Below are positions 1-43,279 of a stretch of 43,279 bases of DNA, one piece after another. Source of the DNA: a virus. The DNA lies in the IMG/VR virus record IMGVR_UViG_3300015076_000005, positions 1 through 43,279 of that record. One strand, given 5' to 3'. Under the pieces are notes generated by a model. The model had not been told where the DNA came from. It saw nothing but the letters and a program-made list of their open reading frames with translations, and did no database searches. Numbering within the stretch: the first letter of the stretch is position 1; each line of letters opens with the position of its first letter. The position numbers and the translations under genes are program-made.

Positions 1-200
1 CTTTACGGGGTTATGTTCAGGAAGCGAAACCCGTGCGGCTGCTCACAGATCTTTCGATCCTGCTCGGAACACAACACCCTGATCGTCGCTCCAATCGGTA
101 GCGCGGCGTACACCGCCCTCAGAGCCTCTCCCTCGGGATCATGCTCCGTCCATCCTTTCCCCACCGCCACCAGCACCCGGGGGATCCTCGCTGCTGCCAA
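1..200 (-). CDS. SLOG/DUF2493-like protein, 5' part (split by contig ends)
   Basis: This is the N-terminal part of a gene that crosses the contig junction and finishes at 42966. The start is TTG at 200, chosen because GGAGGAG lies 5-6 bases upstream. The N-terminus (IPRVLVAVGKGW) looks like the first beta strand and loop of a Rossmann-like SLOG/DUF2493 domain. Joined through the shared 126 bases, the full protein is 123 aa. In this left copy the last 16 bases diverge from the right copy and create an in-frame TAA at 3-5 after FLNITP, where the right copy reads FLSVTPWG. I take that tail to be strain variation or an assembly-end artefact. The family assignment is tentative. Confidence 0.55.
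17..142. repeat. Terminal direct repeat, left copy
   Basis: These 126 bases are identical to 43154-43279. The alignment continues to base 1 with six mismatches (positions 2, 3, 4, 12, 14, 16). The repeat lies inside one coding sequence that reads through when the ends are joined. This favours a circular or circularly permuted genome closed by assembly overlap rather than a defined packaging repeat. Confidence 0.85.
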
Positions 201-361
201 ATTGCTCCTCCAAATAAATTCTGCGGCCTCTTCAGTGCCCGAACAAACGATCCAACCCCGGACCCAACCGATTCAGGGGGAGAGTCCGACGAAGTTGGGC
301 TGACCGACCTGAGGTCAATTGCGTCGCGTAGCGACACGACGGCCACCGGCTCCATGGGTAA

Positions 362-391
362 AGGGTCCAAGGGCCGAAGCCCCTGGACCCT
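362..391 (-). terminator. Hairpin terminator with UUCG loop
   Basis: AGGGTCCA at 362-369 pairs with TGGACCCT at 384-391, and an inner GGGC/GCCC stem follows after one mismatch. Read on the minus strand the loop is C(UUCG)G, followed by TTTACC. It lies downstream of the small membrane gene 427-579 and before the gene starting at 200. The rest of 201-426 shows no gene. Confidence 0.6.
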
Positions 392-426
392 CGTGTTCGA
401 CCCGCCGACCGCAACCCCCGAAGCGG

Positions 427-579
427 TCAGGCGCTGGTGTTGAGTGCCCAGAAGAGCATCGCGGCTGAGAACAGCATGATCGCGATGGTCCATGAGCGGA
501 TGTGGTCCTCGCTGGGGGTGAACAGGAATGCGAAGAACGTGGAGCTGCCTGCGATGAGCAGGACGCCGATGGGGTTCAT
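427..579 (-). CDS. Small membrane protein (50 aa)
   Basis: The start is ATG at 579, preceded by the block's ribosome-binding box (aggaggtcaac). A longer frame upstream to 615 lacks such a site. The protein has two hydrophobic stretches (about residues 3-18 and 30-46) separated by a charged loop (PSEDHIRS), so it is probably a two-helix inner-membrane protein. It follows another tiny membrane protein at 596-727, and a hairpin terminator lies downstream. I recognise no family. A holin-like or superinfection role is possible but unsupported. Confidence 0.6.
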   Translation of the reverse strand: MNPIGVLLIAGSSTFFAFLFTPSEDHIRSWTIAIMLFSAAMLFWALNTSA

Positions 580-595
580 GTGTTGACCTCCTAAG

Positions 596-727
596 TCAGG
601 GAGTGGATGTTTCAAGTGGTGCGAACGCGAACCACATGATGAAGTAGATGGAGCCGAACATCACGAGGAGCCAGAAGGCTCCCCAGATGATGGTCAGGAC
701 CGCCCAGATGCGGTGTCGAAGGGTCAT
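596..727 (-). CDS. Tiny membrane protein (43 aa)
   Basis: The ATG at 727 overlaps the stop of the upstream gene as ATGA (724-727), which implies translational coupling. The 43 residues are a short basic N-terminus (MTLRHRIW), one long hydrophobic segment (about residues 9-37, rich in W, F, I, L) and a polar tail. This is a typical single-span microprotein. No family is recognised. Its position between a zinc protein and a second small membrane protein suggests the pair is co-expressed. Confidence 0.6.
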   Translation of the reverse strand: MTLRHRIWAVLTIIWGAFWLLVMFGSIYFIMWFAFAPLETSTP

Positions 728-1359
728 CGGATCTCCACGGACGGGTTCTTACAGAAGAGCGTCCGAATGTCTGACAGCGGCGTGGTGTGCGCCCAACCTA
801 CTCCCTTGATGTGCTTCACGGGGCGCTCGCAATGACGGCAGAAGCGATGCCGGGGTGGTGCGGGAGCAGGGATGGTGGCGAGGTGGACATACCGCTCGTT
901 CAATCCCCGGAGGTACTGGGGCCATGGCTCCCAATAGCCATCAGCCTCAGCTTCAGCGGGGCTGACGTACAGCAAGGGAGACAACTCGTCGCAGGGGCAC
1001 TGCATCCAGCCGATCATCTTGCCGTTCTTCATGCGGGGAACCTGGGTGTGACAGGCATTGTCGGAGTGCTGGAAGTCGGGGTGCTTGCACTTGCACGATG
1101 CGTTCAGCCGTTCTAGGAGCGCAGTCTGTTCCAAGGACTCGTCAGGCTGAAAGAAGGCGTCGAGCTTGTCGGCGTGGCGAGCGGCTCGAGCGGCGATGGC
1201 GTCCTCGGTGTGGACGGCTTCAACCGCAATCACGTCCTCGAACGCGGCGCGCTGGGCGGGATCCCAGTCGCGGTATTCAGAGATGATCCCCTGAACCAGC
1301 GGGTTGCGAGGACCATATTTGAGGCAGAGTCTCTGGGTGAGAAGCTGCAAAGCAGTCAT
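724..1359 (-). CDS. Cysteine-rich zinc-binding hypothetical protein (211 aa)
   Basis: The start is ATG at 1359 with aggaggtcaa upstream. The N-terminal half is helical and acidic (MTALQLLTQRL...). From about residue 88 a metal-binding pattern appears: CKCKHPDFQH, then a Cys-His pair, then CPCDE. Near the C-terminus a second pattern, FCRHCERPVKH, is followed by a later Cys. These look like two zinc-stabilised modules, which in phages often bind nucleic acid or protein. No named family is recognised. The gene is coupled to the 43-aa membrane gene downstream. Confidence 0.7.
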   Translation of the reverse strand: MTALQLLTQRLCLKYGPRNPLVQGIISEYRDWDPAQRAAFEDVIAVEAVHTEDAIAARAARHADKLDAFFQPDESLEQTALLERLNASCKCKHPDFQHSDNACHTQVPRMKNGKMIGWMQCPCDELSPLLYVSPAEAEADGYWEPWPQYLRGLNERYVHLATIPAPAPPRHRFCRHCERPVKHIKGVGWAHTTPLSDIRTLFCKNPSVEIR

Positions 1360-1520
1360 TGGGGGTTGACCTCCTGATTTGTGGATGAAACGACCCTTTA
1401 TCGGGGGTCAGGCGCCGGGTTCGCGGCCGCTTACCGGGGGTTGGGTTACTGCACTGGCTCCTTTCGGAGTGACCATCAGAGGACATGGGCAGTCTTTCCA
1501 ACTTCCTGTCCAGAGGGATT

Positions 1521-1554
1521 GGGGGGAGGCGACTCGAATGGTCAACCTCCCCCC
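1521..1554 (-). terminator. Long hairpin downstream of the SSB-like gene
   Basis: GGGGGGAGG at 1521-1529 pairs perfectly with CCTCCCCCC at 1546-1554, and an inner GAC/GTC pair extends the stem. It lies just after the stop of 1568-1981 on the minus strand. There is no clear U-run, so it may be an RNA-stabilising or partial termination hairpin. The rest of 1360-1567 shows no gene. Confidence 0.5.
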
Positions 1555-1567
1555 GAAGGTTCTTAGG

Positions 1568-1981
1568 CTAGAACGGGACCTGGGGCGCGTTGAGGCGCTC
1601 GGCCACCAACTCGGACACCGGCTTGACGGTCGCCTTTTTGATGTTCAGCGAAGCGAGCGCTTTGCCCTTGGACTCACCGTTGGTCCCAAGGTAGCCGCGG
1701 GCCACCGGGAACCCGGTGATGACGACCATGTCACCCTTCTTGAGCGCACCGGACGCGACGCGCTCGTCGAGGTGGGTGTAACCCTCATCGGTGGGGAACA
1801 GGGACACGTCTGCCCACTGGGTGGCGTCGGCGTAACCCCACTCGCCCGGGGAGAGCTGACGGCGCTCTGCTCCCATGTCGATGGCGAATGAGATGCGGAG
1901 CGGCGACGCCTTGCCGCTGGCTCCGACGGCGGATGGGGTGATGGACGCGATGCGGAATGTCCCTGAGAAGGGAGCTTCCAT
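1568..1981 (-). CDS. OB-fold single-stranded DNA-binding-like protein (137 aa)
   Basis: The start is ATG at 1981 with aggaggtcaac immediately before it. Several strands alternate with glycine turns. The segment KKGDMVVITGFPVARGYLG followed by a GESKGKALASLNIKKATV strand resembles the SSB OB-fold region in which KGD.V.V.G is followed by a loop and an I.A..V strand. SSB proteins coat ssDNA during replication and recombination. There is no classic acidic SSB tail; the protein ends QVPF. The RusA-like and annealing-like genes elsewhere would fit such a role. The assignment rests on pattern, not strong identity. Confidence 0.5.
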   Translation of the reverse strand: MEAPFSGTFRIASITPSAVGASGKASPLRISFAIDMGAERRQLSPGEWGYADATQWADVSLFPTDEGYTHLDERVASGALKKGDMVVITGFPVARGYLGTNGESKGKALASLNIKKATVKPVSELVAERLNAPQVPF

Positions 1982-2022
1982 GTTGACCTCCTCGCAAGCC
2001 TGTGGACTTGCTGATTGTTTGA

Positions 2023-2065
2023 TGGCATCGTTATTCGCACGCCCGAAGGGTGTGCGATGATGCCA
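2023..2065. promoter_or_regulatory. Long imperfect hairpin between minus-strand genes
   Basis: TGGCATC at 2023-2029 pairs with GATGCCA at 2059-2065, and TCGCACGCCC at 2035-2044 pairs with GGGTGTGCGA at 2048-2057 around a GAA loop. It sits between the DUF4326 gene and the SSB-like gene, just upstream of the latter's start region. It may act as a terminator, attenuator or RNA-processing site. No U-run follows. Confidence 0.5.
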
Positions 2066-2126
2066 AGGCTCACACCCTGAGAGAGTGGAAGCGGGGCGCG
2101 ACTCTCGCGATTAGCGCCTGAGCGTG

Positions 2127-2444
2127 TTAGACGTCGTCGCGACGTTCCTGTTCTGAGCGAACCAGTTCGTTGTGCGCCCAACGGGCCGCCTTCTCCAGCA
2201 CATCGCCGTGGCAGGCTGCTGGGGCGCACCAGCACTTGAGATCGTGACCGTTGAGTTCAGCGAGGTCGGTGAGCGCGAGGTTGCCAGTGTGGATCTCTGA
2301 CCAGAGCCAGAGCCGGTACTTGGCGATGACCGTGGCTCGGTCACCATCCGGTCCTATCTCGAACGGGTTGCCCCAACGGGATGGTCTGCCGATGTAGATA
2401 GCGTCGGCACTGAGGGCCCGCGTGCGCTTGTTGACTACTGCCAT
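2127..2444 (-). CDS. DUF4326 domain protein (105 aa)
   Basis: The start is ATG at 2444 with aaggaggacaac upstream. Two hallmarks of DUF4326 are present: YIGRPSRWGNPF (residues 17-28) and LKCWCAPAACHGDVL (about 69-83). The family is common in actinobacterial and phage genomes; its activity is unknown to me, and the Cys/His cluster suggests metal binding. It is the first gene of the leftward block and diverges from the putative giant RNA that begins about 20 bases away, so both may share a regulatory region. Confidence 0.85.
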   Translation of the reverse strand: MAVVNKRTRALSADAIYIGRPSRWGNPFEIGPDGDRATVIAKYRLWLWSEIHTGNLALTDLAELNGHDLKCWCAPAACHGDVLEKAARWAHNELVRSEQERRDDV

Positions 2445-2459
2445 GTTGTCCTCCTTGTC

Positions 2460-3300
2460 TGAGGGTCGTTCCCTTCCCTCAAGATCTAAATCAACTACGA
2501 GTCGTTGCGCCCCTGCTCCCGCCCATCAGGGCGGGCAGCCCCGGAACGACCAAGAGGGAGCAGGGAGCGCCAGCGACCGGTGGTCTGCAGGTGTGACAGT
2601 TTGTGGCGGGCGCCAGCCGCCACGGGCTGTTACGCCGAAGATCAGCGACCATCTTGGGAGTGGAAGGGGCGAGCAGGGAAAATTCGCTGAGGCCGTCGAG
2701 CCGGTAGCCAGGGAGGCAAGGCCGTCAGGCCGTAGACCGACCGGGTGACCTGGAGGGCGCAGCCCGCAAGGGAACGCTACGACCGAAGGTCGAGGCGGAA
2801 CGGAGCGTAGGAGTGGAGCGAGCGCAGCGAAGCGGATACGACGAGCGGAGTGTTAGGCCGAAGATGCGGCCCCCCGAAGTCGTCAAGTCATTGTCCCGGA
2901 GGGAGGCCGGACCGGCCGGAAGGAGGGACTCAGATCGGGGGGAGACGCCAGCGACCAGCGGGAGCGGCTGGCGTCAGCAGCAAGGGTGTCTGAGGGGGCG
3001 GCGTTACGCCCCCCTCGGTCGAGGTTGAGGTCCCGAACCACCGCCGTTGGGCGGGAGGGCTGTCAAGACGGGTCGCGGGAGAGTCCCGCCAGCCGCAGGC
3101 TGGGAGCGAAAGGCCGTAAGGCCATTGAGCGAAGAGGGGCCCGTGAGCGCAGCGAACCCGCGACCCGTCGTCACCGCGCAGCGGTGTGACAGACCGGAGC
3201 TTGGAAAGGTGGTGGAGGGGCCGATCCTCGACGCAGACAAGAGGCCGAAGGCCGGTGTCTGCTCGTACCCCTGAGCAAGCCATCGTCTGAGCGTGGTGGT
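2460..3300 (+). ncRNA. Candidate giant structured non-coding RNA
   Basis: No ORF here has phage-like composition or a ribosome-binding site, but the sequence is full of perfect inverted repeats. Examples are CCCTGCTCCC 2511-2520 with 2556-2565; GTGACAG 2593-2599 with CTGTTAC 2627-2633 around GTGGCGG/CCGCCAC; CGCTAC 2775-2780 with GCGTAG 2805-2810; GACGCCAG 2944-2951 with 2968-2975; and GGGGGCG 2994-3000 with 3007-3013. A 13-bp helix joins 3067-3079 to 3157-3169, CACCGC 3172-3177 pairs with 3181-3186, and GCAGACA 3233-3239 pairs with 3256-3262. GNRA-type loops read on the plus strand (CCC-GCAA-GGG at 2763, GGCC-GTAA-GGCC at 3112) support plus-strand transcription. Motifs recur (CGCCAGCGACC at about 2568 and 2947; GAGCGCAGCGAA at about 2818 and 3145). 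Size and density of structure recall the GOLLD and ROOL classes of phage RNAs, but identity is not shown. Ends are approximate. Confidence 0.7.
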
Positions 3301-3414
3301 GGTGTGGATCCTCTACGCGCCTGCGTGGTGCATCGAACGTTGTGAGGATGAGTATCAGCGACGGCCCTCTGTGCACACCCATAGTACTGCACCACCATCC
3401 CCGTGTCCACCCTC

Positions 3415-3433
3415 CCCCTCCCGGGGGGAGGGG
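3415..3433 (+). terminator. GC hairpin, possible 3' end of the giant RNA
   Basis: CCCCTCCC at 3415-3422 and GGGAGGGG at 3426-3433 form a perfect 8-bp stem with a GGG loop. No U-run follows, so classical intrinsic termination is doubtful; the hairpin could protect or process the RNA's 3' end. Confidence 0.35.
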
Positions 3434-3563
3434 CCTACCCTGCGCGCCTACGGCGACGGCAGGGGTTTAAACACTGGAATGGGAGGTATAGGTTGGAAGC
3501 GCTTCGAGAATTTTTGGTCTACTCCGTCGTTGACGGTTATCTTCTGAGGACGATCCTGAGGAT

Positions 3564-3579
3564 GGTGAGCAAGCTCACC
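3564..3579. promoter_or_regulatory. Perfect palindrome, operator-like
   Basis: GGTGAGC at 3564-3570 and GCTCACC at 3573-3579 are perfect inverted halves separated by AA. The site lies in gene-free DNA and has the size of a dimeric repressor operator. The Xre protein at 38096-38335 is a candidate binder, but I saw no second copy. Confidence 0.3.
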
Positions 3580-3798
3580 GGGGTACGGGCTTCGATGAAC
3601 GCGGGTGGCCGTCCTCCCTCCCCGACCTCGCGCCCGGTCCCGGTTGTGGATACAGCTTCGCCCTGCGCCTGTTGAGCGGTCGGGCCCCTCGGACATCCAG
3701 CTATCCGGTCTGTCGGTCCCGCCACCCATGGGATCGAGGCTGTTAGGTCAGGTCAGACCAGAGACACCTGCCCTCCGCGGGCAGACGACCCGCGAGGA

Positions 3799-4044
3799 TT
3801 ATTTGGTTGTCGGCTTCTTCTTGTGCTGGTAGCCGCGGGTAGCCCCACCGGGAGCCACGCGGCTGATCTCGGCTCGCGTTAGAACACGCTGGCGAAGGGG
3901 CTCCTCCTGAGGTCGGTGAACGATCTCGGGTAGCTGTGAGCCTTTGACGAAGTGGTACTCCGGTTCAGGATCATCGGCAAAGCCGATTACGTTCCCGAAG
4001 CGATCCAATCTCAACCTGGCCAAAGCCTGTCGATGGTAAACCAT
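3799..4044 (-). CDS. Hypothetical protein with basic C-terminus (81 aa)
   Basis: This lone minus-strand gene lies between the gene-free region and the late operon. The start is taken as ATG 4044 (MVYHRQALARL), because the frame further upstream runs through the hairpin at 4060-4083. It has a mixed alpha/beta composition (DRFGNVIGFADDPEPEYHFV) and a lysine-rich tail (QHKKKPTTK). There is no clear ribosome-binding site and no known family. A hairpin lies just after the stop. Codon use resembles real genes, but the call is moderate. Confidence 0.5.
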   Translation of the reverse strand: MVYHRQALARLRLDRFGNVIGFADDPEPEYHFVKGSQLPEIVHRPQEEPLRQRVLTRAEISRVAPGGATRGYQHKKKPTTK

Positions 4045-4059
4045 TTCGCCGGAAAAAGC

Positions 4060-4083
4060 GAGAGGCCCCCGGAGGGGCCCCTC
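4060..4083 (-). terminator. Intrinsic-terminator-like hairpin before the lone minus gene
   Basis: GGCCCC at 4064-4069 pairs with GGGGCC at 4074-4079, and GAG/CTC extends the stem after one mismatch. On the minus strand it is followed by a run of Ts (cgctttttcc). As it precedes the minus gene 3799-4044, it could attenuate that gene's leader or block antisense transcription out of the late region. Confidence 0.5.
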
Positions 4084-4126
4084 AAGCCTGCTTTGGCGGG
4101 CTAGGCAAGAACAAGATAGCACTCAT

Positions 4127-4145
4127 GTATTCTGTTCGGCAACCA
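4127..4145 (+). promoter_or_regulatory. Possible promoter for the late block
   Basis: TATTCT at 4127-4132 resembles a -10 box and lies only 13 bases before the ATG at 4145, which lacks a ribosome-binding site, so the first gene may be made from a nearly leaderless transcript. A TTGGCG at about 4092 followed after 17 bases by ATAGCA is an alternative. Pattern only. Confidence 0.25.
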
Positions 4146-4750
4146 TGGCGAAGACGAGCAGAACTCCCACGGGGCTTGCTTCGGACTCCAGTGGTGGTCC
4201 GGTCATCGACCCGACGGCCAATGTGCAGGCGCTGGTGGAGGCGGGGCTCAAGCGCCAGGACGACCTCCGTGCGCTCGAGGCGACCCACGTTCGTGAGGTC
4301 ATGCAGCTGCGTTCGGAGTTCAACAACGAGATCCGGCACGAGAACAACGAGCGGCTGAAGGCCCAGCGTGACGTCGACCAGGGGCAGCTGGTGCGCGCGG
4401 CCGAGACTCAGCTGACGACGGCCAACACGCTGGCTGCCCAGGTGGCGACGGCGGCGGTGACGCTGAGGGCGCAGGTGGACAGCTCGCAGACGCAATCGGT
4501 GGCCCAGTTCAACGCGGCGCTGGACCCGATCTCCAAGCGGGTGGAGGAGCTGAGCCGGGTGCAGTTCGCGCAGCAGGGTGAGCGAGCGGCGCAGAGCGAC
4601 TCGCGGATCGACAAGCGTGACGGCCGGGACAGCAACCAGTTCATCCTCACAACGATCATCGCCAGTGCCGGTTGTCTGATCGCCTTCGTGGCGATGCTGG
4701 TGGCGGCAGCCGGCGTTGCGTTGCTGTTTGCCACCGGTCACGTTCGCTGA
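4145..4750 (+). CDS. Coiled-coil protein with C-terminal membrane anchor (201 aa)
   Basis: This is the first gene of the rightward block. The start is ATG 4145 without a ribosome-binding site. A short Ser/Thr/Gly-rich N-terminus leads into a long, charged heptad region (about residues 25-160, rich in E, R, Q, A). A hydrophobic segment follows (about 168-196, FILTTIIASAG... to ...GVALLFATG), and the protein ends GHVR. This architecture fits a cytoplasmic coiled coil anchored in the inner membrane by a C-terminal span. I do not recognise the family. Possible roles include membrane-associated assembly or lysis timing. Confidence 0.75.
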   Translation: MAKTSRTPTGLASDSSGGPVIDPTANVQALVEAGLKRQDDLRALEATHVREVMQLRSEFNNEIRHENNERLKAQRDVDQGQLVRAAETQLTTANTLAAQVATAAVTLRAQVDSSQTQSVAQFNAALDPISKRVEELSRVQFAQQGERAAQSDSRIDKRDGRDSNQFILTTIIASAGCLIAFVAMLVAAAGVALLFATGHVR

Positions 4751-4787
4751 TGGAACATTTTGACCTCGACCTCTAGTTGAAGCAGGT

Positions 4788-4988
4788 ATGAGGATCGGGG
4801 CGGGGCACACCTTCGTGGTGTCGACCTCTGCCGGGTTCATCCATATAACCTGCGAGGTCTGTGGCTGGCACTGCGCCTATCCTCCCGGTGACGAGGAGCT
4901 GAGGGAGCGGGCCAAGGCTGCGGCGCTGCAGCACCTTAAGGATGAGAAGGATGGCAGCGAGACTGAGGTTGAGTCCTACCGGAGATAA
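4788..4988 (+). CDS. Small zinc-finger-like protein (66 aa)
   Basis: The start is ATG 4788 with a weak site (agcaggt). The segment ITCEVCGWHCAYPPG contains CxxCxxHC, a likely metal site. A charged helix follows (DEELRERAKAAALQHLKDEKDG) whose His may complete the site. I associate this kind of small treble-clef-like protein with actinophages, but its function is unknown. It precedes another CxxC protein at 5005-5271. Confidence 0.65.
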   Translation: MRIGAGHTFVVSTSAGFIHITCEVCGWHCAYPPGDEELRERAKAAALQHLKDEKDGSETEVESYRR

Positions 4989-5004
4989 GGCTAGACTATC
5001 CCTT

Positions 5005-5271
5005 ATGAGGTCCTCATCCTCTACCTGCCGCTGGTGTGGGAACACCGTTGACTTTGTGGCCTCGCGCAAGAGTGGCAAGGTCAGCCCGCTGCAGGTTCCA
5101 CCTCCCGGTGTAGCACCGAACGTGGTGATCGGTCCTGATGGCTGGTACACGGTCCGACCGGGGGAGGGCTACCTGATCTCCCACTTCGCGGTCTGCCCGG
5201 TGCCACGTCCTCCACGGGTGCGGACCCGGCCCAAGACCCCGCTGCAGAAGCTGATTGAATCCGGGGGATGA
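5005..5271 (+). CDS. Small CxxC protein (88 aa)
   Basis: The start is ATG 5005, chosen because the longer frame runs antisense-like through the previous gene. The N-terminus holds CRWCGNTVDF and a third Cys lies at AVCPVPRPP, so metal binding is likely. There is no ribosome-binding site; TAGACT at 4992-4997 could act as a -10 box for a leaderless message. The C-terminus is basic (RTRPKTPLQKL). Its stop overlaps the next start as ATGA. No family recognised. Confidence 0.6.
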   Translation: MRSSSSTCRWCGNTVDFVASRKSGKVSPLQVPPPGVAPNVVIGPDGWYTVRPGEGYLISHFAVCPVPRPPRVRTRPKTPLQKLIESGG

Positions 5272-5495
5272 CCAACGAGCTGCGGAAGCGAGTCCTGGAG
5301 TTTGCCGCCGGCCGGACCGATGGCATGGTGCTGGTGATCGTCGGCGATAACTACGACGCCGACTGGTGCAGGGACATGTTGCGCGGGTTCTACGATTGCC
5401 GCTGGACCGTGGCCATCACTCACACCTTCCCCGCCCGCGCCAAGCCCAGCCGTCAGGTGATGCTGGGCTGGAGGGCTGACAGCTTCCTCCGCTGA
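5268..5495 (+). CDS. Hypothetical protein (75 aa)
   Basis: The start is ATG 5268, overlapping the previous stop by four bases. The sequence alternates a helix (ELRKRVLEFAAG) with a strand (GMVLVIVGDNYDADWC) and a second helix, a small alpha/beta fold. It lies directly upstream of the large terminase, where small terminase subunits often sit, but no DNA-binding motif is visible. No family recognised. Confidence 0.6.
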   Translation: MTNELRKRVLEFAAGRTDGMVLVIVGDNYDADWCRDMLRGFYDCRWTVAITHTFPARAKPSRQVMLGWRADSFLR

Positions 5496-5521
5496 GATAA
5501 CCTGTCCCCATCCCTGTCTGG

Positions 5522-5619
5522 TAGACTGCTAAAGTAAATCGAGCCAGGGTTTCGATTGACCTCCTGATCCTGGCTTCCTGTGGAACCGGGGACATTCTCT
5601 CCAGCGGGAGTGTCCCCGG
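5522..5619 (+). promoter_or_regulatory. Terminase leader: possible -10 box and two hairpins
   Basis: TAGACT at 5522-5527 is preceded by TGG, an extended -10 pattern. AGCCAGG at 5542-5548 pairs with CCTGGCT at 5569-5575 around a 20-base loop, and CCGGGGACA at 5586-5594 pairs perfectly with TGTCCCCGG at 5611-5619. The first loop carries, on the opposite strand, the same aggaggtcaa box used by minus-strand genes. The terminase ATG follows 17 bases after the second stem without a ribosome-binding site, so these structures may control its translation. Confidence 0.4.
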
Positions 5620-5636
5620 CTTACACTTCGCCTTGT

Positions 5637-7157
5637 ATGCCTGCTGTGCCCGCACAGATAGCCGGCCGGTGGAAGACCGAGGAAGCAAGGCGACGCGGCA
5701 TCATCAAGAGCTCCGCGCACATGTCGGAGTTCTGCACCGCGTACCTGGGATTCCAGCTGATGCCCTTCCACAAGAAGATCCTCGAGGCCCTGTTCGGAGG
5801 TGGTGAATGGGACATAATGCTCCCCACGGATCATGGCAAATCGACGCTCTGTAACGTCATCTTCCCGATTCTTTCCCTGGCCTCAAATCCCGATGGGGCT
5901 CATATCCTCATCGGAGCAAATGTCCGTGACGCTACATCTTGGGTGGACGTCGTGGCAGATCATTTCCGGTTCAACGAGCCTCTCATCAGGGACTTCCCCT
6001 GGCTTGGACGACCCACCGGCGGCACCACTCGGCGCTGGAATTCCCACGAGATCACCATCGCTGGACGGGGGCGCGGCAATCGCAATCCCTCACTCGCCGC
6101 CTTCGGACGAGGTGCCGGTGACGTAAAAGGTCGCCGCGGAATGACCATCTGCGATGACCTCGAAGGAGCCGAGTCGATCAGTCAGGTAGAGCGTGATCGT
6201 CTCTACGAATGGATGATGAAGGAGGCGCTGAGGACTGAAGAGGACGCCTCGTACAACCCTCGTCGACTCTTCGCCAACATCGGCACTCCGTTCGATCCTG
6301 ACTCGATTCATATTCGCCTCATCAATGAACATGGGTTCCAGGTCTTTCGTCAGCCCTACAAGTACGACAGCGGCCGGCTGATCTGGCCGATGAAGAAACA
6401 GAAGGTACTCGCCCGCTACCGGCAGTGGAGTCCCGAGCAGTTCGCGATCGCGATGCAGCTGGATCCCACCGGGGGCCGGGAGGACCTGCTGTCCATGGAC
6501 CAGATCATCGCCAAGACCAACGCAAAGGGCGGGCTGTCAGCGGAGGGTGTCACCTACATCAACCTCGACCCGGCCAGTGGCTCGCAGTCGACCAAGGCTG
6601 ACTACGCCGGGATCTCAGTGGTGCGGTACGACTGGCCCATAGAGGAGCAGCTGCCCGCCGTCACCGTCCTGGCCTGCACAGAGATGAAGCTGGGGGCCCT
6701 TGAGCAGGTCCACCTCTGCGCGCGCCTCCACGGGGAATACGGTGTGCCCGTAATAGTCGAGGGGAACTCCCAGCAGCAGGGGACCTACAAGATGCTGTTC
6801 CAGCAGTACCACCCGGAGGTTCCGATAATCATTTACATCACCCAGAAACGGACCAAACACGACCCCGTACTGGGGATCTCCATTCTTCGTACCCTCCTCC
6901 GCGCAGACAAGCTGACGATTCTGGAAGAAGGCCAGGGTGCACAGAGTCTTCGTAAGGAGCTTCGTGACGTCGGGTCCAAGCATGACCACCTCATGATGAG
7001 CATCTGGTTCGGGATTCGTCAGGTCTACGAGCGTGGGCGATACCGCCGCCAGCCAGCTGTGAGGATCGTTTCGAGGATGGGTCCGGGCAGGATGAGCAAC
7101 TTCACCCCCGGCCAGCACCGCATAATCGGCGGTGGACAGGAGAGATATGTCGGTTAG
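5637..7157 (+). CDS. terL: Terminase large subunit (506 aa)
   Basis: This is the ATP-driven DNA packaging motor that docks on the portal. The ATPase domain has Walker A PTDHGKST (about residues 63-70) and Walker B MTICDD with Glu176 (169-176). The nuclease domain begins near INLDPAS (Asp311), followed by the VIVEGNS segment and KHDHLMMSIWFG, as expected for an RNase H-like fold. Start ATG 5637 is preferred over GTG 5580, which lies before a strong hairpin. Length fits the family. It overlaps the portal gene by 11 bases. Confidence 0.93.
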   Translation: MPAVPAQIAGRWKTEEARRRGIIKSSAHMSEFCTAYLGFQLMPFHKKILEALFGGGEWDIMLPTDHGKSTLCNVIFPILSLASNPDGAHILIGANVRDATSWVDVVADHFRFNEPLIRDFPWLGRPTGGTTRRWNSHEITIAGRGRGNRNPSLAAFGRGAGDVKGRRGMTICDDLEGAESISQVERDRLYEWMMKEALRTEEDASYNPRRLFANIGTPFDPDSIHIRLINEHGFQVFRQPYKYDSGRLIWPMKKQKVLARYRQWSPEQFAIAMQLDPTGGREDLLSMDQIIAKTNAKGGLSAEGVTYINLDPASGSQSTKADYAGISVVRYDWPIEEQLPAVTVLACTEMKLGALEQVHLCARLHGEYGVPVIVEGNSQQQGTYKMLFQQYHPEVPIIIYITQKRTKHDPVLGISILRTLLRADKLTILEEGQGAQSLRKELRDVGSKHDHLMMSIWFGIRQVYERGRYRRQPAVRIVSRMGPGRMSNFTPGQHRIIGGGQERYVG

Positions 7158-9123
7158 ACCGGATCGCGAGGGCAACCCCGACAAGGTCGTCTACGACGCC
7201 GAGGACATCATGGAGATGGCGGCGGCGCGCAAGCTGCGGTTCGCGGAGCGCGACGAGCTGTACATCTCGATGCTCAAGTACTACTTCCACGGCAACGACA
7301 CCGACGGCGGTGGCGGGTCGCACCAGGTGATGGCCATGGATGCCAAGGGCCGCCCGCTGCAGCGCGATCTCGGGGTGTCCAACCAGATGAACCACCGGGT
7401 GTACGCCAACAAGGCCGCGGCGGTGGTCGACGACTACCAGGCGCTGCTGGGCCGCAAGCCGCAAGTTCGTTTCCTCCCCCCCGATGGCAGTCCCCAGTCG
7501 CAGCTCAAGGTCACCAAGCTCGACCGCTACATGCTGGACACCTACGACATGAGCGACATGGACTTCCAGCAGGCCGAGTGCGGTTTCTTCCTGCCCACGC
7601 TGGGCGATGCCTGCTACGTCCTCGAGCCCTACTTCCCACCCGAGCTCAGGGAGAAGAAGATCGGCCGGGTCGGGATCTCAGCGCTGGGTCCCAACTTCGG
7701 GTATCCCAGCTTCCTCAAGGGATTCCGGCGCTTCCAGCTCCGCGACCTGATCATCTTCATGCTCGACGACCCCGAGGTCATCGAGGAGGAGTACGGGATC
7801 AAGGTCAAAAAGAAAGATGACATGGTTCCCATCGTCACCTACCTGTCGCGCTGGCAGCGTACCGTGGTCGTCGGCGACCAGCAGGTGGCGCACGTCGAGC
7901 ATGACCTGGGATTCGTCCCCGCCGAGTGGATGCACAACAAGATGGTGCGGTCCAATCTTGGGATGCATCAGTTCGCAAACTCAGAGATCCGCAATGTACG
8001 CGCCCTCCAGGATCGCCAGAACTACGCCATGGCGGTACAGGACGATGCGCTGCTCTATGCCACCTACCCAATGATTCACGGCAAGAACCTCGACGCCTTC
8101 AGTGGTGGTCAGCTGGAGGTTGGTGCGGGGGCGGTGAACTTCTCCAACGTGGAGGGTGAGCTGTCGATCCTTGGTAGCACGGCCAACCCAGCGGCCGCCG
8201 GCGATATCATCCATGGCACCACACAGGATATCTACACCGCGGCCGGGACATCCTCTGTTCGTGCCGAGGGTGACCAGCACTCGTCGATCCAGACCGGGCG
8301 GTCGATCCACGCGGCACAGGGGCCGCAGGCGACCCGGCTGGACCTCAAGCAGTCGCTGCTGGGGTATGGGATCGAGCGGCTGAACCAGAAGGTTCTGATG
8401 ATGCAGGAGCGAGTGCCGTCGCTGGCTCATCCCTTCGAGATCCATGGCCGGGAGAAGGGCCAGGAGTTCAGGGAGGAGTTCGATCCCAAGGCCGACATCG
8501 ACGGTTGGTATCAGAACCGGGTGTCATGGGACGCGATGATCGGGATGAACACCCAGCAGAAGACGGTGGTGGCGATGCAGGGCATGGCAGGGAAGATCTG
8601 GGACCAGATCTACGCCATGGAGTTGGTCGGCATCGAGGACCCCGTGAGGATGAGGGAACGCATCCAGGAAGGCGAGGCCGACGAGATGGCCCGCCAGGCC
8701 CAGATCCAGCAGGGCGCGCAGTCGCAGGGTCAGCCCGGTCAGGGCATGCAAGCGGCTCCACACGTCCCTGGAGTGAAGCTCCCCGGAGGAGGTGGAGCTA
8801 AGGGTGGCGGAGGGGCACCGCAGTCGATGCCCTTCCGCCCGCCCTCGATGTCTCAGCCCGGGCCGCAGGGCGGCGTGCCACAGGGCGTCGCGCTGGATGC
8901 GATCCAGAACGCGCTCCACGCCGTCGCGCTCAAGCTGAAGGGCACCGTCTTCGCAGTCGGTGACCTCGCCACGATGGGTCAGTCGATGACTCCCAAACTG
9001 ATGATCACCAACTTCAGGGACCACGAGCCGATCACCACCGCGGTTACCCACATCGCACCCAACATCAAGATCGAGGCGAAGTCTGAAGAGGCGATGCCGG
9101 ACCAGAAAGTCCGTGTTGCCTGA
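7147..9123 (+). CDS. Portal protein (658 aa)
   Basis: The start is ATG 7147, with aggagag upstream. The call rests on position directly after terL and on size. The sequence has an acidic N-terminal helix region, a repeated ALLGRKPQVRF segment typical of portal clip/wing domains, and a long helical C-terminal half. Between about residues 510 and 590 lies a Gln/Gly/Pro-rich low-complexity linker (QGAQSQGQPGQGMQ) followed by a folded tail. At 658 aa it is larger than siphovirus portals and closer in size to podovirus portals. It ends TGATG with the next gene. Confidence 0.85.
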   Translation: MSVRPDREGNPDKVVYDAEDIMEMAAARKLRFAERDELYISMLKYYFHGNDTDGGGGSHQVMAMDAKGRPLQRDLGVSNQMNHRVYANKAAAVVDDYQALLGRKPQVRFLPPDGSPQSQLKVTKLDRYMLDTYDMSDMDFQQAECGFFLPTLGDACYVLEPYFPPELREKKIGRVGISALGPNFGYPSFLKGFRRFQLRDLIIFMLDDPEVIEEEYGIKVKKKDDMVPIVTYLSRWQRTVVVGDQQVAHVEHDLGFVPAEWMHNKMVRSNLGMHQFANSEIRNVRALQDRQNYAMAVQDDALLYATYPMIHGKNLDAFSGGQLEVGAGAVNFSNVEGELSILGSTANPAAAGDIIHGTTQDIYTAAGTSSVRAEGDQHSSIQTGRSIHAAQGPQATRLDLKQSLLGYGIERLNQKVLMMQERVPSLAHPFEIHGREKGQEFREEFDPKADIDGWYQNRVSWDAMIGMNTQQKTVVAMQGMAGKIWDQIYAMELVGIEDPVRMRERIQEGEADEMARQAQIQQGAQSQGQPGQGMQAAPHVPGVKLPGGGGAKGGGGAPQSMPFRPPSMSQPGPQGGVPQGVALDAIQNALHAVALKLKGTVFAVGDLATMGQSMTPKLMITNFRDHEPITTAVTHIAPNIKIEAKSEEAMPDQKVRVA

Positions 9124-12100
9124 TGCCGAACCTTGCTGAAACCGGTGGTGGTTCGCTTGGAGGACTGGTCGACTCGGCCAACGCCTCCGACATCATGCAC
9201 CTCGAAACCCCGGAGGCTGGTCGGAACGCACTGACCGCGGGACTCCAGCAGTCCCATTTCACCAAGGGTTCGGGTCAGCAGAAGCCACAGCCCCAGCAGA
9301 AGTCCTACCAGGGTGACTACTCGACCGGGGATCTCGGCAAGTATTTCGACCAGACCGCCGGCGTGGGTGGCGGCGCACTCAGCGACATCCCGGTCATCGG
9401 CGGACTGGCAGCGCTGGGGCAGTCCAAGAACCGTGGCGACTTCATCAACCGGATGCAGAACCAGCACAAGGTTGGAGACTTCAACCCGCTCCACCCCATC
9501 GACTGGGTTCGTCAGACCAAGGCCGACGCGGAGTCGACATGGGGTAGCGCGACCAGGATGAAGGATGCGCTCAATAACTTTGCCGACCCCAACGCGGTCT
9601 ACCAGTCGATGCACAACATCTGGAGCGATAAACATTCATGGGCCAACACCGGGTTGAATGCCGCCACGCTGGGCGGGTTCGACCTGCTGGGCCAGCTCGA
9701 CAGCAGCTCACAGACCCGCTGGATCGTCAAGGACCTTCTGCCCAACCTGCTCACCGGGCTGGTCCGGTATGGCTGGATGGCTCCGCTCTCCGAGCTGGGT
9801 GCCGGTGCGATTGCGGGAAGGATCGCCCTGCCTGCTACCGAGGGTGCATTGGGGATCGGATCACAGGTCGGGAACATGGGGATCAGCTACGCCACCCGGT
9901 TGGGGCTCACCGCCTACCTGCCATCTCTGCTGATGGACGGCACCACCCCCGACCAGTTTCTCAAGAACCTCGCTTCCATCCCCGGTACATTCCTGCAGGA
10001 GGCCCAGAACTGGCATGGCTTCCATGACGAGGCTCAGAACCAGAGGATGGTGGCGATCCTCTTTGGCGCGATGATGGCCAAGGGTGGGATGCACGAGTCG
10101 CTGACCAGCGTTGCCGCCCGTGTCGGCTCCCACGTTCCCGGGATAGATGCCGCCGGCGGTCTGATGCATGTCGGGGAGAAGTTCAAGAAGTTCCACATGA
10201 ACAGTGACGTGACTGCTCCGACCCGGGCCCAGGTCGAGGAGAGGGCCAGAGCAGCCGCCGATGTCAGCGTTCCCCCGGCGCCCAAGATGGCGCTGACCGT
10301 GCTTCACGACCAGGAGCACTCAGCCCGGGTGATCGACGGTGCGGCCCATCTCAAGGCGCTCGAGGCGTTCGGGATGACGGAGCAGGACTACATGAACCTG
10401 CGGATGGCCGAGGATTCACCGGAGCGCGCGGCCATGCCCTGGCAGCAGGAAAGCGGAAAGACTCCAGATATCATGCCCAAGGCTCCTACTCAACCTGATT
10501 TTCGCGATAACTCGCTTAGCCCACAGAATCGGACGATAAGGAACGAGCGTTTTACCGAGTTGACCAACCTTGTTCACGAGCACCTTTCAGAGAAGGATGC
10601 AATCCTGTTTGATCAGGAGGTTACTTCGGCCGCGGAAGAAGGTGACCACGAAGCATTGGGCCTTCTGTATTCACAGATGCGGGCCAAACTGGGTGAGCAT
10701 GGTGCTGGGTTACCGGCTGATATTGAATCCCACCCACTCGATCATCCAAGTTCTCTAGATCCAGCACTAGGAAGTGCGCTTGAGCAGGCAACGGTTGATG
10801 GACTGGCAAAGAACAAAGCCGTTGTAGATAGCTTCCAGCCAGACAAACCGGTTACTCCAACTCTGACTGGTGATGTCTGGCGGTCATTCCAGCAACTTCA
10901 GACCAAAATTCGCACCGACCTCGAGAATGGGGTGGGTAACCTCCAGCCCGAGGATTGGCGGGTCAGGTCCTCACAGGTCAGCCAGCTCGCGCAGTCGGTG
11001 GAGAAGACTCCTGAGGCCAGGGCGATCCTCGACGACCTGATGCGGGTATCGCATACCGCCAACCGCGACCATCTCGTCGACTTCCTTTCCAAGCCGAAGT
11101 TTGGAGACATGCTCAACCCGGATCAGGTCGGTCATGTGCTGACTCAGATCCAGAGGCTTGATGCGATCCATGGGTACGACCGGTTCTACCAGCGGTTCCA
11201 CGGCCAGGATGAGATTCCGCTGGAAGGTGTCGACGTTGGTGGGCCGAAGCAGGCTGAGTACGACCAGCTTGTCACGGCCCATAAAGATGCTGCTAATGCT
11301 GTTTTGGAGCATCGGAAGGGCCAGCAGGTTGCTACCACAGATGAACAGAAGCATCAGGATTACACGCTCAGTCAAGCGGAGGAACGAGCCGGAAACGCTG
11401 TAATCGGCCACCCTCTTCATGGTGTTGAGCCAACCCATATCCCAACCTTCGAGGAGGGGATCAACAACTGGGCGAACCACGGGCACGGGCTCCGCGCGCA
11501 GGCCGGGTTCCGCAACCTGCTCTACCAGGTCGAGCATGGCTTCATCCCCAATACCGAGGACGTGGTCGGTTCGGTGATGCGCTCACTGCACTCAGGCAAC
11601 CGAGTGTCCCACCACCTCGAGGCTGATGAGTTCGCCACCCAGTTTCACAACTCGATGTTCGAACGGTGGAAGAAGGAGGGTATCGCCGGTGGCGAGAAGG
11701 GCGGACTACTGGGTAGTCCCAAGAAGTTTCGCAAGTTAATGGATAGCCGTGGCGACCTGCTAACCGAGGCGCTCAACTCCCACGAGGCCCTCGCCAAGCT
11801 GGTCCCCGAGGAAGTCTCGATGGTGCAGGCGTTCCGCCGACTGACGCACCTCATCGATCGCAAACGCCAGTCGCTGGGTGACGAGTCTCCTTCGCAGGCC
11901 AGCCATATCCCGCTGGTGTGGGGTAAGGGCAAGCCCTTCTCCGGCGCCCACAAGGCGGCCAGCACCAAGCTGCAGGTCCGATTGGATGCCGCCAAGACCA
12001 AGGGTGGCCGGCAGCTGAGTATTGACTTCAATCCTTCAGATCACTCGGTGTCACTGACCAACCGCTTCGGCAACACTCCCAAGGAAGCCAACCTGAAGAT

Positions 12101-15026
12101 GGCTCAAGCACGCTCCCGGCTGGTGACCAAGCTCCAGTCCGGTGAGGCGATCACCCTGACGGACGCTGACCGGACGGCGCTGCGGAGCCAGGGGTACACC
12201 AACCCCGAGGCGGTCATCCAGATCCTCAAGGATCATTCCAACGAGATGGGCGAAATATCCAAGGAGGTCGCGTCCCGGTTCGCCAACCAGATCTTCCCGA
12301 AGTTTGAAACCAACCTCTACAACATCTACAACGAGTACCTGCCGTCGACGCTCCAGAACCTCCATGCTCGAGAGGCTGCCCACTGGTTCACCCAGACCAT
12401 CCACGAGGATGGGCGCGCAGGAGCCGTGCTGATCAGCAAGCTCAAGCCCGGCGAGCAGGAAAAGATGATGCAGACGCAGAAGGGCAAGCAGGGGATGGTC
12501 CACATGCAGGGGACGGGGTTCCAGGATTGGCTCCTCCATCCCGAGATCAAGGATTACCTCGACAACGTGGAGAAGGCGTTCACGCGCACCCAGGGATCCA
12601 AGAACATCGCCGCCCAGATCCTCGCCTTCCAGGGCCGGGTCAAGGCCAAGCTGGTCTACTTCCCGATGGTCCACACGTTCAACGTGCTGTCTCGTTTCCT
12701 TGCCTTCTCCTCGATGGACATGGGCCGGGTGACCAACGAGATGTTCGGGGACCACCATATGAACGACCCCGCCATGCCCGAGAACGAGAAGGCGTTCCTC
12801 CAGATGCGACGGAGGATGGAGGCTTACGAGGCCGGGGTAATGCCACCGCAGGCCAGCAGCAACGGTGGTGGCTGGATGGGTCACGCTCTGGGCTTCGCCG
12901 GCGCGCTGACCGGGGACATCGGCACCACCAACCATCCCGGGCTGTTCGATTACGGGGACCGTCCCCCCAGGTCGATGCTCAACCGGGCAGTCCACGCTCC
13001 CGGCGCGCTGTTTGGACATCCTCTCCACAACATGAAGAACACGATGGACTATGCGCTCTGGCATGGTGTCGACCACTTCGGCCAGATGGTCTACCACGTC
13101 CAGAAGGATGTCTACACGAAGGCCGGGAAGGATGAGGTGAGCGCCCGCCTGATGGCTGCTGACGATGCCAACAACTGGATGGGACACGTCAGGCCCGAGC
13201 GGTGGAACGCCGGTGCCTATCACTTCGCGCAGGCTGCCCTGTTCGCGCCCAACTGGTGGAGGACGCACGCCGAGCTGCTGGTCCCCATGATGCGCGATCG
13301 GATGGGAGTGACCGTCGACGGCAACTACGCGACGGCTCTCGCCGCTCAGGAGTGGCGCACCCTCCAGGGGTTCACGATGATGAGCATCATCCAGAACAAC
13401 GCGCTCAACATGTTCCTCGCCGGCCGTCCCCTCAACCAGAACCCCGATGGTTACAAGCACCACGTCATGGTCGAGCGACCCGAGATCATCAAGTTCCTGA
13501 AGGGGATCGAGGCGAGCCACACGACTCCCGGTCCGGTGAAGTGGGGGCTCGAATCATTCCTGCCCCGGCAGTACGACAAGAACACCGGGACGTACCACAT
13601 CCAGTGGCCGGACGCCGCCAACGACAAGCACATCACCTTCCGCTCGCCGCTCTACCATCAGTGGGACGACACCATCAAGCCGTTTGGTCCGATGGATGAT
13701 CCGACCAACGAGGGTGCAGTCAAAAAGACGGCTGAAGTCGCGCTGGGGATCTCCAACCCAACCGTGACCGGGCTCTTCCAGTACGCCATGAACATCGACC
13801 TCTACAACACCCTGCACACCGGCAACGTGGTGAAGATCGACCAGGGTGCGCCGGGGTCCACGGGTGGTTACCTCGACCTGCTGGCGCAGCTGGGCGGTCT
13901 GCCGGTCATCGAGAACGCGGCCAAGAACTACCAGCGGGACGAGAACCTTTTCCTTCAGGACGGCACCGTCGTTCCCCGTAGCAGCAAGAGCCTGATCGAC
14001 TCGTTGATGGGCGAGGCCAAGGGACTGGGTACTGATCCATGGGGCACGGTCAACGCCAACGTGGGCAACCTCGCGGGATTCTTTGCCACCCCCCTTGGCA
14101 AGGAGCAGCTCCGCAACACCACGGGCGCGCTGATGTCCCAGCTGATGGGCGTCATGCCGCCCTACCCGTATCAGGCCAAGACCGCGGGCACCCACATGGG
14201 AGAGGACGAACGCTCCAAAGTGCTGGCTGACCAGAAGGCTTACCAGGACAAGGCGCTCGCGCAGGCGACCACCGCGCTGTCGGGCGGTATGGCGTGGTCT
14301 GACTGGAGGACCGCCTACCGGCTGCAGGCGCAGGAGTATCACAACACCCTGAAGAGCCATTACCAGACGGTCCAGCAGGCGACCGGGGGCATCTTCAAGC
14401 TGGCCGAGGACCACAGCGCGATCTACGACCAGGCCACCGACCCGCTGACCGGCAACGTCGACTGGGCCAAGTTCGACACCATGGACCAGCAGTTCCAGGC
14501 CAAGCTCACGCAGGCCCAGCGCGACCAGCTACAGGGCTTCGAGCGGCAGTCGGAGCAGCGCAACCCGATGCTGGCCGTCTACCACCAGACGCTGCGTGAC
14601 TACATCCAGTTCCAGAACGAGGCGGCGACCAAGGTGGGGATGGAACCACAGGCGCTTCGTGCCGCCATCTCGGAGTACGACCGGGCGTTCGGCGATCGGA
14701 AGCTCCAGCTTCAGATCCTTGCTCGAAACCATGGCCTGCGAAGGTATGAGGTGATGAAGAAGGCTTGGGAGACTGACACGCGCAACCCGGCCGGCATCGC
14801 CTACGGGCTGTTCTACGACTCCTCGATCCTGACCGCATGGATGGCGAAGCACCATCCCGGTGGGCAGGCCAAGCTCGACGCCGCCAGGGTCCAGCTGGAG
14901 CAGCAGGTAGCTGGTCCACTTCAGCAGGAGGCCCAGAACGCCTTCTCCAACCTGCCCCAGCCGGAGCAGTCCGCACCTCTCGATCAGGCTGATCCCGCCA
15001 ACCTCCCGTCGGTGTTGCAGCCCTAA
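9123..15026 (+). CDS. Giant virion protein (1967 aa), putative internal/ejection protein
   Basis: The largest gene, starting one base into the portal stop (TGATG). The N-terminal 160 residues are Gln/Gly-rich. Hydrophobic helices follow at about 205-285. A central charged helical region covers about 340-1100. A segment near residues 1160-1200 (AKLVYFPMVHTFNVLSR) and another near 1360-1400 (FAQAALFAPNWWRTH) resemble parts of large polyvalent/ejected virion proteins. The C-terminal 300 residues are helical and Gln-rich. No protease or lysozyme motif was found. No other gene is long enough to be a tape measure, so this may be an ejected core protein as in short-tailed phages. Codon use drops in GC at about 10450-10890 and 11270-11440. 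Confidence 0.7.
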   Translation: MPNLAETGGGSLGGLVDSANASDIMHLETPEAGRNALTAGLQQSHFTKGSGQQKPQPQQKSYQGDYSTGDLGKYFDQTAGVGGGALSDIPVIGGLAALGQSKNRGDFINRMQNQHKVGDFNPLHPIDWVRQTKADAESTWGSATRMKDALNNFADPNAVYQSMHNIWSDKHSWANTGLNAATLGGFDLLGQLDSSSQTRWIVKDLLPNLLTGLVRYGWMAPLSELGAGAIAGRIALPATEGALGIGSQVGNMGISYATRLGLTAYLPSLLMDGTTPDQFLKNLASIPGTFLQEAQNWHGFHDEAQNQRMVAILFGAMMAKGGMHESLTSVAARVGSHVPGIDAAGGLMHVGEKFKKFHMNSDVTAPTRAQVEERARAAADVSVPPAPKMALTVLHDQEHSARVIDGAAHLKALEAFGMTEQDYMNLRMAEDSPERAAMPWQQESGKTPDIMPKAPTQPDFRDNSLSPQNRTIRNERFTELTNLVHEHLSEKDAILFDQEVTSAAEEGDHEALGLLYSQMRAKLGEHGAGLPADIESHPLDHPSSLDPALGSALEQATVDGLAKNKAVVDSFQPDKPVTPTLTGDVWRSFQQLQTKIRTDLENGVGNLQPEDWRVRSSQVSQLAQSVEKTPEARAILDDLMRVSHTANRDHLVDFLSKPKFGDMLNPDQVGHVLTQIQRLDAIHGYDRFYQRFHGQDEIPLEGVDVGGPKQAEYDQLVTAHKDAANAVLEHRKGQQVATTDEQKHQDYTLSQAEERAGNAVIGHPLHGVEPTHIPTFEEGINNWANHGHGLRAQAGFRNLLYQVEHGFIPNTEDVVGSVMRSLHSGNRVSHHLEADEFATQFHNSMFERWKKEGIAGGEKGGLLGSPKKFRKLMDSRGDLLTEALNSHEALAKLVPEEVSMVQAFRRLTHLIDRKRQSLGDESPSQASHIPLVWGKGKPFSGAHKAASTKLQVRLDAAKTKGGRQLSIDFNPSDHSVSLTNRFGNTPKEANLKMAQARSRLVTKLQSGEAITLTDADRTALRSQGYTNPEAVIQILKDHSNEMGEISKEVASRFANQIFPKFETNLYNIYNEYLPSTLQNLHAREAAHWFTQTIHEDGRAGAVLISKLKPGEQEKMMQTQKGKQGMVHMQGTGFQDWLLHPEIKDYLDNVEKAFTRTQGSKNIAAQILAFQGRVKAKLVYFPMVHTFNVLSRFLAFSSMDMGRVTNEMFGDHHMNDPAMPENEKAFLQMRRRMEAYEAGVMPPQASSNGGGWMGHALGFAGALTGDIGTTNHPGLFDYGDRPPRSMLNRAVHAPGALFGHPLHNMKNTMDYALWHGVDHFGQMVYHVQKDVYTKAGKDEVSARLMAADDANNWMGHVRPERWNAGAYHFAQAALFAPNWWRTHAELLVPMMRDRMGVTVDGNYATALAAQEWRTLQGFTMMSIIQNNALNMFLAGRPLNQNPDGYKHHVMVERPEIIKFLKGIEASHTTPGPVKWGLESFLPRQYDKNTGTYHIQWPDAANDKHITFRSPLYHQWDDTIKPFGPMDDPTNEGAVKKTAEVALGISNPTVTGLFQYAMNIDLYNTLHTGNVVKIDQGAPGSTGGYLDLLAQLGGLPVIENAAKNYQRDENLFLQDGTVVPRSSKSLIDSLMGEAKGLGTDPWGTVNANVGNLAGFFATPLGKEQLRNTTGALMSQLMGVMPPYPYQAKTAGTHMGEDERSKVLADQKAYQDKALAQATTALSGGMAWSDWRTAYRLQAQEYHNTLKSHYQTVQQATGGIFKLAEDHSAIYDQATDPLTGNVDWAKFDTMDQQFQAKLTQAQRDQLQGFERQSEQRNPMLAVYHQTLRDYIQFQNEAATKVGMEPQALRAAISEYDRAFGDRKLQLQILARNHGLRRYEVMKKAWETDTRNPAGIAYGLFYDSSILTAWMAKHHPGGQAKLDAARVQLEQQVAGPLQQEAQNAFSNLPQPEQSAPLDQADPANLPSVLQP

Positions 15027-15982
15027 TGCCACAGCTACAAGCAGGCGGACCAACTCAGTACGTCAGTCCGATCTCGGATCGTACCGCGGCCGGGACGGAC
15101 CCCCAGATGCTGGCCGACCTGACGGATGCCATCCAGTTGCTCCTGGACCAGACTCCATGGTGGGCTGCCGATCAGGCTCAGACGGCAGCGTGGGCCAACC
15201 AGCTGGTCGCCAACCCGAAGCTCGAGAGTGAGTGGAACAACCAGGGTTCATTCACCCAGAGCAACCTCAAGTACTTCATCTTCGGAGACAAGTCGAGAAC
15301 CGGGTTGGCGGGCACTAGTGGCTACACTGACCCGGCGATCGCTGCTGATCGTGCACAAGCTGCTGGTGACCGCGCCACCGCCAGGGCTGAGAGTGCTGCG
15401 GCCAAAGCCGAGGCTGCACAGGTCAAGGCCCAGAACGCCTTCGACAAGAAGTACAGCAGCGAGATCAGCGCCTACCGCGGCTACCTCGGAAGCATGCCCG
15501 ATAACGCCACCATCCTCGACCTCGCGGCGCACTCACGGGATGCCGGGGAGCTCGACCAGTACCTGCGCGCCAAGCCCAGCCATGTCCCGGGGATGAACAT
15601 CGGCCAGTACTTCGACCTGCGGTCCGTGGCCGACACCGCCAGCAACAGCTTCTACGGCCACGCCTCCAACGACCAGATCATCCAGGACCTGTTCCAGAAG
15701 AGCTACACGTCGAAGGAGCAGGTGCAGGCTTACTATGACCAGACGGAGGCTCACAAGGCGATCCCGCCGATGGTTTACAACGCGATCTATCCCTCGGCCA
15801 AGGAGGAGAGCATGGCGGTCTGGAACCAGGAGCCTCATCCTGATCACATCATGGCGATGTTCACCGCTGCCGGGTCCCCTGCCGGTAACCCCCAGCAGGC
15901 CAACCTCGGAGCGCAGGCGGCGGTGACGCTTCAGGACAGCCAGGCGGCGAAGCAGGCACCGGCTGGAGGTGCGGCACCGTGA
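15026..15982 (+). CDS. Ala/Gln-rich structural protein candidate (318 aa)
   Basis: The start is ATG 15026, overlapping the previous stop as TAATG. It is helical with an alanine-rich coiled-coil stretch (about residues 108-140) and a Gln/Ala/Pro-rich tail. The region TPWWAADQAQTAAWANQL suggests an amphipathic N-terminal helix. It lies in a tightly coupled cluster with the giant protein and the LysM protein, so it is probably a virion or ejection component. No family recognised. Confidence 0.65.
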   Translation: MPQLQAGGPTQYVSPISDRTAAGTDPQMLADLTDAIQLLLDQTPWWAADQAQTAAWANQLVANPKLESEWNNQGSFTQSNLKYFIFGDKSRTGLAGTSGYTDPAIAADRAQAAGDRATARAESAAAKAEAAQVKAQNAFDKKYSSEISAYRGYLGSMPDNATILDLAAHSRDAGELDQYLRAKPSHVPGMNIGQYFDLRSVADTASNSFYGHASNDQIIQDLFQKSYTSKEQVQAYYDQTEAHKAIPPMVYNAIYPSAKEESMAVWNQEPHPDHIMAMFTAAGSPAGNPQQANLGAQAAVTLQDSQAAKQAPAGGAAP

Positions 15983-16527
15983 TCGACTGGACGAAGCATG
16001 CACGCGAGTTCTACGGCGAGTTCCAGCAGCCGCACCCGGATGGCAAGGGTGACCTCGACATCAAGGTCAAGGACTATATGACCGCGATCAAGCTGACCAA
16101 CAAGACCCGCGGCGGTGGTCACGCGGAGCCGGAGGAGATCAATGCATTTTGGTCGGAGTTCCAGGGACTGGGTATCAGTCCAGCCCACTACGAGGAGGTC
16201 ATCGACTCCCTCGGCAAGCTCAGCCACCGCTACCACGAACGTCCTCCGACGATGCGCGAGGTGGCTCTTCTCAAGGATCTGAAGCCCGCGGAGCAGCGCC
16301 GGCACTACGCTGACCTGCCTCACAAGAACTACCCCGAGATGAGCGCCCACGAGTACCTCGTCGGCCATGTCAAGGCGGCGGCGTACTCGCAGCACCACCT
16401 CGGCCGGGATCCCTACGGCCACGAGGTTCAGATGTTCCATCATCACCAGGCACCCGGTGCTGAGGTCGGTGGCTTCTACGAGAACCTCGGTAAGGACCAT
16501 GAGGAGAAGTCATCTCGTATACAGTGA
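15979..16527 (+). CDS. Hypothetical structural-cluster protein (182 aa)
   Basis: The start is GTG 15979, overlapping the previous stop by four bases (GTGA). The protein is helical with many His residues, including HYEEVIDSLGKLSHRYHE and a C-terminal run MFHHHQAP. It contains no recognisable catalytic motif. Tight coupling to the LysM gene downstream (four-base overlap at 16524) suggests the two act together, perhaps in wall penetration or virion assembly. Confidence 0.65.
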   Translation: MIDWTKHAREFYGEFQQPHPDGKGDLDIKVKDYMTAIKLTNKTRGGGHAEPEEINAFWSEFQGLGISPAHYEEVIDSLGKLSHRYHERPPTMREVALLKDLKPAEQRRHYADLPHKNYPEMSAHEYLVGHVKAAAYSQHHLGRDPYGHEVQMFHHHQAPGAEVGGFYENLGKDHEEKSSRIQ

Positions 16528-17357
16528 AGCGTGGGGACAATCTCTGGACCCTGGCCCAGCGCTACCTCGGCAGTGGAACCCGCTGGCATGAGCTGAGAGG
16601 GTTCACCGGGGATCCTCACAGAATGCCGATCGGCACCGTGATCTACTTCCCCAACGAGACTGCGGGCCCGCCTGCCTTCGGGGTCAATGCCCCGGCCCAG
16701 CTGACCGCTGACCAGCAGGCCGCCATCGACTATGTGAACTTCCCCCAGACCGCCAAGAACGACATCGCTGCGCTCGAGGACCAGTTCGCGCACTTCACCG
16801 GGGGGCGGCTGGCGCTGTCCAAGGTCGACGAGGTGGCGATGATGCGCCAGGGGATCAACAACGCCTTCGACTTCGGCCAGTACGCCTTCTCCAAACTCTC
16901 GGCGGCTGATCAGACCTCGATGCCGTGGGTCAAGTACGGCCTCGACCACACCACCTTTTTCAATACCACCATGGCCTATGCTGACTTTATCGAGCAGCAG
17001 ACCGGCGTCCGGCCGGACCAGGCGGCGATTGACGCGGCGCTGGGAGCCACCGGCACCCGGGGTCAGATCAACCAGCAGCACTGGCAGGACGAGCTCCAGA
17101 AGAAGGCACAGGATCCAAACAGCACATTCGGCTGGATCAAGTACGGTTACTCACATCAGCAGTTCCAGGACTTCAAGGAGCAGCATGCGCGCCAGTACGG
17201 GAAGCAGCTCACGGATGCCGAGGGCACGGCTGCGCTCAAGGAGTTCCAGATCAGCCAGGCCAACCCGATGAAGCCGGGTGGCGAGGTGAGCGCGCAGACC
17301 AAGCCGTTCGGCCAGAAGTCCGGTGATGCTGCCAACCAGCAGTCGGCGATCCGATGA
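16524..17357 (+). CDS. LysM-domain virion protein (277 aa)
   Basis: The N-terminus is a LysM peptidoglycan-binding motif: KRGDNLWTLAQRYLGSGTRW followed by an HEL segment and MPIGTVIYFPN. LysM domains bind GlcNAc polymers, so the protein may anchor the virion to the wall or guide ejection. The rest is helical with three W(V/I)KYG repeats (MPWVKYG, GWIKYG and related). GTG 16524 overlaps the previous stop, but in-frame codons upstream (SYTV from ATC 16512, preceded by AGGAG) would complete the LysM motif. The true start is therefore uncertain. Confidence 0.75.
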   Translation: MKRGDNLWTLAQRYLGSGTRWHELRGFTGDPHRMPIGTVIYFPNETAGPPAFGVNAPAQLTADQQAAIDYVNFPQTAKNDIAALEDQFAHFTGGRLALSKVDEVAMMRQGINNAFDFGQYAFSKLSAADQTSMPWVKYGLDHTTFFNTTMAYADFIEQQTGVRPDQAAIDAALGATGTRGQINQQHWQDELQKKAQDPNSTFGWIKYGYSHQQFQDFKEQHARQYGKQLTDAEGTAALKEFQISQANPMKPGGEVSAQTKPFGQKSGDAANQQSAIR

Positions 17358-17518
17358 ACGTCCAGATCTTCTCCGGTGAGATTCCTCCTGAGTCCTGCCC
17401 GATGTGCGGTGGAAGCGGGGCATTCTGGGATCCTCACAATCCCGAGATACCGGGTGAGTGTCCTGATTGCAAAGGTCGGGGTGTTCGAAGGAAGAAGGCA
17501 AGGAAGGTGAAGAGCTAG
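17354..17518 (+). CDS. Mini zinc protein with paired CxxCxGxG motifs (54 aa)
   Basis: The ATG 17354 overlaps the previous stop as ATGA, and the next gene starts right after its TAG. The sequence contains CPMCGGSG and CPDCKGRG, two copies of the DnaJ-type CxxCxGxG zinc half-site, separated by about 18 residues, then a basic tail (RRKKARKVKS). Two such half-sites make one zinc module in DnaJ. Here the module stands alone without a J-domain. Likely a nucleic-acid- or protein-binding accessory. Confidence 0.7.
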   Translation: MNVQIFSGEIPPESCPMCGGSGAFWDPHNPEIPGECPDCKGRGVRRKKARKVKS

Positions 17519-18682
17519 ATGGCGGTCACTGTTACCGGGTACCTCTCGCTACCGGAGGATGACAGCAAGGAGCTGAAGGTGCTTCAGGGTGCCTTTGTGC
17601 GGCTGGTTGACAACGGGAACGCAGCCACCTTCGACTCCACAGTTGCGACGGACGCCAGTGGATACTTCGCCATCGCCGGTGTGCCCGCGAGCGTCTACAC
17701 GCTGTGGTCCAAGCGTACGGCGGCATCTCCATGGACTGTCAGCAGCAACACCTCGTTTGTGGTATCTGATCCCTTCGCGAGTGCCCCGCCTGCTGTAGCC
17801 AATATCACTGGCTTGGGTCCAGGTCAAGTCCCGATTGGGACGGCTGGAGCGCCAGTAGCACGGGCGCTGGTGGTGGGGGACGTGGCAGGCGCACTAGCCA
17901 ACCCCATGACCACACCCGGCGACCTGATTGTCGGCGGTGCAGCGGGAGCGGCCACACAGTACGCAGCGGGTGCAAGTGGTCTGGTCCTGACTGCCAACGG
18001 CGTCGGAGTGGCTCCAACATGGCAGGCGGCAGCCGGTGGAGCTGTTGCACCTTTGACCCTGACCGGGACAACGGGCGTTGTGCCGCTTACGGTGAACGGG
18101 ATATTCGGAGCTGCCACAGGGATAGTAGTCAACCCCTCGACGGCGAGCGGGCTGCTACAGGACTGGCAGGTAGCCAGCGCCAGCAAGGCCAAGGTGGACA
18201 TAGTCGGTAAGGGCACATTCACTGGCGGCCTCGCGATAGGAACTGCCGCCGCTGGTGGTGGTCTGATTGGTCCGGTTGAGACAGGGCACTCCGGTACAGG
18301 CACGGTCACGTTCTTCGGTGGCGCGACCTACCTTGATTCAGCCGCTGGGATTTTCTTCAGGACAAACAGGGACGGAACCCCGGTTACCAGCGCCATCACC
18401 GCTGCTGGCCTATGGCAGGCACCTGGCGGCCTCCTGGTTGGTAGTGGTGCGGCACTAGGGGTCGGCACGGCAATTCAGGCCAATCCTCTCTCGATCACCG
18501 GCAACCTGCTGCACCTGAGTGTGAACGGCGCGCTTATGGCGAGTATCGACCCGGCCGGGAAGTTCTTGACATCTGCCGGTATGGGCCTGTGGGGTCACGC
18601 GGCACCCGCTGCGAAACCGGCTGCACCAGTAACTCTTGCTGACCTGATTGCTCTTGTCCAGAGCTACGGCATGAGCGCATAA
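17519..18682 (+). CDS. Fibre-like structural protein (387 aa)
   Basis: The start is ATG 17519, directly after the previous stop. Residues 1-90 form a beta-rich domain with VTGYL... and DASGYFAIAGVPASVYTLW, like carboxypeptidase-regulatory/SpaA-type domains. Next comes the segment TTPGDLIVGGAAGAATQY, a type of repeat often found in phage tail fibres. The C-terminal part is beta-rich and Gly/Ala-rich and ends in a short helix. Probably an adhesion or fibre component. Codon use is a little less GC-biased than in its neighbours. Confidence 0.65.
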   Translation: MAVTVTGYLSLPEDDSKELKVLQGAFVRLVDNGNAATFDSTVATDASGYFAIAGVPASVYTLWSKRTAASPWTVSSNTSFVVSDPFASAPPAVANITGLGPGQVPIGTAGAPVARALVVGDVAGALANPMTTPGDLIVGGAAGAATQYAAGASGLVLTANGVGVAPTWQAAAGGAVAPLTLTGTTGVVPLTVNGIFGAATGIVVNPSTASGLLQDWQVASASKAKVDIVGKGTFTGGLAIGTAAAGGGLIGPVETGHSGTGTVTFFGGATYLDSAAGIFFRTNRDGTPVTSAITAAGLWQAPGGLLVGSGAALGVGTAIQANPLSITGNLLHLSVNGALMASIDPAGKFLTSAGMGLWGHAAPAAKPAAPVTLADLIALVQSYGMSA

Positions 18683-18690
18683 GGAGGAAC

Positions 18691-18924
18691 ATGGGCGACT
18701 TTCCAGTAGGCACGCCGGTCCACGCGACCCAGGCGGTGATCGACTTCGACAACACCGGGACATTCGTCCAGATGTACGTCCGCTACCAGTGCATCGGCAA
18801 CGCCACCGGGCAGGTACTCAGAGAAGGGACCATCACGCTCAACCCAAACGCCGCCCAGAAGACCGCCCTGGCAGCCTACGCAGCACAGGCATTGGCGCAG
18901 GCGAAGATCAACGAGGGCGTCTAG
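18691..18924 (+). CDS. Hypothetical protein (77 aa)
   Basis: The start is ATG 18691 with a strong site (aaggaggaac). It has beta strands (QAVIDFDNTGTFVQMYVRYQC) and then a C-terminal alanine-rich helix. It lies between the fibre-like gene and a coiled-coil microprotein; a small fibre-associated or chaperone role is possible. No family recognised. Confidence 0.65.
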   Translation: MGDFPVGTPVHATQAVIDFDNTGTFVQMYVRYQCIGNATGQVLREGTITLNPNAAQKTALAAYAAQALAQAKINEGV

Positions 18925-19089
18925 TTGGACGAAAGCCAAATCGCAGCGCTCATCGGACGCCTGGTGATGCAGCAGGAGATGCTCCGTCTACAGAACGTGG
19001 AACTCGCAAGGCAACTCGAAGCAGCAACCAAACCTGCTGAACCCATCGGTTTAGCCGATCAGAAAACAGCGTCGTCCTCATCCCCATGA
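18925..19089 (+). CDS. Coiled-coil microprotein (54 aa)
   Basis: The TTG start at 18925 follows the previous stop without a gap. Residues 5-35 form an amphipathic helix with heptad spacing (LIGRLVMQQEMLRLQNVELA), followed by a polar Ser-rich tail. Such a small coiled coil may pair with the preceding 77-aa protein. The open frame, coupling and helix quality support a real gene, but there is no homology evidence. Confidence 0.5.
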   Translation: MDESQIAALIGRLVMQQEMLRLQNVELARQLEAATKPAEPIGLADQKTASSSSP

Positions 19090-19108
19090 GCCTGCGTCCC
19101 TGTAGCCC

Positions 19109-19444
19109 ATGCCTTCGGTAGTCGTAAACCAGATCGTTATTTCCTACCCGGGCGGGGAGGACTACCACGGCCCCGTGAACCCTCGTGGGGGGCGTGGGCT
19201 GGTGTTCTACGACCCTATTGAACCAAGCGACCAGATGGTGGTGATGCGCGGTTACGAGTGGCAGGTCCCCGCCGGCTGGCTTCTGAGCGGTGGGACCGAT
19301 GGAGCCATTGATGTGGCCCAGCAGACCTTCCGGCCGGGTGCGGCAAGTGGTGGCTATCCGGCGTATCCTGTCAATGGCCTGGACCCGATCCAGAACATCC
19401 GCGATCTCGATGGATCCACGTTCGCAGGAGACACTCGTCCATGA
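19109..19444 (+). CDS. Hypothetical structural-cluster protein (111 aa)
   Basis: The start is ATG 19109 without a clear ribosome-binding site. The sequence is beta-rich (VVNQIVISYPGGEDYHGPV; DQMVVMRGYEWQVPAGWLL) with a Gly/Pro-rich tail. It overlaps the next gene as ATGA. It could be a small head or fibre accessory. No family recognised. Confidence 0.6.
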   Translation: MPSVVVNQIVISYPGGEDYHGPVNPRGGRGLVFYDPIEPSDQMVVMRGYEWQVPAGWLLSGGTDGAIDVAQQTFRPGAASGGYPAYPVNGLDPIQNIRDLDGSTFAGDTRP

Positions 19445-19776
19445 CTCGTTTTACTTCAGTCCCAGGGATGACGCACAGCGGTGACAACATCCGGTACGAG
19501 CGCAAGGGTGTGTACGGTGAGGATGGTCAGCTGCTCTACACCCGCAAGGTGGTGGCCCCCGGATACGATGTCGGCTTCGATACCGGGGATGGACTGCACT
19601 GGAACGGGCACCCGGTCGAGGTGGTCAACCATGATTGGGACGAGGCCAACGACAGGAACGAGGTCACCTATAGAGTTCAAGAGGATGGTGGCAGCCGCTA
19701 CCGTGAGATCGCCGTACAGTACGAGCGAGACAATGATGGGCGAGTAGTCCTCGCCCGATCGAGGGAGATGCACTGA
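19441..19776 (+). CDS. Hypothetical protein (111 aa)
   Basis: The start is ATG 19441, four bases before the previous stop. The sequence is beta-rich and charged: IRYERKGVYGEDGQLLY, then GHPVEVVNHDWDE, then RYREIAVQYERDNDG. It ends one base into the next gene (TGATG). Position before the scaffold candidates suggests capsid assembly or a head accessory. No family recognised. Confidence 0.6.
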   Translation: MTRFTSVPGMTHSGDNIRYERKGVYGEDGQLLYTRKVVAPGYDVGFDTGDGLHWNGHPVEVVNHDWDEANDRNEVTYRVQEDGGSRYREIAVQYERDNDGRVVLARSREMH

Positions 19777-20321
19777 TGACCGTCGCAGACATTCGCAAGA
19801 AGCACCAGAAGACCATCGACGCCGCCGAGGGCCCGGAACAGCGCATGGAGGCCCAGCTGGTCATGGAGCGCGAGATCAGCGCCTTCTATGAGGCCGAGGC
19901 CGGGAACGCCAACCGCAACACCTGGGTGACCAAGGCGCTGGCGAAGTACCCGCAGGCGCTGGAGGCCGAGATTCTCGCCGCTGACTCCGAGGAGAAGGCC
20001 ATGGAGCTGGCTGAGAAGAGCCACACCAACATCCAGGGCAAGATCGACGCTGCGCTGGCCGAGTCCAACGCAACGATCAAGAAGATGCAGGACGAGAAGG
20101 AGGAGGCGATCAAGAAGGGCCAGTGGGGTGGTGGTCAGACCGCCGGCGGTGGACAGGCCCAGTCGAACCGGCCCGCCGAGGGCGAGCACGACGACATCAT
20201 CGAGTCCGGGTGGAAGCACCTGCGGGACGAGACAGCGACCAAGAGCCAGAATGACAAGTTCATGGATGTCAGGATCCGCGACGCGGTGGGCGACACCCTT
20301 GGTCGGATCGCCCAGCGGTAA
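19776..20321 (+). CDS. Scaffold-like coiled-coil protein (181 aa)
   Basis: The ATG 19776 overlaps the previous stop (TGATG). The protein is highly charged and almost wholly helical (residues 1-110, e.g. AMELAEKSHTNIQGKIDAAL), followed by a Gly/Gln linker (WGGGQTAGGGQAQ) and a C-terminal charged segment. This composition and its position two genes upstream of the major capsid protein fit a scaffolding protein that guides procapsid assembly. Evidence is position and composition only. Confidence 0.45.
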   Translation: MTVADIRKKHQKTIDAAEGPEQRMEAQLVMEREISAFYEAEAGNANRNTWVTKALAKYPQALEAEILAADSEEKAMELAEKSHTNIQGKIDAALAESNATIKKMQDEKEEAIKKGQWGGGQTAGGGQAQSNRPAEGEHDDIIESGWKHLRDETATKSQNDKFMDVRIRDAVGDTLGRIAQR

Positions 20322-21013
20322 TGCCGAGGGGGATTCCGGCATCCGGTAAGCGCAAATCCCGCGTGATGGGTAATCTACTCGAGAAACGTGTTGAGCTGCT
20401 TGAGCTCAAGATGAAGAATTTGGAGGCAACCAGGTACATGGCACCAGCGAAGACCGTCACCTACCAATGCGTCGACTGCGGGGTCCAGGAGAAGGTCGAG
20501 GAGGGCCAGCCTGTAACCCATGAGCACGGTGCCCACCGCATGGTGGCAACCGATCATCCCGCCTTCGACCGGATCCAGACTCCCGGTGGATTCGAGCAGT
20601 ACCAGACGGAGCAGGCGATCGCCGCCAGCCGCGCGCAGGAGGTTGGTCGCGGTCAGCGTGACCCGCACATCCCCCGCACCGTGCTGGACGAGCACGGGAT
20701 CGAGCATGACACCTCCAGCGGGGAGGTTCTCCACGCCGCTCCCATCCTCTCCACCGAACCGCAGGACGGAGGCAATCCCTTCGATCCCACGGTCAGGCTC
20801 CGCAGGCGTCACGCCGCCATGGTGCAGGCCAAGATGGAGGCGCAGGATTCCAAGAAGGAGTTCGACGAGGAGAAGTGGAGCTACGAGTACGGCCAGAAGG
20901 AGCAGAAGGAGATCAATGCCCTGGCCAAGGAGAAGAACGTCGAGCAGGACAAGGACGGCGCTCCGGTCGTCCAGAAGACCGCAGGCGAGAAAGGCGGCGG
21001 AATCCCCAATTAG
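20321..21013 (+). CDS. Capsid-assembly candidate with zinc-knuckle-like motif (230 aa)
   Basis: The ATG 20321 overlaps the previous stop as TAATG. The N-terminus is basic (RGIPASGKRKSRV). A heptad helix follows (LLEKRVELLELKMKNLEA). Next is CVDCGVQEKVEEGQPVTHEH, a CxxC...HxH pattern likely to bind zinc. The C-terminal third is a charged helix (about residues 165-215). It is the last gene before the terminator and major capsid protein. Scaffold or head-completion roles are plausible. Confidence 0.5.
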   Translation: MPRGIPASGKRKSRVMGNLLEKRVELLELKMKNLEATRYMAPAKTVTYQCVDCGVQEKVEEGQPVTHEHGAHRMVATDHPAFDRIQTPGGFEQYQTEQAIAASRAQEVGRGQRDPHIPRTVLDEHGIEHDTSSGEVLHAAPILSTEPQDGGNPFDPTVRLRRRHAAMVQAKMEAQDSKKEFDEEKWSYEYGQKEQKEINALAKEKNVEQDKDGAPVVQKTAGEKGGGIPN

Positions 21014-21053
21014 GGCGTAAGTTGGGGTTGTCCCCCTCCCCATCCCAAGCAAG

Positions 21054-21084
21054 AGAGCCTCCGGTAGGGTTTCCCGGGGGCTCT
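21054..21084 (+). terminator. Hairpin terminator upstream of the capsid gene
   Basis: AGAGCCTCCGG at 21054-21064 pairs with CCGGGGGCTCT at 21074-21084 (11 bp with one wobble) and is followed by TTGACTTTCC. It separates the packaging/ejection genes from the capsid genes. TTGACT at 21084-21089 could also be a -35 box, but no good -10 follows. Confidence 0.6.
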
Positions 21085-21189
21085 TGACTTTCCACTCGAA
21101 ATAAGCAGACACTCGAAGAGAAGGACCTGCGCATAGCGTTAGGTTGAATCTCAATCGGGTTCCACCGGGAGACTCGTTAGGGGATTTAG

Positions 21190-21229
21190 CACCCGAGAGG
21201 GTGGGTCCAAAGATCAACATCTTTGGAGG
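21190..21229 (+). promoter_or_regulatory. Structured leader of the major capsid gene
   Basis: Two hairpins precede the capsid start: CACCC 21190-21194 with GGGTG 21199-21203 (GAGA loop), and CCAAAGAT 21207-21214 with ATCTTTGG 21219-21226 (CAAC loop). The second stem abuts the ribosome-binding site GGAGG at 21225-21229, sharing its first two Gs, nine bases before ATG 21239. It probably tunes translation or stabilises the highly used capsid mRNA. Confidence 0.5.
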
Positions 21230-21238
21230 TTCCCCTTA

Positions 21239-22456
21239 ATGCCTTTGCTGATTCATAGCGGTGTGGCCGCTTCAGATCTTGCTGCATCCGGTACGAAAAG
21301 AGATGACATATCGGACGTCCTCTTGGCTTCACTTTATTTCGAGAACAACATGCTCGGGCTCACCACGGTTGGTGAAGAGTTCGTCGACGAGCAGCTCAAG
21401 TGGGTTGAGGATGCGCTGAACCAGTACAAGGTCACTGACACCACCGGTGGTGGTCAGTCAGCGGTCAGCACAGTGCTGACCCTGAGCCTCGCGGACAACG
21501 CGGTGCTCGATCTCGGGACGCTGCTTCAGCGTGACTCCCAGGTCGGCATCGGTGAGATCGTGATGGTCACCGGGTTCCCGTCGACGACCACGACCACCAT
21601 CTCGCGTGGGTACGGTGGCACCACGGCCACCACGGACGGTGGTGCTCCCCAGGTATGGCGCGTGATCAACGCTCCGACCTACCAGAACTCGGACCTCGGC
21701 AAGGACCTGACCCGTGCGCGGATCAGCAAGAACAACTGGATCAACCGGTTCGAGCTGAACGTCAACATCGACAGCGAGCAGATCGCCCGGTCGCGCAACG
21801 GCTACGCTCCCGGCATCCAGGACGAGCTGCAGTACCAGTTCAAGCAGCGCCTACTCGAACTGAAGCGGAAGATGCAGAACGCATACTGGTTCTCGGTGGC
21901 CGGCGCCGGGACCACGGGTGGCGACTACGCCACCATGCACGGTCTGTTCGCCTGGCTCAACGGGACGGCCAACGCCTCTTCGCTGACCGGCGTTCCCCCG
22001 GCTTTCAACAGCACCGCGGAGCCCCTGACCGACACCGTGATCAACACGATGGTCAAGGGGATCTACCGCAACGGCGGTAACTCCAACGTCCTGGTGGGCG
22101 GGATCAACGTGACGGAGAAGATCAGCCTTCTCTACACCGACCGGATGCGCTCGGACTTCAACGACCGCAACCGCGGGTTCTTCGCTCAGCACTTCACCCC
22201 GACCATGGCGAACGAGCACCGGATCGTGACCGACGCCTACCTGAACGACGTCAGCGGGGTGGCCCAACTGCTCATCCTCGACATGAGCCGCATCCGCATC
22301 CGGCCGTTCGTGGGCCAGATGTTCTACACCATCAACTCTCCGTCCTTCCGTGACGGTGACGCGGTGCGTGCGCTCTCCAAGTGGTCGCTCGAGGTTCGCA
22401 ACAGCGGCTCAGACGTGGGCAACGTCCACGCTCTCCACACGAACCTGACCATCTGA
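21239..22456 (+). CDS. Major capsid protein, SU10/DUF5309 type (405 aa)
   Basis: The start is ATG 21239 with GGAGG at good distance. The N-terminal segment (TTVGEEFVDEQLKWVEDAL) resembles the SU10-type capsid family, in which a short arm precedes an HK97 fold. The long helix YQFKQRLLELKRKMQNAYWF fits the spine helix, and the C-terminal half with FRDGDAVRALSKWSLEVRN fits the axial-domain end. Length suits the family. It is the best candidate for the most abundant virion protein. A terminator and its own leader upstream suggest separate, strong expression. Confidence 0.85.
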   Translation: MPLLIHSGVAASDLAASGTKRDDISDVLLASLYFENNMLGLTTVGEEFVDEQLKWVEDALNQYKVTDTTGGGQSAVSTVLTLSLADNAVLDLGTLLQRDSQVGIGEIVMVTGFPSTTTTTISRGYGGTTATTDGGAPQVWRVINAPTYQNSDLGKDLTRARISKNNWINRFELNVNIDSEQIARSRNGYAPGIQDELQYQFKQRLLELKRKMQNAYWFSVAGAGTTGGDYATMHGLFAWLNGTANASSLTGVPPAFNSTAEPLTDTVINTMVKGIYRNGGNSNVLVGGINVTEKISLLYTDRMRSDFNDRNRGFFAQHFTPTMANEHRIVTDAYLNDVSGVAQLLILDMSRIRIRPFVGQMFYTINSPSFRDGDAVRALSKWSLEVRNSGSDVGNVHALHTNLTI

Positions 22457-22459
22457 TCC

Positions 22460-22864
22460 ATGCCGACTCGTAAGAGCGTTCAGGCTCGGACGGAGACTCT
22501 CGTCGGGACCACGGCTGGTCCTGGCGAGGGGTTCGTCTACATCGGCTTCCCCAAGGGGGGAGTGGATCCCTCTGGCGACCAGCTGGCCGAGGTCTGCTAC
22601 ACCTCGTTGAATGCGATTGCCGGCACCAGCATTCGGTTGGTGCAGCGCAACGCGGCCGGGGCAGTTGTCAACGACATCACGACTCCGGCGACGACCCCGG
22701 TGGTGGGAGCGGCAGTCGATGCCACCCTGCCCACCAACACGGTCAATGCCGGAAAGAACTTCCCGTGGGACCTCGGGGCAGGAGACTCGATCTTCCTCAC
22801 CGCGGTCACGGGCGCCGCGCAGACGGTGAGCGTGACCTGCACCATCTACCCGAGAGGTGTCTGA
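22460..22864 (+). CDS. Capsid decoration-like protein (134 aa)
   Basis: The start is ATG 22460, three bases after the capsid stop. The protein is Thr/Val/Ala/Gly-rich with regular beta strands (SIRLVQRNAAGAVVNDI; QTVSVTCTIYPRG). Size, strand content and position right after the major capsid gene fit a head decoration or head-stabilising protein. No sequence family is recognised. Confidence 0.5.
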   Translation: MPTRKSVQARTETLVGTTAGPGEGFVYIGFPKGGVDPSGDQLAEVCYTSLNAIAGTSIRLVQRNAAGAVVNDITTPATTPVVGAAVDATLPTNTVNAGKNFPWDLGAGDSIFLTAVTGAAQTVSVTCTIYPRGV

Positions 22865-22866
22865 CG

Positions 22867-23118
22867 ATGGCGAACACTGTAGCCAATCCGGTGGTTCCCG
22901 CTGGTGCTCGGTGCGACGTGTACCGGGAGAACATCAGCTGCGTCCAGGGAGCCACGACCTATCCCACGGTGGGGATGTCTGATGACTATCGCTTCAATGC
23001 GGTGACCAACAGCGACCCGACCGGGCCTCCGCACACAATCGTCAATCCTCCCTATGCGACCCAGCGCACGGACGACAGCTGGATCATCGCGTTGCGGCAG
23101 AACGACCGCCCGTACTAA
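22867..23118 (+). CDS. Small head-cluster protein (83 aa)
   Basis: The start is ATG 22867, two bases after the previous stop. It is a beta-rich, Pro/Asn/Thr-rich sequence with two Cys (RCDVYRENISCVQG) that could form a disulfide or metal site. The next gene begins directly after its stop. It is probably a head accessory. No family recognised. Confidence 0.6.
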   Translation: MANTVANPVVPAGARCDVYRENISCVQGATTYPTVGMSDDYRFNAVTNSDPTGPPHTIVNPPYATQRTDDSWIIALRQNDRPY

Positions 23119-23415
23119 GTGGGTTCGTATACCAGGAGTGGACCGTACCAGTACGTCCATCTCAACCTCGCGGCCACAACGCAGATCGCGACCGGACCGG
23201 GCAGTCTCCGCGCCGTCGTTGTCGGAACGGGATTTGCTGGTGGGATCGTATCTCTGTACGATGCTGCGAGCGTCGGAGCGATCAGTCCTGCAAACCTTAT
23301 CTCCGTCGTTGCTGCTCCTGTCGGCGCGTCAGGCGCGCGCTTCGACTGTCGCTTCAGCCAGGGACTCGTAGCCGTGGTGGCCGGGACTCCTGACGTAACC
23401 GTGGTGTTCAGCTAG
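23119..23415 (+). CDS. Small beta-rich head-cluster protein (98 aa)
   Basis: The GTG start at 23119 follows the previous TAA without a gap. The sequence is beta-rich with V, G, A and S (LRAVVVGTGFAGGIVSLYD; LVAVVAGTPDVTVVFS), reminiscent of small jelly-roll or beta-sandwich decoration proteins. It is likely made together with the two preceding head proteins. No family recognised. Confidence 0.6.
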   Translation: MGSYTRSGPYQYVHLNLAATTQIATGPGSLRAVVVGTGFAGGIVSLYDAASVGAISPANLISVVAAPVGASGARFDCRFSQGLVAVVAGTPDVTVVFS

Positions 23416-23417
23416 CC

Positions 23418-23528
23418 GTGTGTGAAACTTGCGGATGTAAGCTGCAGGACAAGCACAGTCGTTCTGGAGGGACGCCACCGGCGTCCGGGGCCATACCCGC
23501 CAAGCAGAAGAAGCGCAAAGGGCGCTGA
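23418..23528 (+). CDS. Microprotein, CxxCxC head and KKRKGR tail (36 aa)
   Basis: The GTG start at 23418 lies two bases after the previous stop. The residues begin with CETCGCKLQDKH, a likely metal site, continue through a Gly/Pro/Ser linker and end KQKKRKGR. It is the first of several tiny neighbours that share Lys/Arg-rich tails. Small size makes the call tentative. Confidence 0.45.
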   Translation: MCETCGCKLQDKHSRSGGTPPASGAIPAKQKKRKGR

Positions 23529-23537
23529 AGGAGAGCC

Positions 23538-23780
23538 ATGTCAAAGAAAGGCAATAGCAGAGGCGGGCTCGGCGACGGGCATCGTCCTTCCGAGGACAAG
23601 TACTACTTCGGCACCGATGCCGAGCGCGCCAACCGGATCGGCACCGGCTACGGTGACCAGGACCCGGCGAACCATGCCCCGCACTTCGTGCAGATGGCAA
23701 CCGCCAACACCGGCAAGGACTTGAACAACCCTGCCATCGACGCCAAGAGCGGCAACATCAAGTTCAGTGGGGGGATCTGA
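23538..23780 (+). CDS. Hypothetical protein (80 aa)
   Basis: The start is ATG 23538 with a good site (aaggagagcc). The N-terminus is basic and glycine-rich (SKKGNSRGGLGDGH), followed by a Tyr/Asn/Gly-rich body and no predicted membrane segment. It seems partly disordered. It lies in the row of small head-to-tail genes. No family recognised. Confidence 0.6.
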   Translation: MSKKGNSRGGLGDGHRPSEDKYYFGTDAERANRIGTGYGDQDPANHAPHFVQMATANTGKDLNNPAIDAKSGNIKFSGGI

Positions 23781-23784
23781 GGCC

Positions 23785-24000
23785 GTGGCTATCGACCCGT
23801 CCCAGATGGGAGGTGGCGGTGGAGCACCCGGTGGTGCCCCGCCCCCGCCCGGTGCTGGTGGCGGTGGTCCCCAGGGCCCTGACCCGATGCAGATGATGCT
23901 CATGGCGGCTGCCATGAAGGGCAAGAAGAAGGGCGGCGCGCACGGCCGTCCGGCCAGGGGCAAGCACAAGGTCAAGGCCAGGGCGAAGAAAAAGCACTGA
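23785..24000 (+). CDS. Gly/Pro-rich protein with basic tail (71 aa)
   Basis: GTG 23785 is preferred over GTG 23767 because it begins after the previous stop. Residues 7-36 are runs of Gly and Pro, then a Met-rich helix (DPMQMMLMAAAMKGKKKGG), then a Lys/Arg/His-rich tail ending ARAKKKH. Probably disordered ends with nucleic-acid-binding charge. Its stop overlaps the next start (TGATG). Confidence 0.55.
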   Translation: MAIDPSQMGGGGGAPGGAPPPPGAGGGGPQGPDPMQMMLMAAAMKGKKKGGAHGRPARGKHKVKARAKKKH

Positions 24001-24113
24001 TGAAGAAAATGAAGGTTCCCATGCACCCCATGCATAAGCGCATGGCTGATGCCATGGGGGTCAAGGCTGACGCTTTTCACAAAGGGAAGATCGTCAAGAA
24101 GAAGGGTCGCTGA
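24000..24113 (+). CDS. Met/Lys-rich microprotein (37 aa)
   Basis: The ATG 24000 overlaps the previous stop, and its own stop overlaps the next ATG (TGATG at 24111). It is rich in Met, Lys and His (KKMKVPMHPMHKRMADAMG) with a KKKGR tail. The net charge is strongly positive. Double coupling in the operon supports reality despite its size. Function unknown. Confidence 0.5.
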   Translation: MKKMKVPMHPMHKRMADAMGVKADAFHKGKIVKKKGR

Positions 24114-24304
24114 TGCAGTTCACCAACTTCGGGCCCACCCCGGTCGAGAAGAAGAAGGCCGCTATCGAGTACGACCCGACTGGTGGTGGCAAGCAGAACA
24201 TCCGTGGCGAGGGTGGTACGCCTCCTGAGGGCAACCGCAGGCGCTATGGTTCAAACAGGATCGGGTCCTTTGGATCCGTGACCCGCAAGAAGCGGAAGGG
24301 CTAA
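24113..24304 (+). CDS. Basic-tailed small protein (63 aa)
   Basis: The ATG 24113 is coupled to the previous gene. The sequence is Gly/Pro/Lys-rich without obvious secondary structure except at the start (MQFTNFGPTPVEKKKAA) and ends SVTRKKRKG, the same kind of tail as its neighbours. It is probably a virion-associated or DNA-binding accessory. No family recognised. Confidence 0.55.
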   Translation: MQFTNFGPTPVEKKKAAIEYDPTGGGKQNIRGEGGTPPEGNRRRYGSNRIGSFGSVTRKKRKG

Positions 24305-24398
24305 GACAAATACATTGCAGCTGGGCAAGGGTCCATCGGTATGGTCCTCGGATCCCCGGGTCGATCTCCTCTTCCAGCTGTAGAAGGAGGTGAGTGGA

Positions 24399-24434
24399 AT
24401 GGTGGCACGCCGCCGGCGCAAGAAAGGCCGCTAG
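24399..24434 (+). CDS. 11-residue arginine/lysine-rich mini-ORF
   Basis: The ORF reads MVARRRRKKGR and follows a near-perfect ribosome-binding site (gaaggaggtgag) at ideal spacing. A strong terminator begins 11 bases after its stop. It may encode a tiny basic peptide continuing the neighbouring series, or act as a leader peptide controlling the terminator. Only the start signal supports it. Confidence 0.4.
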   Translation: MVARRRRKKGR

Positions 24435-24444
24435 GCCCGACACG

Positions 24445-24480
24445 GGGGCTGGGTTAGACCAGCCCCTTCCCTTTTCCCTT
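24445..24480 (+). terminator. Rho-independent terminator
   Basis: GGGGCTGG at 24445-24452 and CCAGCCCC at 24459-24466 form a perfect 8-bp stem with a six-base loop (GTTAGA), followed by a T-rich tail (ttcccttttccctt). It separates the capsid/small-protein group from the connector/tail group. Confidence 0.8.
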
Positions 24481-24491
24481 ATGGTGAACAG

Positions 24492-24638
24492 ATGCCACAG
24501 ATGACCGAGACTCCCAGCCAGGTGACCCGGGTGATCCCCTCTCCTCAGATGAAGGAGCAGGCTGTCCCGGTGTCGCGGGTTGTGGTGAGTCCCCAGTTGA
24601 CCCAGAAGCCCCAGCCGGTCACTAAGGTCACCCGCTGA
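24492..24638 (+). CDS. Pro/Val/Gln-rich microprotein (48 aa)
   Basis: The start is ATG 24492, and the stop overlaps the next ATG (TGATG at 24636). The sequence has an imperfect repeat of the type TxxVTRVIPSPQ / VSRVVVSPQLTQKPQPVTKVTR. It is probably an extended, disordered chain. No ribosome-binding site is obvious. Coupling to the connector-like gene supports it. Function unknown. Confidence 0.5.
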   Translation: MPQMTETPSQVTRVIPSPQMKEQAVPVSRVVVSPQLTQKPQPVTKVTR

Positions 24639-25600
24639 TGCCCGCGACCATCCCCGGTGCCGTTCTCGGGCAGGAATCAGGCAGCCCTGACTCGACGTGG
24701 ATCACTGATGTTCGTGACGCGCTGCGTGATTACCCGCAGTGGTACACCGAGACTCGTGCCACGGACGGGACCAACGGTGTGATCGGTTCCAGCGGGGTTC
24801 CCTTCACCACGGTCCACAAGCCGATCTACGACGGTGGCTCGATCCCGCCGATCGTGAGCGTGGCTGGGGTTCCCTTTGCCGTCGACGTGAACAATCCCCC
24901 GGCGGCTGGCAAGGTGTTCCTGAACTACAACCAGGGCGAGATCATCTTCGCCACTCCCCCGGCCGCACCGGGTCCGCTTCAGATCACCTTCCAGGCGGTC
25001 CACTTCTCCGACCAGCAGATCCTCACCGCGCTCTACGCCGGTCTGCGTCAGATGTTTCCCAAGGTGGGTCGGACCTACATCGACACCAGCATCGGGATCC
25101 GCATCAACCAGTGGGACTACCGTCTGCCGTTGCTCTTCTCCGATCCTCGCACCAAGATCCTCAAGCTGGAGATCGTGGAGGTGAACAACAACGTCACCCC
25201 GTTCGTCGAGGTCTACGCCTGGAAGCGGACCGGTCCCGACATGATCACCATTCCGCGCGCACAGAGCTGGTCACCAACGGCGCAGATGAGGATCACCTAC
25301 TGGGGGCCGTACCTCAAGCTGGCTGACCTCGAGCCCCAGCTGTACCACCTCCCGGTCTGGTATGCGACGTCGGTCCTGTTGATCAAGCAGCAGGCCACGC
25401 TCACCAGGGAGGATTTGGCGAACGTGGTTGCCAATGAGACTACTGCGAAGGCCGATCCTCTGTTGATGATGAAGACGGCGAGCGATCTCGAGCGTCGGTT
25501 CAAGGAGGCGCTGGACGAATTGAAGCGGTCCATGGGCCCGCAGGCTTCGATCCGTATTGTGCCCAGCCGTGCTCTCAACGATTTCGGATACCGAAGCTAG
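24638..25600 (+). CDS. Head-tail connector/adaptor-like protein (320 aa)
   Basis: The start is ATG 24638. An N-terminal helix (DSTWITDVRDALRDYPQWY) is followed by a beta-rich domain (KVFLNYNQGEIIFATPPA) and a helical segment (DQQILTALYAGLRQMFPKVG). It ends in a helix containing ASDLERRFKEALDELKR. Short beta domains combined with helices of this order are common in neck/adaptor proteins that extend the portal. The call rests on position and fold pattern only. Confidence 0.45.
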   Translation: MPATIPGAVLGQESGSPDSTWITDVRDALRDYPQWYTETRATDGTNGVIGSSGVPFTTVHKPIYDGGSIPPIVSVAGVPFAVDVNNPPAAGKVFLNYNQGEIIFATPPAAPGPLQITFQAVHFSDQQILTALYAGLRQMFPKVGRTYIDTSIGIRINQWDYRLPLLFSDPRTKILKLEIVEVNNNVTPFVEVYAWKRTGPDMITIPRAQSWSPTAQMRITYWGPYLKLADLEPQLYHLPVWYATSVLLIKQQATLTREDLANVVANETTAKADPLLMMKTASDLERRFKEALDELKRSMGPQASIRIVPSRALNDFGYRS

Positions 25601-25616
25601 TGCTTCCGCGGTCGAG

Positions 25617-26666
25617 ATGTTCGCCTCGACCGACAAGACAGTCGGCCAGGATGATGCTCGAATGCGCCTTGCTGTCCTACTCCGTCGGCAAACCATGGTC
25701 GCGGCTGGCGAGCTATCACAGTCCAGTGGTGCGCTCATCGCCGGTCAGACGGGCACCGGTAAGACCAGCACGGTGCGAGCAATGGCCTCGCACTGCGGCC
25801 TCCCCTTCGCTGAGGTAAACGCCACCCAGTACACCGACAAGGGGTACGTCGGGATGGACATGAGCCAGATGTTCCTGCCTCTGATCGCCAGTGCGATCAC
25901 GCGCAAGAAGGATGTGCTTACGGCAACCTACGGGTCAGGATGGGAATCGGCTCTTCGGGACGCCAACCCTGCGTCGATCCTCCAGGTTGACTCGAGGATC
26001 CTTGACCCGGCGATCGAGGAAGCTGAAACCGGGGTGGTGCTCCTCGATGAGGTTGATAAATGGATGCAGGCTGGAAGCGATCCGATCGGTCGAAATGTTG
26101 GCCGGAAGCTCCAGGCCGAGCTCTTGAAAATGATCGAAGGTGGGGAGGTCTACGTCACGGATAGCGAGGATGAGATAGGAATGGCCTTTGATACCACGCG
26201 GGTCCTGATCATCTGTGCCGGCGCTTTCATCGGCCTCCACAAGCATGTATCCAAACGTCTGGGTAAGTCCATTGGACTGAATGTGGATCTCTCCGAGATG
26301 ATCCAGCCCGAGGACTTCATATCCTTTGGTTTTCTGCCAGAACTTGCGGGGCGCCTGACCACTCATATCGTCTTCAAACCCCTCACTGCTGTCGGCATGG
26401 TAGAGATTCTGAGGCAAGAGGATGGGGTGGTATCGGAATACGTGCAGCGGTTCGCGCAGGAGGGGGTGGAGCTGGTGATCACCGAGGAGGGGCTGCTGAC
26501 GGTCGCTCACAACGCCCTGAGCCGTCAGGTGGGCGCGCGCGGGCTGGCGCAGGCCCTGGACCGGACCTTCGGCAAGGCACTCTACGAGGCGGCTGTGAAG
26601 GGCAGGGGGAAGGTCATACTCGACGTGAGCGGCGCACAGCGCGAGGAGGTTCACGTCATTGGCTAG
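25617..26666 (+). CDS. ClpX-like AAA+ unfoldase (349 aa)
   Basis: ClpX family features are in order: Walker A GQTGTGKT (43-50), pore loop GYVG (76-79), Walker B VVLLDEVD (140-147), KLQAELLKMIEGG matching ClpX's LLKMIEGT region, sensor 1 IICAGAF, arginine finger GR (245-246) and sensor 2 VGARGL. ClpX unfolds proteins with ATP and feeds them to ClpP. The N-terminal C4 zinc domain is absent, and the ClpP-contact (IGF) loop is shortened to about SIGLN. Start ATG 25617 is used; TTG 25557 is possible. It sits between connector-like and tail hub-like genes, suggesting virion-protein remodelling or capture of host ClpP. Base composition is slightly lower in GC than in its neighbours. Confidence 0.85.
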   Translation: MFASTDKTVGQDDARMRLAVLLRRQTMVAAGELSQSSGALIAGQTGTGKTSTVRAMASHCGLPFAEVNATQYTDKGYVGMDMSQMFLPLIASAITRKKDVLTATYGSGWESALRDANPASILQVDSRILDPAIEEAETGVVLLDEVDKWMQAGSDPIGRNVGRKLQAELLKMIEGGEVYVTDSEDEIGMAFDTTRVLIICAGAFIGLHKHVSKRLGKSIGLNVDLSEMIQPEDFISFGFLPELAGRLTTHIVFKPLTAVGMVEILRQEDGVVSEYVQRFAQEGVELVITEEGLLTVAHNALSRQVGARGLAQALDRTFGKALYEAAVKGRGKVILDVSGAQREEVHVIG

Positions 26667-28539
26667 CATCCAGCAGGGCGAGGTCGGCACCACCTACCAC
26701 GTCGGGATCGGCACCACGGATGGTGCGGGTGTCCTGACGGCGCACGGGTACATGCTCAAGGCGGGCACCTCGCTGGTGAGGAAGTCTGACCTGCAGGCCC
26801 GGTCAACCTTGATCTCCTCAAGTCCCAACCTGTCGGACCGCGACCTGGTGAAGAACCCGAGGATCACGGTTGGTAACTTTGCCGGGGGCGGGCTGCAGCA
26901 GGTATTCATCGACCCCAAGAAGTACTGGGACTCCGACATGGAGATTCGCACCCCGGGATCCCTGACGGCGCGGCCACGGTGGTATCGGAAGCAGGAGGCG
27001 GCGGGGATCGTCCGCGGTACTGGCAATCCGCAGGCGGTGATCTTCAGTGGTGATGTCTGGGCGACGTTCAATGAGACCAATGGGGCGGTTTACAACTCGA
27101 CTGCTTCATCAACGGTGGCAGCGGGGCCAGTGACCCAACTGGACTCCGATGGAGTGGTGCTGTTCGCTGTGATTGGGGCCAGCATCTACTTCTACAACGG
27201 GGTAGTCTGGAGTCTGCTGTTCACCGCGGTGGGAACGATCGACGCGATGTGGGCGATCAATCTTGGCACGGCGGGTCGGTTCATCTACTTCACGATTGGG
27301 CTGATCCTCTACCGCTACGACATCGTGGCTCAGGTGGGAACTGGGGACCTCGTTCCCACGGGGACGATGAACACCACCATCGTCGACGTGGTGCCCTACG
27401 GTGGCGCGGTGGCGATCATCCTCAACTCGCTGTCGATGGGCACATCGGTCTGGTATCACGATGGCCTGAACATGCAGCTGGTGCTGCGGCTCAGCGGCTA
27501 CCGGTCGGCGGGGATGACCAACTGCCTCGGCAACCTGTGGATCGCGGCCAACCCGATCGGTAACAATGACTCCCCGATCCTCGCCCAAATCGGAAACGGG
27601 CAGTTCGACATCGTGGCCCAGCTGGGTTTACCGGGAGTCGGCAACTGCATCGCGGGAGCGCCCTGCGCCTCGAGCGAGTTCGTGAGCTTCGCGATCACCG
27701 CCCCTACTATCAACGGTGTGTCGCCGGCGGGCTACATCGCGGTCTACGATGCCCTGACCCAGGCGTACAGCCACCTCGGCAACTATGACGGGGGGGACAT
27801 GCCGGGTACCACGCCACGTTCCCTCTGCTACATGGGACGGTCGATGTTCTCGCCGCAGCTACTGGCCGGGAACGCGGTGATGCAGTACCAGGGCAACCAG
27901 GCGGTGATGAGTCCCAACGGGGGATTTCAGGCCACCAGCCAGATGGTGTCCTCGAAGATCGATTTCAACACCCCGGGGATTGGCAAGATGTTTCGAAGGA
28001 TCATGGTCCACCACGCGCCGCTGAGGACCGGTGAGGCAATCCAAATCAAGGCGTACATTGACCAGGATCCGATGACCTACCCGGCCAGTTCGACCGCGAC
28101 GTCGGCGGTCAATGGCACGGCGGGTTCCACGGTCACGGTGCTGGTCTTTCCCAAGCACACCACCGGGTTCTCGATGTACTTCTCGCTGATCGTGACGGCC
28201 ACCGCGACCACCACCCCATGTGTCTTCTATGTCGCTACCGAGGTGACCGTGCCATGGACCTTTGAGATGACGCTGGACTGCTCGACCAAGCGCCGCACGT
28301 TGGAGGGGCAGGAGGATCCGCAGGGACTTCTGGGGCAGGACCTGTTCTACTTCCTGAAGGATGCGTGGGAGGAGGCTTACCCGATCACCTACTGGGATGC
28401 GGATGGCAGTGCGTACATCGTGGAGATGCAGGAGATGACCACCGACTCCCAGTCACCGATGGCCGGCAAGTCGAACCCCACCCGGGCGCAGGATTACGAG
28501 AGCTACGTCACTCTGATCCTTGCCGAGAGCGTGGTCTGA
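26659..28539 (+). CDS. Large tail hub/nozzle-like protein (626 aa)
   Basis: The TTG start at 26659 overlaps the ClpX-like gene by eight bases and is preceded by gaggagg. The protein is beta-rich throughout (repeated Gly/Ser/Thr strands, e.g. VVLFAVIGASIYFYNGVVW and IVDVVPYGGAVAII), suggesting a beta-propeller. Its size and position after the connector resemble the tubular nozzle protein of short-tailed phages, but I see no diagnostic motif. Confidence 0.45.
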   Translation: MASIQQGEVGTTYHVGIGTTDGAGVLTAHGYMLKAGTSLVRKSDLQARSTLISSSPNLSDRDLVKNPRITVGNFAGGGLQQVFIDPKKYWDSDMEIRTPGSLTARPRWYRKQEAAGIVRGTGNPQAVIFSGDVWATFNETNGAVYNSTASSTVAAGPVTQLDSDGVVLFAVIGASIYFYNGVVWSLLFTAVGTIDAMWAINLGTAGRFIYFTIGLILYRYDIVAQVGTGDLVPTGTMNTTIVDVVPYGGAVAIILNSLSMGTSVWYHDGLNMQLVLRLSGYRSAGMTNCLGNLWIAANPIGNNDSPILAQIGNGQFDIVAQLGLPGVGNCIAGAPCASSEFVSFAITAPTINGVSPAGYIAVYDALTQAYSHLGNYDGGDMPGTTPRSLCYMGRSMFSPQLLAGNAVMQYQGNQAVMSPNGGFQATSQMVSSKIDFNTPGIGKMFRRIMVHHAPLRTGEAIQIKAYIDQDPMTYPASSTATSAVNGTAGSTVTVLVFPKHTTGFSMYFSLIVTATATTTPCVFYVATEVTVPWTFEMTLDCSTKRRTLEGQEDPQGLLGQDLFYFLKDAWEEAYPITYWDADGSAYIVEMQEMTTDSQSPMAGKSNPTRAQDYESYVTLILAESVV

Positions 28540-29399
28540 TGCCGATCAATGTGACGGAGCGGGGGGTCATGCCCCCCGACCAGACCGGCAGTCAGCTTGG
28601 ACAGGGCACGGCCACCGCGCCGGCGTTGATCACTGAGTCCGCGGGCTTCCAGCTGGTCGATTCAACGAACCCTTACATCCTTCGCTTCTCGATCCCGCTG
28701 TCGTTGGTTCTGATCCGGCGCGCACGGCTGTCGTTCTCGTTGTCGGTGGGGGTTTACCCGGCGATCTCAGGATCTGTCGCTGGTGGCAACACTTCGGCCG
28801 AGAGCGCCAACCATAATCACGGGCTCAGTGGAAACACCGCAACAGAAGCTGGCGACCACAGTCACGGCACCCCGAATCACCAGCACGCCACCTTCGTCAC
28901 GGACGCGACCTCCAACGCGATCCTGGGGATGTACGGCCCGGTCGCCCGGGATGGTAATAGCACCTACTTCGGCATCATGCCGAACGGCAACGGCAGCACG
29001 ACGTACAGGACCGACAACTCGGGTGGTGGGACGAGTGGCGGTAAGAGCGCGGCTCATGCTCACGGCCAAGTTGGCAACACAGGCACTGAGAGCGTTGCTC
29101 ACGTCCACAGCATCGTCAGTGGCGGGGTTGCTTTCGGCGCTCCAACGTCGCTGGGGAGAACTCCCTCGCTTGCCAGTGCGGCTCACATCTATCTGGCGAC
29201 AAATGGAGGGCCAGCGGTGGAGATCAAGCCGATCAGCACCCAGGTCCAGCCGCCGTACAGCGCGGTCACCTATGCCGACCTCGACTTCAGTTCATACTTC
29301 GTAAAGATCCCAGCTACCTACGAGTTGACGATCTCGAGTGCGACTCTTGGAGGAATCATGGCCCAGATGCAATTGACCGGGGAGCTCAACGTCTCCTGA
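28539..29399 (+). CDS. Tail fibre/collar-like protein with HxH metal motifs (286 aa)
   Basis: The ATG 28539 overlaps the previous stop (TGATG). Five HxH motifs occur: His92/94 (NHNHG), 107/109 (DHSHG), 114/116 (NHQHA), 173/175 (AHAHG) and 188/190 (AHVHS), in a Gly/Ser/Asn-rich region. In T4 gp37 and gp12-type fibres such pairs from three chains hold metal ions along the fibre axis, so a trimeric, metal-stabilised receptor-binding tip is likely. The C-terminal 80 residues are beta-rich. Confidence 0.7.
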   Translation: MPINVTERGVMPPDQTGSQLGQGTATAPALITESAGFQLVDSTNPYILRFSIPLSLVLIRRARLSFSLSVGVYPAISGSVAGGNTSAESANHNHGLSGNTATEAGDHSHGTPNHQHATFVTDATSNAILGMYGPVARDGNSTYFGIMPNGNGSTTYRTDNSGGGTSGGKSAAHAHGQVGNTGTESVAHVHSIVSGGVAFGAPTSLGRTPSLASAAHIYLATNGGPAVEIKPISTQVQPPYSAVTYADLDFSSYFVKIPATYELTISSATLGGIMAQMQLTGELNVS

Positions 29400-29641
29400 T
29401 GCCGCAGGACTTTCATCCCACTTCCAAGCTCAGGATGGTCCAGGTGCAGCTGCAGTGCCATCCTGATGGGACGCTGCGCGACCTCGCGGCTCTCTACGTT
29501 GTGGTGCTGCCGTCAGGTGCGGAATTGCAGCTCAACAAGGTCTGGAATGATCGGTCAGCGCGCGCCCAGGAGATTGCGGCTGAGCTTCTCGACCTGGCAA
29601 TGACGGAGTATCAGCAGCTCGAGGGATTGACCGGTGAGTAG
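29399..29641 (+). CDS. Hypothetical protein (80 aa)
   Basis: The ATG 29399 overlaps the previous stop. Beta strands (RMVQVQLQCHPDG; DLAALYVVVLPSGAELQL) are followed by a helix (RAQEIAAELLDLAMTEYQQL). Small alpha/beta protein between two fibre genes, possibly a fibre assembly or attachment factor. No family recognised. Confidence 0.6.
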   Translation: MPQDFHPTSKLRMVQVQLQCHPDGTLRDLAALYVVVLPSGAELQLNKVWNDRSARAQEIAAELLDLAMTEYQQLEGLTGE

Positions 29642-30824
29642 CTCACCGCAGGTGATTCCGCTGATCAAGGTCTGGGATTACGAGTACGGGCTGGATGGCA
29701 AGCCTCTGATCTACGAGGACATTCGGATTCAATCTCAACCGAGCAACCTGATCCTGGTCAACCCGCCAGTGGATCTCGCGCCGGTGTTGCAGGACGTCAA
29801 GACCGATGGCAACGGTTACTGGTCGGTATTGCTGCCCTCCAACGCCAATGCCCTGCCGGCGAACTCCTCGTACACCCGGTCGAACAAGTACAACACCAAG
29901 CGGTTCCAGATCACCGGAACGGCGGGGCCATATCAGTGCCGGGACCTGATGGTCGATGTCCCGGTCAACCTGCCGGTGGCGACCACGGTTCTCAATGGAC
30001 CGCTGACCGTGCCGGGTCTGCTGACTGCCCAGGCCGGGTTGTCGGTGGTCGGACCAGTGACGCTTCCGGCCGGGTCGATCCCCGACGCTGACATGGTGAC
30101 GCCGCCATCGCATCCGCCGTTCACCGAGAATCAGATCACCGGGCTTCAGGGCGATCTCACGACCCTGACGAATAACGTGGCCCTGCGCGCTCCTATCGCC
30201 TCACCCACTTTCACTGGAATCACCACGGCCCCTGAGTTCTCGGCCAGTGGTCTTACGGGGGCTACGGCGGGAACCCGGTATGTTGGCGCGACGAACGGCG
30301 GGCCACCTACTACCGGGACCTACGCCGTGGGCGACACGGTGGTCGACCGGCTTTACGGCCTGTTTTGGGTATGCACGGGAGCGGGCCCACCCGGAACGTG
30401 GATGCCAGTGGGAACCGGCAACCTCAAGGCCCGGATGCACCGTGTGGCGGCCCTGTCGATTACGGCTGGCTCCTTTGGAGTGATCCCCTTCGATACCGTC
30501 ACCTACGACCCGCACGGCAACATGACGACCGGCGCCGGCGCCAAGTACACCTGTCTGCTCGCCGGGAAATACCTGGTCACCGGTCGCGCCGAAATTACCA
30601 ACGCCGCCGATCGCGGCATCACCTCGATCTTCAAGAACGGCGTGGAGTATGCGCGAGGATCAGACAACCTCAACTCGACCACCAGCCAGGGCCCAGTCGG
30701 GGACGTGGTCGACTGCGCCGCCGGGGACACGCTGGACCTCCGCATCTTCGCCACCACCGGCCCCGCCACTGGCGACAACGGGGCAGCCCTGATGTTCATG
30801 TCGGTTGCGTATCAGGGCGCCTAG
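29634..30824 (+). CDS. Tail fibre with C-terminal C1q/TNF-like domain (396 aa)
   Basis: The GTG 29634 overlaps the previous gene by eight bases. Residues 1-140 are a beta-rich attachment domain. A fibre-like stretch follows (LTGATAGTRYVGATNGGPPT and neighbours). From about residue 265 a jelly-roll of C1q/TNF type appears: SFGVIPFDTVTYDPHGNMTT, KYTCLLAGKYLVTGRAEI, ITSIFKNGVEYARG and a terminal LMFMSVAYQG. C1q-like tips bind host surfaces as trimers. It is a second receptor-binding candidate beside the HxH fibre. Confidence 0.7.
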   Translation: MSSSPQVIPLIKVWDYEYGLDGKPLIYEDIRIQSQPSNLILVNPPVDLAPVLQDVKTDGNGYWSVLLPSNANALPANSSYTRSNKYNTKRFQITGTAGPYQCRDLMVDVPVNLPVATTVLNGPLTVPGLLTAQAGLSVVGPVTLPAGSIPDADMVTPPSHPPFTENQITGLQGDLTTLTNNVALRAPIASPTFTGITTAPEFSASGLTGATAGTRYVGATNGGPPTTGTYAVGDTVVDRLYGLFWVCTGAGPPGTWMPVGTGNLKARMHRVAALSITAGSFGVIPFDTVTYDPHGNMTTGAGAKYTCLLAGKYLVTGRAEITNAADRGITSIFKNGVEYARGSDNLNSTTSQGPVGDVVDCAAGDTLDLRIFATTGPATGDNGAALMFMSVAYQGA

Positions 30825-30829
30825 GACGT

Positions 30830-31174
30830 TTGGCGACCTATATATACCTCGCGACCGACCTCCGCTCCGGTGCGGTCCTGGCCGAGCTGCCCCTGACCAA
30901 CGTGAGCCTGGTACGCCAGCTCAACGGGGCGGGGACGTTCAAGGCGCAATTGCCGCTCGGCGACCCCAACGTGGCGAAGATAGACCCGATCGGTTCGACC
31001 CAGCCCAACCGCACCGCGGTGTGGGTTGACCGGGACGGGGCCCTGATGGGAGCGGGGATCATCTGGACTCGCAAGTTCACCTCGGACGGGGGGGCTCTAG
31101 ACCTCGGCGGCGCCCTGAACACAGCATCTAGCGAGGGGGACCCGTCCTGCGCTTTGCAGTGGGCGGCGAACTGA
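30830..31174 (+). pseudogene. Truncated Gp37-like tail protein fragment (114 aa)
   Basis: The TTG at 30830 begins ATYIYLATDLRSGAVLAELP, followed by VSLVRQLNGAGTFKAQLPLG and MGAGIIWTRKF. This is the start of the siphovirus Gp37-like minor tail protein family as I know it, but the frame ends at 31174 where relatives continue for several hundred residues. No ribosome-binding site precedes it. I call it a remnant, though a functional short form cannot be excluded. Confidence 0.5.
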
Positions 31175-31220
31175 TGCGCGAGCTTTACGACAGCACCAAC
31201 CCCTACAACAGGAGTGTGAA

Positions 31221-32192
31221 ATGAACAGCTATCGTGCACCCAATGCCCAGTGGCTCGGGAGCCCCTGTTATACCCCGAACCGATCGGGTCACGAGATGGC
31301 GGTTCAGCCCAGCTACGTCATCATCCACACCATGGTCGGAACGGTAGCGAGTGCCAATGGGCGGTTCCAGCAGGCCAATCAGCAGGCATCGGCGCACTAC
31401 GGTGTGGCTCTCGATGGTCACATCGTGCAGTGGGTCGACGAGCGGGATGCGGCATGGCACGCCGGCAACTACGGGATCAACCTCGACAGCATCGGCATCG
31501 AGCACGAGGACAATGGCGACTACAACGGACCGCGGACCGATGCTCTCTACGGTGCCTCTGCCGCCCTGGTCCGAAGCATCTGCCAGCGATACAACATCCC
31601 CATCGACAGGGCCCATATCCGGCCCCACAAGGAGGTCAGCGATGCTCCGACTGCCTGCCCCGACGCTCTCGATATCAACCGGATCATCCGTGAGGCGGTC
31701 ACACCCGGCACCGTTCCCACGCCGCCACCCGCACCGCCCGTGGTAGGCCCGACGACAGACTCGGTTCACCCGACATCCCCCGTGGCGGGTACTGTGTGGC
31801 GTCCAGCTCGCTATCTCGACTGGACCACGCTGGCGCCGCAGGACGCTGTGCCCGCCGGCACCGCGGTCCAGTGGTCAGAGGCCAAGCTGGTCAACGGCAA
31901 GTGGTACGACCGGATCTCCTTTCCTCCCGGCCCGGTGGACTGGGCACTGGATGACGCTGACGTCGACACTGGAGGGTTCACTCCAGATCACTTTCGTCCA
32001 GCGCCTCCCGTGGTGGTACCGCCGGTCGTCGTACCGCCGGTGGTGACACCTCCCGTGGTCACTCCCCCGGTGACCCCACCCGTGGAGCCACCTGAGCCTG
32101 TCGAGCCCGCAGAAGGGCTCTCAGACGCTGACCGGCTCCTGTTGGGCCAGGTCAGGGATGCCGTCAATGGGCTACTCGCCCACCTCAAATAA
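31221..32192 (+). CDS. Endolysin, N-acetylmuramoyl-L-alanine amidase (323 aa)
   Basis: The start is ATG 31221 with acaggagtg. Residues 28-160 are an Amidase_2/PGRP domain: His36 (VIIHTMVG), His136 and Cys146 (RPHKEVSDAPTACPD) are the expected zinc ligands of a T7-lysozyme-like amidase. It cuts the bond between MurNAc and the peptide in peptidoglycan. Next is a domain (about 170-250, YLDWTTLAPQDAVPAGTA) of unknown type, then a Pro/Val repeat linker (about 258-290) and a short helical C-terminus that may bind the wall. Two holin candidates follow. Confidence 0.9.
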   Translation: MNSYRAPNAQWLGSPCYTPNRSGHEMAVQPSYVIIHTMVGTVASANGRFQQANQQASAHYGVALDGHIVQWVDERDAAWHAGNYGINLDSIGIEHEDNGDYNGPRTDALYGASAALVRSICQRYNIPIDRAHIRPHKEVSDAPTACPDALDINRIIREAVTPGTVPTPPPAPPVVGPTTDSVHPTSPVAGTVWRPARYLDWTTLAPQDAVPAGTAVQWSEAKLVNGKWYDRISFPPGPVDWALDDADVDTGGFTPDHFRPAPPVVVPPVVVPPVVTPPVVTPPVTPPVEPPEPVEPAEGLSDADRLLLGQVRDAVNGLLAHLK

Positions 32193-32200
32193 GGAGTGAC

Positions 32201-32419
32201 ATGATCACGCGCATCGTTTTGGCCCTCGTCGTGGCCGTTGTAGTCGGCCTCGTTCTGGTGGCCCTACTGGGTCCGATTCTCGTCGGCCTTGCCGTACCGA
32301 TCGCGGTTACGGTAGGCGGCTTCTTCGTCCATTACGGCTGGGTGATCGGTGTCCTTGCCGGGCTATGGTTCTACTTCTCGGGTGCGACGTTTGCGGGATT
32401 CGGTGGACCGCGGGCCTGA
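32201..32419 (+). CDS. Holin candidate 1 (72 aa)
   Basis: The start is ATG 32201, preceded by taaggagtgac. Nearly the whole protein is hydrophobic: spans at about residues 4-25, 26-45 and 48-66, with a short polar end (GGPRA). Position straight after the endolysin and small size fit a holin that permits lysis at the set time. It is coupled to the next gene by TGATG. Confidence 0.65.
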   Translation: MITRIVLALVVAVVVGLVLVALLGPILVGLAVPIAVTVGGFFVHYGWVIGVLAGLWFYFSGATFAGFGGPRA

Positions 32420-32703
32420 TGGGGCTTCAGATCCACCCCAAAGTTATTGGGGTCACCACGATTTCTGCCATCGACGGGCTGATCCTGTTCGCCGTGGAGT
32501 CGTACTTCCACATCGTGGTCCCGCCCGACATCATTGCCTACGTGTTCACGATCAGCGTGGCGATCACCGGGTGGTTGGTTCCTGGGCCGATGCCCAACGA
32601 TCCTCCACCTGGTCCAGCTCCGGTGTCGGTACTACCGGGTAATTCGCAGATGCTGGAGTATCACGATCCGTCTGAGACGATGGGGACCCCGCCAGAAGTC
32701 TGA
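32419..32703 (+). CDS. Holin candidate 2 (94 aa)
   Basis: The ATG 32419 overlaps the previous stop. Two hydrophobic spans (about residues 10-30 and 35-54, e.g. VIGVTTISAIDGLILFAVES and IIAYVFTISVAITGWLV) are followed by a Pro-rich cytoplasmic tail. This layout is seen in second holins of actinophages that sit beside the first. Last gene of the rightward block. Confidence 0.65.
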   Translation: MGLQIHPKVIGVTTISAIDGLILFAVESYFHIVVPPDIIAYVFTISVAITGWLVPGPMPNDPPPGPAPVSVLPGNSQMLEYHDPSETMGTPPEV

Positions 32704-32713
32704 GGGGGTCCCC
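32682..32713. terminator. Bidirectional terminator between convergent blocks
   Basis: GGGGACCCC at 32682-32690 and GGGGTCCCC at 32705-32713 form a perfect 9-bp stem spanning the end of holin candidate 2. It lies just before the stop of the first convergent minus-strand gene at 32721. A U-run is absent, but position suggests it stops transcription from both sides. Confidence 0.6.
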
Positions 32714-32720
32714 TGCTCGG

Positions 32721-32930
32721 CTAGATCGGCTTGGGATCGGGGTACTTTCGCTCCCAGCAGGCGATGTACCCGCAAACCGGGCACATGGTCTGTTCGTGGG
32801 TCTTTCGCATTCCTGCGGCCCACTTCATCCAGGCGGTGAAATCGGAGGGTCCGCGCGTGTGCCGCTTGGCTGCTTCGGGGCACTCCTCCATCTTTCTGCA
32901 GACTCCTGTGGGCCGGGCCCAGAGCGCCAT
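32721..32930 (-). CDS. Small zinc-binding-like protein (69 aa)
   Basis: The start is ATG 32930 with ggaggac upstream; it overlaps the preceding stop (TAATG). Cys-containing segments GVCRKMEECPEAAKRH and MCPVCGYIACWERKYPDP suggest a zinc site built from two halves. Several Trp and basic residues point to nucleic-acid contacts. It is the last gene of the right minus block. No family recognised. Confidence 0.6.
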   Translation of the reverse strand: MALWARPTGVCRKMEECPEAAKRHTRGPSDFTAWMKWAAGMRKTHEQTMCPVCGYIACWERKYPDPKPI

Positions 32931-33022
32931 TACTTCGTCCTCCGAATTCTGATGATCAGGTAACCGACGTACAGGGTGGTAAGGGCCGTCGCACCGACCC
33001 ACCACCACTCTGCAGGATTCAC
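32930..33022 (-). CDS. 30-aa single-span membrane microprotein
   Basis: The GTG 33022 overlaps the ParB-like stop as GTGA, and its TAA overlaps the next ATG. The sequence is a Trp-rich start (NPAEWWWVG), a hydrophobic span (ATALTTLYVGYLII) and a basic cytoplasmic tail (RIRRTK), a type of topology with N-out. Strict coupling to the ParB-like gene suggests co-production. Function unknown. Confidence 0.55.
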   Translation of the reverse strand: MNPAEWWWVGATALTTLYVGYLIIRIRRTK

Positions 33023-34320
33023 TTGAGCTTGATCCCCAGCTGTCCGAGGATCTTCTTCTCGATCGCCGACCACTTGTACTTGGATTCGGTGAGCTGCCGG
33101 ACATACTCCTGGACGAAGACCCACTCGGCCTTGCTCAACTGGTACGACGTGGCGTGGGCGTCAGCGGCTCCAAGGATGGATTCGGAGAAGCCGATGATGA
33201 GGAATCTGAGGATGTCAAGGGGATCATCGGCCTCCACCAGTTTGCGAGGATTCACGGGGATGTTGATCTCCACATTCCTTGCCTTGAATGCATCCTGGAT
33301 TCGGCCGGGAGATAGCTCACTGAGCAGAGCTTCCATCATCAGGGAGTAGGTCACCTCGTTGATAGCTTTCCGACCGGCCTTCTCGCGAGCCTCACGGGTT
33401 GCGCGCCACTCCTTGTTCGTCTCCCTGGTCTTCTTGGCCGTCTCGCGGCTGCTGAGAGCAAGATCCTGCCCCGTGCTGTTGGACCCTGACGTTTGCCCCG
33501 TGTTGACGTTGTAGCCCGAGTACAGGGCCTCATGGACCGCCGGGGTGGTGCAGACCTCGACCGCCTTCCCATCCCACTTGATGATGTAGGCGTGGCAGGC
33601 GTACTTGCGGTGCTTGGCCGTGGTCATGTTGACCTTGCGCTCGTAGGAGTCCTCCCACTTGCCCAGAGCGGCCACGCCCTTGACATCGCTGGTGCTCTCG
33701 GGGATCCCCAGGGCATCGAACTTGGCACGCACTGCGGTCATGTTCTTGACGGTTTCCCAGCGGTCGACGAGGCGCTCGGCATCGTAGCTGGTCACGAAGT
33801 CCTTCTGCGGGAGCAGCTCGGCCCACTGCTCAGGAGTCGCCTCCATGATCAGGGGCTTCAGGGTACGAAGCTCCGCGATTCCCAGCCGGCCGGACTCGAG
33901 GCCCTCTTTCACGACCTCGGGTGCGACGTGGATTAGCTGCCAGTCCTCGGCCACCATGAAGGTGTTCCTGGTCTTGATGGTCGCGGGATCCTCACCAAGC
34001 TCGATCAGCTGCTGCACTGCGGAGGCAGTCTCCTCGAGGGTCAGGTCCAGTCGCTGGGTGTTCTCCGCGAACTGGGCGCGCTGGTGGTGGTTCTCCTCCC
34101 GCACGATGGCGGGAATGGTGGCCCAGCCAACCTCACGGGCCGCAGCCAGCCTGCGGTGGCCGGTGACCACCACGTAGCGATCCTCGACCGCCCTGACGTT
34201 GATGGGCTGGAGCAGCCCGATGTGGGCCAGCGACTCGGCCAGGGGAGTGATGTCCCCCAGCTCCCTGCGCTGCTGCTCTTCGACGTCGATGAGTTCGATG
34301 GGTACGTCTGCGTAGTTCAT
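33019..34320 (-). CDS. ParB-like DNA-binding protein (433 aa)
   Basis: The start is ATG 34320 with aaggaggtcaa. The N-terminal ParB/Sulfiredoxin-type domain shows LGDITPLAESLAHIGLLQPI and TGHRRLAAAREVG (GHRR 54-57), then a helix-turn-helix-like part (RLDLTLEETASAVQQLIELG). ParB proteins bind centromere-like sites and clamp DNA using CTP; phage versions may act in regulation or DNA protection. The C-terminal 200 residues are helical with a Lys/Arg/Glu-rich stretch (ETAKKTRETNKEWRATREAR). No ParA partner was found. Confidence 0.75.
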   Translation of the reverse strand: MNYADVPIELIDVEEQQRRELGDITPLAESLAHIGLLQPINVRAVEDRYVVVTGHRRLAAAREVGWATIPAIVREENHHQRAQFAENTQRLDLTLEETASAVQQLIELGEDPATIKTRNTFMVAEDWQLIHVAPEVVKEGLESGRLGIAELRTLKPLIMEATPEQWAELLPQKDFVTSYDAERLVDRWETVKNMTAVRAKFDALGIPESTSDVKGVAALGKWEDSYERKVNMTTAKHRKYACHAYIIKWDGKAVEVCTTPAVHEALYSGYNVNTGQTSGSNSTGQDLALSSRETAKKTRETNKEWRATREAREKAGRKAINEVTYSLMMEALLSELSPGRIQDAFKARNVEINIPVNPRKLVEADDPLDILRFLIIGFSESILGAADAHATSYQLSKAEWVFVQEYVRQLTESKYKWSAIEKKILGQLGIKLK

Positions 34321-34643
34321 TTGACCTCCTTGGTACTGCGACTGATGATGTTGTCGAGGGTGGTTTTCTTACCGTTGATCTCAAAGTTCATGAGCTTGTT
34401 GGCAAGAGCCTCGAACCGGTTGACGATCTTCTCGGTAGAACGCTTGATGTTCTCGTTCATGCTGAGGGCGAGTGTCTCGAGTTGTTTACCGACCTCAGTG
34501 GCAATGGCATCTCCGACGTGGCGTGGGATTGAGGACTTGATAGCCTGATCGACCTTGACCGCGGTCTTGATCTCGGCTCGGAGATCCTTGATGGCCTGGT
34601 GGGCTTCGCGGACGGCTTCTTTGAGTTCCTCGACCTCGGTCAT
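34317..34643 (-). CDS. Coiled-coil protein (108 aa)
   Basis: The ATG 34643 overlaps the previous stop. It is nearly all helix with heptads (TEVEELKEAVREAHQAIKDL; MNENIKRSTEKIVNRFEALA). Its final codons (STKEVK) contain the ribosome-binding box of the ParB-like gene. Probably an oligomeric partner of a neighbour. No family recognised. Confidence 0.65.
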   Translation of the reverse strand: MTEVEELKEAVREAHQAIKDLRAEIKTAVKVDQAIKSSIPRHVGDAIATEVGKQLETLALSMNENIKRSTEKIVNRFEALANKLMNFEINGKKTTLDNIISRSTKEVK

Positions 34644-35107
34644 TGGATGACGAGTTCAGGATTCTTTCGAGTCCTGAGTTGAAGCAGACGGACGGCCGCC
34701 GGACCGCCGTTGTCAATGGCTTTGCGAACGGCACGACCATCCACCTTGACTTTCTCGACGAGCTTGATCTTCTTTCCCGTGAACTCCTCAGTGATCAGTT
34801 CACTCGCGCGGTTCCGGTCGTTCTCGGTCGGGAACGTGGTTTCGAGAATGAAAGATGCGAGGGCGGGATACTCCTCGGCGATCTCGTCGGGATACTCCCA
34901 TGTGGATCCGGTGACGGTGGCCTTGCGACCGTCTGTGAGGACTGCCACGGCACCCTCTTCGCGGAGTTCGGCCTGGATGTACCGGCGTACTCCGTAATAC
35001 CAGTTTTGAATTGTCTTGAGCTTCTCGAGCTGGGCATCGTAGAACTCGATGAGTTCAGGAAGTGGTGTCCCCTCCATATCGGGGAGTTGGACTGTGATCT
35101 CCTGCAA
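34640..35107 (-). CDS. Hypothetical protein (155 aa)
   Basis: TTG 35107 is chosen because aaggaggtcaaa lies directly before it; a longer frame to 35161 lacks such a site. It has an N-terminal strand (QEITVQLPDMEG), a helix (FYDAQLEKLKTIQNWYYGVR), a central beta segment (VAVLTDGRKATVTGSTWEYP) and a helical, basic C-terminus with LRTRKNPELVIQ. No recognised domain. It overlaps the coiled-coil gene by four bases. Confidence 0.65.
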   Translation of the reverse strand: MQEITVQLPDMEGTPLPELIEFYDAQLEKLKTIQNWYYGVRRYIQAELREEGAVAVLTDGRKATVTGSTWEYPDEIAEEYPALASFILETTFPTENDRNRASELITEEFTGKKIKLVEKVKVDGRAVRKAIDNGGPAAVRLLQLRTRKNPELVIQ

Positions 35108-35288
35108 TTTGACCTCCTTGTGGTTGTGGTGCGTCCTCTCCGAAGTAGATGACGCCTTCAATGGTTTCGGGCCAGATGCACCCGTGGTCGCAGCGGTGGT
35201 GTCCCTGGTGGCCGCGGCGTTTCTTGCAGCCGTGTGAGCTCCAGTAGGTGCGGCACCGATCTTCTACTGGGACTGGGCCTCCTCTCAC
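35055..35288 (-). CDS. Cys/His-rich zinc-binding-like protein (77 aa)
   Basis: The GTG 35288 overlaps the preceding stop (GTGA). The pattern RCRTYWSSHGCKKRRGHQGH followed by HRCDHGC gives regularly spaced Cys and His, as in small treble-clef proteins I associate with actinophages. The C-terminal 25 residues are disordered and overlap the next gene's first 53 bases. That overlap lowers certainty. Confidence 0.45.
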   Translation of the reverse strand: MRGGPVPVEDRCRTYWSSHGCKKRRGHQGHHRCDHGCIWPETIEGVIYFGEDAPQPQGGQIAGDHSPTPRYGGDTTS

Positions 35289-35539
35289 TTCCCCTCCTTG
35301 GTAGTACGGAGAGCCGCCAGAATTCGGAGGGCTCGGTCATGGGCCATCAACTTCTGCATCGGTTCGGCGCGTTTGCCGATAGGCATGTAAAACCGCCACC
35401 ACGGCTTCTCCGGCATCAAAGACACGAGCAACTGATTCCATTCCGCCTCGGTCACCACGTAGCTTTCTAGCTGCTCGGCAGCGTCAGGTTCCATCACGGC
35501 CTTCCTTGGAAGGTGACCCCACCCCAAGGCGTCATTCAT
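35285..35539 (-). CDS. Mosaic small protein with RTTKEG tail (84 aa)
   Basis: ATG 35539 lies behind the GGAGG carried by the repeat at the previous gene's end. ATG 35494 (MEPDAAEQ) is an alternative with its own aaggaagg site, and its surrounding DNA is identical to the start of 37039-37398. The body (EAEWNQLLVSLMPEKPWWRF) is alpha-helical and the C-terminus is ILAALRTTKEGK. No family recognised. Confidence 0.6.
   Translation of the reverse strand: MNDALGWGHLPRKAVMEPDAAEQLESYVVTEAEWNQLLVSLMPEKPWWRFYMPIGKRAEPMQKLMAHDRALRILAALRTTKEGK
35291..35319 (-). repeat. Type-A tail/RBS repeat, copy 1
   Basis: The copy reads ccctccttggtagtacgg then agagccgcc on the plus strand. On the minus strand it encodes (A)ALRTTKEG and contains the ribosome-binding site AAGGAGG for the next gene. 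CTCC and GGAG within it could pair and hide that site. Confidence 0.75.
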
Positions 35540-35825
35540 GCTCCCCCTCCTTGGTAGTACGGAGAGCCGCCAGGCGATCAGCCAGCCAGTCGAGAGTCCC
35601 GCTTTGCGCGCCCTCGATCCCGTTGGTGTTCATGTAGGTGGCGTGTTCAGCCGCGATGACAGAAGCTCGACGCAGGATCTCCTCCTCGCTGGGGCTGGCT
35701 GTACGGAGGTGACTGATTTCGGCCAGAAGGAACTCAATGTCGTTGTAGTGCCATGGGCTCACGCCACCCGCCGAGAAGGTGCGCCCTAGCAGCCTTGCCT
35801 TGATGTCCTCTACCGGATCACCCAT
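35532..35825 (-). CDS. Mosaic small protein with RTTKEGE tail (97 aa)
   Basis: ATG 35825 (MGDPVEDIKARLLG) follows the repeat-borne ribosome-binding site and overlaps the previous stop. The opening matches DRIEEIKARLG in gene 36544-36864. A segment ASPSEEEILRRASVIAAEH matches AASPSEEVLKLADEL in gene 37039-37398, with 21 identical bases. It ends LAALRTTKEGEHE. Function unknown. Confidence 0.65.
   Translation of the reverse strand: MGDPVEDIKARLLGRTFSAGGVSPWHYNDIEFLLAEISHLRTASPSEEEILRRASVIAAEHATYMNTNGIEGAQSGTLDWLADRLAALRTTKEGEHE
35542..35573 (-). repeat. Type-A tail/RBS repeat, copy 2
   Basis: This copy is identical to copies 1, 3 and 5 across ctccttggtagtacggag and the following agccgcc. It encodes LAALRTTKEGE and carries the ribosome-binding site of gene 35285-35539. 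Confidence 0.75.
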
Positions 35826-36117
35826 CCTCCCCCTCCTTGGTAGTACGGAGAGCCGCCGGGAGACTGACCGTGAGGCCGCCAGTGACGGTCGCGTGGTACG
35901 CAGCAACGTGGGTGAACAGGTCGTGCCGCAGCATCTGAACGGGCGGGTTGCCGTCGCGGGAAGTCCACTCGATCACCACTGCGCAGTAGGGGCACTTCAC
36001 GTTCCAGACGGTGACTCCTGCCGTAGGAACGGGCCGGGTCGAATGCGCAGAGGGGTTCTTGATCCACTCATCAACCTTCCGGCGTAGGGGATCGAACGCG
36101 GGATCAACGTAGTCCAT
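35818..36117 (-). CDS. Zinc-finger-like mosaic protein (99 aa)
   Basis: ATG 36117 overlaps the previous gene's end. Segment VKCPYCAVVIEWTSRDG, then HDLFTHVAAYH, gives CxxC...HxxxxHxxxxH, a likely zinc finger for DNA, RNA or protein. It ends LPAALRTTKEGEDG from repeat copy 3. The next gene begins eight bases before its stop. Confidence 0.65.
   Translation of the reverse strand: MDYVDPAFDPLRRKVDEWIKNPSAHSTRPVPTAGVTVWNVKCPYCAVVIEWTSRDGNPPVQMLRHDLFTHVAAYHATVTGGLTVSLPAALRTTKEGEDG
35826..35857 (-). repeat. Type-A tail/RBS repeat, copy 3
   Basis: This copy encodes AALRTTKEGE at the end of the zinc-finger-like gene and supplies AAGGAGG to gene 35532-35825. Confidence 0.75.
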
Positions 36118-36547
36118 GTGTTTCCTCCTTGGTAGTACAGAGAGCCGCGAGAGCTGAGCCTAAGAGCGGCGTAGCGTCACCACCACCAGCGTAGGTGCGC
36201 GACATCCCGACCGGGTTCCGGGGCTTGTGATGCTTAGCATTAGCCTCGGTCTGGCGTTGAATCTGGAAGTCGATAGGCAGGCCGGTGCGCTGCCGCAGGT
36301 AGTCGCCCAGCGCCAGGGATAGTAGCTCCCAGAGTTGCGCCGGATTCCAACTGGAAACGTCCACGCCAAAGAGGGAGTCAAAGGCGCGGTCATCGAGAAT
36401 GAGGCGGATATCCACGTCGCGGTGGTCCGGCTTCTCCATCGCAGACCCGACGAGATATGGCGGTCCGTCGAAGGCGCGCCTGATGAGTCCGCAGGCCACG
36501 TCGAGGTTGTAGAGGTCGGCGGTTGTGAGGTACCCAGCTGCCTTCAC
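36104..36547 (-). CDS. Nucleotidyltransferase-fold protein (147 aa)
   Basis: GTG 36547 overlaps the preceding stop (GTGA). Key residues of a polymerase-beta-type NTase are present: GS at 34-35 (YLVGSAMEKP), D44 and D46 (HRDVDIRLILDD), and a third Asp at 93 (LPIDFQIQ). Such proteins transfer nucleotides to small molecules, RNA or proteins; some are toxins or anti-phage enzymes. The tail is LAALCTTKEETHG from a diverged type-A repeat. Substrate unknown. Confidence 0.65.
   Translation of the reverse strand: MKAAGYLTTADLYNLDVACGLIRRAFDGPPYLVGSAMEKPDHRDVDIRLILDDRAFDSLFGVDVSSWNPAQLWELLSLALGDYLRQRTGLPIDFQIQRQTEANAKHHKPRNPVGMSRTYAGGGDATPLLGSALAALCTTKEETHGLR
36123..36148 (-). repeat. Type-A tail/RBS repeat, diverged copy 4
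   Basis: This copy reads cctccttggtagtacaga then gagccgcg, with two changes relative to the others. It encodes ALCTTKE and still carries AAGGAGG for gene 35818-36117. Confidence 0.65.
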
Positions 36548-36864
36548 TCTTTCCCCTCCCGCTTCGCTAGAGCCGCGTGGTATTTCTCGCGCCATACGAT
36601 GGCAGCGCCTTGCCACTCGTCCGACTGCTTCCCCCAGTTGCCGCCTGAGGCGTTAGCGATTAGCCACCATGCAGTTTCAGCCAGGTCTATGAGGGCTTCG
36701 GATTCCTCCAATCGTTCCAGCAGGTAGGCGATGTCCTCTGGGGCGTGGGCGATGAACTCGGCATCCTCTGTGCGCCCCGTTTGGGCAACGAGGTCGTTGT
36801 CATACCAAGAGGACGTGGTGGCGGCCCCCAGCCTCGCCTTGATTTCCTCGATTCGATCAGCCAT
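36544..36864 (-). CDS. Mosaic small protein with LAKREGKE tail (106 aa)
   Basis: ATG 36864 (MADRIEEIKARLG) overlaps the previous stop. The sequence EFIAHAPEDIAYLLERLEES is of a kind I associate with actinophage proteins of unknown function. The acidic helices could mediate binding to a partner. It ends ALAKREGKE from a type-B repeat, which also contains the next gene's ribosome-binding site (gcgggaggggaa). Confidence 0.65.
   Translation of the reverse strand: MADRIEEIKARLGAATTSSWYDNDLVAQTGRTEDAEFIAHAPEDIAYLLERLEESEALIDLAETAWWLIANASGGNWGKQSDEWQGAAIVWREKYHAALAKREGKE
36550..36577 (-). repeat. Type-B tail/RBS repeat, copy 1
   Basis: The plus-strand reading is cccctcccgcttcgctag then agccgcg. 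On the minus strand it encodes (A)LAKREGK and carries GGGAGGGG before the next GTG start. It plays the same role as the type-A repeats with a different sequence. Confidence 0.65.
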
Positions 36865-37042
36865 CCTTCCCCTCCCGCTTCGCTAGATAGGCGTCAAGGG
36901 CGGCGAACAAAATGGCGCTACCTATAGTACGGAGAAGCCTGACAACCCGCCAGATGAGCACGCCAATAGTGGCTATCAGCAGGGCCAGCAGGTTCGTGGT
37001 CTGTGCTTCGCCCACCGTGGTCAGGCATTCATTCGGACTCAC
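36857..37042 (-). CDS. Membrane mosaic microprotein (61 aa)
   Basis: GTG 37042 overlaps the preceding stop (GTGA). A hydrophobic span (about residues 15-35, TNLLALLIATIGVLIWRVV) is followed by LLRTIGSAILFAALDAY and the type-B tail LAKREGKDG. The LLRTI codons contain a degraded type-A copy (cggagaagcc at 36932-36941), as if type B was added after type A decayed. Confidence 0.55.
   Translation of the reverse strand: MSPNECLTTVGEAQTTNLLALLIATIGVLIWRVVRLLRTIGSAILFAALDAYLAKREGKDG
36865..36893 (-). repeat. Type-B tail/RBS repeat, copy 2
   Basis: This copy shares cccctcccgcttcgctag with type-B copy 1. It encodes YLAKREGK and supplies the ribosome-binding site of gene 36544-36864. Confidence 0.65.
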
Positions 37043-37398
37043 CGCTCCCCCTCCTTGGTAGTACGGAGAGCCGCCCGAGCCGCGAGGAAGGCATCGACCG
37101 CTCTAGATACCACCTTGCTGTCACGGATCAGAATGTCCAGCGGGTACTTCAGGCTGTGGTCAGCTTCCATTACGGTGACTCGGTGCGCGAGTTCATCAGC
37201 CAGCTTCAGCACCTCCTCGCTGGGGCTGGCTGCCAGACCGGCTCGGTAGCCCCTGTCGTAGCCCATGGTTGTGAAACTGACGATCACGGGCGACTCCCCG
37301 GTCACCGCTCCGTCCATGCCGTTGGCGTCCCATGCCGCCTTCGCATCCGGGGTCATGTCGTAGTGCCAGAGTTCCTTCTCGGCAGCGTCAGGTTCCAT
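37039..37398 (-). CDS. Mosaic small protein with RTTKEGER tail (119 aa)
   Basis: ATG 37398 overlaps the RusA stop by one base (TGATG), and its first codons (MEPDAAEK) lie in 24 bases identical to 35474-35497. The body has two helices (VLKLADELAHRVTVMEADHS; SRAVDAFLAARA) and the shared module AASPSEEVL. It ends AALRTTKEGER. No family recognised. Confidence 0.65.
   Translation of the reverse strand: MEPDAAEKELWHYDMTPDAKAAWDANGMDGAVTGESPVIVSFTTMGYDRGYRAGLAASPSEEVLKLADELAHRVTVMEADHSLKYPLDILIRDSKVVSRAVDAFLAARAALRTTKEGER
37045..37075 (-). repeat. Type-A tail/RBS repeat, copy 5
   Basis: This copy is identical to copies 1-3 over the core. It encodes RAALRTTKEGE and supplies the ribosome-binding site of gene 36857-37042. 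Confidence 0.75.
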
Positions 37399-37823
37399 CA
37401 CTCGATCTCCTCGATCACGACGTGCCAGCCGGGGTGGTCGGAGTACTGCTTTTCCGTCGTGAGTACGCACACTTGAGCGTCGTCGATCCAGACAGCGTGT
37501 GACCTGGTGCATGCATCAAAAATCGTCTTGATGTAGTTGTCGATATCAGGCTTGACGATGGGTCGTGGTCGGCGTCGGGCTGACACAGATGGTGGGCGAT
37601 TGATTCGCGCAGTGATATGGACTCGAAGTGCTCCCTGTAGTGGATCAGCGTGATCTCCGAGAACTGCACCGATTCGATCCCGTATAACGTCTTCAGCACG
37701 ACGGTTCTTGGCAGCCTTGTAGATGACTGCGTGCCCTTTGATGACTGCGGTACGGGGTCGGGCGGAAGCGACAGGTTCCTCTGGGACATCGAATTCGTAC
37801 CTCCTGTGGGTGGGGCCCCCCAA
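37398..37823 (-). CDS. rusA: RusA-like Holliday junction resolvase
   Basis: RusA cuts branched DNA at Holliday junctions before packaging. The opening FDVPEEPVASARPRTAV fits RusA's VPG.P..K.RPR start, and KPDIDNYIKTIFDACT and WIDDAQV carry the acidic metal-binding residues. The start is unresolved. The only in-frame option is TTG 37823, inside a hairpin loop, while the good site AGGAGG (37800-37805) points to ATG 37789 in another frame. A sequencing indel or frameshift near 37790 is possible. Confidence 0.8.
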   Translation of the reverse strand: MGGPTHRRYEFDVPEEPVASARPRTAVIKGHAVIYKAAKNRRAEDVIRDRIGAVLGDHADPLQGALRVHITARINRPPSVSARRRPRPIVKPDIDNYIKTIFDACTRSHAVWIDDAQVCVLTTEKQYSDHPGWHVVIEEIE

Positions 37824-37833
37824 AGGGAGCCCC
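37812..37833. terminator. GC hairpin between RusA and the upstream small gene
   Basis: GGGGC at 37812-37816 pairs with GCCCC at 37829-37833, with an inner CCC/GGG stem and a small loop. On the plus strand a T-rich stretch (gttgttt) follows. It lies in the leader of the RusA gene. Confidence 0.45.
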
Positions 37834-37843
37834 GTTGTTTCTG

Positions 37844-38038
37844 CTATGCCTCGGCCTCCACGCCTTCGATGACTCCCTGGATCTCGTCGGTGCTGTAACC
37901 GCTGATGGTCACCGACTCCTCATCCGAGTTCTCACGACGGACGTGCTTGACGGACATCGACTTGTACTCCAGCCCGTGCTCCGCGAACAGGGTCCGAACG
38001 TCCTTGCGGAGCTGGCGCGTGTTGATCAACTTGGGCAT
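37844..38038 (-). CDS. Small hypothetical protein (64 aa)
   Basis: ATG 38038 has gaggaggacc upstream; the longer frame to 38065 is not needed. It has a basic N-terminal helix (PKLINTRQLRKDVRTLF), a strand (KSMSVKHVRRENSDEESVTI) and an acidic end (IQGVIEGVEAEA). It is the first gene of the right minus block, divergent from the Xre regulator, so it may be an early gene. Confidence 0.65.
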   Translation of the reverse strand: MPKLINTRQLRKDVRTLFAEHGLEYKSMSVKHVRRENSDEESVTISGYSTDEIQGVIEGVEAEA

Positions 38039-38095
38039 GGTCCTCCTCGGCCTCTCGGCCTCCATTTGAGTGTCGTTATAGCTTATCCTTATGGG
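38039..38095. promoter_or_regulatory. Divergent control region
   Basis: These 57 bases separate the minus-strand block from the plus-strand Xre gene. AT-rich TTATAGCTTATCCTTATGG at about 38075-38093 could hold -10 boxes for either direction and a binding site for the Xre protein. No perfect palindrome is visible. Confidence 0.4.
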
Positions 38096-38335
38096 GTGAG
38101 AAGTTTCACGCCGAAGAACAGTTTTCAGGGGATGAGGATGAAGGCGGGACTGAGACAGGTCGATGTGGCCGAACGGCTGGAGTGCTCACTTCAGACGGTC
38201 AAGGATTACGAGAACGGGAAGTACACCCCGGGGCTGGATGCCATCGGGATGTTGACCACGATCTACGAGGTTCCGGTTGGGGACCTCATCAACGCGCTGA
38301 AGGAGGTCAGGAATGGCAACGGTAATGGAAGGTGA
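38096..38335 (+). CDS. Xre/Cro-type helix-turn-helix regulator (79 aa)
   Basis: GTG 38096 is preferred for a full first helix; ATG 38132 would give 67 aa. The HTH region RMKAGLRQVDVAERLECSLQ then TVKDYENGKYTPGLDAIGML matches the HTH_3 layout. It ends in a helix (DLINALKEVRNG) overlapping the next gene by 23 bases. It is the only recognisable transcription factor here and probably controls the divergent promoter. A cI-like effector domain is absent. Confidence 0.8.
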   Translation: MRSFTPKNSFQGMRMKAGLRQVDVAERLECSLQTVKDYENGKYTPGLDAIGMLTTIYEVPVGDLINALKEVRNGNGNGR

Positions 38336-39431
38336 GGTTGTGACCATCGACTCGGATACCGGGGAGATCATCAGTCCCCACACCACGGATCTCTCGGTGG
38401 TGTCGAACCAGGAGCTGATCCTGCCGACGATCACGCCGGAAGAGATGAAGGCATCGCTGGTCCGCTGGAACGAGCTCAAGGAAGCAGTCCTCGACGCCGG
38501 CGATTGGCAGTGGATCGGCAAGGACAAGGATGGCCGGGACCGCAAGTTCATCAAGAAGTCGGGCTGGGAGAAGCTGTCGATGTGCTTCTCGGTGTCGGTT
38601 CAGGTGCTCGACTTCAAGACGGAGCGCGACCTGTCGGGGCAGGTGCTGTCGGCTGAGGTCCATGCGCGCGCCACGGCTCCCAATGGCCGGTACGAGGATG
38701 GCGTCGCCGCCTGCGACATCTCAGAGGAGCGGTTCGAGAAGGCCAGTGCCCGCAAGAAGGTCCACCACGACATCCTGGCCACCGCTGAGACCCGGGCACG
38801 CAACCGTGCCTGTTCCAATCTCTTCGGTCACGGGGAGGTTTCCTACGAGGAAGCGCAGACCGTGTCCGGTGAAAGCCCGGATTATGGGCCGGGAGCAGGC
38901 TCTGATGGGCCTAGCCGCCCCGTGGCGCCCTCGGCTGGCTCTCAGGGCCATACCGCCGTTGCCGGGCCGCCATGCCCGAAAAACGCCAACCACATCATGG
39001 TCGCCAAACAGCGCAAGAACGATGGCAAGGGTGGTCCGGCCGGGTCGTGGTACTGGAAGTGCCCCAAGCGGGACGAGAACGGGGAGAACGGCTGGTGTAA
39101 CGGCTACCGCAACTACGAGGATGGTGAGCGGTTGATCATTGCCAACCCCGTCCACCACGATCTCTCGCAGATGGGCAACCCGGAGGACGAGCTGCTGCCC
39201 GGTCCGGTGGAGGCTGAGTACCCGCCTGCGGTGGTCTACCAATGGCTGCTGACCCTGCCCAGGGAGAACATCCCCTTCACGCTGAAGATGGTGGGACTGG
39301 GCAAGGAGGACCTCGTAAAGAAACTCGAGGGCGTCGAACCTGTAACCCTCGAGGTTCTCTACAAGCTGGTTCAGACCAAGCTCAAGATCGCGGCACTGCC
39401 GTCAAGCCTGGACCCCGAAGCGGGCAGCTAG
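38313..39431 (+). CDS. Putative ssDNA-annealing/recombination protein with zinc ribbon (372 aa)
   Basis: ATG 38313 follows gaaggaggtcagga. The segment AEVHARATAPNGRYEDGVA, then HDILATAETRARNRACSNLF and GHGEVSYEEA, resembles phage proteins of recombination modules in which an A.TRA.NRA...L.G.GEVS.EE motif occurs. After a linker (about 185-215), CPKNANHIMVAKQ...WYWKCPK...WC forms a zinc-ribbon-like part (about 218-265). The C-terminus is helical. This suggests a ssDNA-binding or annealing role beside RusA and the SSB-like protein. The motif is recalled, not searched. Confidence 0.45.
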   Translation: MATVMEGEVVTIDSDTGEIISPHTTDLSVVSNQELILPTITPEEMKASLVRWNELKEAVLDAGDWQWIGKDKDGRDRKFIKKSGWEKLSMCFSVSVQVLDFKTERDLSGQVLSAEVHARATAPNGRYEDGVAACDISEERFEKASARKKVHHDILATAETRARNRACSNLFGHGEVSYEEAQTVSGESPDYGPGAGSDGPSRPVAPSAGSQGHTAVAGPPCPKNANHIMVAKQRKNDGKGGPAGSWYWKCPKRDENGENGWCNGYRNYEDGERLIIANPVHHDLSQMGNPEDELLPGPVEAEYPPAVVYQWLLTLPRENIPFTLKMVGLGKEDLVKKLEGVEPVTLEVLYKLVQTKLKIAALPSSLDPEAGS

Positions 39432-39752
39432 CTCGCTCACGATCGCCATTCCTGATGGGGTGAAGGCCGGGATCTCATCGTTCTCGGCCTTCACCACCTT
39501 GTCCATCCGGCGGTGCATCTGACGGGTCACCATCGACATCCCCTCCCGGTTGGTGGTGAAGACGTAGGCCAGCGGCTTCTTGAGATCCTGGCCCTTGCTG
39601 GTGAACCATCCGTGGGCTGCGTCCAGCGCCCCGATCACATCCTCGGTGCTGAATCCTCCCGGCTGAGAGTCGATCCACTGGTTCTTTGACTCGGACCAGG
39701 AGTAGCCGTGCGAGCACAGCCACTCCATGATCCGCTGGTGATCGGTCTTCAT
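39402..39752 (-). CDS. Hypothetical protein (116 aa)
   Basis: ATG 39752 is the likely start (MKTDHQRIMEWLCSHGYSW); the frame further upstream is unlikely coding. The gene is convergent with the annealing-like gene and overlaps its last 30 bases. It has helical segments (TEDVIGALDAAHGWFTSKG; MSMVTRQMHRRMDKVVKAEN) and a winged-helix-like end (PSGMAIVSELAARFG). Possibly DNA-binding. No family recognised. Confidence 0.55.
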   Translation of the reverse strand: MKTDHQRIMEWLCSHGYSWSESKNQWIDSQPGGFSTEDVIGALDAAHGWFTSKGQDLKKPLAYVFTTNREGMSMVTRQMHRRMDKVVKAENDEIPAFTPSGMAIVSELAARFGVQA

Positions 39753-39813
39753 TCTGAGGATTTGAGGATGGGGTTTAAGGACGACGGGGCACGGGGTACG
39801 GAGGATTTGGATA

Positions 39814-40014
39814 TCACAGAAGATCGACCTTCTTGAGTATCCATGGCTGATAGTGGGTGGTCTTCCGGAAGGTTTCTCCCAGCGACATGGCACCGTGTTT
39901 CTGGTACGAAGTTTCGGCTCGAATGGCGATTTCCATAGCCTGATCGTCGGTCTTGGCTTCGATGTAGATGTGCAGGGTCTGGTTGCGCTCAAGGATGACC
40001 CTGTACCTAGCCAT
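39814..40014 (-). CDS. Small hypothetical protein (66 aa)
   Basis: ATG 40014 overlaps the previous gene's end. Strand-helix-strand layout: ARYRVILERNQTLHIYIEAK, TDDQAMEIAIRAETSYQKHG, then a basic end. This small ferredoxin-like fold is common in phage accessory proteins. No family recognised. Confidence 0.6.
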   Translation of the reverse strand: MARYRVILERNQTLHIYIEAKTDDQAMEIAIRAETSYQKHGAMSLGETFRKTTHYQPWILKKVDLL

Positions 40015-40216
40015 CGTCACGGCCCATGTGGACCAGCTCGTAGTTGCAGGTTGTGGCCTCTCCGTCGATGGCATCGGAGTAGCTGATCTCGTTCTGCTCC
40101 TCCAGCACCTTGTTGACATACCACTCGGCCTTCTTGCGGCTGGAGGCGTTGAAGAAGATCGTCGAGTGGATCTCAGCCTTGAACTCTGCTGAGTAGCGCT
40201 TGAGCTTTTTGGCCAT
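40007..40216 (-). CDS. Small hypothetical protein (69 aa)
   Basis: ATG 40216 overlaps the DUF932 stop (TGATG). Basic start (AKKLKRYSAEFKAEIHST), helix (SRKKAEWYVNKVLEEQNEIS), then a strand with His (CNYELVHMGRDDG). It shares its fold pattern with the following 66-aa protein, so the two could be paralogues or partners. No family recognised. Confidence 0.6.
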   Translation of the reverse strand: MAKKLKRYSAEFKAEIHSTIFFNASSRKKAEWYVNKVLEEQNEISYSDAIDGEATTCNYELVHMGRDDG

Positions 40217-41172
40217 CAGGGCCGGCTCAGCAGGAGAGCTGCCTTCTGCGGGTAGCCCTTCGCCATGAAGATGCTCTGGGTCCGGTTGGCCGCGCTGCTG
40301 TTCAGCTTGGTGGCCCGGCGGTTGACGTAGTGGTCGTTCCAGGCCACCACCGCGTTGAGCGCACCCCACTTGGTGCCGCGGATGTTGTTGAGGTCATCGC
40401 TGCGGGCGTAGATCTCGTGGACCTTGGCACGCTTGTTGAGGGCGATGGTCTTAGACCGCTGGGAATCACCACGGATTGGGAACATGTGGTTGACGAAGCC
40501 GTCGAACTGGTGATCGTTCATCTTCAGCATCGCCAGCTTCTCGGCATTGTCCGCCATCCGCTGCCAGCTGACCTCTGCCAGCCCCAGCACCCGGCGTGCC
40601 TCCTCGAGCCGCTCTGACATGTCTCCGACGTGCCGGAAGGTGATCTCCCGGCCACCACCCAGGACTGCGTTCTGGAAGGTGTTGTTGCAGACCACGCGCA
40701 CCATGGTCGTCTTGAACGCGGTGGCCGAGCTGCCGTCGAAGCTGGTGCGGGCGAAGATGTACTTGAGGTGCTGCTCGCCGGCGATCCAGCAGTCGGTGGG
40801 TGGCTCGACCAGGAAGAAGATCAGACGGCCCTTCTTGAGGCTCCCTGCTGTCTTGTAGAACGCTTCCCCGGTGTCGACGAGGGTGTCCAGCGCTGCGGTC
40901 AGGTCGGACGGCTGGACGGGCTTGTACTCGTCGGTCTGGATCCCCAGCACGGAGTTGTCGCTGTCGCGCACCACAGCCTTCCAGCCGGGGATCTCCACCA
41001 TCCGACCGTCGGCGTCGTGGTGGAAGATGCTCTCCTGGTTCGCTGACCAGTCGAGGCCCGCGTATCTGAGGACCTCGTCGGAGTGAAGCGCCTTGGACGG
41101 GAGTACGACTCCCAGCTTGTGCCAGGCTGGCTGGCCGTCGGTGAGGACGAGGCTTTCTACCTCATGACCCAT
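40216..41172 (-). CDS. DUF932/TIGR03299-type phage-plasmid protein (318 aa)
   Basis: ATG 41172 has aggaggtcaaccc. The start HEVESLVLTDGQPAWHKLGV, followed by VVRDSDNSVLGIQTDEYKPV, is typical of the phage/plasmid-like family TIGR03299 (DUF932). TTMVRVVCNNTFQNAV and the His-rich end (NDHYVNRRATKLNSSAANR) also fit. The family is widespread on mobile DNA and of unknown activity, sometimes near recombination genes. It is the largest gene of the leftward block. Confidence 0.85.
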   Translation of the reverse strand: MGHEVESLVLTDGQPAWHKLGVVLPSKALHSDEVLRYAGLDWSANQESIFHHDADGRMVEIPGWKAVVRDSDNSVLGIQTDEYKPVQPSDLTAALDTLVDTGEAFYKTAGSLKKGRLIFFLVEPPTDCWIAGEQHLKYIFARTSFDGSSATAFKTTMVRVVCNNTFQNAVLGGGREITFRHVGDMSERLEEARRVLGLAEVSWQRMADNAEKLAMLKMNDHQFDGFVNHMFPIRGDSQRSKTIALNKRAKVHEIYARSDDLNNIRGTKWGALNAVVAWNDHYVNRRATKLNSSAANRTQSIFMAKGYPQKAALLLSRP

Positions 41173-41218
41173 GGGTTGACCTCCTGTGTGATTTGGATTC
41201 GGGCGTGGTGCCCGGGTA

Positions 41219-41248
41219 GGCCGTTATGCACTTTCATGCATAAAGGCC
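41219..41248. promoter_or_regulatory. Inverted repeat TTATGCA-N6-TGCATAA
   Basis: TTATGCA 41224-41230 and TGCATAA 41237-41243 are perfect halves, with GGCC/GGCC extending the stem after one mismatch. The site lies in the 86-base gap upstream of the DUF932 gene. It may be an operator or an RNA stem ending the previous gene. No U-run follows. Confidence 0.5.
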
Positions 41249-41258
41249 CAACCGAGGA

Positions 41259-41627
41259 TCAGGCTCCTACGAGTCCTTCTTCAGTGACCTTGTGGATCGC
41301 GCAGTCGATGACTTTGAGGACATCCTCGTGCGTGGTTTCAGGTTTGTCGTTGAAGGATGCGACGTTATCGATGTGAACGTGAGAGTATCGAGTGTCGGGT
41401 AAGCAGTCGAGAAGTTGGCGTGCTGTGTCCCGGTACAACTGGTCTTCGTCGGAGTCATCGTCGAGTTCGTAGGCTGCTCCGGTGGTGGCGACGAGACAGG
41501 CACCCAGGAGGCATACCTGTCCAGTATTTGTGTCCGGGTCCCAGTCTCCAAAGTCACCCTTGACCCAGTGCTTGGGATCCGAGAGAATGTCACGGACCTT
41601 CTGGAGCTTCTCAGCGACCTCGTTCAT
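41259..41627 (-). CDS. DUF6197-like protein (122 aa)
   Basis: ATG 41627 has aaggaggtcaa. The order is a helix with VRDILSDPKHWVKGDFGD, then GQVCLLGACLVATTGAAYEL, then a helical region and VASFNDKPETTHEDVLKVID. This pattern (LxxPxxWxxG, CxLGA, FND and EDVL) is the one I associate with DUF6197, common in actinobacteria and their phages. Function unknown. Confidence 0.7.
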   Translation of the reverse strand: MNEVAEKLQKVRDILSDPKHWVKGDFGDWDPDTNTGQVCLLGACLVATTGAAYELDDDSDEDQLYRDTARQLLDCLPDTRYSHVHIDNVASFNDKPETTHEDVLKVIDCAIHKVTEEGLVGA

Positions 41628-41636
41628 TTGACCTCC

Positions 41637-41870
41637 TTAGTCCTTGTCCCCGCTGTAATGCGGAGGGTAATTGGCTTCAGTGGGCCAATCGAGTGCCGTC
41701 ACCTCGTTGCGAGGCTTGGACTCGATGCTGACCTCGATCCTGTGGTCGTACCGGACGCCGGCGACCACGCTGGCTGCCTTGACGTGAAGTGGGGGCCTGG
41801 AATGAACCCAGACCCCCATGTAGTGGATCACGCCCAGGCCGCAGTTGACGCACCGCGGCTGTGGAACCAT
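41637..41870 (-). CDS. Small CxxC protein (77 aa)
   Basis: ATG 41870 overlaps closely with the previous stop (TAG at 41872-41874). RCVNCGLGVIHYMGVWVHSR gives CxxC with later His residues, a possible zinc site. Beta-rich middle (HRIEVSIESKP) and a short acidic end. There is no clear ribosome-binding site; coupling is likely. Confidence 0.55.
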   Translation of the reverse strand: MVPQPRCVNCGLGVIHYMGVWVHSRPPLHVKAASVVAGVRYDHRIEVSIESKPRNEVTALDWPTEANYPPHYSGDKD

Positions 41871-41871
41871 G

Positions 41872-42192
41872 CTAGAAGGGTGCTGAGCCGTCGGAGATGA
41901 AGCTGGCCTCAGCTGCGGCTACCTGCATGGCTTTCTCGGTCTCCTCAGCGGCTTTCTTCTCCTTCTCGGCCAGCTTCTCAGCCTTGTACTTGGCAAGAAT
42001 TTCCGGCCACTTGACCGTCAGCTTCTCGACGATCTCCTTGATGTGGGTGTCGTTGAGCTCGATCCAGACTGTGGCTTCGTGGGTCGTGGAGATGACGAGC
42101 TTGCAATTCGGCTCCTCACCCCAGAGGTAGTCGTAGATCGTGATCACGGGACGCTCGGACCGCGTCAGGTCGAGGTTGACCTGGGTGTTCAT
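41872..42192 (-). CDS. Hypothetical protein with charged helical C-terminus (106 aa)
   Basis: ATG 42192 has aggaggtcaagca. Residues 1-55 are beta-rich (RPVITIYDYLWGEEPNCKLV; HEATVWIELNDTHI), and residues 56-95 form a highly charged coiled coil (KYKAEKLAEKEKKAAEETEK). The end is polar. The two-part layout suggests a binding domain plus oligomer helix. No family recognised. Confidence 0.65.
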   Translation of the reverse strand: MNTQVNLDLTRSERPVITIYDYLWGEEPNCKLVISTTHEATVWIELNDTHIKEIVEKLTVKWPEILAKYKAEKLAEKEKKAAEETEKAMQVAAAEASFISDGSAPF

Positions 42193-42204
42193 TGCTTGAC
42201 CTCC

Positions 42205-42678
42205 TCAGTAACTGTTGCTGATACGAGGGTTCATGCCGGCGTTCTCCAGCTCCTCGTATTTGTCGACGAACTCGACGAACTGCTCGAAGTGCTCCTTGCC
42301 GTACTCGGCGTTGTCGGAGTAGCGCTCCATGCAGGCGATCTCGGTGCCCTCCAGCCGGGAACGTAGTAGGTCCACGGGGATGTGGACGTCACCTTCTTCG
42401 TTCCAGGTGCAGCGCGTGGCGACCTGCTCCTGCTCACGCACCATGGTTGCGAGACTGGTTCCCCATGGACCGGGAGCTTCCTTGAGCCACTCCTCCCTGC
42501 TGGTGGCGTAGGACTCGGGCATCAGCACCTCGCTGGCCCGACGGCCGGAGAAGTAGCTCTCACGGATGTAGACGCCCTTGCCGTTGTTGATGGATCCCCA
42601 GCTCTCGGGGTGATCCCAGTTGACTCCCTTTTTGGGTTCAGGTTTCCCGTCCCATTCGAGGTAGATGTCGACACCCAA
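42205..42678 (-). CDS. Hypothetical protein (157 aa)
   Basis: TTG 42678 is chosen because aaggaggtcaag lies directly before it; ATG 42729 is too far. It begins LGVDIYLEWDGKPEPKKGVN and includes GKGVYIRESYFSGRRASEV, a pattern I associate with actinophage proteins of unknown role. The C-terminal half is helical and acidic (EHFEQFVEFVDKYEELENAG). Confidence 0.65.
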   Translation of the reverse strand: MGVDIYLEWDGKPEPKKGVNWDHPESWGSINNGKGVYIRESYFSGRRASEVLMPESYATSREEWLKEAPGPWGTSLATMVREQEQVATRCTWNEEGDVHIPVDLLRSRLEGTEIACMERYSDNAEYGKEHFEQFVEFVDKYEELENAGMNPRISNSY

Positions 42679-42688
42679 CTTGACCTCC

Positions 42689-42928
42689 TTACCAGCTGAT
42701 GCCGGTGCTTGTCTGCCGGCGTATGCCATAGACGTTGACGTGCTTGAACGAGTACGACTGCTTCTTGAACCCCTGCCACGTCTCGTGGTAGATCGTCAGG
42801 GGCTCCTCCGACTCATAGATCTCCGAGTAGAGCTGGTAGCTCTCCTCAGGATCCAGGGATTCCTTGATCGTGAACCCGTTGCCCATCGCGTCGACGGCAC
42901 GGATGACGAATCTCTGCTGTGGGGGCAT
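42689..42928 (-). CDS. Hypothetical protein (79 aa)
   Basis: ATG 42928 with aggaggtca immediately upstream. Beta-rich, Tyr/Glu-rich sequence: QRFVIRAVDAMGNGFTIKES, YQLYSEIYESEEPLTIYHE, then SYSFKHVNVYGIRRQTS. It resembles a small beta-barrel. No family recognised. Confidence 0.65.
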   Translation of the reverse strand: MPPQQRFVIRAVDAMGNGFTIKESLDPEESYQLYSEIYESEEPLTIYHETWQGFKKQSYSFKHVNVYGIRRQTSTGISW

Positions 42929-42965
42929 TGACCTCCTTTGCGGCTGTGGACCGTGGTGACGGATT

Positions 42966-43279
42966 TTACTGCGTGGCCCGGTACTGCCAGTTCTTCGCTT
43001 CCTCGATCGTCTTCACCAGCAGCACCGGGATCTGACGGCGGTTCATCTCTCCCGCCAACGCCCTCCCCCTCACACTGCCGGCCGGGTACGGGTGCACCAG
43101 GAACATCATGTCCCACTGGTCAAACCCGATGTACTCCCCCCACGGGGTCACGCTCAGGAAGCGAAACCCGTGCGGCTGCTCACAGATCTTTCGATCCTGC
43201 TCGGAACACAACACCCTGATCGTCGCTCCAATCGGTAGCGCGGCGTACACCGCCCTCAGAGCCTCTCCCTCGGGATCAT
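42966..43279 (-). CDS. SLOG/DUF2493-like protein, 3' part (split by contig ends)
   Basis: This is the C-terminal part of the gene that starts at TTG 200 across the junction. It reads open to the contig end. The segment FDQWDMMFLVHPYPAGSVRG, then RALAGEMNRRQIPVLLVK, fits the second half of a SLOG/DUF2493 Rossmann-like domain, in which a GS/R loop binds a nucleotide-like ligand and a helix is followed by the IPV strand. Start choices inside this piece (43250) are artefacts of the split. Confidence 0.6.
   Translation of the reverse strand, partial: DPEGEALRAVYAALPIGATIRVLCSEQDRKICEQPHGFRFLSVTPWGEYIGFDQWDMMFLVHPYPAGSVRGRALAGEMNRRQIPVLLVKTIEEAKNWQYRATQ
43154..43279. repeat. Terminal direct repeat, right copy
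   Basis: These bases are identical to 17-142 and end exactly at the contig end, as expected for overlap between the ends of a circular or permuted genome. Confidence 0.85.

Follow-up and report, generated by a model that had tools for sequence, protein, structure and literature searches.

To our knowledge, only a handful of very large structured RNAs have been described from phages, and their function is a puzzle. ROOL (Rumen-Originating, Ornate, Large) RNAs have a length of about 600 nt. Together with GOLLD and OLE (Ornate Large Extremophilic) RNAs, they are described as large ornate RNAs that form homo-oligomers (PMC12286853). Many GOLLD RNAs exceed 800 nt, and ROOL is a phage-borne, large, multi-helix RNA with a weakly structured linker (PMC12286853). 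In phages and prophages, the genes for GOLLD and ROOL often lie close to tRNA islands (PMC12286853); since this holds only often, such proximity is not strictly defining. OLE RNA is approximately 600 nt long (PMC9723947).

The locus compared here with these RNAs lies in a 43,279-base virus sequence (IMG/VR record IMGVR_UViG_3300015076_000005), which was analyzed over its whole length and is referred to below as the window. A cmscan search of the whole window, on either strand, against the 4227 families of Rfam 15 gave 0 matches at gathering scores. Up to E 10, positions 2400 to 3500 gave three marginal matches only, all far below gathering scores, and the covariance models of GOLLD, ROOL, and OLE reported none, which places the region outside these families. 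An earlier note on this DNA had recognized no known class and had suggested such a search; the lack of a match even at permissive thresholds supports its reading. Retrons, CRISPR, group I/II introns, RNase P, and tmRNA were also considered and dropped, as there was no Rfam match and no such protein among the scanned open reading frames (ORFs).

The window is probably a complete genome, because its two ends share a 138-nt direct repeat at 98% identity; the two copies show three differences only, each T/C, at positions 12, 14, and 16. A tblastn search with the terminase (TerL) against 50,697 phages at 1e-5 gave no match, and an alignment-based scan of IMG/VR returned only relatives whose best segments were 20 to 29% identical. 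Judged by its sequence, the phage represents an isolated, deeply divergent lineage with a previously undescribed genome. Its layout is as follows.

5-142 and 43142-43279: terminal direct repeat of 138 nt
2127-2444 (minus) through the record ends to 33019-34320: leftward block, from the DUF4326 gene to a ParB-like gene
2445-4144: longest stretch lacking confident genes, flanked by the leftward and rightward blocks, from the ORF list and codon-usage scores
3799-4044 (minus): possible ORF, between the candidate RNA and position 4145
4145 onward (plus): rightward block, its first ORF at 4145-4750
5580-7157: terminase, in the rightward block, with a PHROG 38 match
Other genes of the rightward block: a 663-aa ORF in the portal position, a 1967-aa protein, the major head protein, and an endolysin

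The 1967-aa protein (9123-15026, plus), directly after the gene in the portal position, had no Pfam or PHROG match. On the minus strand, a 26-nt element, GGCGGCTCTCCGTACTACCAAGGAGG, occurs in five copies, one of them with differences (5' ends at 35318, 35571, 35857, 36149, and 37075); its final part is a Shine-Dalgarno-like sequence that closely precedes apparent starts, and it resembles the start-associated sequences of some mycobacteriophages.

The gap at 2445-4144 sits where the two oppositely directed gene blocks diverge. The claim that this part holds no credible gene was borne out by codon-usage scoring, with the phage's genes as the training set, by which the best ORF overlapping 2445-3700 reached +4.7 bits and most were negative, compared with up to 831 for phage genes. 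A back-translated search with the ORF at 2930-3382 (minus) gave no relative, which speaks against a protein gene. Upstream of the candidate RNA, the plus strand showed no recognizable sigma-70 promoter, and the 3' end of the candidate carries no U-tailed terminator. On the minus strand, a strong U-tailed, terminator-like hairpin is located at 4084-4059, just upstream of the possible ORF at 3799-4044, and is possibly an attenuator of the leftward transcript.

Within the gap, folding predictions delimit the following elements.

2455-3465 (plus): candidate large structured non-coding RNA, its ends uncertain by tens of bases
2458-2679 (plus): D1, a three-way junction closed by helix P1 (2464-2485 with 2651-2674)
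2501-2577 (plus): D1 hairpin P2, GUCGUUGCGCCCCUGCUCCC paired with GGGAGCAGGGAGCGCCAGCGAC
2590-2636 (plus): D1 hairpin P3, a 19-bp helix with five G-U pairs and no A-C pairs
2680-3017 (plus): linker A, with GNA hairpins at 2755-2765, 2780-2792, and 2894-2904
3018-3232 (plus): D2, a rod of approximately 215 nt made of nested helices with purine-rich internal loops
3067-3079 with 3157-3169 (plus): 13-bp helix GACGGGUCGCGGG/CCCGCGACCCGUC inside D2, enclosing side hairpins
3106-3130 (plus): GUAA tetraloop hairpin, GC-GA-AAGGCC-GUAA-GGCCAUU-GA-GC
3233-3434 (plus): linker B, with a hairpin at 3233-3262 (inner GGCC-GAA-GGCC) and a GC-rich hairpin at 3410-3432

Fold stability was expressed as z-scores against dinucleotide-preserving shuffles, single-sequence statistics of a kind that may mislead in GC-rich DNA. 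Positions 2460 to 3434 gave z -4.2 on the plus strand and -2.8 on the minus strand, and background 300-nt windows never fell below -2.2 on either strand. The excess is concentrated in two domains. D1 reached z -6.9 on the plus strand against -2.7 on the minus strand (-125.7 and -98.8 kcal/mol, respectively), and its core at 2495-2650 reached z -7.9, matched by 0 of 200 shuffles. D2 gave z -5.5 on the plus strand and -4.6 on the minus strand, where it is also stable. The plus-strand energies of D1 and D2 (-119.5 kcal/mol for the latter) both lie below those of all 575 222-nt windows tiled over the genome, the lowest of which was -118.1 kcal/mol. The difference in energy between strands is not by itself unique, as differences as large as that of D1 occur in a few other windows.

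The nested helices described in the earlier note are thus real on the plus strand, and its boundaries of 2460 and 3434 were good: predicted pairing extends from about 2455 to 3465, the outermost part without statistical support. Its description of the region as packed with structure fits D1 and D2, whereas 2684-3017 and 3233-3465 showed no clear excess stability (z -0.4 and -1.3, respectively). The 13-bp helix that it had pointed out is present and perfect, and extends to 21 nt at 86%. The hairpin at 3106-3130 may in addition contain a tandem G.A internal loop, a possibility raised by its sequence.

The apical loop of P3 is 9 nt long (GGCGCCAGC, 2609-2617) and holds the self-complementary hexamer GGCGCC. 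Two P3 loops could kiss through this palindrome, which we regard as a lead only, a hexamer palindrome within a 9-nt loop being not rare by chance. The same loop has a second complement in part of a different hairpin, in an inverted repeat of 2601-2620 with 2964-2983, and by sequence this might form a kissing or switching contact. The two copies of CAGCGACC raised the idea that P3 had been inserted there with duplication of an 8-bp target; this was dropped, since a third copy sits in another hairpin.

Strand signals were then sought in the hairpin loops and wobble pairs. Counting hairpins with a stem of at least 4 Watson-Crick pairs, the region has 7 GNA/GNRA hairpins on the plus strand and 2 on the minus strand; shuffles averaged 0.63, none of 1000 reached 7, and windows elsewhere had at most 2 (plus) or 3 (minus). 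The GNRA-type loops claimed earlier for the plus strand are therefore real and enriched, but six of the seven are GNA triloops and a single one is a true GNRA loop (3112-3123, GGCC-GUAA-GGCC). The folds of D1 and D2 together contain 18 G-U pairs on the plus strand versus 3 on the minus strand, and their plus-strand folds contain no 1x1 A-C mismatches. Because minimum free energy (MFE) folding favors G-U pairs on whichever strand is folded, the evidence lies in how the two strands compare rather than in the raw count. The recurring motifs that had been singled out are present, CGCCAGCGACC and GAGCGCAGCGAA twice each, but are unexceptional: 25 of 300 shuffles had a longest exact repeat of 12, and 96 of 300 had an 8-mer that occurred three times. 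Once all k-mers were considered, they did not exceed shuffles and were rejected as a functional signal.

The linkers present a mixed picture. In the MFE model of 2455-3470, helices of high pair probability link 2692-2703 to 3451-3460 and 2802-2839 to 3403-3448; the linkers folded against each other by such long-range helices gave z -1.3, no better than shuffles. Taken together, the two linkers carry 4 GNA/GNRA hairpins, a number reached by 0 of 1000 shuffles, and it is these hairpins that argue best for placing the linkers in one plus-strand RNA with D1 and D2. The GC-rich hairpin at 3410-3432 might be a U-less terminator.

The folding excess, the strand asymmetry, and the lack of a coding signal are best explained if the plus strand encodes a large structured non-coding RNA. 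The region is long and non-coding, with strand-specific structure beyond composition, as in large structured phage non-coding RNAs as a kind rather than as a family. We give a probability of roughly 0.58 to the reading that 2455-3465 (plus) is transcribed as an independent RNA of this kind, most likely an RNA scaffold. In such a model, the plus strand of approximately 2455-3465 would be transcribed independently of the neighboring genes, and the rigid domains, the three-way junction of D1 and the long rod of D2, would be joined by looser segments bearing GNA/GNRA-capped hairpins. The stable helices would place loops for tertiary, protein, or RNA contacts during phage development, and the RNA may self-associate, possibly through the palindromic P3 loop. 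The bolder proposal is a new class of ornate phage RNA of about 1 kb that has two rigid domains, shares no ancestry with GOLLD, ROOL, or OLE, and self-associates into a higher-order RNA complex during infection (for example, by the P3 loop); it is tentative and rather doubtful.

Among the other explanations, the best placed, although unlikely, is that the RNA begins the transcript of the rightward operon (from 4145) as a long, structured 5' leader and would control it by attenuation, antitermination, or processing. The plus strand and the position upstream of the rightward block suit such a leader, as does the lack of a consensus plus-strand promoter nearer those genes. However, 680 nt intervene before 4145, including 3466-3800, where there is no folding excess (z +1.3), and the possible minus-strand ORF at 3799-4044 and terminator-like site at 4084-4059 would, if real, intervene as well.

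The wobble pairs bear on whether the region might act as DNA instead. An element at the divergence point (a replication origin, a packaging site, or a cluster of regulator sites), its RNA fold being incidental, is less likely, since helices that depend on G-U pairs and favor one strand have a meaning in RNA but none in double-stranded DNA. The location between divergent blocks and some palindromic repeats agree with this idea, and GNA loops also stabilize single-stranded DNA hairpins; however, there were no DnaA-box-like sites in the whole window and no iteron-like array, and GC rises rather than falls in the region. Quite improbable is a structured leader on the minus strand, serving the DUF4326 gene and the leftward block. 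Although the region borders immediately on the start (2444) and ribosome-binding site of DUF4326, and D2 is stable on that strand too, D1, the domain nearest DUF4326, folds much more weakly there, and the GNA/GNRA loops favor the plus strand. The least probable explanation is that no functional RNA exists and that GC-rich intergenic DNA in decay owes its good folding to composition or local duplications. In its favor, GC reaches 68 to 71% at 2601-3200, the linkers fold like shuffles, and no conservation emerged from the searches; against it, D1 and D2 stand out despite shuffles that control composition, and decay would not be expected to give the asymmetry in hairpin loops and wobble pairs.

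Relatives of the candidate RNA were sought both directly and through the phage's proteins. TerL had no close relative in IMG/VR, phages, plasmids, bacterial species genomes, or a set of 397 genomes, and none of the loci of 80 terminase relatives carries D1 or D2. The portal-position protein and the major head protein had no relative in phages, nor did DUF932 in IMG/VR. At the DNA level, a blastn search of phages and plasmids with the region gave chance matches only. For patterns from the region in IMG/VR, the matches listed were checked by blastn and nhmmer, and part of them by a covariance model of D1 (R1), and proved to be chance; in bacterial species genomes, the matches listed were judged in bulk to be chance by their number and taxonomic spread, not each being checked. 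The 397 genomes, taken on a guess from the phylum of a Streptomyces, gave no match to the single-sequence covariance models R1 and R2 (D2), and short blastn matches of 20 to 67 nt that were judged chance. Exact-pattern scans miss moderately diverged relatives, the searched sets exclude the near relatives of this record, and R1 and R2 are weak models, each built from one sequence, so the lack of a homologue in the searched sets is not proof that homologues do not exist.

Overall, folding models suggest that the region is an orphan structured RNA candidate that is probably real, and its current value, as a single sequence without relatives, is that of a candidate well delimited by D1 and D2. An unrelated large RNA in so divergent a phage would point to more than one origin of such RNAs, and would provide a new, compact system in which to study the use that phages make of them.

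The earlier note had likened the region to one giant RNA in the manner of GOLLD and ROOL. A single RNA of that sort is not established, as individual significance is limited to two domains of approximately 220 nt, the searches gave no homologue, and the whole window contains no tRNA or tmRNA genes. As with GOLLD, the candidate is phage-borne, approximately 1 kb long, and elaborately structured, with no gene inside; unlike GOLLD, it has no Rfam match to E 10 and no tRNA nearby, and GOLLD's conserved 3' region is not recognizable in it. It shares with ROOL a phage-borne, large, multi-helix architecture with a weakly structured linker, but has no Rfam match or tRNA island and, at approximately 1 kb, is longer than ROOL. 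Like OLE it is large and structured, with long helical rods, whereas OLE comes from Gram-positive extremophiles and anaerobes and its model has no match here. The one hint of a homo-oligomer, as formed by all three, is the palindromic 9-nt loop at 2609-2617. By analogy, the candidate perhaps works like the ornate phage RNAs, yet is not a member of them.
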